From the NCBI GenBank assembly GCA_018697205.1, contig JABHTG010000138.1:48500-112499 (forward strand): a stretch of 64,000 nt of DNA, given 5' to 3'. How positions within the stretch are numbered: position 1 is the first letter of the stretch; each line of letters opens with the position of its first letter. The notes beneath the pieces were generated by a model. It was given only the letters and a program-made list of their open reading frames with translations. It was not told where the DNA came from and made no database searches. Position numbers and translations under genes: made by a program. This document shows positions 1 to 64,000 of this stretch, piece after piece. The DNA is from Nitrospina sp. Its GTDB lineage: Bacteria > Nitrospinota > Nitrospinia > Nitrospinales > VA-1.

Positions 1-481
<481 letters not shown>

Positions 482-570
482 CTAAAATTGACTCTCAACA
501 TTCAAAAATTTTTAGAGTTTATAGTAAAAGGCCCTATAAAGGGCACTAAATCTCTCATTATTGTGTAAAT

Positions 571-599
571 GGTATAAGATTCGACCTTACCAATGTCAA
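571..599 (-). promoter_or_regulatory. Candidate sigma-70 promoter for dnaK (TTGACA-N17-TATACC)
   Basis: Reverse complement reads TTGACA ttggtaaggtcgaatct TATACC, about 105 bp upstream of the dnaK ATG. Confidence 0.6.
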
Positions 600-816
600 G
601 GTAACCTTATAGATATTTTCTACCAGTTGTAATTTTTAGTGAATGATTATGAAAACATTAGAAATAGTTGTTTTTTTCAAGTTAGATGCGATTTTTAGTT
701 TGTTTGGCTAAAATCATGAAAATATTTTTAATAAAATAGAATGTTTAATTCTGTAAGTTTTATTTTTTAATTTATAATTATAAAAACGAAACTGATGAAA
801 TGTATTAGGAGATAAG

Positions 817-1068
817 TTGGAAAAGTATATTAATAAAAATGGTTTGCCTGTTGGAACTACGCCGAAGGAATTGTTCGAAGAGGTAATGAGAGGAACGGGT
901 TTTGTTATGGGCCCTACTGTTTCAATTTTCAAGGAAAATGCAGGCCTTCATGATAAAAAAATTGTAGTTTCAAGGATGCTGAGTTCAAAACGTTCTGCAG
1001 AGACCCAAACATTTTTGGTAAGCCAGTTCCAAGAAGCAGTTGATCTTTTTAATAGTTGGAGAAACTAG
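817..1068 (+). CDS. Hypothetical protein (83 aa)
   Basis: ORF track; TTG start likely, GGAG-like RBS upstream; no family recognised. Confidence 0.6.
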   Translation: MEKYINKNGLPVGTTPKELFEEVMRGTGFVMGPTVSIFKENAGLHDKKIVVSRMLSSKRSAETQTFLVSQFQEAVDLFNSWRN

Positions 1069-1181
1069 CATTAAAATAAATTTTGGAGATCAGTTTCTTT
1101 GATTTTATATTTAACTGACTTAAAGAAGTTATGTTAAGAGCTAAAGACCTAGTTTAATTTATTTAAGTTTGAGGATACTCA

Positions 1182-1592
1182 ATGTTACCTGAATGGAAAT
1201 TATTTATAAAAGAAATAGAAGATAAAAAAGAAAATCTGCAAGGAGCTGATTTAGGAAATAAAAAACTTATGGGTGCTAATTTAACTGGAGCAGATTTGAC
1301 GGATGCAGACTTAAGTATTTCTTACCTAATAAAAGCAGACTTAAGCAATGCAAATCTAACCAATGCTGATTTGACAGGAGCAGTAATGAGTGAGGCTAAA
1401 TTTAACGGCGCTAATTTAGATGGAGCGGAACTAGAGGATGCTTTCCTGCATGGAGCAGATCTTACTAGGGTTATCAACCTTACTTGCGAGCAACTTGATC
1501 TTGCTAACTTTGACAAAGAAACTCTGTTCCCAGAATATATTCAAATTAACTGGAATTCTGATAATACTTTTACATGTTGCGATAGAGATTAA
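1182..1592 (+). CDS. Pentapeptide-repeat protein
   Basis: Tandem A(D/N)LxX pentapeptides: GANLTGADLTDADLSISYLIKADLSNANLTNADLTGA. Confidence 0.9.
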   Translation: MLPEWKLFIKEIEDKKENLQGADLGNKKLMGANLTGADLTDADLSISYLIKADLSNANLTNADLTGAVMSEAKFNGANLDGAELEDAFLHGADLTRVINLTCEQLDLANFDKETLFPEYIQINWNSDNTFTCCDRD

Positions 1593-1600
1593 GAGGGGGT

Positions 1601-1879
1601 TTAAAAAACTTCGTTAACTAAACCGCCTTTTCCAACTTCTGGTCCGGGTAGTATTTTTGTGGATTCAGCGGTGTTGACTTTATTCATCCCTATCTTTGAA
1701 CCCATGTCAAACTTAGCCCCCATATCCCGAACAGCTTCGGCTTCTGGAGCCAAAGATTTCAAACTAGATTTTTGGGCAGATGCCATCTGCTGTATTACTT
1801 TAAATTTGCTATTGATGCCTTCCGAGTTTTGTGAAGCACCTAAGCCTGACGAAAATCCAGAATTTTCCATGACCACCAC
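1601..1879 (-). CDS. Hypothetical protein (92 aa)
   Basis: ORF on minus strand; preferred over the overlapping plus-strand ORF 1659-1889, but neither matches a recognised family. Confidence 0.5.
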   Translation of the reverse strand: MVVMENSGFSSGLGASQNSEGINSKFKVIQQMASAQKSSLKSLAPEAEAVRDMGAKFDMGSKIGMNKVNTAESTKILPGPEVGKGGLVNEVF

Positions 1880-2116
1880 TCCCCAGTAAATAGTCTGTTT
1901 ATTTAGGCGCCGATTCCATGGCTTTTTATGTAATAATGCAATCCTTCGCTAATTTTTTAATAGATTATGTTCTACTGCCTTGAATTACAAGGTTTTTTTA
2001 TTTTAAATAGTTGGGAAATTGATATTATTTTTTTAAAACAAAAAAACCTACAATATATCAATAACTTGTAATTTGATGCTAATAGTTACTTTTTTGGGGT
2101 ATAACATCAAAACCGA

Positions 2117-2398
2117 TCAAATATCAATAATGTCATCACTTTCAGATGGCTTTGAGTGATAGCTTTGGTTTGTGAAAGTATTACTTTTGCTATATTGGTT
2201 ATTGTTTGATTTTAGTTGATTTTTCCGGAAGAATCTTAGGATTAAAATCACTACCCCAATCACGAGGGCTATCACGAAAAGTGTGAATGTGAAAAATGAC
2301 AGCAACGCAACGATCGCTCCAATCCAAAGAATTAGAGAAACTTTGTTCCAGAAGGTCATCCTTCTTACTGTTTGGCCTCCAAATTGATGAAGTGTCAC
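2117..2398 (-). CDS. Small membrane protein, hypothetical
   Basis: Two adjacent hydrophobic segments (VSLILWIGAIVALLSFFTFTLFVIALVIGVVILIL). Confidence 0.6.
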   Translation of the reverse strand: MTLHQFGGQTVRRMTFWNKVSLILWIGAIVALLSFFTFTLFVIALVIGVVILILRFFRKNQLKSNNNQYSKSNTFTNQSYHSKPSESDDIIDI

Positions 2399-2453
2399 TT
2401 TTTATGATATATAGATTAATAAAATTTTATTAAATTGTAAGAATAATAAAACT

Positions 2454-2663
2454 ATGAGTCAGATACCATCTAGCATTATACCTTGTCCGACCTGCAAAGT
2501 AAAAAACCGGATCAAACAATTTCACTTTGATAAAATTCCTTTATGCGCTAAATGTGGAACAAGACTAGTCAGTGAAAGCGAAAATAAAACTCAAGTTTGG
2601 TTTAGTGAGTCACTTAAAGATATCTCCGGTATCCCTGATCCCGATTTTTTGGGTGAATCGTGA
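2454..2663 (+). CDS. Zinc-ribbon protein resembling the thioredoxin-2 (TrxC) N-terminal domain
   Basis: CPTCKVKNRI...CAKCGTRL two-CxxC ribbon; no thioredoxin fold follows. Confidence 0.65.
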   Translation: MSQIPSSIIPCPTCKVKNRIKQFHFDKIPLCAKCGTRLVSESENKTQVWFSESLKDISGIPDPDFLGES

Positions 2664-2748
2664 AATAATATTAAATTTAAATTATTGTTTGATTTTTTTA
2701 ATCTTATTTATTAAAAACTAATTAACTCTTTTACATTTAAGGAAAGCT

Positions 2749-3033
2749 ATGGATACGGTTGATACAATTGATAAAGTTTTAAAAGAAAAAATATCTGCTG
2801 ACTATGTAGAGATTGTGGATGAGAGTCATTTACATCGAGGTCATAAGGCTGCAGGTGGAGGCGGACACTATTCAATTAAAGTTGTTTCAAAGCAATTTGA
2901 AAATATTGACTTAATAAACTGTATGCGGATGGTATACACTGCCTTGGACGACCAAATTAATGGTCAACCTAAGCTAATTCATGCCCTACAGATAAAAGCT
3001 TATACACCGTCTCAGTGGGATAAGGTGTCATAA
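2749..3033 (+). CDS. BolA family protein
   Basis: BolA-like sequence: ESHLHRGHKAAGGGGHYSIKVVSKQFENIDLINCMRMVYTALDDQI...HALQIKAYTP. Confidence 0.85.
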   Translation: MDTVDTIDKVLKEKISADYVEIVDESHLHRGHKAAGGGGHYSIKVVSKQFENIDLINCMRMVYTALDDQINGQPKLIHALQIKAYTPSQWDKVS

Positions 3034-3083
3034 AGTATCTATTTTTATTGTACCTTTAGATGATCTGTTATGATTCGGTAGGG

Positions 3084-3566
3084 TTAAACTTCTAACTCTT
3101 CGCAGTTTTTTAACATTTCTGACTCGGTGAGGTACTTGTTCCCATCAGTTGTTACCTGATTTTTGTACAGGTCTAGCTTAAGATACTTTTTACTTTGTGG
3201 GGATTCCGCGAATGCTTTTGCACCTTCATCACCTATAACATTTCCAAACATAGATAATGATTTTAACTTCGGGAATTTTTGGCTGTTGGCAATAGCGACG
3301 GCACCTTCATCTCCTATATCATTATGGTTGAGATTGAGCATTTCTAGGTTACCTAAGTGAGGAGAGTTAGCCAATGCTTCAGCGCCCTCATCTGCACATT
3401 GATTTCCTGGAAGGACAAGTTCCTTAACATGTGCTAATTCTGGATTTTTTGCTAATTCCATTACACCTCTAAGTCCTAAAAACTTGTCTCTAAGATTTAC
3501 TACTGTCCCATCGTCAGACATGTTTTCTTTTAAAAGTTTTTCAACTTTATTCATTAAACTCTCCAA
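3084..3566 (-). CDS. RNI-like leucine-rich-repeat protein
   Basis: Repeats NQCADEGAEALANSPHLGNLEMLNLNHNDIGDEGAVAIANS. Confidence 0.8.
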   Translation of the reverse strand: MESLMNKVEKLLKENMSDDGTVVNLRDKFLGLRGVMELAKNPELAHVKELVLPGNQCADEGAEALANSPHLGNLEMLNLNHNDIGDEGAVAIANSQKFPKLKSLSMFGNVIGDEGAKAFAESPQSKKYLKLDLYKNQVTTDGNKYLTESEMLKNCEELEV

Positions 3567-3631
3567 CTTTAAAGTGGAACTTTTGACTTGTTTGTATTTT
3601 ATCAGGTTTGAAAATAAATAGCTGTCGAAAT

Positions 3632-3666
3632 AAAAAACCGGTCACTAAACGTGACCGGTTTTTTTT
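3632..3666 (-). terminator. Intrinsic terminator downstream of the cytochrome/oxidase genes (symmetric, could act on both strands)
   Basis: AAAAAACCGGTCAC-TAAAC-GTGACCGGTTTTTTTT: perfect 14-bp stem with A and T tracts. Confidence 0.9.
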
Positions 3667-3683
3667 GAATTATATAAAGAAAA

Positions 3684-4970
3684 TCACAAAAGCGGATCCA
3701 GGAAAAGCCCGTCAGTTTGCCACTTTTCTATTTCTTCTTTCGTGGGGATAGGGGGCACAGGTCTTTTCTCTGTCCGTGCATCCAATGGGTCATGGAACGT
3801 CCTAGCGTAAGCTTCTGCTTTCCATAGATAAAGGTGCTGAAACATTAGACCCCAAGGTGCCATAGCTGTACCATCTACACCCCTAGTAACTCGCTTGTAC
3901 CATAATGAATCTGGCCAGTCCTCCATTTTGACACCAACAAGTTGATCTGGCATTTTATCAGTATCCATATTCTCTGCATTACGAAAATCCAGAGCTCCAG
4001 TCATCATGGGGATTCCATCTTTACCATGACAAACTGCACAGTTCAATCCATCAGTATTAGGCTCCAACCCTTCGAATACCACTTTACCTTCTTCAATTAT
4101 TTTAGGGTCATCCCACCAAGTCCATTGATTTGGGAATTTCCCTTCAACGGGCATAACTGTAGGGTTACGTAAAGTTTTTAAATATGCAACTAGCGCATTT
4201 AATTCATCTTCACTTAAATCTTCATCATAGTAGGTAGGCATGGCCTTTTTAGATTTTTTATCTTCATAGCCTGGGGATTGTATTTTTCGTGGCTCAAGAA
4301 TTTGTTCTTTGATGTAATCCTCAGAATATAATCCAATTTGCTTGGTTCCGAGGTTAGGCCCACGGTCTGAGTTCCCCTCCCAAAAAACTTTATGACAATT
4401 GAAGCATTTGTTACTGGAAAAAACTTCACGGCCAGCTGCAATAACCTCAGGGCCGGCAAGACCACTCAGCTTTATAGGGGGCCTATCTAGTTTTTCAATT
4501 TCATGCTGAGGATCAAACTGAGGGAGCTGAGCTGTTATAGTGATAAATAATCCAGAGGCCAATGCATAAGTTGTTAGAAGACGGAAGGTAGAGGTCAACT
4601 TAGACTTTTCAGGTTTAAGTGCCTTGGAGTCGAGAATTAGAAAATATACAAGTCCTACAAATGAAAATGCAACAAATTCTATTTGCCACCAGATGGGAAA
4701 CCCAAGTTTCTCAGCTACAACCCATATAATTCCAGCAAGAATAAGTACTATTGGCAGCTTAAACCCTAAATTTTTTCCAAAAGATATTTCTGTTTTTTTT
4801 CTTTGTGGGAGAGATAAAAGAAAAGCATACATCATCACGACACCAGCAAAGCCCCAACTAGCACTCCGGGGTAGCTCAAACCAGGCAACAATAACCCATA
4901 TAACAGCTGCTAATGGCAGAAATTTTAAAGTCATGCCAGTTAAGTTTTGAAAAAAAGACGGTTGTTGCAT
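3684..4970 (-). CDS. Membrane-anchored diheme cytochrome c
   Basis: N-terminal hydrophobic helices, then two heme c motifs (CFNCH, CAVCH). Confidence 0.85.
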   Translation of the reverse strand: MQQPSFFQNLTGMTLKFLPLAAVIWVIVAWFELPRSASWGFAGVVMMYAFLLSLPQRKKTEISFGKNLGFKLPIVLILAGIIWVVAEKLGFPIWWQIEFVAFSFVGLVYFLILDSKALKPEKSKLTSTFRLLTTYALASGLFITITAQLPQFDPQHEIEKLDRPPIKLSGLAGPEVIAAGREVFSSNKCFNCHKVFWEGNSDRGPNLGTKQIGLYSEDYIKEQILEPRKIQSPGYEDKKSKKAMPTYYDEDLSEDELNALVAYLKTLRNPTVMPVEGKFPNQWTWWDDPKIIEEGKVVFEGLEPNTDGLNCAVCHGKDGIPMMTGALDFRNAENMDTDKMPDQLVGVKMEDWPDSLWYKRVTRGVDGTAMAPWGLMFQHLYLWKAEAYARTFHDPLDARTEKRPVPPIPTKEEIEKWQTDGLFLDPLL

Positions 4971-4988
4971 TGTAACGCTCCTAAAATA

Positions 4989-7115
4989 TTATTCTGCCAT
5001 CTGTGGAGTAGCTTGGGGAGCAACTTTATCAGTTTTTTTCTTTGACTTTGGATACTTTATGCCCAACCAGATGATGCAAGTCATTATGATAAAGAAAGTC
5101 CAAACGATAGTAGTTACATGGAAACCAGATTCTGCTAATGTTGGTGCAAATTTCTCCGGAGTGACGTCTTTGTAAACTTTGTAGACGTGCCAATTCATTC
5201 TAGAAAGTGAGCGTATAGTTCCCATCCAGCTCATTAACCATATATCAGCAAATCCTAGAAAGATGAGACAATAGATACCAAGTGGATTGATCTTACCGTA
5301 ATGAACTTTTCCTGTTTTAGTTGCTATTGTATAAAATATATAGTTTACAAAAGTCACTGTAACTAGTGCAAAGGCAGCCGTATTTTTAGAAATCATCAAG
5401 GCAAGAAATGCTAGATTGTCAGGTAATACCATTGATGAATCCATTCCAGGCTCAGGCATCATGGTTGCAAAGAAACGCCTTGGTGTGAACCAGATTGTAG
5501 CGGCAATTACAATCAGCACAAAACCAAATTTCATAGCAGGGAAAAAGCGTTCAGCCTTTTCTATCCGCTGCATACTTACCCACATATATATATTACTCAT
5601 ACTAAACATTGTCCCAACAAGCAGGCCTTGAACTAACATGAACATTGACTCACGATCAGACATGATATACATGCCGATGGTGGCATCGTACTGATAAATT
5701 TCACGGACAAAAATGTAGCCCATCGCTGGTAGTGGAATCATTATTGCGACACCTATAATGTTCCCTATATAACCGACCCAGTCGTAATATTCTTTTTCTT
5801 CTTTTTTTTCAGACCAAAGGTACATGTAAGCACCAATAACGCAAACCATATATCCGCCAAATGTTCCATTGCCGACGAGCCGATGGTAGTTAAGTGGCAT
5901 CCAACCAGCATTTGTTACCTTGCTCCATTCGCTTATATTGGTTATTTGGTCTAGAGGTACAGGTGGTGTTTGCATGAATGTAGTTGGGCCATCCAATGCC
6001 ACAAGCAACGATAACCCTAAAACGTTAAGAATCACTCCTAAAACAATGTGTCTACCCTTCTTGTTGCTTTTATTCAATGGATCCCATGAGTACACGTATA
6101 TGTACATGATGACCGTTTCTAATATGAAAAGGGTGGGATAAATTACCATGAAAAGAACAGGAAAAGACGATACAAGATAAGAGATGAAATCACTATAAAT
6201 CACTAACATCACGAATAGGAACAAACCGCCTGATAGGGCTGTAAAGCTATAGGCAAAACCTATAACTTTTGTGACCTCGTGCGCTAGACGTTCAAATTTA
6301 AAATCGGATTCGGCAAACATGATACCGTTGGCAAGAAGACCTCCAACTAAACCATTCACTGCGGCAAGAATTATTCCATCGGCATGTAATGTATCGACAG
6401 GTGTTAGGGCGCAGGCAATAACTGTTCCAACGATAGTTCCAATTACGCCTGAAACTTTTAAATTCATGCATCTGTGAAAATAATTCAGAAAACTAACAGC
6501 GAGAGCTCCAAAGGCGCAAGCCCACATACCAAATAGCACACCATGATGGATTCCAACAATTACCTCAAATGTTATTCCTATAACTACCCCTATAAGTACT
6601 CCAAGGAAAACATTGGACAAGATGATAGCTTTTCTAACACCTTGAGTACGGCGCGCTCCCATCACTTCCATGATTACAACGAACATTGGGCAACCAAGTA
6701 TAAAGGAAGCAAATAGGATATGCATTTGGGCCGCAAACCAGGTAAATTTGCGATTGCTTAGCCCAAGGAAAGATACTTCTTCAAATTCATGATCTTTTGC
6801 CGGGCCAATATCTGTTAAATATGAAAGGTCTTCGCTTTCTTCCTCGCCATCGGCAGATTCTTCTCCATCACCTTCTTCTTCTTCATCTTCTTCATCTTCT
6901 TCATCTTCTTCATCTTCTTCATCTTCTTCATCTTCTTCATCTTCTTCTTCTTCATCTGCATAAGCAGTTGATGGTCCATTTAAACTAAATAAGTATGATG
7001 CAGAAGCAGGTATGAAAGCAGGAGCCAAATGTCCCATTCCATAGAAAAATATCAGAGCAATGAGGATGGTGAATACAGAATTTTTGGTTTTTGGTTTTTC
7101 AGGCGAATGATACAT
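4989..7115 (-). CDS. Multi-TM cytochrome bd-like (CydA-related) oxidase subunit with an acidic N-terminal tract
   Basis: Many TM helices; FTWFAAQMHILFASFILGCPMFVVIMEVMG resembles the CydA-like first helix; immediately upstream of the cytochrome c gene on the same strand. Confidence 0.7.
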   Translation of the reverse strand: MYHSPEKPKTKNSVFTILIALIFFYGMGHLAPAFIPASASYLFSLNGPSTAYADEEEEDEEDEEDEEDEEDEEDEEDEEEEGDGEESADGEEESEDLSYLTDIGPAKDHEFEEVSFLGLSNRKFTWFAAQMHILFASFILGCPMFVVIMEVMGARRTQGVRKAIILSNVFLGVLIGVVIGITFEVIVGIHHGVLFGMWACAFGALAVSFLNYFHRCMNLKVSGVIGTIVGTVIACALTPVDTLHADGIILAAVNGLVGGLLANGIMFAESDFKFERLAHEVTKVIGFAYSFTALSGGLFLFVMLVIYSDFISYLVSSFPVLFMVIYPTLFILETVIMYIYVYSWDPLNKSNKKGRHIVLGVILNVLGLSLLVALDGPTTFMQTPPVPLDQITNISEWSKVTNAGWMPLNYHRLVGNGTFGGYMVCVIGAYMYLWSEKKEEKEYYDWVGYIGNIIGVAIMIPLPAMGYIFVREIYQYDATIGMYIMSDRESMFMLVQGLLVGTMFSMSNIYMWVSMQRIEKAERFFPAMKFGFVLIVIAATIWFTPRRFFATMMPEPGMDSSMVLPDNLAFLALMISKNTAAFALVTVTFVNYIFYTIATKTGKVHYGKINPLGIYCLIFLGFADIWLMSWMGTIRSLSRMNWHVYKVYKDVTPEKFAPTLAESGFHVTTIVWTFFIIMTCIIWLGIKYPKSKKKTDKVAPQATPQMAE
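6872..6955. repeat. 9-nt tandem repeat (cttcttcat)n encoding (DEE)n
   Basis: Consecutive cttcttcat units, read on the minus strand as gatgaagaa = D-E-E. Confidence 0.9.
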
Positions 7116-7353
7116 CGAGGCCTCTATTTATATATAAATGGAGTCTTTAAAAAAGTAGAATTTGTAAAGTAAAAATTGCGCTAATGAAAAGTAAAGTTGA
7201 AAGAAATATCACACGATTTTTCTAATGTCAAGGAGCTTTAAAGAGCATTTTTTTTTAACGGTTTGGGAGCCTTTGTACGCTTGGAGAAAGCCTTGAAGTC
7301 TTCTTAATCAGTGCAAGGGTTGTCATTAATACTTTTTGTTTTAAGATTAATTT

Positions 7354-7587
7354 TTATTCACTTTCGGCAATATCGTCCAGAGGCATAATAAGGAGGCCAA
7401 ATCCCATTGCTGTGCTAAAAACAGAAAGAAGTCCGACGAAGACCTGAGGCCATTCGGCCGTTATATCTCGTACGGACCAAACAAATAAAAATCCTCCTAT
7501 CACCATGAGTATTATTCCTAAAAACCTAATTTTCGTGCTATTCATTGTATTAATTACCCTCTGCTGTGGATTTTCTTTTACGGTCAA
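7354..7587 (-). CDS. Small membrane protein, hypothetical
   Basis: Two TM segments; overlaps the upstream ORF as in a translationally coupled operon. Confidence 0.6.
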   Translation of the reverse strand: MTVKENPQQRVINTMNSTKIRFLGIILMVIGGFLFVWSVRDITAEWPQVFVGLLSVFSTAMGFGLLIMPLDDIAESE

Positions 7588-7828
7588 TAAGGATTAAATT
7601 GCGGATATAAATAACTGAACCAAGACTTTGTCCGAGAATAAAAACTGGATCTTCCCTGTGAATTGCATACGTCAATAAAATAACACTTCCTATTATGCTG
7701 CAGTACCAGAAAGTAATGGGGATAGTGCTTTCTCCCTTTTTTTCGGAAACCAACCATTGAATTACAAACCTTGCTCCGAAGGCGATCTGACCTACAAATC
7801 CTATAACAAGCCAGTATGTTGCAGTCAT
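7550..7828 (-). CDS. Lipid A biosynthesis N-terminal (LAB_N) domain membrane protein
   Basis: WLVIGFVGQIAFGARFVIQWLVSEKKGESTIPITFWYCSIIGSVILLTYAI is a LAB_N signature. Confidence 0.85.
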   Translation of the reverse strand: MTATYWLVIGFVGQIAFGARFVIQWLVSEKKGESTIPITFWYCSIIGSVILLTYAIHREDPVFILGQSLGSVIYIRNLILIDRKRKSTAEGN

Positions 7829-7831
7829 TTT

Positions 7832-8572
7832 TTACCTTTCCTCAATAATATCATAATTAATTTGTCTTTTTTTCATCCAGCGTATCGCTAAGAGATCTTT
7901 AAATGAAGTAAATAGGCGATTACGGATGTTATATTTAGAGTAACCATGCATGCGGGGATAATGCCTCACTTTTACTTGAGTGACGCTAAATCCTTCCATT
8001 TTCATTAGTGTTGGGAAAAAGCGGTGCATTCCATTATACAATTTAATATTTTTGAAACATGCTCGCCGAAATGCTTTGAGTGAGCAACCTGTGTCGGCTA
8101 TGGATTCCTCGCTAAGGGTATTCCTCACAGAATTAGCTATTTTTGAAGATAGTTTTTTAATCCAAGGGTCGTTACGCTTATGTCGCCATCCACAGACAAC
8201 GTCAAATTCACTTATTTTCTCGAGTAGTATGGGGATATCAGCGGGGTCATTCTGTAAGTCTGCATCCATTGTAACAATAGTATCACCACGGGCTTTGCTA
8301 AAACCTGCTGCGAAAGCTGCTGTTTGTCCATGATTACTTCCAAACCGAATAAGGCGCAGATGAGGGTTTTTATCTTGTAATTTTCGTATTAGCTGAGCAC
8401 TACCATCCACACTTCCGTCATCTACTAGGATGACTTCGTAGCTTTTATGAAGTGGTCCTATATTTTTTGTGATTTTTTCGTCAAGCAGGGTCAGGTTTTC
8501 TCTCTCGTTATAAACAGGGATAACGATTGAAATTTCAAGTCCTTGTGAATTAGTTAAGTCGGATATTTTCAT
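7832..8572 (-). CDS. Family 2 glycosyltransferase (dolichol-phosphate mannosyltransferase/ArnC type)
   Basis: ISIVIPVYNERENLTLL...VILVDDGSVDGS...TMDADLQNDPADIP; the start at 8572 (MKISDL) is more plausible than the track start at 8620. Confidence 0.9.
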   Translation of the reverse strand: MKISDLTNSQGLEISIVIPVYNERENLTLLDEKITKNIGPLHKSYEVILVDDGSVDGSAQLIRKLQDKNPHLRLIRFGSNHGQTAAFAAGFSKARGDTIVTMDADLQNDPADIPILLEKISEFDVVCGWRHKRNDPWIKKLSSKIANSVRNTLSEESIADTGCSLKAFRRACFKNIKLYNGMHRFFPTLMKMEGFSVTQVKVRHYPRMHGYSKYNIRNRLFTSFKDLLAIRWMKKRQINYDIIEER

Positions 8573-8574
8573 CG

Positions 8575-9627
8575 TTATACTAATACAGGTGATGGCTGTT
8601 GTGACGCTAGTTGTCCACATGCCCCAAGGATATCTGTTGCTCGATTTTGCCTTATAAAGACAGTATGGTTTTTTGACATGAGATATTGCTGAAATGTGTG
8701 AGCTCGCTCTTTGCTAGGAGGTCGAAACTTAGATTCGGAGAATTTATTGAATAAAATTAAATTTACTTTGCAGGGAATGCCGTGCAGTAACCTAGATAAA
8801 CGTTTAGCATCTTCATCACTATCATTTATTCCTTTCAGTAGAACGTATTCGAATGTAAATCGTCGAGATGGCTTAAGCGGATATTCTCGCAAACAGTTTA
8901 TCAATTCTTCGATTGGGTATTTTTTATTTATAGGCATAATTTCCTCGCGCGTTTCATTATCTGTAGCATTCAGAGATATTGCAAGGTTCACATGTAGGTC
9001 TTCGTTTTTAAATTTTTGAATAAGTTCAACTTGTCCGGCTGTAGATAAAGTGATTTTACGAGAGGATAACCTTAAGGCCTCTGGCATAATCATAATCCTT
9101 ATAGAATCAATGGTAGCGTCATAATTATCTAGAGGCTCGCCCATCCCCATGAATACGATATTAGTTATCTGGTTTTGCTCTGATAGAGAGTTATTTACAG
9201 CTATGCATTGTCCGATAATTTCATCGCTTGAAAGATTTCGCTTCAGACCCATTGTTCCTGTCATACAAAAAGCGCATGCAAGGCGGCATCCAACCTGACT
9301 TGATATACATAAGGTTTTTCGCTTTTCTGCAGGCATCCAAACACTTTCAATTGTTAATCCATCTTTTAGCTCGAATAGATATTTAATTGAACCATCTTGC
9401 GATCTAGTTTTACTTAGTATTTGAGGTACAGAAATATAAAAATGTGCTTTTAATAGTATCCGTAACGATTTAGATAAATTAGACATATGGTCAAAATCAT
9501 AAAGCTTATAGTGGTATATCCATATAAATACTTGGTGCGCGCGATATGGTTTAATTCCGTGTTTGATTAAAAAATCTTGGAGATATGAATAGGGAAAGCC
9601 AATCAAATTATTTTGTTTCATTAACAT
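8575..9627 (-). CDS. rlmN: 23S rRNA (adenine2503-C2)/tRNA methyltransferase RlmN, radical SAM
   Basis: CxxxCxxC radical SAM motif CRLACAFCMTGTMGLKRNLSSDEIIGQ; FMGMGEPLDNYDA. Confidence 0.95.
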   Translation of the reverse strand: MLMKQNNLIGFPYSYLQDFLIKHGIKPYRAHQVFIWIYHYKLYDFDHMSNLSKSLRILLKAHFYISVPQILSKTRSQDGSIKYLFELKDGLTIESVWMPAEKRKTLCISSQVGCRLACAFCMTGTMGLKRNLSSDEIIGQCIAVNNSLSEQNQITNIVFMGMGEPLDNYDATIDSIRIMIMPEALRLSSRKITLSTAGQVELIQKFKNEDLHVNLAISLNATDNETREEIMPINKKYPIEELINCLREYPLKPSRRFTFEYVLLKGINDSDEDAKRLSRLLHGIPCKVNLILFNKFSESKFRPPSKERAHTFQQYLMSKNHTVFIRQNRATDILGACGQLASQQPSPVLV

Positions 9628-9814
9628 AACTTAGAAGATTTTAAACATATTCAAAAAAGGGTGCGTTTTCGCTGTTTAAGTATTTCGGTGAGATCAATAC
9701 TGAAAGGGTCACCGACAGAAAAGAATTGAGTTTAATATAATTTATGTTTGATAAATAAGCTATATGTTTGCTTTGTTTATTTCTAAATTTTTAATTTCCA
9801 TTTCTGAGGTAGGC

Positions 9815-10603
9815 CTATATGGGGTAAAACTTTGCTAGGATGTAGGTTACAATCGTCAAGCTGATGAAAGAAATGAAAAGGGAACACCCAGCAAGTCCTA
9901 GGACTGGAGATGGGGTTTTTTGAAGGTTTCTATTTCTTAGCCACAGTAGTGTAATAATAATACAGACTAGAGATGCTGTGATCGCAGTCCAAGAAAGTGT
10001 AAGAACCTTTGGACTGAAAACTATATTATCATTTACATGATTTAGGATTGCGATAGCCCACCCTAATGCAGGTAAACTGATAAAATAGGAAGTTAGACAA
10101 TGATTATTTTCTTTTCCTTTATATTTAGAAACAAAACGAAGACCTAGAATAATAAGGGAGAACAAAAGAAAGGAAATTAGTAGAGTATTTGTTTTTTGTT
10201 TTGCTTTTTCGCTACGGATGAAGTTAAGCGCTCCAAGGACGTACTTAGAAGCTTCTACCTCATCTGCTTCGTAATATCCCCCCTGACTAGTATCGGAAAT
10301 AAAAACTCTTGCAGTGGATGATTCCGCAGGGAGAGATATCGCTCTATATTCGTTTTTACTAGCGGAGCGAATTTCAAGATAAACGATACCAGTGTGATAT
10401 TTTAGATTATAGTTTGCGAGCTGGGCCAATTTATTTGCATACTTACCGTGCTTGTCGTGATAGGTTTCCTGAGCTTTAATTAGATCGTAAAGTGCTTTGC
10501 GTGCCATCACATCGTAATTATTTTCAAAAATTGTAGTGCATGATGTAAGGCTAACCAAAAATATGAATAAAATTAGGTGCTTTTTTATTACGGGTAAACG
10601 CAT
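9815..10603 (-). CDS. Lipoprotein/membrane protein, hypothetical
   Basis: Lipobox-like LVSLTSC; three further TM segments. Confidence 0.6.
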   Translation of the reverse strand: MRLPVIKKHLILFIFLVSLTSCTTIFENNYDVMARKALYDLIKAQETYHDKHGKYANKLAQLANYNLKYHTGIVYLEIRSASKNEYRAISLPAESSTARVFISDTSQGGYYEADEVEASKYVLGALNFIRSEKAKQKTNTLLISFLLFSLIILGLRFVSKYKGKENNHCLTSYFISLPALGWAIAILNHVNDNIVFSPKVLTLSWTAITASLVCIIITLLWLRNRNLQKTPSPVLGLAGCSLFISFISLTIVTYILAKFYPI

Positions 10604-10708
10604 AACAGAATTTATTAGGTTCAGGTTGCAGCTTTATGTTTTTAGGTAATAGAATCCCGAATTTATATCATGCGTTTGCCATTCAGGCAAGCTTAGGGGG
10701 GACATAGA

Positions 10709-11257
10709 ATGTTGAAGAAATTAAAATTTGTTACCAGTAATGAAGATAAGGTTAGAGAAGCTTCAGATATTTTGGAGTGTTCTCTCGATCAGGTTTCTGG
10801 ATTAAATATACATGAAATACAGGATAGCGATATAAAAAAAATAGTCGCTCACAAAGCTCAGCAAGCCTTTGATGAGCTTAGGTGTCCCATTTTGGTAGAA
10901 GATTCAGGACTGATTTTTACCGCATGGAATGGACTTCCCGGAGCGCTGGTAAAGTGGTTTGAAATTAGTGTTGGTTGTCAGGGTTTATTGAAAATGCTAG
11001 AAGGGTTTGAAAATCGAGAGGCCTTTGCAGTCTGCGTGGTAGCTATTTTTGATGGGCAGAAAATGCTTATAGCTGAGGGTGAAAAAAAAGGAACAATTTC
11101 GCATAGTACTCGTGGTAAAAATGGTTTTGGATGGGATGTTATATTTATCCCGGAACATCACAAAAAAACTTACGCTGAAATGAACTTCAAAGAAAAAAAT
11201 GCCATTTCGCACCGACGGATGGCATTTGAAAAGTTGAATACAAAAATTAATATATAG
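10709..11257 (+). CDS. Non-canonical purine NTP pyrophosphatase (RdgB/HAM1 family)
   Basis: KFVTSNEDKVREA...ILVEDSGLIFTAWNGLPGALVKWF...GFGWDVIFIPE...TYAEM...KNAISHRRMAFEKL. Confidence 0.92.
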   Translation: MLKKLKFVTSNEDKVREASDILECSLDQVSGLNIHEIQDSDIKKIVAHKAQQAFDELRCPILVEDSGLIFTAWNGLPGALVKWFEISVGCQGLLKMLEGFENREAFAVCVVAIFDGQKMLIAEGEKKGTISHSTRGKNGFGWDVIFIPEHHKKTYAEMNFKEKNAISHRRMAFEKLNTKINI

Positions 11258-11401
11258 GATTTTATCTAAGCGAGATTTAAGTATTTAGGTGTTGTTACTC
11301 TTTGCCTAACTTTATCTTTCTGGAACTATTGGTTTAATTGTCGTATAGTTGGTTTTTTATAGAACTCTCATGTTTGATTATTCTTAAAGAGGCTAAAATT
11401 A

Positions 11402-11761
11402 ATGAAAGAAAAGGCTTATGTAGTTAAGATTGCTTCATTAACGTTTGCTATTGCTATTATCTTTGCAGGAACTATTGGTTGTGGTAAACCAGGAAGTGTT
11501 CTTAATTGGTATCCGAAGGCTGAAAAAATGGACGGTAAAATGACCTCTGCGTTAGAGCATGAAATTGTTGTCGATAAATTTGATCTTAATGATACAGTCG
11601 TTATAAAGGGTGATGACAAAAATTTGAGCCGTCGCTGGTGGGTTGAGGTTGATTGTGATTATTGGGCTGGTTGTTTTATGCGATGCGAAGGCTCGAAACA
11701 ACAATGCCTCAAGATAGCTGAGGATTCTGACTTTACTGTGAATTCTATTGCTCCCTTTTAA
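11402..11761 (+). CDS. Hypothetical lipoprotein
   Basis: Lipobox IIFAGTIGCG; cysteine-containing C-terminal half. Confidence 0.65.
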   Translation: MKEKAYVVKIASLTFAIAIIFAGTIGCGKPGSVLNWYPKAEKMDGKMTSALEHEIVVDKFDLNDTVVIKGDDKNLSRRWWVEVDCDYWAGCFMRCEGSKQQCLKIAEDSDFTVNSIAPF

Positions 11762-11784
11762 TGGAATAAGTGTTTACTTGATTC

Positions 11785-13173
11785 ATGGCACTAATTTTTA
11801 CTGTTGATGATGATGCTAATATTAGAGGCTTGATTAAGGCTTTGTTAGAAGACCGTGGCCATGAAGTTGTGGCTTTGGAGAATGGAAAACAGTGCCTTGA
11901 TCGACTCGATGAGAATCCTTCCGTAGTTTTTCTTGATGTTGCCATGCCTATGATGGATGGCATGGAAATATTAAAATCTATAAAGAATTTAAAAAATGAC
12001 TTGCCAGTTATAATGGTAACGGCTTTTGATGTTACAGACTCTGCCGTTAAGGCCATGAAGCTTGGGGCATTCGATTATATTGTTAAGCCTTTTGATGAAC
12101 TTCGTCTTTTTTCTGTTTTGGATAAGGCTATAGAACAAACTACTTTGGTCGGGCAGGTACGCTATCTTCAAGGTGAGTTAAGTAAAGTGCAGGGTGTTAG
12201 GAATATTGTAGGCAAAAGTTTGGCTTTGACAGATACCTTAAGCAAAATTAAAAAGGTTGGTAGTAGTAATGCGGGAGTTCTACTTCTTGGTGAGAGTGGT
12301 ACCGGAAAAGAATTAATGGCACGAGCCATTCATGAGAATAGTCGTTTTTCTAAGGGGCTATTTGTTGATATCAATTGTGGAGCGATTCCTGAGAACTTAC
12401 AGGAAAGTGAGCTCTTCGGACATAACAAAGGTTCTTTTACGGGAGCAACTGAGTCTCGTAAGGGAAGGTTGGAACTAGCGGATGAAGGGACTCTTTTTCT
12501 TGATGAAGTTGCAGAGATGTCTTTGAATACTCAAGTCAAATTCCTGCGTTATCTCCAAGAAAAAAGCTTTGAGCGAGTAGGAGCTGTGAAAAAAATATTC
12601 ACTAACACACGAGTAATAGCTGCTACTAATAAAGACCTTCTAGAAAAAGTTAATGACGGATCTTTTCGTGAAGATTTATATTATCGACTGGCGGTTTTCC
12701 CAATTAAAGTTCCACCTTTGAGGGAACGCAAGGAGGATATACCAAGTCTTGCGGCTCATTTTGTAGATAATTTTAAAAAAGAATTTGGAAAAAAGACTTT
12801 TTCGATTACCCCTGAGGCAATGAATATACTTATGAATTATTTTTGGCCTGGAAATGTACGCGAGTTACAAAATGTTATTTATCAAGTAATGATAATGGCA
12901 GAGTCGGGTAGTATTGATATCGATACCTTGCCGGAAAACCTGAGAAGCGTAAATTCTAAAAAAAACCATATTGCTACTACGCCTCAATATGGCTCCAGTC
13001 TAGCAGGTTCTATCGACCCTTTTGAGGATTCAATAAGGCAAGTTCTACAAAGAGCTTTAGAACTTACTAATGGAGATATCCCAGAGACTGCAAAACAATT
13101 AAAATTAAGTCGGTCTAGTTTTTATAGAATGGTACAAAAATATGACCTTACAAAACCTGCCCCTAAGAATTAA
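11785..13173 (+). CDS. Sigma-54-dependent response regulator (REC-AAA+-Fis/HTH, NtrC family)
   Basis: REC domain (VDDDANIRGL...VVFLDVAMPMMDG); AAA+ with GESGTGKE and GAFTGA-type loop (GSFTGATESRKG); C-terminal HTH NGDIPETAKQLKLSRSSFYRMVQKY. Confidence 0.96.
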   Translation: MALIFTVDDDANIRGLIKALLEDRGHEVVALENGKQCLDRLDENPSVVFLDVAMPMMDGMEILKSIKNLKNDLPVIMVTAFDVTDSAVKAMKLGAFDYIVKPFDELRLFSVLDKAIEQTTLVGQVRYLQGELSKVQGVRNIVGKSLALTDTLSKIKKVGSSNAGVLLLGESGTGKELMARAIHENSRFSKGLFVDINCGAIPENLQESELFGHNKGSFTGATESRKGRLELADEGTLFLDEVAEMSLNTQVKFLRYLQEKSFERVGAVKKIFTNTRVIAATNKDLLEKVNDGSFREDLYYRLAVFPIKVPPLRERKEDIPSLAAHFVDNFKKEFGKKTFSITPEAMNILMNYFWPGNVRELQNVIYQVMIMAESGSIDIDTLPENLRSVNSKKNHIATTPQYGSSLAGSIDPFEDSIRQVLQRALELTNGDIPETAKQLKLSRSSFYRMVQKYDLTKPAPKN

Positions 13174-13244
13174 TTCATAGAAATTTACTTAATCCTAAAT
13201 TATTTTAAATAAAATTTGTACTTAATTTGTTCTTAGAATCCCTA

Positions 13245-13260
13245 AAATGGAATTCCATTT
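13245..13260. promoter_or_regulatory. Perfect 16-bp palindrome AAATGGAATTCCATTT, candidate activator binding site
   Basis: Self-complementary; centre about 98 bp upstream of the GG of the sigma-54-like element at 13350. Confidence 0.5.
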
Positions 13261-13349
13261 ATGGGATACTTTACTTTCCTTATACACAATAACTAGAAAT
13301 TTATTTAATAATTAGGCTCTTAGTGAATACTGAGTTGAGGGGCTCTTTT

Positions 13350-13366
13350 CGGCACAGGTATTGCTT
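13350..13366 (+). promoter_or_regulatory. Candidate sigma-54 (-24/-12) promoter
   Basis: CGGCACAGGTATTGCTT against consensus TGGCACG-N4-TTGCW; GG to GC spacing is 12 as required. Confidence 0.75.
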
Positions 13367-13436
13367 AGTTATTGTAGAAACATGATCATCTATAACATCT
13401 AAAGATGCTGGCTGACTATAAGATTGGAGTGAGTAA

Positions 13437-13658
13437 ATGGATTATGTTGTTCGAACATTAGATACCGACGGAAAACTAAAAAAGGAGCGCCTCATGTTTT
13501 ATTCAGTTCGTATTTTAGACAAGGATGGAATTCTTAAAAAGGTGGTAAAAGAAAAATTACTTAGTGAAAAGTATTGGGAGTCGTTTTTAAGTAAACCGGG
13601 TAGCATAAAGGCTAAAAAAAGTAATATTAATTTTAGGTCAAACGCGACAAAGGGATAA
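13437..13658 (+). CDS. Small hypothetical protein with an internal duplication
   Basis: GGAG RBS; repeats YVVRTLDTDGKLKK and YSVRILDKDGILKK. Confidence 0.65.
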   Translation: MDYVVRTLDTDGKLKKERLMFYSVRILDKDGILKKVVKEKLLSEKYWESFLSKPGSIKAKKSNINFRSNATKG

Positions 13659-13724
13659 TGTAAGGTTCATATTTTTGAAATCACATCGTCTTTAAGTTTT
13701 TTTTCTTAAATTATCTATCCCTCC

Positions 13725-13779
13725 TGCACCAAATGTCTGAGTTGAAAGATTTACTTTCTTTCGGCTCGGACCCGGTGCA
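13725..13779. other. Extended intergenic hairpin
   Basis: TGCACC/GGTGCA outer stem enclosing GTCTGAGttGAAAG / CTTTCggCTCGGAC. Confidence 0.5.
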
Positions 13780-13795
13780 AAAAATTTTATTATTA

Positions 13796-15574
13796 TTATG
13801 ATTGAAGAGTTAGCGGCGTTACCGGTAGTTCAAAACAAAAACTTGCTCCTTGACTTTTAGATGGCCTGAAAGTCAGTGTTCCGTTGTGAAGTTCGATCAT
13901 TTTTTTTGCAATTGCTAATCCTAGGCCAGTTCCTTTTTTGTTTTCAGTTGACCCAGAGTCTAACTTTTTAAACGGTTTAAATAAATCATCTAGATCTTCA
14001 CTCCTTATACTGGAACCTTGGTCTGTTATGGTAACCCGCAAATGTTCTGAGACTGATTCCACAATTATTTGAATTGTTCCGCCTATGGGAGAGAACTTTA
14101 TTGCGTTAGTCAATAAATTATCTATGACTTGTCCTATTCTAGGGGTGTCAAATAAAATTAATTTCAGATTTTGGTATTTTATATCAAAGTTTATATTTTT
14201 TTCCATTGCTAGGTGGGTGTAAATTTTAATTCGTTCTTCCATTAGTATATGAAGGTTGCCTGGTTTTAAATTTAATACAAGCTGCCCACTTTCTATAGCA
14301 GAAAAACTTAGCAAGTCATTCAGTAGTTCTAATATGCTACCGCTAGTTGAATTGATTATTTTAAGAAAATCAGTGCGCGTATCTTCGTTTAATAGGCTAC
14401 CTTTTTTTAAAAGAAACCCAGAGTACCCTTGAATTGAGGTTAGGGGATTGCGTAAATCATGAGAAGCAATACCCAATAGTTCATTTTTTAATTTTATTAA
14501 ATCGTGTAATGATAGATTTTTTTCTTCTAGTTCATTTTTTAATTTTTTGAGTTCATTAGTTCTTAAATAGACTTCATTTTCAATGCGTCTAGCCCGTGAA
14601 GAAAGTATTTGAAAAATTATTGCTATAAATATAATAAGAATTAAGACGGCTGCTGAAAGCCAGTTATGGAGACTATTAGGACCCTGTTGAAACTTTAAAT
14701 CCCCTTGCCAAACTAAAGTCCACCTAATCTGTGAGAACTGTAATGCCATTTCTTTTTTTATTTGTGTGTTTTCCTTGAGATGCCCATACAGTTCTTTTTT
14801 GTGATCTTCATCAAATATGGTTAAGAACATTCCTGATGCTATATAGGGACTAAAGACCTTATTGATCAGATCATTTAAATTATATATTCCTAGAGCAACG
14901 CCTGAAAATAATATTTTTTTTTCTTCAATCGTTTTAGGGATGTTTTCGCCTTTATAAAAAGGAGAAAAAAATAACATATCCATTGTTTTTGAATCTCTGC
15001 CAAGGAAGTCTATAGTGATTGCAGCGACGGTTTTTCCTGAATCTCTAGCCTGATTCATAAGGTTTAATAGAGTTGGTTGAGTACTAATATCAAATCCTAT
15101 GAACGACTTATTGTCAGAATATGGTTGTGAATAGTAAATTGGGAAGTATTCATTTTTTGGTGGAGCCGAGATTATTTTTGAGCTTTTATTTAATGTTGTA
15201 AACTCAAAATCAACGAAGCCATCTTGTTGAGCTATTATCTCTAGTGCAGATCTTTGGTTGTGGGGTACACGCGGAATCCATTGGAGTGATTTTATAAAAT
15301 CGTTTTTTTCTAAAAGCGAAGAGGTGTAAGCTTTGAATCCAGACCGAGTAACACTTTTTGAAGCTTTAAATAGAGAGGCAATCCCCGTTAATTCTCTTCC
15401 TATAGCCTCAAGTTGTTCTTCAAGAATTCGAGTATTTTTGTTTCCTTCTTGTTCAAATTGTTGGGTCCAATCATATTCATTTTTTTTTTTAACATTGTTG
15501 AGAGTTACAAATGTTAGTGCAATAGCAAGAAATATCAAACACCAAGTTGTATATGTGAGTCTCTTTAAAATCAC
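13796..15574 (-). CDS. CHASE-domain sensor histidine kinase
   Basis: TM-CHASE-TM, then HDLRNPLTSIQGYS H-box, N box (DNLLTNAIKFSP) and GTGLGLAI. Confidence 0.93.
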   Translation of the reverse strand: MILKRLTYTTWCLIFLAIALTFVTLNNVKKKNEYDWTQQFEQEGNKNTRILEEQLEAIGRELTGIASLFKASKSVTRSGFKAYTSSLLEKNDFIKSLQWIPRVPHNQRSALEIIAQQDGFVDFEFTTLNKSSKIISAPPKNEYFPIYYSQPYSDNKSFIGFDISTQPTLLNLMNQARDSGKTVAAITIDFLGRDSKTMDMLFFSPFYKGENIPKTIEEKKILFSGVALGIYNLNDLINKVFSPYIASGMFLTIFDEDHKKELYGHLKENTQIKKEMALQFSQIRWTLVWQGDLKFQQGPNSLHNWLSAAVLILIIFIAIIFQILSSRARRIENEVYLRTNELKKLKNELEEKNLSLHDLIKLKNELLGIASHDLRNPLTSIQGYSGFLLKKGSLLNEDTRTDFLKIINSTSGSILELLNDLLSFSAIESGQLVLNLKPGNLHILMEERIKIYTHLAMEKNINFDIKYQNLKLILFDTPRIGQVIDNLLTNAIKFSPIGGTIQIIVESVSEHLRVTITDQGSSIRSEDLDDLFKPFKKLDSGSTENKKGTGLGLAIAKKMIELHNGTLTFRPSKSQGASFCFELPVTPLTLQS

Positions 15575-15701
15575 TTTGTCTAGTTTAATTGATTATTTTT
15601 GACTTGATTTACGTAGTACTGATTTTTTCTTATTCTTCGTAAACGTTCCTATTTTATTAAGATTGTTGAAGTTTTTTAATTTTAATAAACAGGAATTATT
15701 T

Positions 15702-16610
15702 TTATTCTATACGTATAAATGTTAGCTCATGTTTATTGTTGTATAAGTGGATAACTTGACCCCCGCTAAATTCTAAAAATTTTTTAGCAAAACTATAATT
15801 TTGATTACTTTGAAACTTTATTGTGCAAATAAAGTTTTTGCATTTTTTTGATTCAAACCATAAAGATATCCAATTAAATAATTTTTCTGGAAAACAAATA
15901 ACATCACTAAATAGCCAATCTACTTTATCGTAATCTGAAGGTTTTATGGAAAAAACGTCGCCTTTGAGGTACTCTACGTTTGGTAGTGAGATTATTTTAG
16001 TGTCTAGGGGGGAGCGGTCTATTGATAAAACTCGGGCCCCTAGTTTGTTTATTACCCAAGCCCACCCACCGGGGCTTCCCCCTGCATCAATACAAAATTC
16101 ACCAGGTTGTGGAAATTTTTCTATTCTAGTTAAAGACTCATACAGTTTTAGATAGGCGCGACTTGGAGGCTCATCCTTGTTCTCCTCAAAAAGCACTTTC
16201 CCATTTTTAAATAAACTAGAGCATTTAGAGGATGCTAAGATTTTATTTTCATTAAGAAGGGTCCATGAGCCTATTGGTGATGTGGGCAGAGAACAAGGAA
16301 AACGAAGCGGTTTTGCGGAAAGATGAGGTAGTTTTTCTTGAATCAATTTTGCGCGTCGATGAAATTGATACGAATATAGGCACCAGTTGCGTTGTATTGC
16401 CTTTAATTGTTTTGCTCCATCATTGATTGAGTCTATAGTTAAAATTCTTGGGTTTAACCAAGTATTTATTGACCATAAAGACTCTATGGGTAACGCAGAT
16501 GATAAGACAAGTTGTTCGTGGATGCTAGTAATCTTATCTAATTCTTCCTTTAATGGTTCCATATACTCTTCAGATCCTAAGTATGCAGAGCGTATTTCTT
16601 TAGAAACCAT
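15702..16610 (-). CDS. FtsJ-like rRNA methyltransferase, RlmM-like
   Basis: PPSRAYLKLYE...FCIDAGGSPGGWAWVINKLGARVLSIDRSPLD SAM-binding motif. Confidence 0.75.
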   Translation of the reverse strand: MVSKEIRSAYLGSEEYMEPLKEELDKITSIHEQLVLSSALPIESLWSINTWLNPRILTIDSINDGAKQLKAIQRNWCLYSYQFHRRAKLIQEKLPHLSAKPLRFPCSLPTSPIGSWTLLNENKILASSKCSSLFKNGKVLFEENKDEPPSRAYLKLYESLTRIEKFPQPGEFCIDAGGSPGGWAWVINKLGARVLSIDRSPLDTKIISLPNVEYLKGDVFSIKPSDYDKVDWLFSDVICFPEKLFNWISLWFESKKCKNFICTIKFQSNQNYSFAKKFLEFSGGQVIHLYNNKHELTFIRIE

Positions 16611-16775
16611 TTTATATTTTCTCCGTAACTTCTTTATGTTTTCCTCTTTAACTAACTAAAATCTTTTTAGTTAAAACTATTACCGAAAAAACTGTTTGTA
16701 ATGACTGGAGATATTTTTAGTTAATGGGTGGAAGGCATTAAGTTTATCCTACAATGTAATTTGATTCAGTTAGTT

Positions 16776-17540
16776 TTATTCCTTTAACTTTGCTAAGACT
16801 TTATGCATATCACTCATTACATTGCGTCTGTTCTCGAGAGTATAGGCTCTTAAAAGATAGGCCGGATGGAGCGTTAGCATAAGTGGAATTCCCTCATATT
16901 GGTACCAGTTTCCCCTTTCCTTCATAATTGGGACAGTTCTTCCTAATAAGGTACTAGCAGCAGGTTTACCCAGGGCAACAATAGCTTTGGGTTTAATAGC
17001 TTGTAGTTGTTTAATAAGGAATGGATTACAGGATTCTATTTCATTGGATTTTGGGTCTCTATTACTGGGTGGTCGACATTTAACAATATTGCAGATATAT
17101 GTATCTTTCTCACGGTCAAGATTCATACCTTTTTCTATGATTTCGGTTAACTTTTTCCCCGCTCTACCTACAAAGGGGAAACCTTGTTCATCTTCATCAG
17201 CACCAGGTGCTTCCCCAACAAATACTAGTTCGGCGTGGGGATTTCCTGAGCCGAAGACAATTGTCTTTCTGTTTTTATGCAAGTCACATCGATTACAGTC
17301 CCCTAATGCTTCTCGAACTTTTTCAATGCTGATATTAATTTTTTTAGTTATAGATTTTGTTGCTTTCATTTTAGTTGGGCCTTCATTATTACTAGTTGAG
17401 AGAGTTGCCTTATTTGTATTTGGTTGAAGTTTGAGAACTATGTCTGAATCGGAGGGAATTCCGGAAAAACCATAATCTTTAAGAAAGGTTAGATAATTCC
17501 TCAAATTTCTAAGTATAACTGGTCTTTCGCTTGTCGACAT
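16776..17540 (-). CDS. Family 4-type uracil-DNA glycosylase
   Basis: CNRCDLHKNRKTIVFGSGNPHAELVFVGEAPGADEDEQGFPFVGRAGKKL...TLHPAYLLR. Confidence 0.92.
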   Translation of the reverse strand: MSTSERPVILRNLRNYLTFLKDYGFSGIPSDSDIVLKLQPNTNKATLSTSNNEGPTKMKATKSITKKINISIEKVREALGDCNRCDLHKNRKTIVFGSGNPHAELVFVGEAPGADEDEQGFPFVGRAGKKLTEIIEKGMNLDREKDTYICNIVKCRPPSNRDPKSNEIESCNPFLIKQLQAIKPKAIVALGKPAASTLLGRTVPIMKERGNWYQYEGIPLMLTLHPAYLLRAYTLENRRNVMSDMHKVLAKLKE

Positions 17541-17726
17541 ATCAAGATGGAGATTAGAAAAAGGTCACATGTAAAACAATCTGAGTTGAGAGTTTATGTA
17601 GAGAATTAAATAAAAATATGTATATTAACTTTTAAGCATGTAAATTGAAATTTTTCCGATTGAGTCTATAGTCAGCTTGGTTTATTATAATAGTGTAATA
17701 TTAATTTTTATCAAGGTGTATAGCAT

Positions 17727-18032
17727 ATGTCAGGCTTAAAAAGCTCTTGGGAGCTTAGTCTTGAAAGATCGGAAAAACTAGTTCCTGAACTAAAAAATAA
17801 AAAAAAAATTACAAGTCGACAAAAAGAAAAAATTAGTGAAATTCGTAAGGAATACCAGGCTAAGATTGCAGATAAAGACATAATGATGCAAGATAGCGTG
17901 ACAAAGCTTCAGGGCCGAATTCCTCCCGAGGAAATTAAATATGCTATGGAAGAACTTCAAAATGGGTTCGCTGAGGAAAAAAATGCCTTAGAAAAAAAAA
18001 TGGAAGAGGAAATTGAGTCTGTTCGTAATTAA
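17727..18032 (+). CDS. Coiled-coil hypothetical protein
   Basis: Lys/Glu-rich helical composition. Confidence 0.6.
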   Translation: MSGLKSSWELSLERSEKLVPELKNKKKITSRQKEKISEIRKEYQAKIADKDIMMQDSVTKLQGRIPPEEIKYAMEELQNGFAEEKNALEKKMEEEIESVRN

Positions 18033-18130
18033 GTAAGCTGCCCCCAAATTCGAACCCTCCGGTTGTAACTGCTACTTTCGTGGCGAGTTCTAGTTTTAAA
18101 TATTTCTCCAGCTATTTTTGAGAAGAAAAA

Positions 18131-19795
18131 ATGAAAAATTTTATACGCCAGTTAATTAGCAGTGCACTTTTTAATGCCAAAAAAAATGGTGATCTAGATG
18201 TATCTATTATACCCGAAATTGTAGTTGAAATACCTAGGGAAGGTAAATTTGGTGACTTTTCTACAACACTTGCGTTAGGGCTTGCTAAATCAGAAAAAAA
18301 GAAACCATATGAGATTGCGAAAATTTTATCACATCATCTACAGTGTGATGAAAATAGTATTGCATCAGTTAAAATAGCCGGTCCAGGGTTTCTCAATTTG
18401 TCAATGAAGCATTCATTTTTCATAAAGCGTTTGTTGAGAGTTGTAGAAGAAGGAGATCGATACGGAGAATCGAAAGCGGGTCAAGGTAAAAAAATTCTTC
18501 TTGAGTTTGTAAGTGCTAACCCTACGGGCCCTCTTCATGTAGGTCATGGTAGAGGAGCAGCAGTAGGAGATATGCTTGGCCGACTTCTTGATAAAGCTGG
18601 ATATAACGTTAGCACAGAATATTATATTAATGATGTCGGTAATCAAATGAATACTCTGGGTCGATCTACATGGCTGCGCTATTTAGAAATAGAAGGCAAG
18701 AATAACGAATTTCCGCCAGATTATTATCAAGGAGATTATATAAAGGATATAGCGAGGGCTATACACAAACAGTATGGAGATGAATTTCTTAACCAAAATG
18801 AAGACGAGGTTTTACAATTTTTTCGTGAGCATGCTCTTAATTCCATTTTGGATGGAATTAAAGAAGATCTTTCTAATTTTGGTGTGAGTTTTGACCAGTG
18901 GTTTAGTGAAAAAAAATTATATGATCAACAATTAGTTAATTTAGTTGTTAATTGCCTCCGGGAAAGAGGGCATGTTTATGAAAAGGAAGGTGCTGTCTGG
19001 CTGAAATCATCTGCGCTTAATGATGAAAAAGACCGAGTTCTCATCAAGCAATCAGGTGAAAAAACTTATTTTTGCTCGGATATCGCTTATCACAAGAATA
19101 AAATTGATCGTGGTTTTGAGTTAATTGTTGACTTATGGGGAGCGGATCATCACGGGTATGTTCCTCGTATGAAATCAGCACTGCAAGCAATTGGATACGA
19201 TGAAAATGTTTTTAAAGTAATGCTTGTTCAGTTTGTATCTTTGAAGCGTGGTGGAGAAAAAGTATCGATGTCTACCAGGTCAGGAAAGTTTGTTACTTTA
19301 TCAGATGTTATTAAGGAAGTAGGAGTTGATGCGACTCGTTTTTTCTTTTTAATGAGAAGTTCTGATACACATCTTGACTTTGATCTTGAGTTAGCTAAAA
19401 AAGAATCCCCTGAGAACCCTGTTTTTTATATTCAATATGCCCATGCTCGTATTTGTAGTATTTTCCAAACAGCTACTAAGCAAGGAATAAATCTCCTCGA
19501 TCAAGTTGATCTTGACTTGAAACCTTTAGAAAATGAAGAAGAACTTATCATCATAAAAAAAATACTTGCTTTTACAGAAACTGTAGAAAAAAGTGCAGAA
19601 CTATTAGAAGTTCATCGTATTGCATTTTACCTGCAGGATCTTGTTGGTACTTTTCACAGGTATTATTCCAGTAATCGAATTGTGAGTGATGATCAAACTG
19701 TAACTTTAGCGAGATTATTCCTTATGAACTGTCTTCGTGTTACAATTAGAAATGGTCTTTCAATAATGGGTGTCTCGGCACCAGCGAGTATGTAG
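18131..19795 (+). CDS. argS: Arginyl-tRNA synthetase
   Basis: FVSANPTGPLHVGHGRGAAVGD (HIGH), KMSKS-like VSMSTRSGKF, DALR region. Confidence 0.97.
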   Translation: MKNFIRQLISSALFNAKKNGDLDVSIIPEIVVEIPREGKFGDFSTTLALGLAKSEKKKPYEIAKILSHHLQCDENSIASVKIAGPGFLNLSMKHSFFIKRLLRVVEEGDRYGESKAGQGKKILLEFVSANPTGPLHVGHGRGAAVGDMLGRLLDKAGYNVSTEYYINDVGNQMNTLGRSTWLRYLEIEGKNNEFPPDYYQGDYIKDIARAIHKQYGDEFLNQNEDEVLQFFREHALNSILDGIKEDLSNFGVSFDQWFSEKKLYDQQLVNLVVNCLRERGHVYEKEGAVWLKSSALNDEKDRVLIKQSGEKTYFCSDIAYHKNKIDRGFELIVDLWGADHHGYVPRMKSALQAIGYDENVFKVMLVQFVSLKRGGEKVSMSTRSGKFVTLSDVIKEVGVDATRFFFLMRSSDTHLDFDLELAKKESPENPVFYIQYAHARICSIFQTATKQGINLLDQVDLDLKPLENEEELIIIKKILAFTETVEKSAELLEVHRIAFYLQDLVGTFHRYYSSNRIVSDDQTVTLARLFLMNCLRVTIRNGLSIMGVSAPASM

Positions 19796-19843
19796 CGAAT
19801 GATTTTAATGAGTTTGTATAATTTAGTTCAAGGTCTTAGCTAA

Positions 19844-20506
19844 ATGAAATCATCAGCTAAATTTTCTTTAACTCTCCTCATTTTTGCTCTATCTGCGACA
19901 GGATTTTTTTTTGATTCTATAAAAGCCCTTGATTTTTTTTCGATAAAAAAAAATATTTCTTTTGATAAAATAATTTCAATAAAGCCTTTAGATGTGAAAG
20001 ATAAACAGGCTTTAGTTGAATCGGGAGCTAGTTCGTTGGGTAGTTTTACTTTTTTTGATACACTTAACGACCCTGCTATGAAAAAATATATTGGGTTGAG
20101 TGGGAATGTCATTTCCGAAAAAGAGAAAGCTCTTCAGAAGCCAAATGTTTTGACTTCAAAAAAAGATAATAGTCTTGACCCTCAGGTAATCTCTGCCATT
20201 CCTAGAAAAATTATCACTCCATCCACAAAAAATCTTTACAGGCAAAGGCAGATTGAGTCATCAGAGCCAGGCTTTGTCCTTCAAGTAGGATCATTTCAAG
20301 ATTTTAATAAGGCAGTTATTCTTAAAAACAAATTAATTAAACGTGACTATACCGTTTATATTACTTCAACTTTAATTGAAAAAAAGGGCTATATATTAAA
20401 TCGAGTTTTTGTGGGTAAGTTCTTGAGAAAAGTAGAAGCTGAAAAGGTAGCTGTTAAGATAAAAGAATCTGAAAAAATTGAACCACTCGTTCGATACTTT
20501 GATTAA
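19844..20506 (+). CDS. SPOR-domain protein
   Basis: C-terminal FVLQVGSFQDFNKAVILKNKLIKRDYTVYI...RVFVGKF. Confidence 0.85.
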   Translation: MKSSAKFSLTLLIFALSATGFFFDSIKALDFFSIKKNISFDKIISIKPLDVKDKQALVESGASSLGSFTFFDTLNDPAMKKYIGLSGNVISEKEKALQKPNVLTSKKDNSLDPQVISAIPRKIITPSTKNLYRQRQIESSEPGFVLQVGSFQDFNKAVILKNKLIKRDYTVYITSTLIEKKGYILNRVFVGKFLRKVEAEKVAVKIKESEKIEPLVRYFD

Positions 20507-20522
20507 AAATAAATAATTAAGT

Positions 20523-21896
20523 TTAGTCTTTTACTTGCCTGCGTTCTTTGTAAACTTGTAGTATCTCTATAGGGTCATCGGCTCTAGATCCTCCGTAAAA
20601 ATTTTCTTTGCTATCATAAACTGGTGCAAAGCGATAGCCTTTAGAGTTATTGTTGTATACAGTTCTTTGAACACTCTCGCCTTTAAATTCAAAAGTTAGA
20701 TTTGATTGTTTCCCTGGTTTTATGATTATTGTTTCAATCTGATTTGGTATAAATGGATGCCAGGCAATTATTTTATATGTGCCAGGTGGAATATTTTTAA
20801 TTGAAAAATTTCCATCTTTATCTGTTATGGCGTAATAAGGGTTTTCGACTATTATTCCATTTGACTGTAAAAACGGATGAAGGTTACATTTGATTAGAAA
20901 GTTTTTAGTATTTTTTTTTACGAAAATATCTCTGGCTTGAGACGTATTCGCATCGACAGGGCGGTGGCTTCTTTGGTCTGCACCTCGAGCATTAAATTCG
21001 TACGCAACAACCTCATGTCTGATAGGGTCAGTATTCTCTAGTAATAGTGTTTCCCCATTACGAGAACTAATGACATATTTGGGAGTATGGCAACGGTTCA
21101 TTACTATTTTTTGAATTTTATTTAGAAAGGGTTTCCCCTTTTGTATATTAACAAGTTTAACTACAGTATCTTTAAGTCCCCGGGATTCTGACACGGTAAA
21201 ATCAAATAAAATACGATTACCTTTCCCATCTGAAATTCGTGTGCAATATTCAATATTTGGAGATGCTATGAGCGGAAAAAATCTTGGGCTGGGTATCTTC
21301 CCAGATAGACTGACCCTCCCTTTGATTGAACCACCATTATTAACTGACATGACTTTATATTTTGGTGGAATAAAGTCAAAAAGTTTTTTAGCTAAATCGT
21401 TGTTACGTGAATAAAGTTGATTGACTTGATTTTCTGCTTTATCTATCTTATTTTGTCTTATATATAACAGTCCAAGATTGTAATCTGCCTTAACATTCCT
21501 AGGGTCCATTTTTAGAGATAGCTTAAGCTCTTGGACTGCTTCTTTAATTAAATTTAACTTGGCAAAAGAAAGCCCTCTGTTATAGCGGAATAGAGAGTGG
21601 TCATACCCGAGCATTATTGCTTTATCAAAAGCAAGTAAGGCTTCTTTATGTTTTTCTAATTGGCTTAGGGCTACACCTAGGTTTGCGTAGGCTAATTTAT
21701 TTAGGGGGTCAAACTGGATAGCCATTCTAAATTCATCAGAGGCCTGTTTCCAATGCTCAGCTCGACTAAGCAGTAAACCATCATCATAATATCGCTGTGA
21801 TTTAAGCTTTGTTTCCTCGCTTGCTACAGCATTGAAAGGGAGTGTTGAAAATAGGATGAACCAAGCCAAACTGCTTTTGATAAAAAAATTAATCAC
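20523..21896 (-). CDS. Exported TPR protein fused to cupredoxin-like and carboxypeptidase-regulatory-like domains
   Basis: Signal peptide, TPRs (AYANLGVALSQLEKHKEALLAFDKAI), then ENTDPIRHEVVAYEF...FLIKCNLHPF and DKDGNFSIKNIPPGTYKIIAWHPF. Confidence 0.75.
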   Translation of the reverse strand: MINFFIKSSLAWFILFSTLPFNAVASEETKLKSQRYYDDGLLLSRAEHWKQASDEFRMAIQFDPLNKLAYANLGVALSQLEKHKEALLAFDKAIMLGYDHSLFRYNRGLSFAKLNLIKEAVQELKLSLKMDPRNVKADYNLGLLYIRQNKIDKAENQVNQLYSRNNDLAKKLFDFIPPKYKVMSVNNGGSIKGRVSLSGKIPSPRFFPLIASPNIEYCTRISDGKGNRILFDFTVSESRGLKDTVVKLVNIQKGKPFLNKIQKIVMNRCHTPKYVISSRNGETLLLENTDPIRHEVVAYEFNARGADQRSHRPVDANTSQARDIFVKKNTKNFLIKCNLHPFLQSNGIIVENPYYAITDKDGNFSIKNIPPGTYKIIAWHPFIPNQIETIIIKPGKQSNLTFEFKGESVQRTVYNNNSKGYRFAPVYDSKENFYGGSRADDPIEILQVYKERRQVKD

Positions 21897-22044
21897 GTGT
21901 AAACAATCCCCCGCCTTATTCTTGATTTATTAAACTTTAATACTATTTTAAATTAACAATCCTTTGAAGTTGTGTCAAATTGAAGACAATGAGAGTATCT
22001 ATATTAGTTTTTGGTATGACACCACTTATAAACTCTAGTAACTA

Positions 22045-23010
22045 ATGGACTACAATCCTTATTTATTCAAACCAAAGGTTTTATTTCGGAATAATTTTTT
22101 TCAAACTGTTATGGGATCGTTTATTTCAGGAAATGCGAGATTACCAGAACGAAAACTTCATAAAGTATTAGTTGGTCAAATAGAAAAATTAATATTGTGT
22201 GAATTGTCCTCGAGCAACCCTGATGCTCCTATAATTCTTATGGCTCATGGTATGGGGGGGTCTTCTGAAGCAGGTTATATGAAACGAATTGCCAGAAAAT
22301 TTTGGATTCGTGGATTTACTGTTTTTATGATGAATCAACGTGGAAGTGGACTTGGTATGGGCTTGAGCGATCGTTTATGGAACGGCGGAAGTAGTGATGA
22401 CTTAGATAATGTGATTAATTATATTTTAAAAATTTACTCAAGTAATTCAATTGATATCGTAGGATTTTCGTTGAGTGGGAATATACTTTTAAAGTATCTT
22501 GGCGAGAAGAGAATTCGATCTAAAAAAATTCGTAGGGCATTTGCAGTTAACCCTCCAATTGATTTAAAAAGAGCGAGCTATATTTTATCAAAAACTAAGA
22601 AATGTTCTTTTTTTAATAATTATTATATGAAGCAGATTCATTTGCAGACAGAGGCCATGGCTGAATGTGTTCCAAATGCATTTAAACCTTCAGTAAAAGC
22701 TAAAACAATACTTGAATTTGATGAGATTTACACTGCGCCTGCGGCAGGTTACAAAGATGTTGATGATTATTATCACAAGTGTAGTGCTAAAGGATATTTG
22801 GATGATATTAATATTCCTACTACTATTCTCTGCGCAATGGATGACCCTTTTGTTGAAGTAAGTATTTTTAAATCGACTCGCATGAGTAGTGCTATTGAGC
22901 TAAATACTCCTGAGCGGGGAGGGCACATGGGATATCTTTCAAGGAGACTCACTCCTTGGGGTGATCACAGGTGGATGGACTTTATGGTCGTTGATTGGTC
23001 AGATATATAA
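22045..23010 (+). CDS. Alpha/beta hydrolase, YheT-like
   Basis: ILMAHGMGGSSEAGYMKRIARKFWIRGFTVFMMNQRGSG...IVGFSLSGNILLKYLGE...PERGGHMGYL. Confidence 0.85.
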   Translation: MDYNPYLFKPKVLFRNNFFQTVMGSFISGNARLPERKLHKVLVGQIEKLILCELSSSNPDAPIILMAHGMGGSSEAGYMKRIARKFWIRGFTVFMMNQRGSGLGMGLSDRLWNGGSSDDLDNVINYILKIYSSNSIDIVGFSLSGNILLKYLGEKRIRSKKIRRAFAVNPPIDLKRASYILSKTKKCSFFNNYYMKQIHLQTEAMAECVPNAFKPSVKAKTILEFDEIYTAPAAGYKDVDDYYHKCSAKGYLDDINIPTTILCAMDDPFVEVSIFKSTRMSSAIELNTPERGGHMGYLSRRLTPWGDHRWMDFMVVDWSDI

Positions 23011-23178
23011 TAAAAGGAGTGGTGTAAGTACTTGATTTAGTTTTTCTGTTTGAGGATGATTTTAAAGATGTGATTTTGAGTATTAGTGCATATAAAAAAA
23101 CTACTTTTTTGTTTGTTTTTTTACTATTAGGCCGATATTTTTATAATTATTTGTGTTTAATTTAGATTAAATATAAAG

Positions 23179-24468
23179 ATGGAACTTTTTCCAGAATTCC
23201 AAGATAAGAAAAATGACATAAAACCTGCACCACTTGCTGACCGAATGCGTCCTCGCAAAATAAAAGACTTTCTTGGCCAGGAAAATATTTTTGGTGAAGG
23301 AAAACCATTGCGAACACTTATTAGAGTAAAATCAAATTTTTCATTTATATTATGGGGGCCACCGGGATCGGGTAAGACAACAATTGCTCGTCTTGCTGCA
23401 AATATATCAGAAAACGAATTTTATGAGATAAGTGCCGTAAATGCTGGTGTAGCTGAAATTCGAAAGGTTATCCATCAGGCAAAAAAATCATGGAGCCTCT
23501 CTAGGAAAAGCTCGACTCTTTTCATTGATGAAATTCACAGACTGAATAAATCTCAACAGGATTCTGTTTTACCTCATATTGAAAATGGAACTATTCGCCT
23601 TATTGGTTCTACTACCGAAAATCCATCTTTCGAGGTAATCCCCTCTTTGAGTTCTAGATGCCAGGTATTTCGTTTGGAGTCACTTTCTCAAAAAGATATG
23701 AGGGCTTTGTTAGAGCGTGGGTTGGTTGATAAGGAAAGTGGTTTAGGAAATGATTTGTTTAAAATTGATTCTGATGCCAAAAATCTAATTATATCTTATG
23801 CAAATGGAGACGCACGCAAGGCACTTAATTTGTTAGAAGCGGCCCGTGATTTTTCCTGTTCTATTGAAAAGGAACCTCGGTTAGTTAGTGCTCAAGATAT
23901 TAAAGCGTTAATTCAATCAGTTGCTATTTTGTATGACAAAGATGGTAATGAACATTATGATCATGCTTCAGCTTTTCAAAAAAGTTTGCGGGGATCTGAT
24001 CCGGACGCAGCGATTTACTGGCTAGCAAAAATGATTAGCGGAGGTGAGAATCCACGTTTTATTTATCGAAGATTAATTGTAACTGCTGCAGAAGATATTG
24101 GGAATGCAGACCCAATGGCTCTTGTTATTGCTAATACCGCTGCAGATTCGTGTGAAAAACTCGGATGGCCCGAAGCAAGAATTCCTTTAGCACAAGCGGT
24201 GATTTATATAGCGCAGGCTCCAAAAGATAACTCGGCGATTGTTGCTATTGATGAAGCTTTGAATGATATTCAACATAAAGGAAAATCTTTTCCCGTGCCA
24301 GACCACCTTAAGGATACTCATTATAGCGATGCGAAAGCTAAATATGGTTACGGTAAGGAGTATAAATATCCTCATGATTTCCCTAAAAGCAAGGTAGCAC
24401 AAGATTATTTACCCGATGCTTTAAAGGGAACCCAATATGTTTTTTTTAATCCAAAAAATAAAACTTAG
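23179..24468 (+). CDS. rarA: Replication-associated recombination protein A (RarA/MgsA)
   Basis: LADRMRPRKIKDFLGQENIFGEGKPLR...WGPPGSGKTTIARL...FIDEIHRLNKSQQDSVLPHIENGTIRLIGSTTENPSFEV. Confidence 0.95.
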   Translation: MELFPEFQDKKNDIKPAPLADRMRPRKIKDFLGQENIFGEGKPLRTLIRVKSNFSFILWGPPGSGKTTIARLAANISENEFYEISAVNAGVAEIRKVIHQAKKSWSLSRKSSTLFIDEIHRLNKSQQDSVLPHIENGTIRLIGSTTENPSFEVIPSLSSRCQVFRLESLSQKDMRALLERGLVDKESGLGNDLFKIDSDAKNLIISYANGDARKALNLLEAARDFSCSIEKEPRLVSAQDIKALIQSVAILYDKDGNEHYDHASAFQKSLRGSDPDAAIYWLAKMISGGENPRFIYRRLIVTAAEDIGNADPMALVIANTAADSCEKLGWPEARIPLAQAVIYIAQAPKDNSAIVAIDEALNDIQHKGKSFPVPDHLKDTHYSDAKAKYGYGKEYKYPHDFPKSKVAQDYLPDALKGTQYVFFNPKNKT

Positions 24469-24541
24469 ACTGTTGGTAAACTTGCGATATTATTTATTTT
24501 AGGTTAAAAACATTCTTTTAGGAAACATCTTTGATTTTACT

Positions 24542-24994
24542 ATGAGCATAACAAAAATTCATACTGCTGAAGATATTTTTAAAGGTCGATTAAGAGGCAA
24601 CCAATTAATGGCTAGTGGGATTCCTCTAACCTTTGAATCGGCTCGTTATTTATGGTCTTCGCCAAAAATGGTTGATGTTACTTGGTTGGATTTAGCAGAT
24701 AACCAATTAGGAGATACTGGTTTGATTGAGTTGTCCGAGTGCGAATTACTAAAAAATGTTCAATATTTAAACCTAAACCAAAATGGTATTACAGATGAAG
24801 GATTGACTAGTCTTTCTAAATCAAAGATTCTCACTAAACTTAAACGCCTTCATCTTAAAAAAAACTTACTTACAGGTCCAGGTATTGTGGATTTGTATAA
24901 TTCAGAAACTCTAAATGAACTTTCTACGTTTCAGATCCATGATGGTTGGACTTGCAAGAAAATGGATGGATGGCGATATAACCCTCAAGGTTGA
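24542..24994 (+). CDS. Leucine-rich-repeat protein
   Basis: WLDLADNQLGDTGLIELSECELLKNVQYLNLNQNGITDEGLTSL. Confidence 0.8.
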   Translation: MSITKIHTAEDIFKGRLRGNQLMASGIPLTFESARYLWSSPKMVDVTWLDLADNQLGDTGLIELSECELLKNVQYLNLNQNGITDEGLTSLSKSKILTKLKRLHLKKNLLTGPGIVDLYNSETLNELSTFQIHDGWTCKKMDGWRYNPQG

Positions 24995-24997
24995 TCT

Positions 24998-26233
24998 ATG
25001 CAGGAAAATGATGGCCCTTGCCAAATTCATGTTCAAATTTCAAGCACTGATCGGCCGGGGATATTAGCCGAAGCTTTAGAATCTATAGTTGCCTTTAACT
25101 GGGATGTTCTTGATATTAAGCAATTTGTTTTTAATGGGTTGCTTAATTTGTCGTTATTACTTGGCAGTAATAAGTCTAATTCTCTTCAGAAGTTGAAATT
25201 AGTATTAGATGAATGGGCAATAAAAAATCAAGTAACTTTGCAGATATTTCCTTGGGAAAAAGAACTTCGACCAGAAATTCCCTATAAATACCGTTCTGTA
25301 GTTACCTTGCTTGGCCCAAATCTTTCCTCAGGTGTTTTTCTTTCACTTTCTAAAACATTTTCTAGTCGCGATATTAATATTCTTCGTATCGAACAATTGG
25401 ATTATAGTGACCACCATGTTGTAGAGGTAGTTATAGGAAGCAAAGAAGACCACTCAACTGTAGATATCTTAAATGCTTTAGTTCAGTTTAAGGAAAAATT
25501 TTCTGTAGATATTGCAGTACAAGAAGACACGATGTTTCGGCGTAATAAAAGGTTAATCATATTCGATGCAGATATGACGTTTGTGCAGTGTGAAATAATA
25601 GATGAACTCGGTAAGTTGGCAGGTGTTGGTGATCGTATGGAAGAAATTACAAAACGGACTATGAATGGAGAACTCGATTTTAAGCTTGCTCTTTGTGAAC
25701 GTGTTAAGCTTCTTGCGGGGCTTTCAATTCTTAAATTAGAGGAACTATATAAGCGGATTCCTATTACCCCTGGTGCAGAGGATATTGTTCGTATTTTACA
25801 ATATCTAGGTTACCGCATCGGCATTGTAAGTGGCGGGTTTGATTTTTTCATAGACCGTATTAAAAATATTTATAAGCTTGACTATGGAATTTCTAATCAA
25901 CTTGAAATTGTAGATGGTGTGCTTACGGGTCGAGTTGTTGGAGATATTATAGATGCACGTGCTAAAGAACGTGCACTTATAACAATTGCAAATCAGGAAG
26001 GGTTTTCTTTAAAACAAGTTGTTGCCGTTGGGGATGGAGCTAATGATATTCATATGTTAGCTAAGGCAGGGCTTGGTATCGCATTTAATGCTAAATCTAT
26101 CGTTCAGAAGCATGCTAATGCTGGAATTAATCAGTCTAATCTTGAGCTTATTCTATATTTTCTGGGTATCAGTGGTAAGGAACTTCAGGAACTTCGTGAC
26201 TTATCCAAAGCACCTCCCAAATCTTCTTGGTAA
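24998..26233 (+). CDS. serB: Phosphoserine phosphatase with N-terminal ACT domains
   Basis: ACT-like N-terminus (STDRPGILAEALESI), HAD motif FDADMTFVQCEIIDELGKLAGVGDRMEEIT and GDGANDIHMLAKAGLGIAFNAK. Confidence 0.93.
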   Translation: MQENDGPCQIHVQISSTDRPGILAEALESIVAFNWDVLDIKQFVFNGLLNLSLLLGSNKSNSLQKLKLVLDEWAIKNQVTLQIFPWEKELRPEIPYKYRSVVTLLGPNLSSGVFLSLSKTFSSRDINILRIEQLDYSDHHVVEVVIGSKEDHSTVDILNALVQFKEKFSVDIAVQEDTMFRRNKRLIIFDADMTFVQCEIIDELGKLAGVGDRMEEITKRTMNGELDFKLALCERVKLLAGLSILKLEELYKRIPITPGAEDIVRILQYLGYRIGIVSGGFDFFIDRIKNIYKLDYGISNQLEIVDGVLTGRVVGDIIDARAKERALITIANQEGFSLKQVVAVGDGANDIHMLAKAGLGIAFNAKSIVQKHANAGINQSNLELILYFLGISGKELQELRDLSKAPPKSSW

Positions 26234-26493
26234 ATAACTATTACTCCCCATTTTAATCATCTCCCTTTTTAGATTGTCCATTAGGTAATTACTTATACGA
26301 ACCCCCCTTTTAACCTTATTTTTCTACATTTTAATTATCAATATTTTTTTCTCAATATAAATATCTAAACTTTGCCTAATCTTTAATTGATAATACATTT
26401 GACAATTAATTCATTAAATAGTAAATTATTAACAATTATCGTAGTAATTCAATTGTTTGTTAATACTAAAATTTATTTATTTAAGGTGAAAAA

Positions 26494-27030
26494 ATGGATG
26501 TTGATAAAAGTGCAGTAATTTTAGTCGGTCATGGTGGAATACCGAGTGATTTGCCAAGTGGAATTGTTGAAAAATTTATGAGGTTGCATAAATCAAGGAT
26601 TAAAGCTGGCACGGAGATTACTAGTGAAGAGATAGAACTTGATAACACTATTCGTAAATGGGAAAGAACCCCAGAGACAGATCCTTATAAGTCTGGGCTG
26701 GAAGATTTGGCAACTCATATGGAGCCTCTTTTGAAAAACTTTATTTTAAAAACTGCTTATAACGAATTTTGTTACCCGACAATAGAACAAGCCATTGAAG
26801 AGTTAGCTTCAACAAATAATGTATCAAAAATAATTCTGGTGACAACGATGATAACTAGAGGGGGATCACACTCAGAGCAAGAAATCCCGGAAGAGTTAGA
26901 AGAGTTACGAAAAAAATATAATAAAATAGAGATTCAGTATGCATGGCCATTCGATATAGATACTTTTGCATTATTTATGTCAACGCATGTCAAAATCCAT
27001 GATCATTTAACGGTAGTCGATAGTAAGTAG
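26494..27030 (+). CDS. CbiX/sirohydrochlorin-chelatase-like protein
   Basis: VILVGHGGIPSDLP...KIILVTTMITRGGSHSEQEIPEELEEL. Confidence 0.75.
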   Translation: MDVDKSAVILVGHGGIPSDLPSGIVEKFMRLHKSRIKAGTEITSEEIELDNTIRKWERTPETDPYKSGLEDLATHMEPLLKNFILKTAYNEFCYPTIEQAIEELASTNNVSKIILVTTMITRGGSHSEQEIPEELEELRKKYNKIEIQYAWPFDIDTFALFMSTHVKIHDHLTVVDSK

Positions 27031-27053
27031 TATTGTAAATAATTAATTTAATT

Positions 27054-27575
27054 ATGAATTTAGTTAAAATGCATAATTCGATTTTTTTTAAACCAATTAG
27101 TTTTATGAAAAGTGGTTTTTTATTTTTCACTTTTCTCATAATAATTTTTGTCAATCCTGTTTTAGCTTTAGATTGGAACGATGATGATTGGGTTCAAGGA
27201 GGCTGTCCTCCGGATATTTTTGGGACATGGGTTTCTAACGATGTTGACCAAGAAAATATAAAAACTTTAAAAATTAATCATAACAGAATTAGGATTTCTA
27301 ATAGCTTATCTCTTGATGAAGATTACTCTTTCGATAAAAATGATTTGGTATTAGGTAAAAAATTTATAGAGATTAATCTTACGTCTGGTTTAAATCATAA
27401 TGAAAATAGTTTCTATTTAAAAATACGGCCACATTTGATTGTGTTAGCTAATAATTTTGATCTTATGAATTCACCTACTACTAGTTGTTTTATTAAAGTA
27501 TTTAAGTTTAAGTCAAAAGAAAACTCTAAGTTTGGCAGGTATTTTGATTGGGAAATATATAAATTAAAAAAATAG
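27054..27575 (+). CDS. Exported hypothetical protein
   Basis: Signal peptide-like N-terminus FLFFTFLIIIFVNPVLALDW. Confidence 0.6.
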   Translation: MNLVKMHNSIFFKPISFMKSGFLFFTFLIIIFVNPVLALDWNDDDWVQGGCPPDIFGTWVSNDVDQENIKTLKINHNRIRISNSLSLDEDYSFDKNDLVLGKKFIEINLTSGLNHNENSFYLKIRPHLIVLANNFDLMNSPTTSCFIKVFKFKSKENSKFGRYFDWEIYKLKK

Positions 27576-27666
27576 GTAGCTTATGGTCAACTTTATAGAT
27601 TTTTAAAAAATATTCGTGTCATTTAAATGTGATTAACAAATTGTGAATTATTTTTTAAAAAGAAAT

Positions 27667-27748
27667 GGGGAACTTAGGTGGGGCCTGGGGGCCCATTTAG
27701 TTTAAAGCCTTCTGTCAGGCATCTCAAAACTAAGCACCTATGTTCCCT
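27667..27748 (+). ncRNA. Candidate structured RNA element E1 (three-way junction)
   Basis: P1 GGGAACTTAGGTG/CACCTATGTTCCC (one mismatch), P2 GGGCC-TGGG-GGCCC, P3 TTAGTTT...GCCT-tctgtc-AGGC...AAACTAA. Confidence 0.5.
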
Positions 27749-27790
27749 TGGTTTTCATTTTTGTTATTTTTTTTATTTTAGTTTAAGGTT

Positions 27791-28258
27791 ATGAAAAAAA
27801 AATACTTAGTAATTATTCTCTTTTTAATTTTAGTTGGTGCTGTTTCATTTAATAAAAATACTAAGACTGCTAAGACTCCAAATGACTATGTATCGTTAGG
27901 AAATAATAAGGGTATAAAAGGAGATCACTTTGGAGCTAGTAAAGCTTTTAAAGCAGCTATAGATATAGACCCTTACTATATTCCTGCCTACTTGGGACTT
28001 GGCATTTCCTACGGAAATTTGGGAAAGAATGAAGATGCAATTCAAGTCCTAATGCAAGGAATTAATTTGGATAAGAGTTATGACTATGTTCCTCAAATGC
28101 AAATGAGTATTGCTTCTATTACCTACGAAAAAATCAATGATGCAAAATTGGCAGTCACATTTTTAAAAAAAGCTCTACAGAATTATACAGACCAGGGAAA
28201 TTATGCTGGTGTAATAATGGCTGCAGAGAAGATAAAACAATTTGCTCCAGTTTCTTAA
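27791..28258 (+). CDS. TPR protein with N-terminal hydrophobic anchor
   Basis: TPR-like GDHFGASKAFKAAIDIDPYYIPAYLGLGISYGNLGKNEDAIQVL. Confidence 0.8.
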   Translation: MKKKYLVIILFLILVGAVSFNKNTKTAKTPNDYVSLGNNKGIKGDHFGASKAFKAAIDIDPYYIPAYLGLGISYGNLGKNEDAIQVLMQGINLDKSYDYVPQMQMSIASITYEKINDAKLAVTFLKKALQNYTDQGNYAGVIMAAEKIKQFAPVS

Positions 28259-28313
28259 CATACTTTTGTTTCTTGTAATAATTAGTCTTAAGTAGTTAGA
28301 GAGATTATCAATT

Positions 28314-28856
28314 ATGTTTAGGCTTGTTAGTTTAAGTTTTTTGCTTGTTGGTATCTGCCAGTTTTTTTATGCTTGTGCCACCATTCCTGCTAGAGAAGAT
28401 CCCCCTCTTCAGGTTGTTAACAAAGTGGACATTAATAAATACCTTGGTAAATGGTATGAAATTGCGCGATATCCCAATTGGTTTCAGGAAAATTGTTATG
28501 GGGTGACTGCCGAATATGAATTTGTTAATGATAGCGTGATAAAGGTAGTTAATAAGTGTAGGGATAGGCTCTTAAATGGGGAAATAAGAGAAGCTGTAGG
28601 AACAGCTCACATAACGGATTCTTCTAATAATGCAAAGCTTAAAGTAACATTTCATTGGCCATTTTATGGAGATTATTGGATTATTGATCTAGGTGAAGAT
28701 TATGAATATGTAGTAGTGAGTGAACCAAAACGACAGTACCTTTGGATTCTAAGTAGAAAACCAAGTATGGAGACTCCTAAATACAATAAAATCTTAGAAT
28801 CTCTTGCAAAACGAAACTTTGACATCGCTTTACTAAGTCTTACACCTCTAACGTGA
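28314..28856 (+). CDS. blc: Outer-membrane lipocalin
   Basis: Lipobox FFYAC; DINKYLGKWYEIARYPNWFQENC...YWIIDLGEDYEYVVVSEPKRQYLWILSRKP. Confidence 0.92.
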   Translation: MFRLVSLSFLLVGICQFFYACATIPAREDPPLQVVNKVDINKYLGKWYEIARYPNWFQENCYGVTAEYEFVNDSVIKVVNKCRDRLLNGEIREAVGTAHITDSSNNAKLKVTFHWPFYGDYWIIDLGEDYEYVVVSEPKRQYLWILSRKPSMETPKYNKILESLAKRNFDIALLSLTPLT

Positions 28857-28907
28857 GGAATATGTATTTTTTTATTTTTTTGAAGCCTGAAGAAATTTTA
28901 TGACATA

Positions 28908-28994
28908 ACGAAACTCCGGATAACGGCCTGGTGGCTTTCTATTTCTTTTGATACTTCCCTAAGGTTTTATCAGACTGGATAGCCGGAGTTTTGT
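28908..28994 (+). ncRNA. Candidate structured RNA element E2 (three-way junction)
   Basis: P1 ACGAAACTCCGG/CCGGAGTTTTGT (one wobble), P2 GGCC-TGGT-GGCT, P3 CTAT..TGATA/TATCA..ATAG. Confidence 0.45.
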
Positions 28995-29053
28995 ATTTCA
29001 TTTTTTATAGGTTATATTTGTAATATGTTAATTAATGAAAATTTTTTTTAAAT

Positions 29054-29374
29054 TTGTTAACGCTAAAATTTATTATGTATTCTAAAATAAATAATCAATA
29101 TGCAGTGTTGTGCTATTCAAAAAATGCTGCTGATTGCTACCAAAAAGGAGAGTATTTTGATACTGAAGAAGAAGCAAAAGATTGGGTAGAAAATGAGTGC
29201 TGGATTTTTTCAGGAGAGGGGTGGATTTGCCTTAATTGTCATGACGCGTTTATGGGTAGTCTTACTTCACATCGTAAAAAACAGGGGAATGGACTTGATG
29301 GTGTTGATGGAAATATAGAGGCACATGACGGTTTAGATAATGATTTAGAGACAGGAATTGATATCGTAAGATAA
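29054..29374 (+). CDS. Hypothetical Cys-containing protein
   Basis: Cysteines in ENECWIFSGEGWICLNCHDAFMGS; no family recognised. Confidence 0.55.
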   Translation: MLTLKFIMYSKINNQYAVLCYSKNAADCYQKGEYFDTEEEAKDWVENECWIFSGEGWICLNCHDAFMGSLTSHRKKQGNGLDGVDGNIEAHDGLDNDLETGIDIVR

Positions 29375-29412
29375 AAATATATATTCTTTGCTATCTACCA
29401 AGGGGTTTTTTT

Positions 29413-29976
29413 ATGAAAAAAAATATACCATTAATAACAACTTTTATTTTAAGCGCTACATTATTTTTTACTTCTCTAGCTATTGCTAATACAAAAATTA
29501 ATAGCTCTGAAGTTCTGAAAATTGGTAAAGAAATTCCTAATGCGCAACTAAATAGATTTGCTCAATCTAATATTAAAATAGATGACCTGAAAGGAAAAAT
29601 TAAGATTATCAGTGTTGTACCACAATTGAATACACCGGTATGCGATAAACAAACACATCAGTTTAGTGAAACAAATGGAGGGTTGGATAAAGATATTGAC
29701 ATAATTACTATAAGTACAAATACCGCGCAAGGCCAGAAGAGCTTTGCTGAAAAAGCGAACATCAGTAACTTGATTTTTTTGTCCGATAGTCCTGAGTTCA
29801 ATTTTGGTAAAAGTACTGGTCTGCTAATAGAGGGAATGAATATGCTAAGAAGAACCGTTTTAGTTCTTGATGAGAAAAATATTATTCGGTATGTTGATTT
29901 TGTTCCAAGAGGTGGACTTCCAAATATTAAAGGAGCATTAAATGCAGCGAAAGAAGTCTTGTTGGGGAATTCTTAA
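29413..29976 (+). CDS. tpx: Thiol peroxidase Tpx with predicted signal peptide
   Basis: VVPQLNTPVCDKQTHQFSE (peroxidatic Cys), LSDSPEFNFGKSTGLLIEGMNMLRRTVLVLDEKNII. Confidence 0.9.
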   Translation: MKKNIPLITTFILSATLFFTSLAIANTKINSSEVLKIGKEIPNAQLNRFAQSNIKIDDLKGKIKIISVVPQLNTPVCDKQTHQFSETNGGLDKDIDIITISTNTAQGQKSFAEKANISNLIFLSDSPEFNFGKSTGLLIEGMNMLRRTVLVLDEKNIIRYVDFVPRGGLPNIKGALNAAKEVLLGNS

Positions 29977-29988
29977 ATTTATATTTTT

Positions 29989-30162
29989 ATGAGGATAATA
30001 AAATATTTTTTATTTAATTTTTCTATTTCTTCTCTTTTCCCCCACTCTCAGCTTTTGGAAACGGCAGTAAAGTAGATGTTTGCAAGAGGGCTAAAAAAAA
30101 TGAATTCCTTTGCAAAAATTGACCAGTATCCTGAATCGGATAAGGCTTGTAAAAAGATATGA
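29989..30162 (+). pseudogene. Possible frameshifted small secreted di-cysteine protein
   Basis: Frames join as MRIIKYFLFNFSISSLF | PLSAFGNGSKVDVCKRAKK | MNSFAKIDQYPESDKACKKI*, with breaks at a C5 run and an A8 run. Confidence 0.35.
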
Positions 30163-30177
30163 CTCTAGTTTTATAAT

Positions 30178-30660
30178 CTAATAGCCACCCCCGCCGCCGC
30201 CACCTTGAGAAATATGTGGTTCAGGAGGAACAATTTCACTTAAATTTAGCGTATGTTTTTCTGGTTTAGTTAAATTGCAGGGTATTTTAGGGTTCTTTTC
30301 CCAATGATGTTGCTGGATTATTTGTGATTCTGAAATATTTTTATTTTTAGACGAAAGCTTTAAAGCCCATTGGAAGTTTTTTGCAGATTCTAGATGATTT
30401 TCCATTTGATGAAGTATGAGGCCTATATTGAAGAATATTTCACCTTTTTTTCGGTCAACTACCGAAGCTGCCCTAATGTGTTTTAAGGCTTGATTAAACT
30501 TCTTTTTATTGTAAGCACTGACCCCTAACATATTTTGGTCGTGTCCCACGGAATGTGATTCTACATTAGATGAAAGCTTTAGAGGCTCTTCAGCAAACAA
30601 AATATTGAGGGGAAAAATTAATAAAATATAAATTATACTAACTAAAGTTTTCAACCACAT
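30178..30660 (-). CDS. Exported TPR-like protein with Gly-rich C-terminus
   Basis: Signal peptide; FNIGLILHQMENHLESAKNFQWALKLS; ends GGGGGGGY. Confidence 0.65.
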   Translation of the reverse strand: MWLKTLVSIIYILLIFPLNILFAEEPLKLSSNVESHSVGHDQNMLGVSAYNKKKFNQALKHIRAASVVDRKKGEIFFNIGLILHQMENHLESAKNFQWALKLSSKNKNISESQIIQQHHWEKNPKIPCNLTKPEKHTLNLSEIVPPEPHISQGGGGGGGY

Positions 30661-30869
30661 CGATTGCTCCCGTTTTTATTTTAGTTTTTTCCTATTATAA
30701 ATATACGAGCATAAAAACCGTTAATGTTTTATTGTCCTTTTTATGAAAATTGTAGAAATAATTATATTTAAATATATGATCACTTATATAGTTCTTTATT
30801 TATTAAATAAGTTTTTGGTAAGATGTTCCACATCTACGTATTTTCAAAGTCTTTTAAAAAACACATCTA

Positions 30870-31604
30870 GTGCAATTTCCCTATAAAGCTATATTATTTG
30901 ATTGGGCCTATACCTTGATTGATCTTGTTTGTGAAGACGATCGATCTGCATTTCAAGAATTGATGAAGTTTTTAAAAGGTAAAGGTGTTGAATTGCCATC
31001 ATTTGACTTGCTTTTTGAAGCATACCAGGATCTCTTTTATGGATTAATTAAAGAATCACGCCAAACTCACCGGGAAGCAAACTTTGAAACAGTTTTGCGG
31101 TATCTTTTTTTTAAGTACGATATTGAGATTGAAGGTAAAGCTTCGTGGAAAGATATATTCAAAGTTTATTATAGCGTTATCCATGGTGTCAGGTATATTT
31201 ATCCTGATGTGACCTATACTCTAAAAACCTTAAAGGAATCAGGGGTACGAATGGGCATAATTTCTAATACTACTAATCCTGAGTTTATTAAAGTAGAAGA
31301 GTTATGTAAAACGGGATTGAAAATATATTTTGAGTTTGCATTATTTTCCTCAAGTACTCCATACCGCAAGCCTCATCCATCTATATTTAATGCAGCGGTT
31401 TCACGATTGAATATAGAGGTTAAAAATATTCTATTTGTTGGTGATGATTTGCAGATGGATATTGTTGGAGCTCAATCAGTGGGTATGCCAGCGGCCTGGT
31501 TGAATCGTGACGGTTCTTCCCTAAATGAAAATATTAACCCACTCTATCAAATTACTAGTTTGTCGGAACTTCTTACTATTAAGCAACATAAGGCTCGAAA
31601 TTAA
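30870..31604 (+). CDS. HAD-superfamily hydrolase
   Basis: GTG start; ILFDWAYTLIDL...GIISNTTNPEF...YRKPHPSIF...FVGDDLQMDIVGAQSVGM. Confidence 0.88.
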   Translation: MQFPYKAILFDWAYTLIDLVCEDDRSAFQELMKFLKGKGVELPSFDLLFEAYQDLFYGLIKESRQTHREANFETVLRYLFFKYDIEIEGKASWKDIFKVYYSVIHGVRYIYPDVTYTLKTLKESGVRMGIISNTTNPEFIKVEELCKTGLKIYFEFALFSSSTPYRKPHPSIFNAAVSRLNIEVKNILFVGDDLQMDIVGAQSVGMPAAWLNRDGSSLNENINPLYQITSLSELLTIKQHKARN

Positions 31605-31607
31605 TCT

Positions 31608-32348
31608 ATGCACCGATTCTTTACTAATCCTGAAAATATCACAGATGAAAAAATTATTTTACGGGGTTCTGATGTCGCACATATACGAACAGTGCTTCGT
31701 CTTAAAAGAGGGGATAGGGTTGAAGTTTTGGATGGACGTGGGAACTGTTATATAGTTATCCTAACGCGAGTGGGGCGTGATCAAGTTGAAAGCAGTATTT
31801 ATTTAAAAGAAGATGCAAATGATTGTGAGTCTCCATTTAAAATATGCTTGGGACAAGGAATGGTTAAGGGAACTGGCTTTGATGGTATTGTGCGCAAATC
31901 TGTTGAATTGGGAGTTAATAAAATTTTTCCGGTTTGTGCAAATAGATGTATCTCAAAATTATCTAAAGAGGATTCAGTAAAAAAAATTGACCGTTGGCAA
32001 AAAATTGCAAGAGAAGCATCAAAACAATGTGGCCGAAGCAGAGTTCCTGATGTTGTAGCTAAACCATGCACAGTTAAAGACTTTTGTTTTGCTAACCAAA
32101 AGTCTGACCTAAAGCTTATTTTTTGGGAAGAAGAACGATCAATCCGAGTCAATGGTTTATCTGAAACAAATCAACTCACCTCTGCGGCAATTCTTATTGG
32201 ACCTGAAGGTGGTTTTACCTCTCAGGAAGTTGAAAGCTCTAAAAAATATGGATTCCAATCTGTTTCACTGGGGCCACGTTTACTAAGAACAGATACGGCG
32301 CCTCTTGCTGCGATTGCTATTCTCCAAAATCACTGGGGTGACTTGTGA
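31608..32348 (+). CDS. rsmE: 16S rRNA (uracil1498-N3)-methyltransferase
   Basis: MHRFFTNPENI...AHIRTVLRLKRGDRVEVLDGRG...IGPEGGFTSQEVE...LGPRLLRTDTAPLAAIAIL. Confidence 0.95.
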   Translation: MHRFFTNPENITDEKIILRGSDVAHIRTVLRLKRGDRVEVLDGRGNCYIVILTRVGRDQVESSIYLKEDANDCESPFKICLGQGMVKGTGFDGIVRKSVELGVNKIFPVCANRCISKLSKEDSVKKIDRWQKIAREASKQCGRSRVPDVVAKPCTVKDFCFANQKSDLKLIFWEEERSIRVNGLSETNQLTSAAILIGPEGGFTSQEVESSKKYGFQSVSLGPRLLRTDTAPLAAIAILQNHWGDL

Positions 32349-32430
32349 TTATTTATTGTTCTTCAGGAGAAATTAAGTTTTTGATTTTAGAATATAAGTG
32401 GTAATTTTTTTTATAATTTGATGTGATTTT

Positions 32431-33216
32431 ATGAACTATCAATGCAACTTAGACATATTCGAAGGGCCTTTGGACCTACTGCTCCACCTCATCAAGGAGC
32501 AGAAAATGGATATATATGATATTCACATTGCAGAGATTACCAAGCAGTATTTAACTTACCTGGATCTTTTAAGTGATCTAAACTTAGAAATTGTAGGAGA
32601 GTATTTAGTTATGGCTGCCGAACTTACGAACATTAAATCAAAAACTCTTCTTCCTGTTCCAGAAACGGAAGAGGATGCATTATTAGATGCAGGCGAAGAT
32701 CCGCGTGCTGAGTTGATGCTTCGTCTCCTTGAATACCAGCGTTATAAAGAAGCTGCCTTTGAGCTGAGACAGAAGGAATACGACCAGCAACAACTATTTA
32801 GTCGAACCGGTGAAGTTGTTTTGGAAAACTCTGAAGCAGAATTACTTGTTGACGCTAATGTTTTTGATTTGTTGACGGCATTTCAAAAAATACTAAAAGA
32901 AAAATCTTTCAAAAAAAACTATGAAATTAAAGTTACAACTCTTTCAGTTTCCGATCGGATTGGTGATATTTTAGAAATATTAAATAATTCTAATAGTGTA
33001 ACCTTTGATTCACTTTTTACTACTCTTAATACAAAACAAGAAGTCATAGTAACTTTTTTATCTATTTTAGAGCTTATGCGTTTGCAGTTAATTAGGAGTC
33101 AACAGGCTAGACAATTTGATGTGATTCGCATATATGCGGCTGTAGAACGAGATGTGCAAGAAGAAATTTTGAAAAATTTTTATGATACAGGAGAAAAGGA
33201 ATTACCCTTAAGTTGA
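32431..33216 (+). CDS. scpA: Segregation and condensation protein A
   Basis: FEGPLDLLLHLIKEQKMDIYDIHIAEITKQYLTYL...YLVMAAELTNIKSKTLLP. Confidence 0.95.
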   Translation: MNYQCNLDIFEGPLDLLLHLIKEQKMDIYDIHIAEITKQYLTYLDLLSDLNLEIVGEYLVMAAELTNIKSKTLLPVPETEEDALLDAGEDPRAELMLRLLEYQRYKEAAFELRQKEYDQQQLFSRTGEVVLENSEAELLVDANVFDLLTAFQKILKEKSFKKNYEIKVTTLSVSDRIGDILEILNNSNSVTFDSLFTTLNTKQEVIVTFLSILELMRLQLIRSQQARQFDVIRIYAAVERDVQEEILKNFYDTGEKELPLS

Positions 33217-33290
33217 TAAAAGATCATTTTTGATATTTTTATATCCTATAGATTTAATAGTATTTATTTTTTTTATGGCAGGGACTATAG

Positions 33291-33953
33291 ATGCATAGAG
33301 TGAATTTTGTGAAACAAGTTTTGCAGATTTCGATAGTTATATTTTTTTTGTTTTTGTTTTCTACAATTTGTAGTGCAGCTAAAATAACTGATACTGCTAA
33401 TTCTAGACAGTGGGCTACTATTGATGGGTTTAGGTCTGCTAAATTTGGGTTTAATGAGAGTTCAATCTTTAGAGCGATTAAAAAAGATTTTCAAATTAAT
33501 AAGAAAGCTGTTTCGCGTGGGAAAAACTCAAGTGAGAAAACAACTTTTCTTATGATAGATGTTAAAGATCTCTTTGTAGGAAGTGGTCCTTCCAAAGTTG
33601 TCTATATTTTTGGTTTTAAGTCAAAAAAACTTATTCAGGTTAAGGTTGTATGGGGAAGGCCTGCTCAAAAAAAACCTGATGTTGAAAAAATTGTCTCGGT
33701 TGCTACTCAATTAAGCAACTATTTTTCCCAGAAAATATATCAAAAAAATGGTTTTGTCTCTCATAAAAAGATTTCTGAGGGGATTATTTTGGTTTTTCAA
33801 GGAAGGGATAAGAAGGGCAGAACTGCTCGATTATTATTAAGCAATCCCAAAAATAAGGATGATAAAGCGGGTGAAAATATAACTCTAACTCTTGCTTATA
33901 TTGAAAAGCCGGAGGACCCCGACGTGTTTAAAATTAAAGATGGCGATTTTTAA
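33291..33953 (+). CDS. Exported hypothetical protein, paralog of 63655-63999
   Basis: Signal peptide; shares VVYIFGFKSKKLIQV...YQKNGFVSHKK...RDKKGRTARLLLSNP with the window-edge ORF. Confidence 0.7.
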   Translation: MHRVNFVKQVLQISIVIFFLFLFSTICSAAKITDTANSRQWATIDGFRSAKFGFNESSIFRAIKKDFQINKKAVSRGKNSSEKTTFLMIDVKDLFVGSGPSKVVYIFGFKSKKLIQVKVVWGRPAQKKPDVEKIVSVATQLSNYFSQKIYQKNGFVSHKKISEGIILVFQGRDKKGRTARLLLSNPKNKDDKAGENITLTLAYIEKPEDPDVFKIKDGDF

Positions 33954-34238
33954 TTTATTTTCCTACTCGCTCTATATTAAATAGATTTCCATTTTTTTTT
34001 AAAAATTTATGACAATTATGCGAGAAGCTTAATACTTAATATTACCTAGGTTCCTTTTTTGATATTTTTCAAGATAAAACACTTAAAATGATAAATTCAA
34101 GTAATTTTAAGCTGTCAGACTTAAAGATTTTTGTGACTTGCTCAAAACTCTATTGATTTTAATGGATTCCGGTTGCAACCTCCCTTGTTTATGCACTACA
34201 ATTTATAGGATAAATGATGATAAATAAACGAGGACTTT

Positions 34239-34949
34239 GTGCTTAAGCTTATTAAGGAAGATATTGAAGTTGCTATTGAAAAAGATCCAGCTGCTAGAAA
34301 TTTTTGGGAAGTCGTTTTGCTTTACCCGGGAGTTCATGCCCTAATTGGATATCGATTAGCTCATGTGTTATGGAGACTAAAATTAAACTTTCTAGCTCGG
34401 TTTATTTCTTATTTTATGCGTTGGTTAACAGGTATTGAAATACACCCTGCAGCAGTAATAGGAAGACGTTTTTTTATAGATCATGGGATGGGAGTTGTAA
34501 TTGGCGAAACTTCTGAGGTTGGTGATGATGTTTTTATTTATCATGGAGTTACTTTAGGTGGAATAAGCACTAAAAGCGGTAAGCGACACCCAACGATAGG
34601 TGATAATGTTGTTATAGGTGCATGTGCTCAGGTTTTAGGTCCTACACGTGTTGGTAGCTTTACAAAAATTGGTTCAGGTTCTGTTGTCTTACAGCATGTT
34701 CCAGAATACTCTACTGTAATTGGTGTGCCGGGCCGGGTAGTATTCTCAGGTGTGTCTCCTACGCAAGACGGAGCTGATGGAGAGGAAGCATTTCCTGATC
34801 CCGTTGCAAATGCTATAGAATGCATGCTGGAGCGTCTACCTAAGATGGAAAAAGAGATTCGGGAGCTCAAAAAACACTTGGATAGTGGAAGTAAACCTCG
34901 AACGGGTTCAGCCGCTGCAGGTGATAGATCGGTGACGCAAGAATCTTAA
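34239..34949 (+). CDS. cysE: Serine O-acetyltransferase
   Basis: [41 protein letters not shown]...[26 protein letters not shown]-type start. Confidence 0.95.
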
Positions 34950-35007
34950 CTGATCTGCTATTTAATAATGTTGTAATCCTCCTACGTTTTTTCTCGAGAG
35001 CTTTACT

Positions 35008-36162
35008 TTGCATAAAATTTATCTTGACCACAATGCAACAACTCCTGTTTTACCGGAAGTGTTGGATGTGATGTTGCCATTTTATAAAAATCAGTTCGGA
35101 AATCCTTCCAGTGTTCATTCAGAAGGTAGAGTGGCCCGCGTTTCCCTTGATGTTGCTAGGGAACAGGTAGCAGAACTAATCGGCGCTAAACCAGTAGAAA
35201 TAGTATTTACCAGTGGCGGTTCAGAATCTAATAACTTTGCAATTCTCGGTGTTGCTTTATCGTTGAATAATAAAAAGCGTCATATTGTTACAAGTGCAGT
35301 GGAGCATTCAGCAATAATTAATCCATTGAAGCAGCTTGAAACTTTAGGTTTTTGTATTGATTATATTCCAGTTGATAGTTATGGGCGCGTTGACCCGCAA
35401 AAAGTTAAAAGTATTATTACTAACTCAACCGCTTTGGTAACAATTCAGCATGCCAATAGTGAAGTTGGAACATTACAGAATATAAGTGAGATAGGAAAAC
35501 TCGTTCAAAGTAAAGGTGTTCTGTTTCATACTGATGCTGTGCAAACTATTGGCAAAATACCAGTCAATGTAAATAATTTAGAAGCAGATTTACTCTCTAT
35601 CTCATCGCATAAAATTTATGGCCCCAAAGGGGTAGGTGCATTATTTATAAAGAAAGGAACACCTTCTCTTTTTTGCCTTGTGAGTGGAGGTGGTCAGGAA
35701 AAAAAACGACGTGGAGGTACAGAAAATGTGCCTGGCATTGTCGGTTTTGGTAAAGCATGCCAAATAGCTCAGTATCGCTTGATTAAAGGACACACAGAAC
35801 AATTAAAGAAAATGCGAGACCAACTTCGAAAGCAAATTAATAAACTTATTCCCAATGTTAATTTTTTTGGGTGCCCAGATAAGTGTCTTCCAAATACTTT
35901 GAATTGTGGTTTTGAGGGTGCTGATGGAGAAGCATTGTTGATTGCGCTCGATATGGAGGGAATATTTGTTTCAACAGGGTCTGCATGTAGTTCTGGGACG
36001 GGTTTGCCTTCGCAGGTTCTTAGCGCAATGCGATTACCTAAATCGATGATTAGTTCTTCTCTACGCTTTAGTTTGGGTTTTAGTAACACTTTTGAAGATG
36101 TTAATTTTACTGCAGCAACTCTAGCCAATGCTGTAATGCTTAGCAGAAAAAATATGTCATAG
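35008..36162 (+). CDS. Cysteine desulfurase (NifS/IscS family)
   Basis: IYLDHNATTPVLPEV...SGGSESNNFAI...SISSHKIYGPKGVGALF...STGSACSSGTGLPSQVL. Confidence 0.95.
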   Translation: MHKIYLDHNATTPVLPEVLDVMLPFYKNQFGNPSSVHSEGRVARVSLDVAREQVAELIGAKPVEIVFTSGGSESNNFAILGVALSLNNKKRHIVTSAVEHSAIINPLKQLETLGFCIDYIPVDSYGRVDPQKVKSIITNSTALVTIQHANSEVGTLQNISEIGKLVQSKGVLFHTDAVQTIGKIPVNVNNLEADLLSISSHKIYGPKGVGALFIKKGTPSLFCLVSGGGQEKKRRGGTENVPGIVGFGKACQIAQYRLIKGHTEQLKKMRDQLRKQINKLIPNVNFFGCPDKCLPNTLNCGFEGADGEALLIALDMEGIFVSTGSACSSGTGLPSQVLSAMRLPKSMISSSLRFSLGFSNTFEDVNFTAATLANAVMLSRKNMS

Positions 36163-36329
36163 TTTTTTTAATTTTACCTGTTTTTCAAATTATCCATATG
36201 TAAGCAGATACTATAATTTATTAATATTTATTGCTGTTTTTAGAAATAGTTCTAATGTCAAAGCCTTGATTTTTCGATATAAATTATGTTTTGGTGTGTA
36301 TCTAATAAAAAAATACGCTTTGTATAATG

Positions 36330-36358
36330 TTGACATTGATTAATGAATTAAATACAAT
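36330..36358 (+). promoter_or_regulatory. Candidate sigma-70 promoter (TTGACA-N17-TACAAT)
   Basis: TTGACA ttgattaatgaattaaa TACAAT. Confidence 0.6.
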
Positions 36359-36420
36359 TTATTGAAATTAAAGGGTAAATTTGGTTATTTGACCTTTGGT
36401 ATTTTTTTGTTTCAAAATTT

Positions 36421-36437
36421 AGGCATGATCCTTGCTT
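36421..36437 (+). promoter_or_regulatory. Candidate sigma-54 promoter upstream of the YbgF-like gene
   Basis: AGGCATGATCCTTGCTT; GG and GC 12 nt apart, TTGCT intact. Confidence 0.6.
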
Positions 36438-36488
36438 TAAAAAGTGATTAAGACTAATTAATGCCAATTTCTTGACAAGGCCGATGAT

Positions 36489-37454
36489 ATGAGTGAACTT
36501 AATACAGCAGCTAAATTCATGCCCTTTTTGAACAGAACTTCACGATTTTTTCTGATTTTAATAATTGCAGGTTTAATATCCGTGAGTGGTTGTAGTTACA
36601 TTCCATGGGTGGATAATGAAGAGGATGACCTTGCTTTTGAAGAAAATTTTCCATTTGAAGATGAAGGTGAAGATGGAAGACAAGGTGATGAAGATGATTT
36701 TTTTGAAGAAGGTGGAGAGGGTCTCAATGATGATGATTTTGCATTTAATGAAGATGAGGATGGAGAGTTTGCTAGTATAGATCAACGAACTGATAAAAAG
36801 GAACTAGAGGGCGATGTAGGTACTTTGCAAGCCCAGCAGGAAGCATTGATTAGTAAGGTAAGAGAACTGGAAGAAGTACTTTCTTCTCTTGGTCCAAAAA
36901 TTAACGCAACCCAAGAGCAGTTGGAAGGTAGTCTTTCAGCGGTATCTGGGAAGTCAGAATATTTAGAGCCAGAAGTGCAAGAACTAAAACTTCAGGTTGC
37001 GCGTTTAAATGATGAAATTAGTCGTTTAAAAGCTATTAAAGCTAGTAATACTAGAGCTCGCCAATCATCACGTAGCAAAAGTTTAACTCCACCACAATAT
37101 AACCGAGCGTTATCATCCTACCGTGCTGGAAACTATGATGAATCTATTCTTCAATTTCAGAGTTTTTCATTGTCTAATCCTCCTGAGAAATTAATGGATA
37201 ATATCGTTTATTGGATTGGAAGTAATTATGTCAAACTAGAAATGTTTGATGATGCAGTAACACAATTTGAGACAGTGATCAACGTACATCCAAGAGGAAA
37301 TAAAGTTCATGATGCAAGGTTTATGCTGGGTCGTGTTTATTCTCTTAAAGGTGAAACTAGTAAAGCAGTAGAGATTCTTCAATCGGCTTTAATGAATAAT
37401 CCACCAGCTGAAGTTCGAAGAAAAATTTCAAAGAAATTAAAAGAGATTCAGTAA
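36489..37454 (+). CDS. YbgF/CpoB-like TPR lipoprotein with acidic N-terminal region
   Basis: Lipobox SVSGC; coiled coil; C-terminal TPRs (PPQYNRALSSYRAGNYDESILQFQSF...DNIVYWIGSNYVKLEMFDDAVTQFETVI). Confidence 0.82.
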   Translation: MSELNTAAKFMPFLNRTSRFFLILIIAGLISVSGCSYIPWVDNEEDDLAFEENFPFEDEGEDGRQGDEDDFFEEGGEGLNDDDFAFNEDEDGEFASIDQRTDKKELEGDVGTLQAQQEALISKVRELEEVLSSLGPKINATQEQLEGSLSAVSGKSEYLEPEVQELKLQVARLNDEISRLKAIKASNTRARQSSRSKSLTPPQYNRALSSYRAGNYDESILQFQSFSLSNPPEKLMDNIVYWIGSNYVKLEMFDDAVTQFETVINVHPRGNKVHDARFMLGRVYSLKGETSKAVEILQSALMNNPPAEVRRKISKKLKEIQ

Positions 37455-37541
37455 CTTTAACAAGACCCAGAAAATAAAAAGGATAAAGAAAATATATCTT
37501 TAGGTGAATTTTCTGGCAGTTTTCTTTTCCCCTTTTTTATT

Positions 37542-38699
37542 TTGCAAATGAAAGTCGCAATTGTTCATGACTGGCTCACGGGTATGCGGGGTGGTGAAAA
37601 ATGCCTAGAAGTATTATGTGAGCTGTACCCTTCTGCAGATTTATTTACACTTCTTTATATTCCAGGTAGTGTTTCCTCTATTATAGAGGAGCGCTCTATT
37701 TATACATCATTTATTCAAAACCTTCCTTTTGCCAAATCGAAGTACCGTTACTATCTTCCTCTTATGCCATTTGCTATTGAAACCTTCAATTTAAAAAAAT
37801 ATGATCTTATTTTAAGTAGTAGCCATTGTGTTGCTAAAAGCATTAAGCCCGGCCCAGCAAGTATTCATATTTGTTATTGCCATACCCCAATGCGATACAT
37901 ATGGGATCAATTTGATCAGTATTTTGGTAGAATCAAATCTGGCCTGATTCCTTGGGCGATTATGAAGTTATTAAGACCATGGTTTCAGCAATGGGATTCT
38001 AAAACTAGCTCTAGGGTTAATCATTTTATAGCTAACTCTAATCATGTAAAGAAGCGAATTGAAAAATATTACAATAAAAATGCTACTGTTATTCACCCAC
38101 CTGTAGATACAAAACGATTTAAACTTAGGAGTGATATAAAAAATGATTATTTTCTAATTGTTTCTGCGTTTGCACCATATAAACGTGTCGATTTGGCGGT
38201 TGAAGCGTTTAATAAATTACGTTATCCTTTCGTCGTTGTAGGTGAAGGTCAAGATGCTCAATCCTTAAGAAAAATGGCGAATTCCAATATCCGTTTTGAA
38301 GGTTGGTTGAATGATATTGCAATTAATGACCATTATTTGCGATGTCGGGCATTCGTTTTTTGTGGTGAGGAAGATTTTGGTATCTCTCTTTTAGAAGCGC
38401 AAGCTATGGGTCGTCCGGTTATTGCATTAGGACGAGGAGGGGCATTGGAAACGGTTATTCCCGACAGAAAGACTTGGAAACCTGACACTGGAATTTCGGA
38501 AGATAAAACAATTAACCCTACAGGAGTTTTCTTTTACGAACAGACATCCGAGGGCTTAATCAAAGCTATAAAACATTTCGAATCGATTGAGTCTCAATTT
38601 GACGCAGAAGAAATACAAAAACATTCAGCACAGTTTGATGTTTCTGTATACAAAGATCGAATTAAAAAGTTTATCGAAGAAAGACTTAAAAAAACATAG
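37542..38699 (+). CDS. Family 4 (group 1) glycosyltransferase
   Basis: VHDWLTGMRGGEKCLEVL...FGISLLEAQAMGRPVIALGRGGALETV. Confidence 0.92.
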   Translation: MQMKVAIVHDWLTGMRGGEKCLEVLCELYPSADLFTLLYIPGSVSSIIEERSIYTSFIQNLPFAKSKYRYYLPLMPFAIETFNLKKYDLILSSSHCVAKSIKPGPASIHICYCHTPMRYIWDQFDQYFGRIKSGLIPWAIMKLLRPWFQQWDSKTSSRVNHFIANSNHVKKRIEKYYNKNATVIHPPVDTKRFKLRSDIKNDYFLIVSAFAPYKRVDLAVEAFNKLRYPFVVVGEGQDAQSLRKMANSNIRFEGWLNDIAINDHYLRCRAFVFCGEEDFGISLLEAQAMGRPVIALGRGGALETVIPDRKTWKPDTGISEDKTINPTGVFFYEQTSEGLIKAIKHFESIESQFDAEEIQKHSAQFDVSVYKDRIKKFIEERLKKT

Positions 38700-40106
38700 A
38701 TGCTAAATAAACATGGTCAGCTATTTCTTGCGGTAGTAATTTTTTTTGACACCATTGTTATTTCATTTTCTTGGTTGGCCGCTTTTTATATACACTTTAA
38801 AACCTCTTTAGGTCCATCCCCCCGTTATGCAACTCCAGAAATCGAAATATATTTACTTGCTTTGATTCCAGTTTGGATCGTTTTCATATTTAGTACTCGA
38901 ATATATGGTTTATACAAACCACTACGTGGGAAACCGATAAGTACAGAGTTATTTAAAATTATTAGAGTAACTTCATTTTCTGTTATTGTTTTAGCAGCGC
39001 TAACGTTTTTTTACCGTGAAGAGTCCTTCTCCAGATTTGTGGCAGTTTATTTCTATGCTATTGTGACCACCTTAATGTTTACTTCACACTTATTAGTTCG
39101 CTTAATGCTTGCAAAAGCTAGAGCACTTGGATTTAATATCCGCCATGTTCTGATTGTTGGATCTGAGGAGCTAGCCCAGTCGGTTGCTGAAAAAATTTCA
39201 CTACATTCAGAGTATGGCTTTAAAATTGTTGGGTTTTTGACTGATCACCTAGAAAAAGTAAATAATTCAATAAATGGAATTCAAGTTGTTGGTACGTTTA
39301 ATGATATCTCAGGTGTTATTCAAAAATATTCGATTGACCAATTGTTTATAGCGCTTCCACTTAATTCATACGACCAGATGGAAGAGGTGCTTGATTTACT
39401 TAGGGAAGAAATAGTTAATGTTAATGTTGTTCCAGACTTACTTAAGTTTATGGACCTTCAGGCAGGTGTTGAGGAATTAGATGGTCTTCCTATAGTAAGC
39501 CTTGCAGAATCACCTCTTCAGGGTTGGAATATTTTATCAAAACGTGTCTCTGATATTATTTTTTCATCCTTATTTATTATAGTTAGTAGCCCATTTTTAT
39601 TACTTATTGCAATTATAATAAGGCTGGATTCAACTGGGCCAGTTATTTTTAGACAGGAGCGAGTTGGTTTAGATGGAAATGTTTTTGAAATGTTTAAATT
39701 TCGTTCTATGCATGTGAACGCAGAAAAAGTAACAGGTCCTGTATGGGCAAGTAAGGGAGATAGTCGAAGAACCCGTTTAGGGACATTCCTTAGAAAAACT
39801 AGTGTGGATGAACTACCGCAGTTATTTAACGTACTTATGGGAGACATGAGTTTAGTTGGACCACGACCTGAAAGAAAAGTGTTTGTGGAAGAGTTTAAAA
39901 AATCTATCCCAAAGTACATGCTCCGTCTAAAAATGAAAGCTGGCCTTACCGGTTGGGCTCAGATTAATGGTTGGAGAGGCAACACTTCACTAGATAAGAG
40001 AATTGAGTTCGACTTATATTACATTAAGAACTGGTCGTTATTCCTAGATTTTAAAATTATTTTATTGACCTTTTGGAAGGGTCTTATAAATCCGCATGCT
40101 TACTAA
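38700..40106 (+). CDS. Undecaprenyl-phosphate sugar phosphotransferase (WcaJ/WbaP-like)
   Basis: N-terminal TMs, then C-terminal bacterial sugar transferase domain FKFRSMHVNAEK...DELPQLFNVLMGDMSLVGPRPE. Confidence 0.93.
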   Translation: MLNKHGQLFLAVVIFFDTIVISFSWLAAFYIHFKTSLGPSPRYATPEIEIYLLALIPVWIVFIFSTRIYGLYKPLRGKPISTELFKIIRVTSFSVIVLAALTFFYREESFSRFVAVYFYAIVTTLMFTSHLLVRLMLAKARALGFNIRHVLIVGSEELAQSVAEKISLHSEYGFKIVGFLTDHLEKVNNSINGIQVVGTFNDISGVIQKYSIDQLFIALPLNSYDQMEEVLDLLREEIVNVNVVPDLLKFMDLQAGVEELDGLPIVSLAESPLQGWNILSKRVSDIIFSSLFIIVSSPFLLLIAIIIRLDSTGPVIFRQERVGLDGNVFEMFKFRSMHVNAEKVTGPVWASKGDSRRTRLGTFLRKTSVDELPQLFNVLMGDMSLVGPRPERKVFVEEFKKSIPKYMLRLKMKAGLTGWAQINGWRGNTSLDKRIEFDLYYIKNWSLFLDFKIILLTFWKGLINPHAY

Positions 40107-40881
40107 TGGGAAAATATTGGCTGTTATTCCTGCTAGGTGGGGATCAACAAGGTTTCCAGGAAAGCCCATCGTTGATATTCTTGGAAAACCAATGATTCAA
40201 TGGGTTTCTGAGCAGGCTCTAAAAGCTAATTTAATTAATGAGGTGGTTATTGCTACTGATGATAAACGTATTTACGATGTGGTTTTTGGATTTGGGGGAA
40301 AGGCTATTATGACATCAAGTAGCCACCAATCAGGCACTGACAGAGTTGCAGAGATAGCTAAAAATGTAGAGTGTGATATTGTCGTAAATGTTCAAGGCGA
40401 TGAACCTTTAATCCCTTCAGAAAATATTGATCTTGTGATAAAACCCTTACTTAACTCAGAAGATCTATTTGTCTCGACGCTTATGATAGCTATTCATAGT
40501 TTGCCGGAAAGGTTAGACCCTAATATTTGTAAAGTTGTTGTTGATAATACTGGGCATGCTTTATATTTTACTAGAGCACCAATTCCTTATAACCGAGATT
40601 ATAGTTTTGTTGATAAATCAAAGCTTGTTAGTGCAACTAAAGCTAATCAAATAGACTTGGGATATAAGCATATTGGAGTGTATGCCTATAGGAAGTCATT
40701 TTTACTTAAATTTTTAAATATGAAGACAACTCGATTAGAGAATATGGAAAAATTAGAGCAATTGCGTATTCTTGAGAATGGATATTCGATTAAGGTAGTT
40801 GAAACTAAAAAAAACTCTATTGGGGTAGATCAACCTAATGATATAGCTAGGGTTATAAAAAGTATGAATGATGGAAGCTAG
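40096..40881 (+). CDS. kdsB: 3-deoxy-manno-octulosonate cytidylyltransferase
   Basis: AVIPARWGSTRFPGKPIVDILGKPMIQWV...VVNVQGDEPLI...GVYAYRKSFLLKF. Confidence 0.95.
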   Translation: MLTNGKILAVIPARWGSTRFPGKPIVDILGKPMIQWVSEQALKANLINEVVIATDDKRIYDVVFGFGGKAIMTSSSHQSGTDRVAEIAKNVECDIVVNVQGDEPLIPSENIDLVIKPLLNSEDLFVSTLMIAIHSLPERLDPNICKVVVDNTGHALYFTRAPIPYNRDYSFVDKSKLVSATKANQIDLGYKHIGVYAYRKSFLLKFLNMKTTRLENMEKLEQLRILENGYSIKVVETKKNSIGVDQPNDIARVIKSMNDGS

Positions 40882-40919
40882 GTTAGGACCTTGTTGATAT
40901 TTGTTATATTTTTTTATAA

Positions 40920-43690
<2,771 letters not shown>

Positions 43691-43886
43691 TGGTTATTAG
43701 AACCTTAAGACAGCGCTCAAATTATTAACATGTTGTATATGGTCTCTTCGTTAAATTTTTTTTGATAATGTTTTTATTATTCAAAGTATAATAGAATTAT
43801 GTTTTTTTAGCGTTTAAATCCTTTGCCGTTTGTTGTAGTCTTGATAGAATTTTTGGTATTAAAACTAATCTTATTTTTTCTTAATT

Positions 43887-44777
43887 ATGAACCAAATTAA
43901 ATCTTCTGTCTCTCACCATCGAAGACTTCCAGATTGGCTCAAGACTTCGTTGCCAAAAGGAAATGATTATTTTCGTTTAAAATCTTTAGTAGAAAAACAT
44001 GGGTTAAATACGGTATGTGAATCAGCTTCTTGCCCTAATGTAGGGGACTGTTGGTCTGCGGGCACATTGACGTTAATGATACTCGGTGAGACCTGCACTA
44101 GGTCTTGTCGATTTTGCGACGTTCCTACCGGGTCTATGAAACCTCCAAGGTTAGAAGAGCCTATAGAAATTGCAGAAATGCTATCTAAATTAAACCTTAA
44201 GTATATTGTTATAACATCTGTTGATCGAGATGATTTGCCTGATGGAGGTTCTGATATTTGGGCAAAAACTATTCATCAAGTTAAAAAAATGAATCCTTGC
44301 ATGAAAATAGAAGCTTTGATTCCGGATTTTAAAGGTGAAGATATCCTTATAAACAAAATATGTCAGGCACACCCTGATGTTATTGCTCATAATATAGAAA
44401 CAGTGGAATCTTTGCAATCAATTGTAAGGCCTCAATGTCGTTATTCATGGTCACTGAATGCTTTAGATATAGCTTCGAAAAAAAATATGATAACAAAAAG
44501 TAGTTTTATGCTTGGGCTTGGGGAAAGAAAAAATGAAGTTATTACAACAATGCGTCATTTAGCAGAAATAAACTGTCAGATTCTTTCTATAGGACAATAT
44601 TTAAAACCTTCTAATAAACACTTGGAAGTAGTTGAGTATGTAGACCCAACAATTTTTGATGAATATAAAGCATTTGGTTTGTCATTGGGAATTAAACATA
44701 TTGAGGCGGGCCCTTTAGTGCGAAGTTCGTATCGTGCAGACCGGCAAGCAAAAAGCTTGTTGGGCTCTTTTTCTTAA
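43887..44777 (+). CDS. lipA: Lipoyl synthase
   Basis: VCESASCPNVGDCWSAGTLTLMILGETCTRSCRFCDVPTG; GQYLKPSNKHLEVVEYV. Confidence 0.97.
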   Translation: MNQIKSSVSHHRRLPDWLKTSLPKGNDYFRLKSLVEKHGLNTVCESASCPNVGDCWSAGTLTLMILGETCTRSCRFCDVPTGSMKPPRLEEPIEIAEMLSKLNLKYIVITSVDRDDLPDGGSDIWAKTIHQVKKMNPCMKIEALIPDFKGEDILINKICQAHPDVIAHNIETVESLQSIVRPQCRYSWSLNALDIASKKNMITKSSFMLGLGERKNEVITTMRHLAEINCQILSIGQYLKPSNKHLEVVEYVDPTIFDEYKAFGLSLGIKHIEAGPLVRSSYRADRQAKSLLGSFS

Positions 44778-44880
44778 TAAACTAATTTGACAATCGCAGG
44801 TTTTTTAATTGTTTTATGTATTTGAAGGCTGTTATTAATGTCCTGTGATAAAAGACTGCTAGATAGTATTAAATAAAACT

Positions 44881-44892
44881 TCTCAATTGAGA
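44881..44892. promoter_or_regulatory. 12-bp perfect palindrome TCTCAATTGAGA upstream of a small ORF
   Basis: Self-complementary sequence 42 bp before the ATG at 44935. Confidence 0.35.
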
Positions 44893-44934
44893 TGCTTTAT
44901 TCACCTAATGTTTTTTAGGGAGAGAGAAAGTATT

Positions 44935-45057
44935 ATGGGTATTTTGAAAATAATTAGTGTCTGCATTTTTGCTGCTGTTGCTCTTGGGTTTTTTGCAAGT
45001 ATAGGTATATGGGCTGCCGTATCATTCCTTAGACTATTTGGAATTGAGACTCTCTAA
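44935..45057 (+). CDS. Small single-TM protein (40 aa), below the ORF track cutoff
   Basis: ATG...TAA: MGILKIISVCIFAAVALGFFASIGIWAAVSFLRLFGIETL; purine-rich AGGGAGAGAG upstream. Confidence 0.55.
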   Translation: MGILKIISVCIFAAVALGFFASIGIWAAVSFLRLFGIETL

Positions 45058-45127
45058 CATATTGGTCAATCTAGTTTACCTTTAGAATAGATGTTTTTTT
45101 ACATGCATCTTTAGTAATTTTTCTTAA

Positions 45128-45808
45128 TTAAGCTCTTTTTTTAATGGAGTTTGTCTTTACGAGGCTAGGGTTTATAGAAATCGCTTTTTGTAACTGAGCT
45201 AAGGCTTCGTTATAGTGTCCTTGTTGTAAATAGATAAGTCCTAGAATATGATGCGCTTCATGATTTGTTCTATTTAGACGAATTTCTTTTTTTAGAAGTT
45301 TGATCGAATCGTTATATTGATTTGAATTATAGTAAGAAAGTCCAATTAAATAGTGCAAGTTAGGATATCTCGGATCTATTTTTAATGCATGCTCATAAAT
45401 TTCTCTAGCTTTTTTATGCCTTTTAATCGCGGCATTTGCATTTCCTAATCGTATATGTGCCCCTGCCGAATTTGGTTCTATAGTGAGTGTTTTTTCTAAA
45501 ACCCGGATCTTTTCTTCATATAGTCCTAAGGCACCATATGCATTTCCTAAAGAAGCATATGTTTCAGTTCTCTGTGGTTGAAGTTCGATTACTTTTGATA
45601 AATGTTTAATAGCCTTCTTATACTTTCCAGATAATAAATAAGTATTCGCTATCTTTATATGTAGCGTTGGGTCATTGGGGTTTTGAACTATAGCTTTTTT
45701 GTATTTGTATATCTCTTTGTTAAAAATATCTTTAAATACTTCTGAGAAGGCATTAGCTCCTAAAAAAAGTATAACTACGATAAAAACAAAACTTACTATT
45801 CTTTTCAT
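45128..45808 (-). CDS. TPR protein with signal peptide
   Basis: Five or more TPR units, e.g. TETYASLGNAYGALGLYEEKIRVLEKTLTIEPNSAGAHIRLGNANAAIKRHKKA. Confidence 0.85.
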   Translation of the reverse strand: MKRIVSFVFIVVILFLGANAFSEVFKDIFNKEIYKYKKAIVQNPNDPTLHIKIANTYLLSGKYKKAIKHLSKVIELQPQRTETYASLGNAYGALGLYEEKIRVLEKTLTIEPNSAGAHIRLGNANAAIKRHKKAREIYEHALKIDPRYPNLHYLIGLSYYNSNQYNDSIKLLKKEIRLNRTNHEAHHILGLIYLQQGHYNEALAQLQKAISINPSLVKTNSIKKRA

Positions 45809-45845
45809 ATTGCTTAGTTTTTTTAATTTTAATTTAGTATTTAAA

Positions 45846-45862
45846 ATGCATAAGACGTGCCA
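45846..45862 (-). promoter_or_regulatory. Candidate sigma-54 promoter for the TPR gene
   Basis: Minus strand TGGCACGTCTTATGCAT against TGGCACG-N4-TTGCW: one mismatch, correct spacing. Confidence 0.75.
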
Positions 45863-45920
45863 GAACTACAAATAAAGGTAAAACTTTTTTTCTTTGATTA
45901 CTATGACTTTATATATTCTG

Positions 45921-46017
45921 AGCGCGCACTATGCATTTCTAATGCATAACAATCTCACCATGATACGTGGTGTCTCATATTGACGAGTCATTTTGAGATG
46001 TTGTGTGTGAACGCTCT
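45921..46017. other. Palindrome-rich intergenic element
   Basis: GAGCG/CGCTC ends; TATGCATT-TCT-AATGCATA; ACAATCTCA/TGAGATGTTGT; CCA-tgatacg-TGG. Confidence 0.5.
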
Positions 46018-46101
46018 TAGTTTATTTATCGACAATTCTATAAAAATAATTAGGAAAGTAGTAGGAAAGTGGACGGTAATTTGTTGTTTTTTTTGGTTAA
46101 T

Positions 46102-48120
46102 CTAATTTTCCTTATCATGACAGCGCATAAAAGACGCTCCTGAGTAAAGAGGTTCCGGGTAATTCGTTTTACACTCACGTCTTAAGGCAGAATTTTTAGC
46201 TTCATCATGAAAAATTGGGCATCGGGGATGAAAGTGGCAACCGGTAGGGGGGGTTATAGGTGAAGGGACATCACCCTTTATTACTTCTAAATTTTTTCGA
46301 ACTTCAATATCCGGAATAGCTGCTAATAAAGACTTTGTATATGGGTGTTTTGGGTTTTGAAATATTTCTAGAGTCGACCCATACTCTACAATTTTACCGA
46401 GATACATTATGGCAATTTTGTCTGCCATGTACCTTACAACGCTTAAGTTGTGGGTTATAAATAAGTAGGTTAAATTTCGTTTTGCCTGTAATTCTTTAAA
46501 AAGGTTAAGAACTTGGGCTTGAACAGAAACATCTAAAGCACTTGTTGGTTCATCTAGAACTAGAAAACTTGGTTCAAGAATTAAAGCTCGGGCAATCGCA
46601 ATACGTTGTCTTTGCCCACCAGAAAATTCATGTGGATATCTATCTAGTACAGAGTTAGGTAACCCTACCTCGTTTAAAACATATGCTATTCTTTTCTTTA
46701 ATTCAGACTCATTTATATCTTTATAATGTTCTTCTAGACCTTCACCAATTATTTTTTCGACTGTCATCCGTGGCGATAACGAACCCATCGGATCTTGAAA
46801 TACAATTTGTATTTGTTTTCTTATATTTTTTAATTCAGTAGTATTTAATTTCATTATATCTAAACCATTGAATAATACTTCTCCTTTAGCCTCCTTTGTA
46901 AGTCTTAAAATAGATTCTCCAAGAGTGGTTTTCCCACACCCTGATTCTCCAACCAGAGCTAGGGTTGACCCTTTTTGTACCTCAATATTTATATTATCAA
47001 CGGCTTTAACATGGTTAGCTATACGTAAAAAAACTCCTTTTCGAAGAGGAAACCACGTGCGTAGTGACTTAATGGATAAAATGGATTCTTCTTGTATTAT
47101 TTTCTTTGGTAATTTAATACGATTTTGATTGGTGAAATTTTTTGTTAGATTTCCGTCTTTATATAGATGACAAAATGCAAAATGATTTTGCTCAATATTG
47201 TATTGAGGACCATCATTTTTTTTACATATATCCATTACTTGGGAACAACGTTCTGCAAAAAGGCATCCCTCGCCATATTCAGTAGCACCAGGAACCATTC
47301 CAGGGATAGCATTCAAAAGAAAACCCATATCATTAGCTTTTGGAATGGAATTCATTAAGTGTCGTGTATAAGGATGAGCCATATTTTTTAAAATATTATC
47401 ACGAGGTCCTTTTTCTGCAATTCGGCCTGCGTACATAATGCAAATATCGTCAGCTATCTGATTTACAATTCCCATATCATGAGTAATAAGTAATATAGAC
47501 ATCCCTGTTTCTTTTTGAAGATCTGATATTAGTTTAAGAACCTGTGCTTGGATTGTAACATCTAGTGCTGTGGTTGGTTCATCTGCAATGAGTAATTTGG
47601 GTTTGCAGGCTAATGCCATAGCTATCATTACACGTTGTTTCATTCCGCCAGAAAGTTCGTGAGGGAAACAGTCAACTCGTTTATGAGGATCTGGAATTCC
47701 TACTTGATCTAATAATTCTATTGCAAGTTTACGAGCTGGAACTTTAGCTATTTTTCTATGTTGGGAAAGAGGTTCTTCTAATTGATTGCCTATACGATAA
47801 AGTGGGTTTAGTGATGTCATTGGTTCTTGAAATATCATAGAAATATCATTTCCGCGAATAGATTGCATTTCAAGTTCAGTGAGATTTGATAGATTTTTTT
47901 TATCAAAATTAATTTGACCGGAAGGGTGAAATCCATTACTAGCAATGAGTCTAATTATTGAAAATCCAGTTTGTGTTTTTCCACAACCTGATTCACCAAC
48001 AATAGCAAGAGTTTTTCCTTCTTCTATGTTAAAGGATATGCCGTCAACAGCACGTGCAACTTTATCCAAGCCAACGTTAAAATAAGTTTTAAGGTTTTTG
48101 ACTTCGAGTAATGTTGACAC
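46102..48120 (-). CDS. yejF: Peptide ABC transporter, fused double ATPase (YejF-like)
   Basis: Two Walker A motifs ([22 protein letters not shown]), two LSGG/FSGGQ signatures. Confidence 0.93.
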
Positions 48121-49389
48121 TTAATTATTCCTTTTTGGGTCAAATGCGTTACGTATTCCCTCGCCTACAAAAGTTAGCATTGTCAACGTTGCAGTAAGAG
48201 TTATGAATGTTGGAAGTAAAATCCATATTGCCTGAAGGTTAGTTTTCCCTTGAGCTAATAATTCTCCTATACTTGGAGCAGGACTCGGAACACCTAAATT
48301 AAGAAAATCTAGACTTACCAGAGCAAGAATTCCAGCTGTAACTTCAAATGGGAAAAAAGTTATAACTGGAGTTAAAGCATTTGGTAAAATATGCTTACGC
48401 ATAATTCTGAAATTTGAGACGCCCATTGCCTTTGCAGACTTTACATATTCAAAATTTCGAATTTTTAAAAATTCAGCTCGTATATAGGCAGCTATTCCCA
48501 TCCATGCAGTTAAATTTAGGATTAAAAATAGTAGCAGAGCCGATGGAACTAAAAATGAGCTTAAAATAATTAGAATATATAATCTTGGTATTGAACCCCA
48601 TATTTCTGTCAACCTCTGTCCTATCAGGTCTATCCAACCTCCAAAGTATCCTTGTACCCCTCCTAAAAAGCATCCAATAATAGTACCTGCAATAGCAATA
48701 GAAATTCCAAATATCATTGATATACGAAGTCCATAGATCAATCTTGCTAGAACATCACGTCCTCTATCATCTGTTCCAAGGTAGTGTCCGTCGATCCAAG
48801 ATGATTTTGTAACTAGACCAGTTTCTTTATCAATTATTTTATAAGGTGCGGCAAGAACGACGTTTCTCGTTTTACTTTCTGTAGGTATATACATATAGTC
48901 ATAACGAATAGGTGGCCACAATATCCAATAATCAAGCGGTGTTTTTGAAGTTTTATGAATAGAAATATTTTTTTTTGGTGAAATTGGACTTTCATTAAAC
49001 TCTTCTTCAAAATCATCTATTTCAATCGAAAAACTTGGTTCCTCTTCTTCAAAATCATCCAGATTAATATTAAAGGTTGATGGTTTGTTCTTAACAATTG
49101 AATTAGAATATGACTTATCTTGTATTCCATCGAGAAGATTTTTGAAATTTTTTGAAAGGTAATCAGGTTCGCTTAAAAGAGTTCCTCCAAAATCTTTTTC
49201 ACTATAAGTGAATAATACTGGAACAAATACTTTTCCTTCAACGATAAGTATAATAGGACGAGTGTTACATAAGAATTCTGCTGGACTTGTTAGTGTGAAA
49301 ATGGTGAGGAGAAGAATAAAGCTAATAAAAGCTCTTCTGTCTCGTTTAAACTTATCCCATTTAAGTCTAAAGTCTTTGGTGATTTTCAT
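48121..49389 (-). CDS. yejE: Peptide ABC transporter permease (YejE-like) with periplasmic acidic insertion
   Basis: HYLGTDDRGRDVLARLIYGLRISMIFG; GVSNFRIMRKHILPNALTPVITFFPFEV; adjacent to yejB/yejF. Confidence 0.93.
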   Translation of the reverse strand: MKITKDFRLKWDKFKRDRRAFISFILLLTIFTLTSPAEFLCNTRPIILIVEGKVFVPVLFTYSEKDFGGTLLSEPDYLSKNFKNLLDGIQDKSYSNSIVKNKPSTFNINLDDFEEEEPSFSIEIDDFEEEFNESPISPKKNISIHKTSKTPLDYWILWPPIRYDYMYIPTESKTRNVVLAAPYKIIDKETGLVTKSSWIDGHYLGTDDRGRDVLARLIYGLRISMIFGISIAIAGTIIGCFLGGVQGYFGGWIDLIGQRLTEIWGSIPRLYILIILSSFLVPSALLLFLILNLTAWMGIAAYIRAEFLKIRNFEYVKSAKAMGVSNFRIMRKHILPNALTPVITFFPFEVTAGILALVSLDFLNLGVPSPAPSIGELLAQGKTNLQAIWILLPTFITLTATLTMLTFVGEGIRNAFDPKRNN

Positions 49390-49400
49390 TTTTAATTATA

Positions 49401-50540
49401 TTAACCTTGAGATTCATCAAAAGAAATGCGTCGGTCTATTAGGACATATGTCATATCAGTTAGTAATTGACCGATAAGTCCCATCAACGAAAATATAAAA
49501 AGTGTTCCTAAAACTATTGGGTAGTCTCTTTGTATAACTGCTTGATATGAAAGTAGACCTAAACCATCAAGAGTAAATATTTGTTCAATTAAAAGAGAGC
49601 CAGCAAAAAACATAGCTAAAAATGCTGTAGGAAAACCAGTTACAAGTGGTATGAGTGCATTTTTAAGAATATGTTTGAATAAAACAATTTTTTCAGGCAA
49701 CCCTTTTGCTCTTGCAGTAAGTACATATTGTTTTTGTGTTTCTTCAAGGATGGCATTTTTTGTTAACATTGTGAGCGTTGCAAAACCACCTAATACAAAG
49801 CAAAATAAAGGAGCAGCTAAGTGATGAAGATAGTCACCTAATTTTTCTATCATTGACCAGTCTTCATACCCTGGTGTTCCTGCAGAAGTTAACCCAGATA
49901 ACGGAATAAGATGAATAATTGCTCCATCACCTGGGCCTAGGAATACGATAACAAATATACCCATTACAAACCCAGGGATACTGTATCCAACGAGCACAAT
50001 GAGGCTAGTTACCGTGTCATATTCTGTTTCATGTCTCACTGCTTTAGAAATTCCAAGGATAATACAAATAATATAAGTGAGAAAAAAACTTGTTACGCCT
50101 AATGAAGCTGACACAGGTAATTTTTCTTTAATTAGGTCTAATACAGATTTATTTCTATAAAAAGAGTCCCCAAATTTTAAAACTAGAAATCCTTCCCAAT
50201 TAGCTCTTTTAAAAAACTGGGCAGCAAATGATCCTTCTGAATATTTTGGGGAATACCATAAAAATGTTCTGATATAGCGTTCCCATAAAGGGCGATCAAG
50301 ATTATATATTTTTTTGAGCTGTTGCAAATTCGTATCGTCAATATCTGATTGTTTTATCGAAGACATCTTTTGCGCACCTCCTCCAGCCTCAGATATTGTT
50401 GCGGAATGACCTCTTAGTTGAGACTTCATTTGATCAATAGGACCACCCGGAACAAACTGGATAATCAAAAATGTAATCGTTACAATTCCAATAAGAGTTG
50501 GAAACATTAAAAGAAATCGCCGTATTATGTAAGATGTCAT
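49401..50540 (-). CDS. yejB: Peptide ABC transporter permease (YejB-like)
   Basis: YIIRRFLLMFPTLIGIVTITFLIIQFVPGGPIDQ. Confidence 0.93.
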   Translation of the reverse strand: MTSYIIRRFLLMFPTLIGIVTITFLIIQFVPGGPIDQMKSQLRGHSATISEAGGGAQKMSSIKQSDIDDTNLQQLKKIYNLDRPLWERYIRTFLWYSPKYSEGSFAAQFFKRANWEGFLVLKFGDSFYRNKSVLDLIKEKLPVSASLGVTSFFLTYIICIILGISKAVRHETEYDTVTSLIVLVGYSIPGFVMGIFVIVFLGPGDGAIIHLIPLSGLTSAGTPGYEDWSMIEKLGDYLHHLAAPLFCFVLGGFATLTMLTKNAILEETQKQYVLTARAKGLPEKIVLFKHILKNALIPLVTGFPTAFLAMFFAGSLLIEQIFTLDGLGLLSYQAVIQRDYPIVLGTLFIFSLMGLIGQLLTDMTYVLIDRRISFDESQG

Positions 50541-50551
50541 TGGGGAAAATA

Positions 50552-52456
50552 CTATAGAGAGGAACCAGAAGCTCGTGCCTTTTTTAAGGCTATTGCTTTG
50601 TTTTTATCAAACCACCACCATTCGAGTATATTATTTAATATAATTGATTGAGACGCATTGATTTTTGGGTGCGAAAACTTATTCCAATAAACAATGCGAT
50701 CATAAGGGATATACCAATTAGGCACTATATAAAATTGGTGGGTAAGAATTCTATCCATAGCCTGTATTGAGTCGATTAATTTTTTACGCGACTTAGCTTC
50801 AACTATGGTATTGATCAACTCGTCGATTGCTGGATTCTTTATTCCCATATAATTTCGGGAACCTAATGTGCTTTCAGCTTCACTGCTCCACATGGACCGC
50901 TGTTCATTTCCAGGTGAGCGGCTTTGTGGATAATTTGCAACGACCATATCAAAATTAAAATTTCTTAAAACTTCTTCGTATTTGGCAATTTGTACTACTT
51001 TAATATCTAGTTTTACACCAATTTTTTTTAGATTATTTTTGTAGGGTTCTACAATACGCTGGAATAGGGGGGAGTTGAGAACCAATTTTATAACCATTTG
51101 TTTACCCATCTTACTGCGTATACCATTGGCTCCCATTCCCCAACCAGCTGAGTCCAATAAAGTATTCGCTATTAGAATATTGTTTTCTAGAGACTGTCCT
51201 TGTCCTGGAGCTCCTACGGGTTTAGTCAATGTAGTTTTGGGTACATTGGCGGATCCATATTTTTTTCTTAATTTTTCTAAGATAGATCTCGTTTCGTTAT
51301 TTGGTAATCCTTTTGGTTTCATTTCTGGGTTATTATCGAAATAACATTCGTTACGAGTATATTGTCCGTAGAAAAGATTTTTATTACTCCATTCAAAGTC
51401 AAAAACCATTGCAACTGCTGCTCGAACCTTTCTTGTTGAGAAAATTTCGTTGCGCTGATTCATTACAAACCCTTGCATTCCAGCGACTCTAGTGTGAGGG
51501 AATGTGCCTCTTTTATAATAATTTTTTTTGACAAAGTCGCCCTTAAAGTCCAAGGCCCAATCACGTGAGCTATTTACCATATGTGCATCAAAATCACCGC
51601 CCTTAAAACCTTCTCGCATTGCAACGGGATCTAAATATATTCTCCACGTGACCTCATCAAAATTATATCGTCCTTTATTAATTCCAAGTTTTTCGCCCCA
51701 CCAGTTCTTATTTTTTTCGAAGGTTATATGTTTACCAAATTCAAAGCTTTTTATTTTGTAGGGACCACTTCCCACAGCTATTTCATCAAAGTCTGACCCA
51801 AATGATTTATTCTTTACTCCGTATATATGTTTAGGGAATATAGTCATTTGACCTGTGATCAGAGGGAGTTCTTGATTATAAATAGAGAATGTATATTTTA
51901 CTTTGTGAGAGCTAATTTTTTTTATTGCTTTAATATCTTTAAAATACTGTTTTGAAATAGGGTGGTATTCTGGATCTTTTAGCAAGTCGAAGGAAAAAAC
52001 AAAATCATCAGCTGTGACTGGGTGACCATCAGAAAATTTTGCATATTTATTTATGTGGTAGACCATAGTCATTCGGTCATCAGCCAATTCAACCTTTTCT
52101 ACTAAATTGCCATATTGGGAAAAGGGCTCGAAATCATCTGCAGAACTATCCATGGGAGTTTGAAAAATTAAATTAGCTATCCCAGGCGCTGGTACTCCTT
52201 TTAGTGATGCTGGATTTAACTTAGTGAAGGCTCCAAAATCTGCTAATACTAAATGTCCTCCTTTCGAAGCTTTTGGGTTACTATATTCATAAGGCTGCCC
52301 AAGTTTATATTTTAGGTGCTTGGGCCCGTAAAGTGATAAACCGTTCAAAGTGTTAGCAAAAACGTTATTAAAAAATAAACAAACGAATGCAATTGATAAA
52401 ATAGGGAACATCAATTGTTTCAGAGAATCAGTTTTAATTTTTTTATTCATATACAA
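50552..52456 (-). CDS. yejA: Peptide ABC transporter substrate-binding protein (YejA-like)
   Basis: Signal peptide; HPVTADDFVFSFDLLKDPEYHP...VAVGSGPYKIKSFEFGKHITFEKN. Confidence 0.92.
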   Translation of the reverse strand: MYMNKKIKTDSLKQLMFPILSIAFVCLFFNNVFANTLNGLSLYGPKHLKYKLGQPYEYSNPKASKGGHLVLADFGAFTKLNPASLKGVPAPGIANLIFQTPMDSSADDFEPFSQYGNLVEKVELADDRMTMVYHINKYAKFSDGHPVTADDFVFSFDLLKDPEYHPISKQYFKDIKAIKKISSHKVKYTFSIYNQELPLITGQMTIFPKHIYGVKNKSFGSDFDEIAVGSGPYKIKSFEFGKHITFEKNKNWWGEKLGINKGRYNFDEVTWRIYLDPVAMREGFKGGDFDAHMVNSSRDWALDFKGDFVKKNYYKRGTFPHTRVAGMQGFVMNQRNEIFSTRKVRAAVAMVFDFEWSNKNLFYGQYTRNECYFDNNPEMKPKGLPNNETRSILEKLRKKYGSANVPKTTLTKPVGAPGQGQSLENNILIANTLLDSAGWGMGANGIRSKMGKQMVIKLVLNSPLFQRIVEPYKNNLKKIGVKLDIKVVQIAKYEEVLRNFNFDMVVANYPQSRSPGNEQRSMWSSEAESTLGSRNYMGIKNPAIDELINTIVEAKSRKKLIDSIQAMDRILTHQFYIVPNWYIPYDRIVYWNKFSHPKINASQSIILNNILEWWWFDKNKAIALKKARASGSSL

Positions 52457-52666
52457 TTATTTTATCATTCTCTCGATTAAATTAGAATTTATTTAACGTG
52501 AAAGTGTCTTCTTACTACTTTAAGATTCTTTGGGTTTTAATAACATAGAGATTTCTTTACTTTTCAATAACCTTACTTGTTAACAATTGTAAACTCTGAT
52601 AACCTCGCACGTCTATCGGATTATTATTTTTAATTTTAAATTGGTTTTTTTTTTGCCTTTTCAAGC

Positions 52667-53827
52667 ATGAGTAATTTAAATAGATCATCACGAAAAATAC
52701 ATATAGGCTCATTGATTATTGGTGGGGATTCTCCAGTTGCAGTTCAGAGCATGGCTGCAACCCAAACCCAGAATTTAGATGAAACTGCTCGCCAAATTGA
52801 AATTTTAGAAGAGGCTGGAGCAGATATTATACGGATTGCAGTAGATAATGAAGCGGATGTTGTTGCTCTTGAAACTCTTCGTAAAAAATTTCCAAAGCCA
52901 ATTTTTTCTGTTGACCTCCAAGAAAACTATAGGTTAGCACCTAAGGTTGCACCTTTAGTTAATAAAATTCGATACAACCCAGGACATTTGTATCATTTGG
53001 ATAAAAACAAGTCGATCTTAGAAAAAGTACAGTTCATTGTAGAGGCAGCTAATTCTTTTAACTGTGCAATTCGTATAGGTGTTAATTGTGGGTCTATAGA
53101 CCCTGAATATAAAGAAAAGTTTATAGAAGATCAGATTGAGGGTATGGTTCGTTGCGCTGTAGATCACTGTAAAATATTAGATGATTTAAGTTTTACGAAT
53201 TATTGTGTTTCACTTAAAGATTCTGATTTTGATAAGGTTATTGATGCAAACCGTCGATTTGCCAAAGAACGGCCTGATGTACCGTTGCATCTTGGAGTGA
53301 CAGAAGCAGGATTGCCACCAGAGGGTGTTATTAAGACAAGAATTGCATTTGAGCAACTTATATCTGCTGGAATTGGTGACACCATTCGAGTCTCTCTAAC
53401 CTTACCGAATGAACAGAAAGGACAAGAGATTTCTGTTGGTCGTGGAATTCTTAAGGATATTGAACAAGGAAGGTTTAGGTCAGTCCCTAAGAACTTTCTT
53501 GATGGTATTAATATTATTGCTTGCCCGAGTTGTTCGCGTGTTGAAAATGATAAGTTTGTAGATTTGGCTCAGGAAGTACGTGAAATAACCAAGTATGCAG
53601 AATCACATAAAATTACTATAGCTGTTATGGGATGTAGAGTAAATGGACCAGGGGAAACTGATGATGCAGACCTTGGTCTTTGGTGTGGTCCTTCTAAGGT
53701 AAATTTAAAAAAAGGTACAGAAGCCTTGGGTGCTTATTCATATGATGATATTTTAAGCCGACTAAAAATTGAGCTTGATCTTATTATTTCTGCTAGAAAT
53801 TCCCAAGAAAGATCCGTTAGAGAGTAG
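52667..53827 (+). CDS. ispG: 4-hydroxy-3-methylbut-2-en-1-yl diphosphate synthase
   Basis: [58 protein letters not shown]. Confidence 0.96.
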
Positions 53828-53898
53828 ATATATTTAACCTTATTGTAGGTTTAGCTTTTATGTTGAATCGAAAATTATTTTTAATTTAGGACTTTCTC

Positions 53899-55269
53899 AT
53901 GAAACTCGATGTAAAAGAATTAGAATCGCTAAAACGAAAACTAGATATTACGATTCCAGAAGATGTTGTGACTGAGAGAATCAATAATGCATATAAGGAT
54001 CTAAATCGTCAGATGAAAATGCCTGGGTTTAGGCCTGGAAAGATTCCTCGTAATATTCTCGAAAAACAGGTTCCAGTACAATCTTTTACAAATATGTTTC
54101 AGGAGTTATTACAAGAATATTACGAAAAAGCTCTCCGTCAAAGTGGAATTGTCCCTGTTGGGGCTCCAGAAATTGATAATTCTGATTTTCAAGATGTGAA
54201 AATAAACAATCCTTTAAAGTTCTCGGTTACGTTGGATATTAAACCAGAAGTTAAAGTAAAGAATTATAAAGGTCTTAAAATAAATAAAGTTGAGATAAAT
54301 ATTCCCGATGAAGAAGTCCAAGCTGCAATTAATAGTATTTTAGAACAGTACGGTAGTTTTGAACATCATGAAGACGGCCATAAGGCTGAGAAAGGTGATT
54401 ATCTAACAGTAGACTTTGATGGTTTCTTTGATGGACAACCTCTTGAAAATGGAAGTGCTAATGATATGACTATCAAGATTGGTGATAACAAGATGATCAA
54501 AGGTTTTGAGGATGAACTTGTAGGCCATAAACTGGGAGAAGAGTTTAAAGCCAAGGCTATTTTGCCTTCAAACTGGAATAATAAAATGAGCCGAGTTCGT
54601 ATTCCTGTCCCAGGATCTAAGGATACATTACCAGAAGACGTGGCAACTTTTAATGTAAAAATTAAAGAAATAAAAAAAATGGAGATTCCTTTACTTACAG
54701 ATGACATTGCAGGGAAGGAAGGTTTTGATTCAATTGATAGTTTTAAAAGAGGCGTAAAAACAAAATTGCAATCAATGTATGAACAAAAAGAAGAAATGCG
54801 TATCAAAGAGGAATTATTTAATCAGTTAGTCAAAGAAAATCCCATTGAAGCGCCTGACTCTATGGTAAATAGTGAATTAAAATTTATGCTTGAAGGAATG
54901 AAATTTCAGATTGAGCAATCTGGTATGAAATTAGAAGAGTCTGGGTTTGATGAAGAGAAAGCAAAAGAAGAGTGGAGAGATAAAGCGGAAACAAACTCAA
55001 GGGGATATATATTACTGGAGAATATTGGATCTTTAGAAAATATTCATGTAAGTCAATTTGACCTTGAAGAAGAATTTAAATCACTTGCTAAACAAAGTAA
55101 ACAAAAGCCAGAGGATGTAAAAAATCGAATGATGGCTAATCCAGAAGTGATCAAACATACAAGTTCAAAAATTCTTGGTCGTAAGGTAATGGATTTTCTC
55201 TATTCAAACTGCGAATTTAACTTTGTTAAATCACTCAAAGAAAAAGATAGCAATTCCCAAAATACTTAA
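53899..55269 (+). CDS. tig: Trigger factor
   Basis: N-terminal ribosome-binding MPGFRPGKIPRNILE; central FKBP domain; C-terminal domain. Confidence 0.95.
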   Translation: MKLDVKELESLKRKLDITIPEDVVTERINNAYKDLNRQMKMPGFRPGKIPRNILEKQVPVQSFTNMFQELLQEYYEKALRQSGIVPVGAPEIDNSDFQDVKINNPLKFSVTLDIKPEVKVKNYKGLKINKVEINIPDEEVQAAINSILEQYGSFEHHEDGHKAEKGDYLTVDFDGFFDGQPLENGSANDMTIKIGDNKMIKGFEDELVGHKLGEEFKAKAILPSNWNNKMSRVRIPVPGSKDTLPEDVATFNVKIKEIKKMEIPLLTDDIAGKEGFDSIDSFKRGVKTKLQSMYEQKEEMRIKEELFNQLVKENPIEAPDSMVNSELKFMLEGMKFQIEQSGMKLEESGFDEEKAKEEWRDKAETNSRGYILLENIGSLENIHVSQFDLEEEFKSLAKQSKQKPEDVKNRMMANPEVIKHTSSKILGRKVMDFLYSNCEFNFVKSLKEKDSNSQNT

Positions 55270-55309
55270 ATTTACGAACTTAACTTTTAACTGTTATTTC
55301 TAAAAAGTT

Positions 55310-55732
55310 GTGGCAAAAGTAAAATATACAAAAGTTATGAAATGTGATGACCTTGAGGTTGGTAAGTCTGCAATCATTGAGGTTGGTGATAAGGAGATAG
55401 CGCTATTTAATTACAAAGGAGATTTTTACGCTATTGATAATGTCTGTCCTCATAGGGGTGCCCCTTTAGGTGAAGGTAGAATTGAGGAAGGTATTTTAAT
55501 TTGTCCAAATCATGAATGGCGTTTCGAATTAAAGAGTGGTTGGTGTCCTCAAAACCCTGAACTTAGTACTGAAGTCTATCCAATCAAAGTTGATAATGGA
55601 AAAATTTATGTAAGATTAGAAAAGCCAAGAGTTCAGGGTGCAGCTGGAAGCGAGGCGAATACTCTACCTACAGATATAAAATTCAAAATACCAACTATTT
55701 TGAAGCCTCGTAACCCCGATGAGGAACTTTAA
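55310..55732 (+). CDS. Rieske [2Fe-2S] ferredoxin-like protein (NirD-like)
   Basis: CPHRGAPL...CPNHEWRF cluster motifs; GTG start. Confidence 0.93.
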   Translation: MAKVKYTKVMKCDDLEVGKSAIIEVGDKEIALFNYKGDFYAIDNVCPHRGAPLGEGRIEEGILICPNHEWRFELKSGWCPQNPELSTEVYPIKVDNGKIYVRLEKPRVQGAAGSEANTLPTDIKFKIPTILKPRNPDEEL

Positions 55733-55807
55733 TAGATTGTAATTTTTTTTTTTAGATCATTCCAAGTTAAATTACAATCATAAAGATATTTTCTTAATTA
55801 ATTAAAT

Positions 55808-56245
55808 TTAGCCCGTTGCATTATCGTCTTCAATCTCAACCCATTTGGGTTCCCCATGTGCTTTATAGTTATTGGTTCCGGCAAAGGTGCCTTTGTGGTA
55901 GATATTGCATTTAAATTTTCCACCTCCAAAAGTTTCTGTTACGAATGCGACAGGTTCTTCTAAATGAATTAGTTCAGGTGTTTCATACTTTCCTATTAAT
56001 TTGAATTCCATGCCCATGCCACTTGGAAGTAAAACAAAAAATTTAAGGTTTGTCTCCGCTAAAAATTGTAGCATATCTTCGTCCATATGCTCTCGAGTGT
56101 ACGAGTGGCCATACTTTTGCCTTGCACGACGTTTCAAGTAATCTTCAAGGAGATTGAAAAACCACCAGTTTGATTCTTTTCTCGCATCGTGAAGAAATGG
56201 ATATTCGACAAACCCGTGTTTATTGATAAAGGGTTTTTTTGCCAT
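55808..56245 (-). CDS. Hypothetical protein
   Basis: ORF track; soluble, no family recognised. Confidence 0.6.
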   Translation of the reverse strand: MAKKPFINKHGFVEYPFLHDARKESNWWFFNLLEDYLKRRARQKYGHSYTREHMDEDMLQFLAETNLKFFVLLPSGMGMEFKLIGKYETPELIHLEEPVAFVTETFGGGKFKCNIYHKGTFAGTNNYKAHGEPKWVEIEDDNATG

Positions 56246-56370
56246 AGAAAAGTATTTCGTGTGATTTTTTATTACTTTAAAAAAAATATGTTCATTTTTT
56301 ATTTTGATAATAATTTTTAGTGAAATATCGGGTATCTGATATTTTTATAACGCTATTTAAATTGACTGTA

Positions 56371-57534
56371 TTAAAGGCCAGTGTGCTTTTTTATAGTTTT
56401 AACTTTGTCTGTTTTTTCCCAAGTAAAGCTTGCTTCTTTCCTACCAAAGTGGCCATAGGCAGCAGTTGGTGAATACCTAGGTTTTAAAAGGTCGAGCGTT
56501 TTAATTATTCCGGCTGGTTTTAAATTAAAATTTTCACGTATTATACCCTCAAAACTATCTGGGTTGATTTTGTGTGTGCCAAAAGATTCTACAAATACAG
56601 AAACAGGTTCAGCAACACCTATAGCATATGCCAATTGAACTTCTAGACGATCAGCAGTGCCTGCTGCAACCAAATTTTTAGCTATATAGCGGGCCATATA
56701 AGCCGCTGATCGATCAACCTTAGATGGGTCCTTTCCGGAGAAAGCACCGCCTCCATGTCTTGAAAAGCCACCGTAAGTATCTACTATGATTTTTCTCCCT
56801 GTAAGACCACAGTCTCCGTGTGGTCCACCCACAACAAAATTTCCTGTTGGATTGATATGAATTTTCATTTTTTTCGCACGAAATTTTTCAGGGATAACTT
56901 TGTTTATAACCAGCTCTATTATTTCTGACCGCATTTTTTTATTCGAAATTCCTGGGTCGTGTTGCGTTGAAATTACGACAGTGTCTATACAGACAGGCTT
57001 GTCATTCTCATACCTTACTGATACTTGAGATTTGCTATCAGGGCGAAGGTAATTTATTTGACCTTTTTTTCTTACATCAGCGAGTTTTTTAACAAGTTTA
57101 TGGGAGTACATTATGGGCATAGGCATCATTTCAGGTGTTTCTTTAGTGGCATAACCAAACATCATTCCTTGATCTCCTGCACCTTGTTCTTTTTTTGATC
57201 CCTCATCGACTCCTTGTGCAATATCCTTAGATTGCTTATCTAATGAAACCAACACACCGCATGATTCAAAGTCAAAACCCATTTCGGAGTGAGTATATCC
57301 AATATTTTTTACGGTATTTCTAACAATTTGAGGAATTTCTATGTAGCAGTTTGTTGATATTTCTCCTGCGACAACAGCATATCCAGTTGTGATCATAGTT
57401 TCACATGCGACTCTAGCTTTTGGGTCATTTTTTAAAATAGCATCAAGAACTGCATCAGATATTTGGTCGGCCATTTTATCTGGATGGCCTTCTGAAACAG
57501 ATTCTGATGTAAAAATAAATGATTTCTTCTTCAT
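56371..57534 (-). CDS. metK: S-adenosylmethionine synthase
   Basis: [58 protein letters not shown]. Confidence 0.98.
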
Positions 57535-57601
57535 ATAAATCCTCTTTTGTTTATAGTTTTATATTTATTTTTTATATTATATAGATGTCTATCTATTAAC
57601 T

Positions 57602-59344
57602 TCATCCTTCTTGGAAAGACAAAGGATATCTTTTTCTCATTTCGCCAGTAAGAAAGCAATTAATTTCAGTAGTTGAGCTTAAATTTAATAGTTGTTGTGA
57701 GAAATCTTTAGCATCTTTTAAACTGGATTGGCAGATAATTTTTTTGACATGGGGTATAGAATGAGGATCCATGCTAAGGCTATCTAGGTTGCCTAATCCT
57801 AATAGAAAGAGAGTAGCTAAAGGGTCTCCGCCAAGCTCTCCACAAATAGAAACTTTTTTTCCTGCTTTTCTGGCATTATCGGAAATATGTTTTAAAATTT
57901 TTAAAATAGCTAGATGATAGGGTTCATATAAATGAGCTACTTGTTCATTCATTCGATCTACAGCTAGCATGTATTGAATTAAATCATTAGTTCCTATGCT
58001 TATGAAGTCTACTTCTCCTAAAATTTGATCTGAACAAATTGCTGCGGATGGGGTTTCAATCATTGCTCCAACTTCAATATCTTCATCAAATGGTATTTGC
58101 TTTTCCCGCATTTCATTTTTAATATTATCTAAAATTAAATTTGCCGTAATGACTTCTTGAACATCGGAAATCATTGGATACATTATTTTAACTTTCCCAT
58201 GTAAACTAGCTCTAAGAATGGATCTGAGTTGGATCTCGAATAGCTCCGAATTGACTAGGGACAAACGAATTCCTCTTAGCCCTAGCGCTGGATTGTCTTC
58301 ATCATTTGTTCCTTTGGATGATAGTTGTTTGTCCATCCCAATATCTAATGTTCTTATAACTATTGGATAGGGTGATATTTCTTGGGCAGCTTTTTTAAAA
58401 TTATTGTAAAGATCGCTCTCTGATGGAAGGTTCTGTAAGCTTAGGTATAAAAACTCTGTGCGATAGAGCCCAACTCCCTCCGCACCAAATTTTTTCAACG
58501 TTTTAATTTCATGTGTGGATTCAATATTTGCCATTAATTTTACATGAAATTGATCATTAGTGATAGCCGGTTTTCCGATATCTAAAAGTAGTTTGTCTTC
58601 ATTTTGCAAGTGCTCTGATTGTTTTTTTTTATAAAGCTCTAATAGATTTTTTTCAGGGTTGATTATTACATGCCCGTTTATCCCATCTACTATTACTTGA
58701 TCTCCTGTATTAATTTTTTCTGTAAGGGATTTGATTCCAACTACTCCGGGAATACCAAGAGCAGATGCAAAAATTCCGACATGAGATGTTTTACCACCTG
58801 CTGCAGTAGCCAGTCCGAGTACATATTGACGAGGGATTGATACTGTGTCTGATGGGCTTAGAGCATGGGTGATTAATATAACTGGTTTATGAATATCTGA
58901 AAGCGAGTTTTGGTTGTAGCCGAGCAGGTTTTTAATTACTCCATTAACTACTAGTTCTAAATCATCTTTCTTACCCTTTAGGTACTCGTCATTAATTTTA
59001 TCAAATAGAAGTAGTGACTTTTTTAGAGTTTCGGTGATAGCCCATTCTGCGTTTACTTTTTCAACTTTAATTTTATTTATAGTATCTTTGACTAAAATAT
59101 CATCTTCTAATAAAAGAGTATAGGTATCTAGAATTATTGAGAATTTATGTGCAATTTTTGAAGCCTTTTTTTTCGTTTCCTGCATCTGTTTTTTGGTTTG
59201 TTCAACTGCTGAACGAAATCTGGTTATTTCTTTTTCTATGTTGCTGGAGTTGATAGTTTGTTTTAGAGCGCAGAGTTTCGATCGATCTAAGATGTGGGCT
59301 TCTCCAATAGATATACCTTTTGATACAGCAATTCCTTTAAGCAT
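57602..59344 (-). CDS. ptsI: PTS enzyme I
   Basis: GGKTSHVGIFASALGIPGVVG active-site His; GAEGVGLYRTEFLY; CGELGGDP. Confidence 0.96.
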   Translation of the reverse strand: MLKGIAVSKGISIGEAHILDRSKLCALKQTINSSNIEKEITRFRSAVEQTKKQMQETKKKASKIAHKFSIILDTYTLLLEDDILVKDTINKIKVEKVNAEWAITETLKKSLLLFDKINDEYLKGKKDDLELVVNGVIKNLLGYNQNSLSDIHKPVILITHALSPSDTVSIPRQYVLGLATAAGGKTSHVGIFASALGIPGVVGIKSLTEKINTGDQVIVDGINGHVIINPEKNLLELYKKKQSEHLQNEDKLLLDIGKPAITNDQFHVKLMANIESTHEIKTLKKFGAEGVGLYRTEFLYLSLQNLPSESDLYNNFKKAAQEISPYPIVIRTLDIGMDKQLSSKGTNDEDNPALGLRGIRLSLVNSELFEIQLRSILRASLHGKVKIMYPMISDVQEVITANLILDNIKNEMREKQIPFDEDIEVGAMIETPSAAICSDQILGEVDFISIGTNDLIQYMLAVDRMNEQVAHLYEPYHLAILKILKHISDNARKAGKKVSICGELGGDPLATLFLLGLGNLDSLSMDPHSIPHVKKIICQSSLKDAKDFSQQLLNLSSTTEINCFLTGEMRKRYPLSFQEG

Positions 59345-59415
59345 TAAGCTGATTTCCTATTAAGAAAAAAAGAAGTGTAAATTAAAAACCTTGTCGATAG
59401 CAGTGCTTAAAAATA

Positions 59416-59880
59416 TTAAACATATTTTGAATCTTCATCTATCAGAATCGAATATATTTGATCTGCTTCATTTGCCAGTAATACAGACTCACGTAATGAA
59501 GCGTTTTTGAATAATCTTGATATGCGAGCCAATGCTTTTAAATGTTGTCCTGTTGAGTTTTCAGGAGCCATAACTAAAAATATAAAATGTACTGGTTTTT
59601 GGTCCAATGAATCAAATTCAACTCCATTTTTAGAAAGTCCAAAAACTGTAATGATTTTGTCTATGCCGCTTGTTTTTGCGTGTGGTATTGCGACATTTTC
59701 ACCAATTCCTGTGCTACCTAACTTTTCACGCTCGGATAAGGCAGCTAATAAATTTTCTTTGCTAGTGATCGCCCCTTTTTCTTCCAAAAAGCTTGATATC
59801 TCACTGAGAACATTTTTTTTGTCACAGCTTTTTAACTCTACAATAATATGTTCTTTTTTTAGTATGTCAGCAATTTTCAT
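59416..59880 (-). CDS. ptsN: PTS EIIA(Ntr)-like regulatory protein
   Basis: REKLGSTGIGENVAIPHAKTSGID; next to rpoN. Confidence 0.93.
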   Translation of the reverse strand: MKIADILKKEHIIVELKSCDKKNVLSEISSFLEEKGAITSKENLLAALSEREKLGSTGIGENVAIPHAKTSGIDKIITVFGLSKNGVEFDSLDQKPVHFIFLVMAPENSTGQHLKALARISRLFKNASLRESVLLANEADQIYSILIDEDSKYV

Positions 59881-60078
59881 TTTTGGATCGAAGTAGTTTT
59901 AAATTTTGTTTGATAGAGCTTTAATTGAATTTATCTAGGATTAATTTTTATATGCATAATGAGGACTTTATTTCTCTAAAATGCTATTTTTTTATACAGG
60001 TAATATATAAGTGCAGTTCTTGTTTTAGCACCTTAATTTTTTTTTATGAATTTTACTCTTAGCAAATCATGAATTATT

Positions 60079-61542
60079 TTAAAATATTCTTTTTCGTTTA
60101 CTAGCAGGGGGAATGTTTAACTCTTTCCGGTATTTTGTAATTGTTCGTCGAGCAATATTAACATTTTTTCGCATTAAAGCTTGTACCATCTCATCGTCTG
60201 TTAGAGGTTTTTTTTCATCTTCAATCAAGATGATTTCCTTGATGATACTTTTTACACGAATGGATGACATGCTACTTCCCATGTAAGATTTAATACCACT
60301 ATGGAAAAAAAACTTTAACTCAAATACTCCTTGAGGTGTATCTATATACTTATTAGTGGTTATCCTACTTACTGTTGATTCGTGCATCTCGATATCCTTG
60401 GCAACGTCCTTTAAAACCATTGGCTTAAGATATGAAAGCCCAAGGTCGAGGAATTCTCTTTGTAGTTTTATAATACTTTTTCCTACCTTGTGAATTGTTT
60501 GACGTCGCTGATCAATACTTTTTAAAAACCATAAAGCTGACTTATGCTTTTCTTCCAGGTAGTCCTTGGTTTCCCCTTGGGCACTATTTTTTAACATATT
60601 TTGGTAGTACGGGCTTATGCGCAAGCGCGGTATGCCATCGTCATTAAGGGCCACATCGTAACCGTTATCGGTTTTAACTACAAAGATATCAGGCACAACA
60701 TAATCAATACGCTCTGAACTAAATGTTTGGCCGGGTTTAGGGTTATATCCTTTGATTTTCTTTACAGCTTCTACTATTGATTCTACACGCACTTTGAGTT
60801 CTGATGATACTTTAGTCAAATACCTTTCTTCAAGCCGGTCTAAATAGTTGTCAATTAGTTTCAGAATTAAAGGAGTAGAATTATCATCCATTTGAGCTTG
60901 AATCATTAAGCACTCTTTTAGTGTTCGTGCTCCAACCCCTAGAGGTTCAAAATCCTGTATTATTTTAAGTACTTTTAGAATTTCTGATTCATTAGCGTGG
61001 CTTATTTCTTCAATATCGTTGATATTTGCACGGAGATAACCATCGGCATTAATGTTTCCTATGATGCAATTACCAATAAAACTTTCTCGTTCGTTATTCA
61101 CAGAAAGATTCAATTGCCAGAGTAGATGTTCTTGAAGAGATGGTTCTTTATTATGGGTTGTTTCAATGCTAGGTCGTTCAGTATAATTTTCTGCGGAACT
61201 TCCGCGATCTATATTATTCTGGAAATAAGTATCCCAATCCATATCAGGATTCTCCAGTGTATGTTCTTCACCCTTATTTTTTTCATCTATTACTTCAAAA
61301 GTTTCTTTTGGTTCTGAGATTTCAGCACTGTCATCATTGTCTATGTCATCTTGTGATTCTTCTTTTTCTTCTTCTTCTAAAATTTCTTCTAGGACTGGGT
61401 TTTCTGTTATTTCTTGGCGTACCTGTTGGGCAAGTTCAAGACGAGCTAATGGCAATAGTTTAATTGCCTGTTGAAGCATGGGAGTCATGACAAGCTTCTG
61501 ACTCATTTTTAAATTTACATTAAGCTTTAAATCCATAGCCAT
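60079..61542 (-). CDS. rpoN: RNA polymerase sigma-54 factor
   Basis: LNLKMSQKLVMTPMLQQAIKLLPL; ESTVSRITTNKYIDTPQGVFELKFFF; RPON box variant ARRTITKYRKELNIPPASKRKR. Confidence 0.98.
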   Translation of the reverse strand: MAMDLKLNVNLKMSQKLVMTPMLQQAIKLLPLARLELAQQVRQEITENPVLEEILEEEEKEESQDDIDNDDSAEISEPKETFEVIDEKNKGEEHTLENPDMDWDTYFQNNIDRGSSAENYTERPSIETTHNKEPSLQEHLLWQLNLSVNNERESFIGNCIIGNINADGYLRANINDIEEISHANESEILKVLKIIQDFEPLGVGARTLKECLMIQAQMDDNSTPLILKLIDNYLDRLEERYLTKVSSELKVRVESIVEAVKKIKGYNPKPGQTFSSERIDYVVPDIFVVKTDNGYDVALNDDGIPRLRISPYYQNMLKNSAQGETKDYLEEKHKSALWFLKSIDQRRQTIHKVGKSIIKLQREFLDLGLSYLKPMVLKDVAKDIEMHESTVSRITTNKYIDTPQGVFELKFFFHSGIKSYMGSSMSSIRVKSIIKEIILIEDEKKPLTDDEMVQALMRKNVNIARRTITKYRKELNIPPASKRKRIF

Positions 61543-61562
61543 GATAATCCCGTTGTTTTTTT

Positions 61563-62285
61563 CTAAAGAGAGAATTTATTGCCAAGGTAAATTTTCTTTA
61601 CATTTTCATTCTCTAACATCTCATCAGGCAAGCCAGATGCAATAATCTTTCCTTCGTTGATTATATAAGTTCTATCTACAATGCTTAACATTTCTCTTGC
61701 ATTGTGGTCTGTTATAAGTACACCAATTTTTTTCTTTTTAAGATGAAAAATAATTGATTTGATATCAGCAATCGCAAGAGGGTCAATCCCAGCAAAAGGT
61801 TCATCTAATAAAATGAATTTTGGAGATGTTGCTAGCGCTCGACTGATTTCCACTCTCCTTCTTTCACCACCTGATAATACATAAGCTTTGGCATTTTTAA
61901 TGTGCAGAATATTCAGTTCTCTTAATAGAGCTCTTGCTTTTTTCTTCCCTTCAAAGCTTGGAAGTCCCATTGCCTCTGTTACTGCTATTACATTTTCTTC
62001 TACTGTTAATTTTCTAAATACAGACGGTTCTTGCGGAAGGTAGCTTATGCCTTTCTGAGCCCTCAAGTGCATGGGGAGATTGGTTATATCCTCACCTCCT
62101 AAAATCACATTACCTTGATCTGGCCGAATTAGCCCAACCACCATGTAAAAAGTTGTTGTTTTCCCAGCTCCATTTGGGCCCAAAAGTCCAACAATTTCTC
62201 CTTGTTCGACTTTGACGCACAAGTCTTTTACCACAGGTCTATTTTTATAGGACTTAAAAAGGTTTGATGTGCTTAGACAAGTCAC
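61563..62285 (-). CDS. lptB: LPS export ABC ATPase LptB
   Basis: GLLGPNGAGKTTTFYMVVGLIRPDQG...YLPQEPSVFRKLTVEEN...LSGGERRRVEISRALA. Confidence 0.96.
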   Translation of the reverse strand: MTCLSTSNLFKSYKNRPVVKDLCVKVEQGEIVGLLGPNGAGKTTTFYMVVGLIRPDQGNVILGGEDITNLPMHLRAQKGISYLPQEPSVFRKLTVEENVIAVTEAMGLPSFEGKKKARALLRELNILHIKNAKAYVLSGGERRRVEISRALATSPKFILLDEPFAGIDPLAIADIKSIIFHLKKKKIGVLITDHNAREMLSIVDRTYIINEGKIIASGLPDEMLENENVKKIYLGNKFSL

Positions 62286-62369
62286 TTAACTACTATTCTA
62301 TGAGCTGGTTTTGCTTGAAGCATTTTTTTAACCTAACTTAAAATTATATAAATTATTTTTAGGATAAAC

Positions 62370-62882
62370 TTATTTATTTTTTTTGGAGGGGAATAACTTT
62401 GCTCGCACACGTTCATTTACAACAAAGCGATCTTTATTTATTAAGAAGATCATTTCCCGGCCTTCAATGATATCATCTGCTTCCCAAGCAACAGCTTTTG
62501 GATTTCCTGTAAGTATGATTTTCTGGAGATGCTCTAGGTAAACCGCACGGTCGCCTTGGGCTTTTTTATTACCTTTATTTATTTTGACATTGCCAATTGC
62601 TACTATTTCTTGAGTTTGTTTTTTGTCTGGTGTGTTATAAACTTCAAGAATATCAGATGTTATGCTTATTCCTTGTCTTTTTATAGAAACATTGCCGGAG
62701 AATATAATTTTCTGACCACCCCTTTCGGACCTCATTCTATCGGAAGTAATTTCAAGCGAGTTCTTACTATTTTTGTAGTTTTTGTCTTTTTCTGTTTGAG
62801 AAAAACCAACTGAGAGAAATAGGCTGTATAGAAAAATTGTTAAACCTATGTATATTAGGGGTTTTTGGTTCTTTGATATCAT
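62370..62882 (-). CDS. lptA: LptA-like periplasmic LPS transport protein
   Basis: OstA-like domain: LEITSDRMRSERGGQKIIFSGNVSIKRQGISITSDILEVY. Confidence 0.88.
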   Translation of the reverse strand: MISKNQKPLIYIGLTIFLYSLFLSVGFSQTEKDKNYKNSKNSLEITSDRMRSERGGQKIIFSGNVSIKRQGISITSDILEVYNTPDKKQTQEIVAIGNVKINKGNKKAQGDRAVYLEHLQKIILTGNPKAVAWEADDIIEGREMIFLINKDRFVVNERVRAKLFPSKKNK

Positions 62883-63319
62883 CAGTTCACAACCCTGATA
62901 TTTTGCTTAGAACTGGGTTCATTTGCAAGTTGATCTTTTATGATTTCAGTTTCAATTATCATTTTAACGTTGCCCTCAAGGTCTAGGTCATTAGTTTTAT
63001 TCATTAAAGTTCCAAAATCTGCATGAACTTTAAATTCCCTCATTTTACTATCAATAAAAATATACTCGACATTACTCATTTTCGTTGTTTCAGTTTTTTG
63101 ATTAATTTGAGCTAATTCAGCTTTTAACTCCCAGTCCTTACGACCTGAATTTTCATGATTTACCTTGAAATTTTCAATTTTTACATCTAGGCCATCTTCA
63201 TCGAGTTTAACGTCTATATTTTTTGTAGTTACCTCAAAGGAGGATAAAAAAATATAGCCCCCATATCCTAAAAGAGAAGCGGCAATCAAGAGCATTAAAG
63301 TTCTTATTTTTTCAATCAT
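62882..63319 (-). CDS. lptC: LptC-like protein
   Basis: N-terminal TM and NHENSGRKDWELKAELAQINQKTETTKMSNVEYIF; directly upstream of lptA. Confidence 0.85.
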   Translation of the reverse strand: MIEKIRTLMLLIAASLLGYGGYIFLSSFEVTTKNIDVKLDEDGLDVKIENFKVNHENSGRKDWELKAELAQINQKTETTKMSNVEYIFIDSKMREFKVHADFGTLMNKTNDLDLEGNVKMIIETEIIKDQLANEPSSKQNIRVVN

Positions 63320-63654
63320 TAGCTATTGATTTATAAAGATATATGGGCTTTATATATACCACATATGCTTTAATATCCCACAAGGCACAATTTTTGTAAA
63401 GGGGAATAGTAAATGCTAGTCTGGTTACGCGTTTCCAAATTGGCGGTAAAGAGATATTACGAAGTCTGGTGGACGGGGTAGATGATGGCAGAAATTTTCT
63501 ATTGATGGGGAGGGCAGATGATTCAGTTTTTTCGGTTTTATTATTCAGTTAAGATGGAACCGATAATTCTTGATCTCCAAAGGAAACTTTCAAAAAGGTC
63601 TTAGTTAGAAATCATTCTCTTTGAATAGATATGTATCCGGTTGGCCCGGTTTTT

Positions 63655-63999
63655 CTATAGGGAAGAAAGATTAAGCGTGACTTTGATATCCTTGTTATTT
63701 TTATTAGGCTGTGGGTTGGATAAACGTAGAAGTACCATACGGCCTTTCTGGTCCTTACCGCGAAAAATCAACACCGACCCGTCGTTGAGCTTGGCGTGCG
63801 CCATGAAACCATCTTTCTGATACCGTTTCTTAAATAAATGGTTGCCTAGGAAATTTCCTGAGTTCACCACCTTCTGTGCCGATATTTTTTTATCTATCGG
63901 AAAACCGTTCAGTATACTCACTTGTGTCAGTTTTTTGCTTTGATAACCAAACACGTACACTATTCGTGAGTCACCAGAATTCGGGAGAAGGTTGTTCAC
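63655..63999 (-). CDS. Exported-protein paralog of 33291-33953 (runs off the right edge)
   Basis: RIVYVFGYQSKKLTQVSILNGFPIDKK...RYQKDGFMAHAKLNDGSVLIFRGKDQKGRMVLLRLSNP aligns with the ORF at 33.3 kb. Confidence 0.7.
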   Translation of the reverse strand: MNNLLPNSGDSRIVYVFGYQSKKLTQVSILNGFPIDKKISAQKVVNSGNFLGNHLFKKRYQKDGFMAHAKLNDGSVLIFRGKDQKGRMVLLRLSNPQPNKNNKDIKVTLNLSSL

Positions 64000-64000
64000 G

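Follow-up and report, generated by a model that had tools for sequence, protein, structure and literature searches.

The window, i.e. the complete 64,000-nucleotide stretch of Nitrospina sp. DNA that was analysed (genome G000), carries downstream of serB a run of genes in which two structured RNA elements, E1 and E2, lie between consecutive reading frames (Table 1). E1 starts 91 nt after the stop codon of the 'WNDEDW' gene and ends 42 nt before the start codon of a TPR gene, while E2 starts 51 nt after the stop codon of the lipocalin gene. The two elements are ~57% identical, and P1 of E2 is formed by ACGAAACUCCGG/CCGGAGUUUUGU. Elsewhere in the window, a minus-strand ORF (4989-7115) contains a 9-nt tandem repeat (6829-6970) that codes for an acidic low-complexity stretch.

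Table 1. Genes and RNA elements of the locus, in window positions
Feature	Position	Strand	Basis or remark
serB	24998-26233		First gene before the 260-nt gap
Gap between serB and CbiX-like gene, 260 nt	26234-26493	.	G001 and G002 have a LitR/CarH-type MerR-B12 gene here
CbiX-like gene	26494-27030	+	First cluster gene after the lost regulator; Pfam CbiX 2e-11
'WNDEDW' gene	27054-27575	+	Conserved cluster gene; no Pfam match; adjoins elements in G011, G019 and G039
E1, three-way-junction RNA	27667-27748	+	Fold; R3 match; covariation in A8
E1 P1	27667-27680 paired with 27735-27748	+	Predicted fold
E1 P2 hairpin	27681-27694	+	Predicted fold
E1 P3 arm	about 27696-27733	+	Predicted fold
TPR gene	27791-28258	+	Pfam TPR; orthologs in G001, G002 and G004 likewise behind an element
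Lipocalin gene	28314-28856	+	Pfam Lipocalin_2 9e-45
E2, second, diverged copy between lipocalin and 'ECWIFSG' genes	28908-28994	+	R2, R3; ortholog at the equivalent G001 junction
'ECWIFSG' gene, downstream of E2	29075-29374	+	ORF conserved in G001, G002, G006 and G011
Redoxin gene, recurrent cluster member	29413-29976	+	Pfam Redoxin 3e-16; homologs adjoin elements in G019 and G039

Folding of E1 reproduced the three-way junction that a first-pass annotation had drawn at this site, with the same ends and the same three helices: P1 of 7 + 6 bp with a single U-U mismatch, the P2 hairpin GGGCC-UGGG-GGCCC stacked on P1, and the P3 arm UUAGUUU/AAACUAA with GCCU/AGGC on top. The minimum free energy (MFE) is -36.4 kcal/mol, the centroid structure is identical to the MFE structure, and the comparison with shuffled sequences that had been suggested as a check gave a z-score of -3.27, with 0 of 200 shuffles folding equally well. 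The GC-rich fold had been said to stand out from its surroundings, and among the 90-nt segments of both strands of the 64 kb the one at E1 is indeed the most stable (-36.9 kcal/mol; mean -12.5, sd 4.8). Next in rank follow the plus-strand segments 13691-13780 (-33.6 kcal/mol) and 24871-24960 (-32.5 kcal/mol). A search of the window with Rfam 15 (4227 families) at gathering thresholds gave no match, and nothing credible appeared up to E = 10 for E1 and the family members G019a and G023c or up to E = 1 for 11 element loci, in line with the initial impression that E1 belongs to no recognised RNA family.

Since E1 is a single-copy sequence in its own genome by blastn, it would have stayed an orphan on this search alone. 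A DNA search of relatives yielded one weak match, in G001 upstream of the TPR ortholog, and the regions upstream of the TPR orthologs contain clear E1 homologs in three further species of the genus (G001, G002 and G004), in which letters of P1 have changed with the pairing kept and the loops conserved. A covariance model built from these four sequences (R1) led to a second copy in G002 and to a member in another genus (G013). Two other R1 matches were rejected, namely an A+T-rich direct repeat in G115 (L048) that was not recovered later and a probable coding-sequence match in G057 (L049) to which R3 does not match. Model R2, built from seven members, extended the family to further genera and matched E2, which was not included in it, with 29 bits (E 6e-5), so that E2 is a genuine member of the family, as had been supposed. 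In model R3, built from 17 members, both E1 (78.3 bits, E 4.8e-15 against the genome) and E2 (53 bits, E 6e-9 against the genome) are themselves training members. The reverse strand of E1 scores only as a mirror of P1.

In total, R3 identified 24 elements in 15 of 77 Nitrospinota genomes, distributed over seven genera and two families; weak matches in G000 (C121, L061) and G030 (L064) were excluded. Outside the phylum no match at E <= 0.001 was obtained in about 310 genomes of a 387-genome search, the stricter first filter of which could let weak distant members escape. A scan of 84,980 species genomes with a degenerate pattern returned 17 stretches, among which R3 confirms only those from Nitrospinaceae or Nitrospina MAGs; it matches none of the DNA-pattern stretches from outside the phylum (Pseudomonas, Shewanella, Alteromonas and others), which we regard as chance occurrences. 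Copies within one genome are 57-71% identical in most genomes. G023 carries two tandem elements ~270 nt apart (L074 8000-8433), between the gene for a Cys/His-protein and a fatty-acid desaturase gene, and a third copy (L075 7933-8014) that is 93% identical to one of the tandem copies.

Changes on both sides are found in 15 of 27 pairs in an alignment of seven sequences (A5), in 22 of 27 in an alignment of 17 (A7), and again in 22 of 27 in the alignment of all 24 members (A8), where 90.6% of 626 cells are paired. A8 has 119 double-changed cells compared to 36 in shuffled and at most 26 in slid controls, and its covariation reaches 0.56 compared to 0.27 and at most 0.16, respectively. All three alignments were fitted to the model, which leans to structure, and the members are related; the slid controls and the anchoring of P1 at both ends argue against an artefact of fitting. 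The z-score is negative in 24 of 24 members (mean -4.1). When the outer 12 pairs of P1 are read without gaps from both ends, they comprise 251 Watson-Crick, 26 G-U, 3 A-C and 8 other cells. The excess of G-U over A-C in P1 has a p of 8e-6 if cells are treated as independent, which they are not fully, and over the whole element the counts are 71 and 11. Therefore, it is the RNA of the gene strand that is conserved. By both the compensatory changes and the strand asymmetry, the family is a conserved structured RNA, and E1 thus belongs to a so far undescribed RNA family of Nitrospinota with a conserved three-way junction. The first-pass annotation, which had read E1 as an unrecognised RNA of this shape and looked to Nitrospinota relatives for homologs with compensatory changes, is supported in this respect.

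The members are about 66-112 nt long and share a P1 of 12-14 bp with the approximate consensus GGGGAAYCCnGG paired with CCnGGRUUCCCC, an A-rich, GAAA-like J1/2 and an AUA-like J3/1. P2 follows RRCC-URGK-GGYY, with the U of the loop present in 22 of 24 members and a G at the third loop position likewise in 22 of 24, and is succeeded by UU. P3 is a variable arm that starts with CCAG and ends with CUGG; its tip varies, often carrying CUUCUG, and reads GCCUUCYGUC in the genus of E1. In the junction strands and the P2 loop, the sequence is conserved in addition to the structure. With flanking sequence included, P1 remains mostly paired in 21 of 24 members, and the flanked MFE folds of G039a and G039b lack P1 in the register tested. 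No consistent complement for a loop-loop pairing of P2 and P3 was found by eye. In one genus (L054, L062 and L063, about 1501-1612) P2 departs from the consensus (UUCC-GGGCUU-GGGAG), which perhaps reflects a change of function; there the Cys/His-protein gene ends inside the element and the gene beyond is a convergent purD.

The commonest feature of the family is its site just 3' of a co-directional gene and not in the 5' leader of one particular gene. Such a gene lies closely upstream in most loci, with G019a and G029b having an unclear or distant one, and the gaps between its stop codon and the element measure 6, 6, 10, 28, 38, 41 and 46 nt, among others. In G009 the element comes immediately behind the stop codon, and in G018, G028, G031 and G039a it overlaps the end of the upstream gene, so that a separate intergenic promoter has no room at these loci. 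Since several elements start within 10 nt of the end of the upstream gene or inside it, the elements are likely to be co-transcribed with the upstream gene and to have no promoter of their own. Downstream, 21 of 24 elements are followed by a co-directional gene, the start codon of which is mostly 19-100 nt away, and the remaining next gene, in G018, G028 and G031, is a convergent purD (named from sequence). Recurrent neighbours are genes for CbiX-like, WNDEDW, DUF4149 and lipocalin proteins, a small protein with a Cys/His-rich C-terminus, a TIGR01777-type epimerase (labelled by sequence resemblance), redoxin, SDR, desaturase, FAD amine oxidase, DUF1365 and a cyclopropane-synthase-like enzyme (methyltransferase). 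The link to the TPR gene that had been drawn initially holds within the genus of E1, where an element precedes this gene in four species, while the family-wide context is the cluster of a LitR-type regulator. A leader specific for TPR genes was rejected, since no element lies upstream of the TPR orthologs of other genera (L015-L018), and different genes follow the element elsewhere in the family.

The regulator in the centre of the cluster combines MerR with two B12-binding Pfam domains, i.e. it has LitR/CarH architecture, and is by homology probably a vitamin-B12 light sensor in Nitrospinota. It is encoded in 13 of 15 genomes with elements compared to 19 of 62 others (Fisher p 1e-4) and is located 0.03-4.1 kb from 14 of 24 elements, several other elements lying at contig ends. 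G001 and G002 have the gene order serB ortholog, LitR-type gene, CbiX-like gene. A tblastn search found no remnant of the regulator in the 260-nt gap of the window, and the rest of the window genome, which is 85% complete, yielded no LitR homolog. Since the elements are present at a locus from which the regulator is absent, they have outlasted it there. For Pseudomonas, light-inducible class II LitR clusters encode a short-chain dehydrogenase, an FAD oxidoreductase and the furan fatty-acid synthase UfaM (PMC9758184). The G023 cluster parallels this set with its SDR, FAD oxidoreductase and cyclopropane-synthase-like methyltransferase, and due to this parallel it is reasonable to regard the Nitrospinota cluster as a putative light or photo-oxidative regulon.

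The family probably represents an undescribed RNA control element. As the most plausible of the roles considered, if a tentative one, we propose that it is an intercistronic RNA that tunes how the mRNAs of a light or photo-oxidative regulon are processed or how stable they are. It would act post-transcriptionally inside polycistronic mRNAs of the LitR-type cluster, as a structured barrier or processing site through which the flanking genes may come to differ in stability and yield. An RNA-binding protein, a ribonuclease or a tertiary contact could engage the conserved P2 loop and junction, and operon output would thereby be tuned in the response to light or photo-oxidative stress. A role in processing or stability is the simplest one for an element that is stable, probably co-transcribed, intercistronic and conserved in structure. 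A precedent is the puf operon, whose protein stoichiometry is set by stabilising RNA structures together with RNase action (PMC11354728). Against an intercistronic role stand the three elements that precede a convergent purD, which cannot separate two cistrons there, and a simple stability hairpin is disfavoured since conserved junction and loop letters would be superfluous for one. It is also conceivable, if doubtful, that the family forms the post-transcriptional arm of the whole B12-photoreceptor (LitR/CarH-type) regulon, in which one factor linked to light or singlet oxygen, be it a protein or a small molecule, would bind the conserved junctions and set all operons jointly, the arm being kept even in species that, like that of the window, have lost the regulator gene from this locus.

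The strongest rival to an intercistronic control element is a trans-acting sRNA of the CcsR kind, derived from the 3' UTR. Cut from the upstream LitR-cluster mRNA, it would expose the P3 loop CUUCU, complementary to the Shine-Dalgarno-like AGAAG, as a seed. The site closely 3' of a same-strand gene in most loci agrees with this, as does the retention of GCCUUCYGUC at the P3 tip even in G004, where its apical pairs are lost, and several copies per genome in one stress-type regulon are also known for CcsR1-4 of Rhodobacter (PMC8307010). However, conservation centres on P2, the junction and P1 and not on a single-stranded seed, while the P3 tip varies more than any other part, accounts for the length range given above and has a short or missing motif in G009, G018, G023a and G027, so that we consider an sRNA of this type somewhat unlikely.

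Sequence conservation of the junction strands and the P2 loop, as in ligand-binding junctions, together with the frequent co-directional downstream gene, would also suit an in-operon riboswitch or attenuator in which a metabolite or signal bound at the junction regulates the gene that follows (DUF4149, TPR, SDR, desaturase or redoxin). P1 is, however, very stable and mostly formed in its flanks, no terminator or SD-sequestering platform is apparent, the downstream genes are heterogeneous or, in G018, G028 and G031, convergent, and no similarity to any Rfam riboswitch exists, which makes control by a ligand improbable. Still less probable is an elaborate intrinsic terminator that ends the upstream transcription unit. 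A stable, G+C-rich P1 after a stop codon, T-rich sequence right after P1 in G001a, G001b and G002a, and the copies between convergent genes in G018, G028 and G031 point in this direction, but T-rich sequence is confined to a minority, most members having no U-tract after P1 (GAAACTCT, GCTTGCAA, CCCACTTT, TGTACCGT), and a terminator would need no conserved three-way junction or loop sequence. With P1 stable in its flanks and no consistent U-tract, the element is rather a structure within the message than an ordinary terminator.

The typical consensus boxes at the ends of integron attC sites are RYYYAAC and GTTRRRY. A DNA-level repeat, be it a miniature mobile element, a REP-like repeat, an attC-like site or a protein operator, is the least probable of all, for although copies are found at several junctions and their presence differs between species (E2 is found in G000 and G001 and is undetected in G002, where the gap between the lipocalin and 'ECWIFSG' genes is 62 nt) and two G023 copies are 93% identical, the asymmetry of G-U over A-C has no reason in DNA, the other within-genome copies differ by ~29-43% with pairing kept, the elements always lie in one gene cluster, flanking target duplications were not seen by eye, and the ends of E1 (GGGGAAC/GTTCCCT) do not fit the R boxes, which are not conserved in the members either.

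Nitrospinota include major marine nitrite oxidisers. The RNA family described here shows strong covariation, has no counterpart in Rfam, is confined to this phylum as far as searched and is tied to one regulator cluster. It provides a testable hypothesis on how operon output might be tuned in the response to light or photo-oxidative stress, and its alignment and covariance model can be used for annotation. In searches of open-licence PMC papers, neither a description of this RNA family nor an RNA element tied to LitR/CarH regulons was found.

Among known systems, the cobalamin riboswitch (RF00174) was suggested by the B12-binding regulator near the elements and by the short string GGGAAUCCGGUGAAAA of some members, which we take to resemble the cobalamin core. 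It gave no match up to E = 10, and the Nitrospinota fold is much smaller and different. Three-way-junction riboswitches of Rfam such as those for TPP and purine share with the family a closing helix with two arms and conserved junction letters, whereas the Nitrospinota elements have no covariance-model match to them, no visible platform and no constant type of gene that they lead. From the CcsR RNAs of Rhodobacter the elements differ in their fold, in having no Rfam match and in lacking the CcsR motif CCUCCUCCC. Both are nevertheless structured, lie downstream of a coding gene, occur several times per genome and belong to a light or oxidative-stress regulon, a putative one in Nitrospinota, and in the photo-oxidative response CcsR1-4 arise by processing of a 3' UTR (PMC8307010). 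The intercistronic stabilising hairpins of the Rhodobacter puf operon (PMC11354728 and reference 20 therein) likewise place structured RNA between the cistrons of a polycistronic, light-related message, segments of which would thereby differ in stability, whereas the Nitrospinota family, known from sequence, is a conserved three-way junction that recurs at several operon sites in two families of another phylum.

Follow-up and report, generated by a model that had tools for sequence, protein, structure and literature searches.

The intergenic elements E1 and E2 of a Nitrospina sp. genome belong to one family of three-armed structured RNAs, the reality of which we regard as very probable. Both lie within the window, the stretch of 64,000 nucleotides analysed here. 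About 30 relatives of E1/E2 are found in other Nitrospinales genomes, with one to three in each. The family is new, within a known kind of cis-acting structured mRNA element, and stands out by its branching, by its link to a single gene set and by the copying of its members between gene junctions. The elements are almost always located at gene ends or between genes in operons of the light-responsive regulator type LitR/CarH, and thus probably set transcript ends or the amount of the next gene that is made. Nitrospinota, which are major marine nitrite oxidisers, thereby gain an undescribed and well-supported structured RNA; a literature search found no structured-RNA study of such kind for this phylum.

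For E1 and E2 alike, folding predicts a closed three-way junction composed of a P1 helix of 12-13 bp, a P2 hairpin of the form GGCC-UGGK-GGCY and a longer P3 arm (Table 1). The predictions confirm the coordinates, the helix order and the P2 hairpin proposed in a first-pass annotation, which was also correct about the lengths of the elements, their shared orientation and their bracketing of a TPR-lipocalin gene pair. The fold of E1 (-36.5 kcal/mol, z -3.4) was matched by 2 of 200 dinucleotide shuffles, and that of E2 (-32.3 kcal/mol, z -4.2) by none of 200. The GCCUUCUGUC motif in the inner hairpin of the E1 P3 arm is retained in congeners. A GCCUUCUG/GGGGCUUC-like motif, located at 27707-27720 in E1, recurs in the apical P3 of otherwise different elements, and no pairing partner was found for it. 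All genes neighbouring E1 and E2 are encoded on the same strand as the elements.

Table 1. Features of the E1/E2 region (positions in the window)
Feature	Position	Strand	Remarks
Slot of congeners' LitR/CarH gene, empty here	26234..26493	+	260 nt, between SerB and CbiX; LitR present in G001 and G002
CbiX-family gene	26494..27030	+	Pfam CbiX; first gene of the cluster here
"LDW" secreted/lipoprotein-like orphan gene	27054..27575	+	Upstream of E1; conserved neighbour
E1 three-way-junction RNA	27667..27748	+	Between "LDW" lipoprotein-like gene and TPR gene; fold, model R1, orthologues in three congeners
E1 P1 5' strand, GGGGAAC U UAGGUG	27667..27680	+	Predicted fold; partner 27735-27748
E1 P2 hairpin, GGGCC-UGGG-GGCCC	27681..27694	+	Predicted fold; family-wide conservation
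E1 P3 arm	27696..27734	+	27696-27703 with 27727-27734; inner hairpin bears GCCUUCUGUC
E1 P1 3' strand	27735..27748	+	Predicted fold; U-rich sequence next
TPR protein gene	27791..28258	+	Between E1 and lipocalin gene
Blc-type lipocalin gene	28314..28856	+	Upstream of E2; Pfam Lipocalin_2, E=9e-45
E2 three-way-junction RNA	28908..28994	+	Between lipocalin gene and C13/Tpx genes; fold, model R3, G001 orthologue
E2 P1 5' strand	28908..28919	+	Predicted fold; partner 28983-28994
E2 P2 hairpin, GGCC-UGGU-GGCU	28925..28936	+	Predicted fold; family-wide conservation
E2 P3 arm	28939..28979	+	Predicted fold and family comparison
E2 P1 3' strand	28983..28994	+	Predicted fold; U-rich sequence next
C13 small Cys-containing orphan gene	29078..29374	+	Downstream of E2, upstream of tpx
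Thiol peroxidase-like redoxin (Tpx) gene	29413..29976	+	Pfam Redoxin/AhpC-TSA

The proposal that E1 and E2 form one RNA family is borne out by compensatory changes in orthologues and by covariance-model searches. The similarity of the P2 hairpins, put forward earlier as family evidence, holds up in part: the exact sequence GGCCTGGKGGCY occurs at the E1 and E2 sites only in the 2.48 Mb genome, but with one mismatch allowed there are eight matches (E1 and E2 included) versus ten for a reversed control pattern, and P2 alone is therefore weak proof of a family. Likewise, P1 and P3 had been called entirely different, which is true of E1 versus E2 but not family-wide, where a clear P1 consensus, GGGAAUCCGG...CCGGAUUCCC, is apparent; the P1 of E1 is a diverged version of it.

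Two models tie the elements together. Model R1 was built from E2 and from relatives in other genera that lie close to the same genes, leaving out E1 and including the E1 of a congener; it recovered E1 at E=1.7e-5 genome-wide, plus more than 20 further matches at E<0.01. Model R3 was trained on 14 elements, all from other genera. In the whole genome, R3 found E2 as the sole match (E 1.2e-9) and did not list E1, while in the window it ranked E2 first (50.5 bits) and E1 second (24.3 bits), ahead of the next site (16.0 bits). Owing to its absence from the whole-genome list, E1 is considered a diverged member, the assignment of which leans on congeners. Orthologues with compensated changes occupy the same junctions in G001 (E1 and E2) as well as in G002 and G004 (E1).

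Covariation was assessed in an alignment of 32 rows, one of them a reverse-strand match to the same element. Double changes affected 18 of the 20 pairs, and doubly changed cells numbered 99 versus 26.2 in shuffles, a comparison that uses model-fitted alignments and shuffles blind to relatedness. In 93.7% of the alignment cells the bases paired, compared to at most 58% once the partners were slid by one column. All three helices contributed (P1 10/11 pairs, P2 3/4, P3 5/5), with controls far lower, and the first set of 20 sequences and the set of 14 sequences from other genera agree on covariation. In P1 and P3 together, G-U pairs outnumber A-C mismatches by 21 to 4, an excess that favours selection on the sense RNA over a DNA palindrome.

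The view that the family had been unnamed was upheld, since E1 and E2 match no entry in Rfam. More broadly, no Rfam 15 family reached its gathering score in the window or at the elements in the loci of 12 relatives, nor did any match at E values up to 10. A tRNA or tmRNA identity was not found either. The literature on Nitrospina, LitR clusters and three-way-junction motifs, with subscription papers partly covered, yielded no description of the element.

Matches at E <= 1e-3 occur in 16 of 77 genomes of the phylum Nitrospinota, with one to three copies each. Many copies had been expected in the genome of origin, which holds exactly two, E1 and E2; the supporting copies came from other species. 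More diverged members, in which P2 is longer, are present in G012, G018, G022, G049, G064 and G065, and the 16 element-bearing genomes are thus a lower bound. A search with model R2 and filters off identified no clear element in small loci of further LitR-bearing genomes, and larger regions showed the diverged group at operon ends. A GTDB-wide collection scanned with a strict core pattern gave nothing convincing outside Nitrospinota. The exact pattern was present on five contigs, three of which are from Nitrospinota; the other two, from Bacteroidota (without a P1 partner) and Lachnospiraceae (inside lspA, despite 29.5 bits), look like chance matches. In view of the latter, lone matches of 20-31 bits were distrusted without context. 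As far as these sequence searches reach, the family appears to be confined to Nitrospinota.

Across Nitrospinales, the elements accompany a recurrent gene set, the members of which were named by Pfam and similarity. The set includes a MerR protein with B12-binding domains (LitR/CarH), CbiX, "LDW", ZNR, a TIGR01777-type epimerase, an NmrA-type SDR and DUF4149, and also lipocalin, Tpx and a block of desaturase, amine oxidase, DUF1365 and CFA synthase genes. LitR/CarH-type regulators are AdoB12-bound and lose DNA binding when light splits AdoB12, and related Pseudomonas regulators act on photolyase, SDR, FAD oxidoreductase and fatty-acid genes (PMC9758184). The set may represent one light regulon in Nitrospinota. 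LitR is present in 15 of the 16 element-bearing genomes versus 17 of 61 others (Fisher 1.9e-6, in a test that ignores phylogeny). Near-full-length LitR copies contain the motifs W-x9-EH (14/14) and [DE]xHxxG (12/14). Two LitR-like proteins (L093:6191-7141, minus strand; L092:2267-3226, plus strand) kept W-x9-EH and lost the DxHxxG histidine (DSYNLG, EPYTLG), and hence their cobalamin binding may be altered.

Several small proteins of these loci lack a Pfam match. The "LDW" family (..LDWNDEDW..GCP..) is conserved beside CbiX within the LitR gene set throughout Nitrospinales, and C13 is characterized by the motif ENECWIFSG.GWICL.CH..FMGSL.SHR. ZNR (C..C..KYCSHECQ; e.g., L084:9848-10168, minus strand) is a small zinc-ribbon-like protein, often encoded directly upstream of an element.

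The genome of E1 and E2 is the only one among the 16 without LitR. Its contig is unbroken at the empty slot, and a promoter-like sigma-70 sequence (TTGACA-17-TAAATT, 26399-26427) now immediately precedes CbiX. A search of the window for traces of LitR came up empty, and the rest of the assembly, which is 85% complete, yielded no LitR gene either. Both elements were nevertheless kept, which indicates that they can outlast the regulator.

In every copy with an unambiguous upstream gene, that gene runs in the direction of the element and almost always belongs to the LitR set; in nearly all copies it is LitR, CbiX, LDW, ZNR, TIGR01777 or lipocalin. Exceptions, identified by eye, are weak matches after a Pal-like gene (G068) and a PepSY-like gene (G026). 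The upstream stop codon is often 6-60 nt away, and at two loci the gene end and the element overlap. Downstream, a second member of the set usually follows, starting 33-85 nt away in most cases, and one copy in G002 is followed by an unrelated hydrolase gene. In six genomes (G012, G018, G022, G044, G049, G065) the downstream gene is convergent and the element fills a gap of 82-126 nt; a convergent gene also lies downstream of the weak G068 match. Judging by such operon-end sites, it is the upstream transcript, and not the start codon of a following gene, to which the element is tied.

The flanks of the elements are biased in composition, with 5.2 A per 10 nt before (versus 3.7) and 4.8 T per 10 nt after (versus 3.5; p about 0.001 each, against a background 20-60 nt away that is partly coding). 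The bias is strongest in the own genus, where 6-10 of the 10 nucleotides after five of six elements are T. The U-tract is weak or absent in many members (G009, G016, G019b), and thus the family as a whole does not appear to conserve plain intrinsic termination.

Taken together, the family and its fold, the bias towards sense RNA, the association with one gene set and the place after co-directional genes form the observed basis of a proposed role. Tentatively, and with a confidence that falls just short of even, we favour a cis-acting RNA between cistrons or at 3' ends, an attenuator or end-stabiliser that sets the cistrons on the regulator side apart from those on the effector side and probably carries a factor or ligand at its conserved junction. 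The element would most likely act in cis on the mRNA. The upstream segment (the regulator/CbiX/orphan part) would be terminated or protected by the P1 domain, which is stable and branched, and only part of transcription or of the mRNA would continue into protective genes further down, namely lipocalin, DUF4149, Tpx and desaturase/CFA synthase. The conserved junction core would probably bind a protein or a small molecule, and this binding would tune the read-on. Several observations speak against this reading: many members have a weak U-tract or none, the conserved junction sequence exceeds the needs of a terminator, and the own genome keeps both elements although LitR is lost from its slot.

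A riboswitch, i.e., an aptamer for a small molecule such as adenosylcobalamin or a photo-oxidation product that controls the downstream gene, is unlikely. In its favour, conservation is concentrated at the junction (GAAAA, GCCURGUGGC, UUCCAG...CUGGAUA), as in aptamers, a B12 photoreceptor with W-x9-EH and [DE]xHxxG intact in most copies goes with the gene set, and the consensus GGGAAUCCGGUGAAAA resembles the core of cobalamin riboswitches. Yet, the six operon ends with convergent genes do not fit control of a downstream gene. Moreover, several elements start 6-10 nt past a stop codon and end about 33 nt before a start codon, and such short gaps to both genes leave little room for an expression platform. 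Neither the cobalamin models (RF00174, RF01482, RF01689) nor any other Rfam model matched the elements at E 10. More doubtful still is the specific idea that the junction works beside the B12 photoreceptor LitR/CarH as an RNA sensor for either adenosylcobalamin or a signal of photo-oxidation; if true, an RNA sensor and a protein sensor would both gate one light-response gene set.

With the same low probability as the riboswitch, the elements might be bound by one of the proteins that the gene set encodes, resulting in autoregulation. ZNR is a candidate RNA-binding partner, as it precedes the element in G004, G011, G012, G018, G019, G022, G023, G044, G049, G064 and G065, but it is not near the element in the own genome, G009, G013, G027, G043 and G045.

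Some copies have moved between junctions. G023a and G023b, at different junctions of one genome, share 93% identity in the element and random identity in the flanks, and G019a and G011a, at different junctions in two genera, are 87% identical. Copies this similar at unrelated junctions imply that the module was copied or converted as a unit, though within the gene set. That the family is a small DNA element, mobile or REP-like, which landed between genes and has no regulatory function is nonetheless improbable, since there are just one to three copies per genome, restricted to the sense strand of a single gene set, orthologues with compensatory changes are retained in the own genus, and visual inspection showed no duplication of a target site. 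A REP-type repeat with many dispersed copies was rejected on copy number and gene-set restriction, even though copying from junction to junction was observed. Finally, an inverted-repeat DNA operator for LitR or another MerR-type regulator would account for the strong co-occurrence with LitR, but is very improbable given that G-U pairs outnumber A-C mismatches, that compensatory changes occur in three nested helices, that the sites lie at the ends of operons instead of at promoters and that both elements persist in the own genome, which has no LitR.

The preferred cis-acting RNA would link post-transcriptional control to a B12-dependent light and photo-oxidative gene set. As a short, defined element with about 30 natural variants, it offers a handle on the split between regulator and effector expression and on a possible RNA part in the light response.

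The E1/E2 family shares traits with several known systems. Like its members, integron attC sites separate co-directional genes and are short palindromes, imperfect and variable in sequence; the outer arms of the family follow GGGRA...UYCCC and there is no cassette array. The arms (GGGGAAC...GTTCCCT, ACGAAAC...GTTTTGT) do not conform to the R'' RYYYAAC and R' GTTRRRY boxes, and an attC identity was rejected. Three-way-junction aptamers (purine, TPP, and cobalamin, considered for GGGAAUCCGGUGAAAA) likewise combine conserved junction nucleotides with variable helices, whereas the E1/E2 family is found at operon 3' ends and matches no Rfam model at E 10. Stabilising hairpins of the puf-operon type and REP/BIME elements resemble the family as structured RNA between probably co-transcribed genes, with copies spread between junctions, but the E1/E2 family is limited to one to three copies per genome, a single gene set and one lineage, and has a conserved core. 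Intrinsic terminators and attenuators have in common with it a stable, GC-rich stem past the stop codon, A-rich sequence before and T-rich sequence after in many copies, and a place at convergent operon ends; in contrast, the E1/E2 family does not conserve the U-tract, and its members, 67-111 nt long, are branched three-way junctions in which the junction sequence is conserved.
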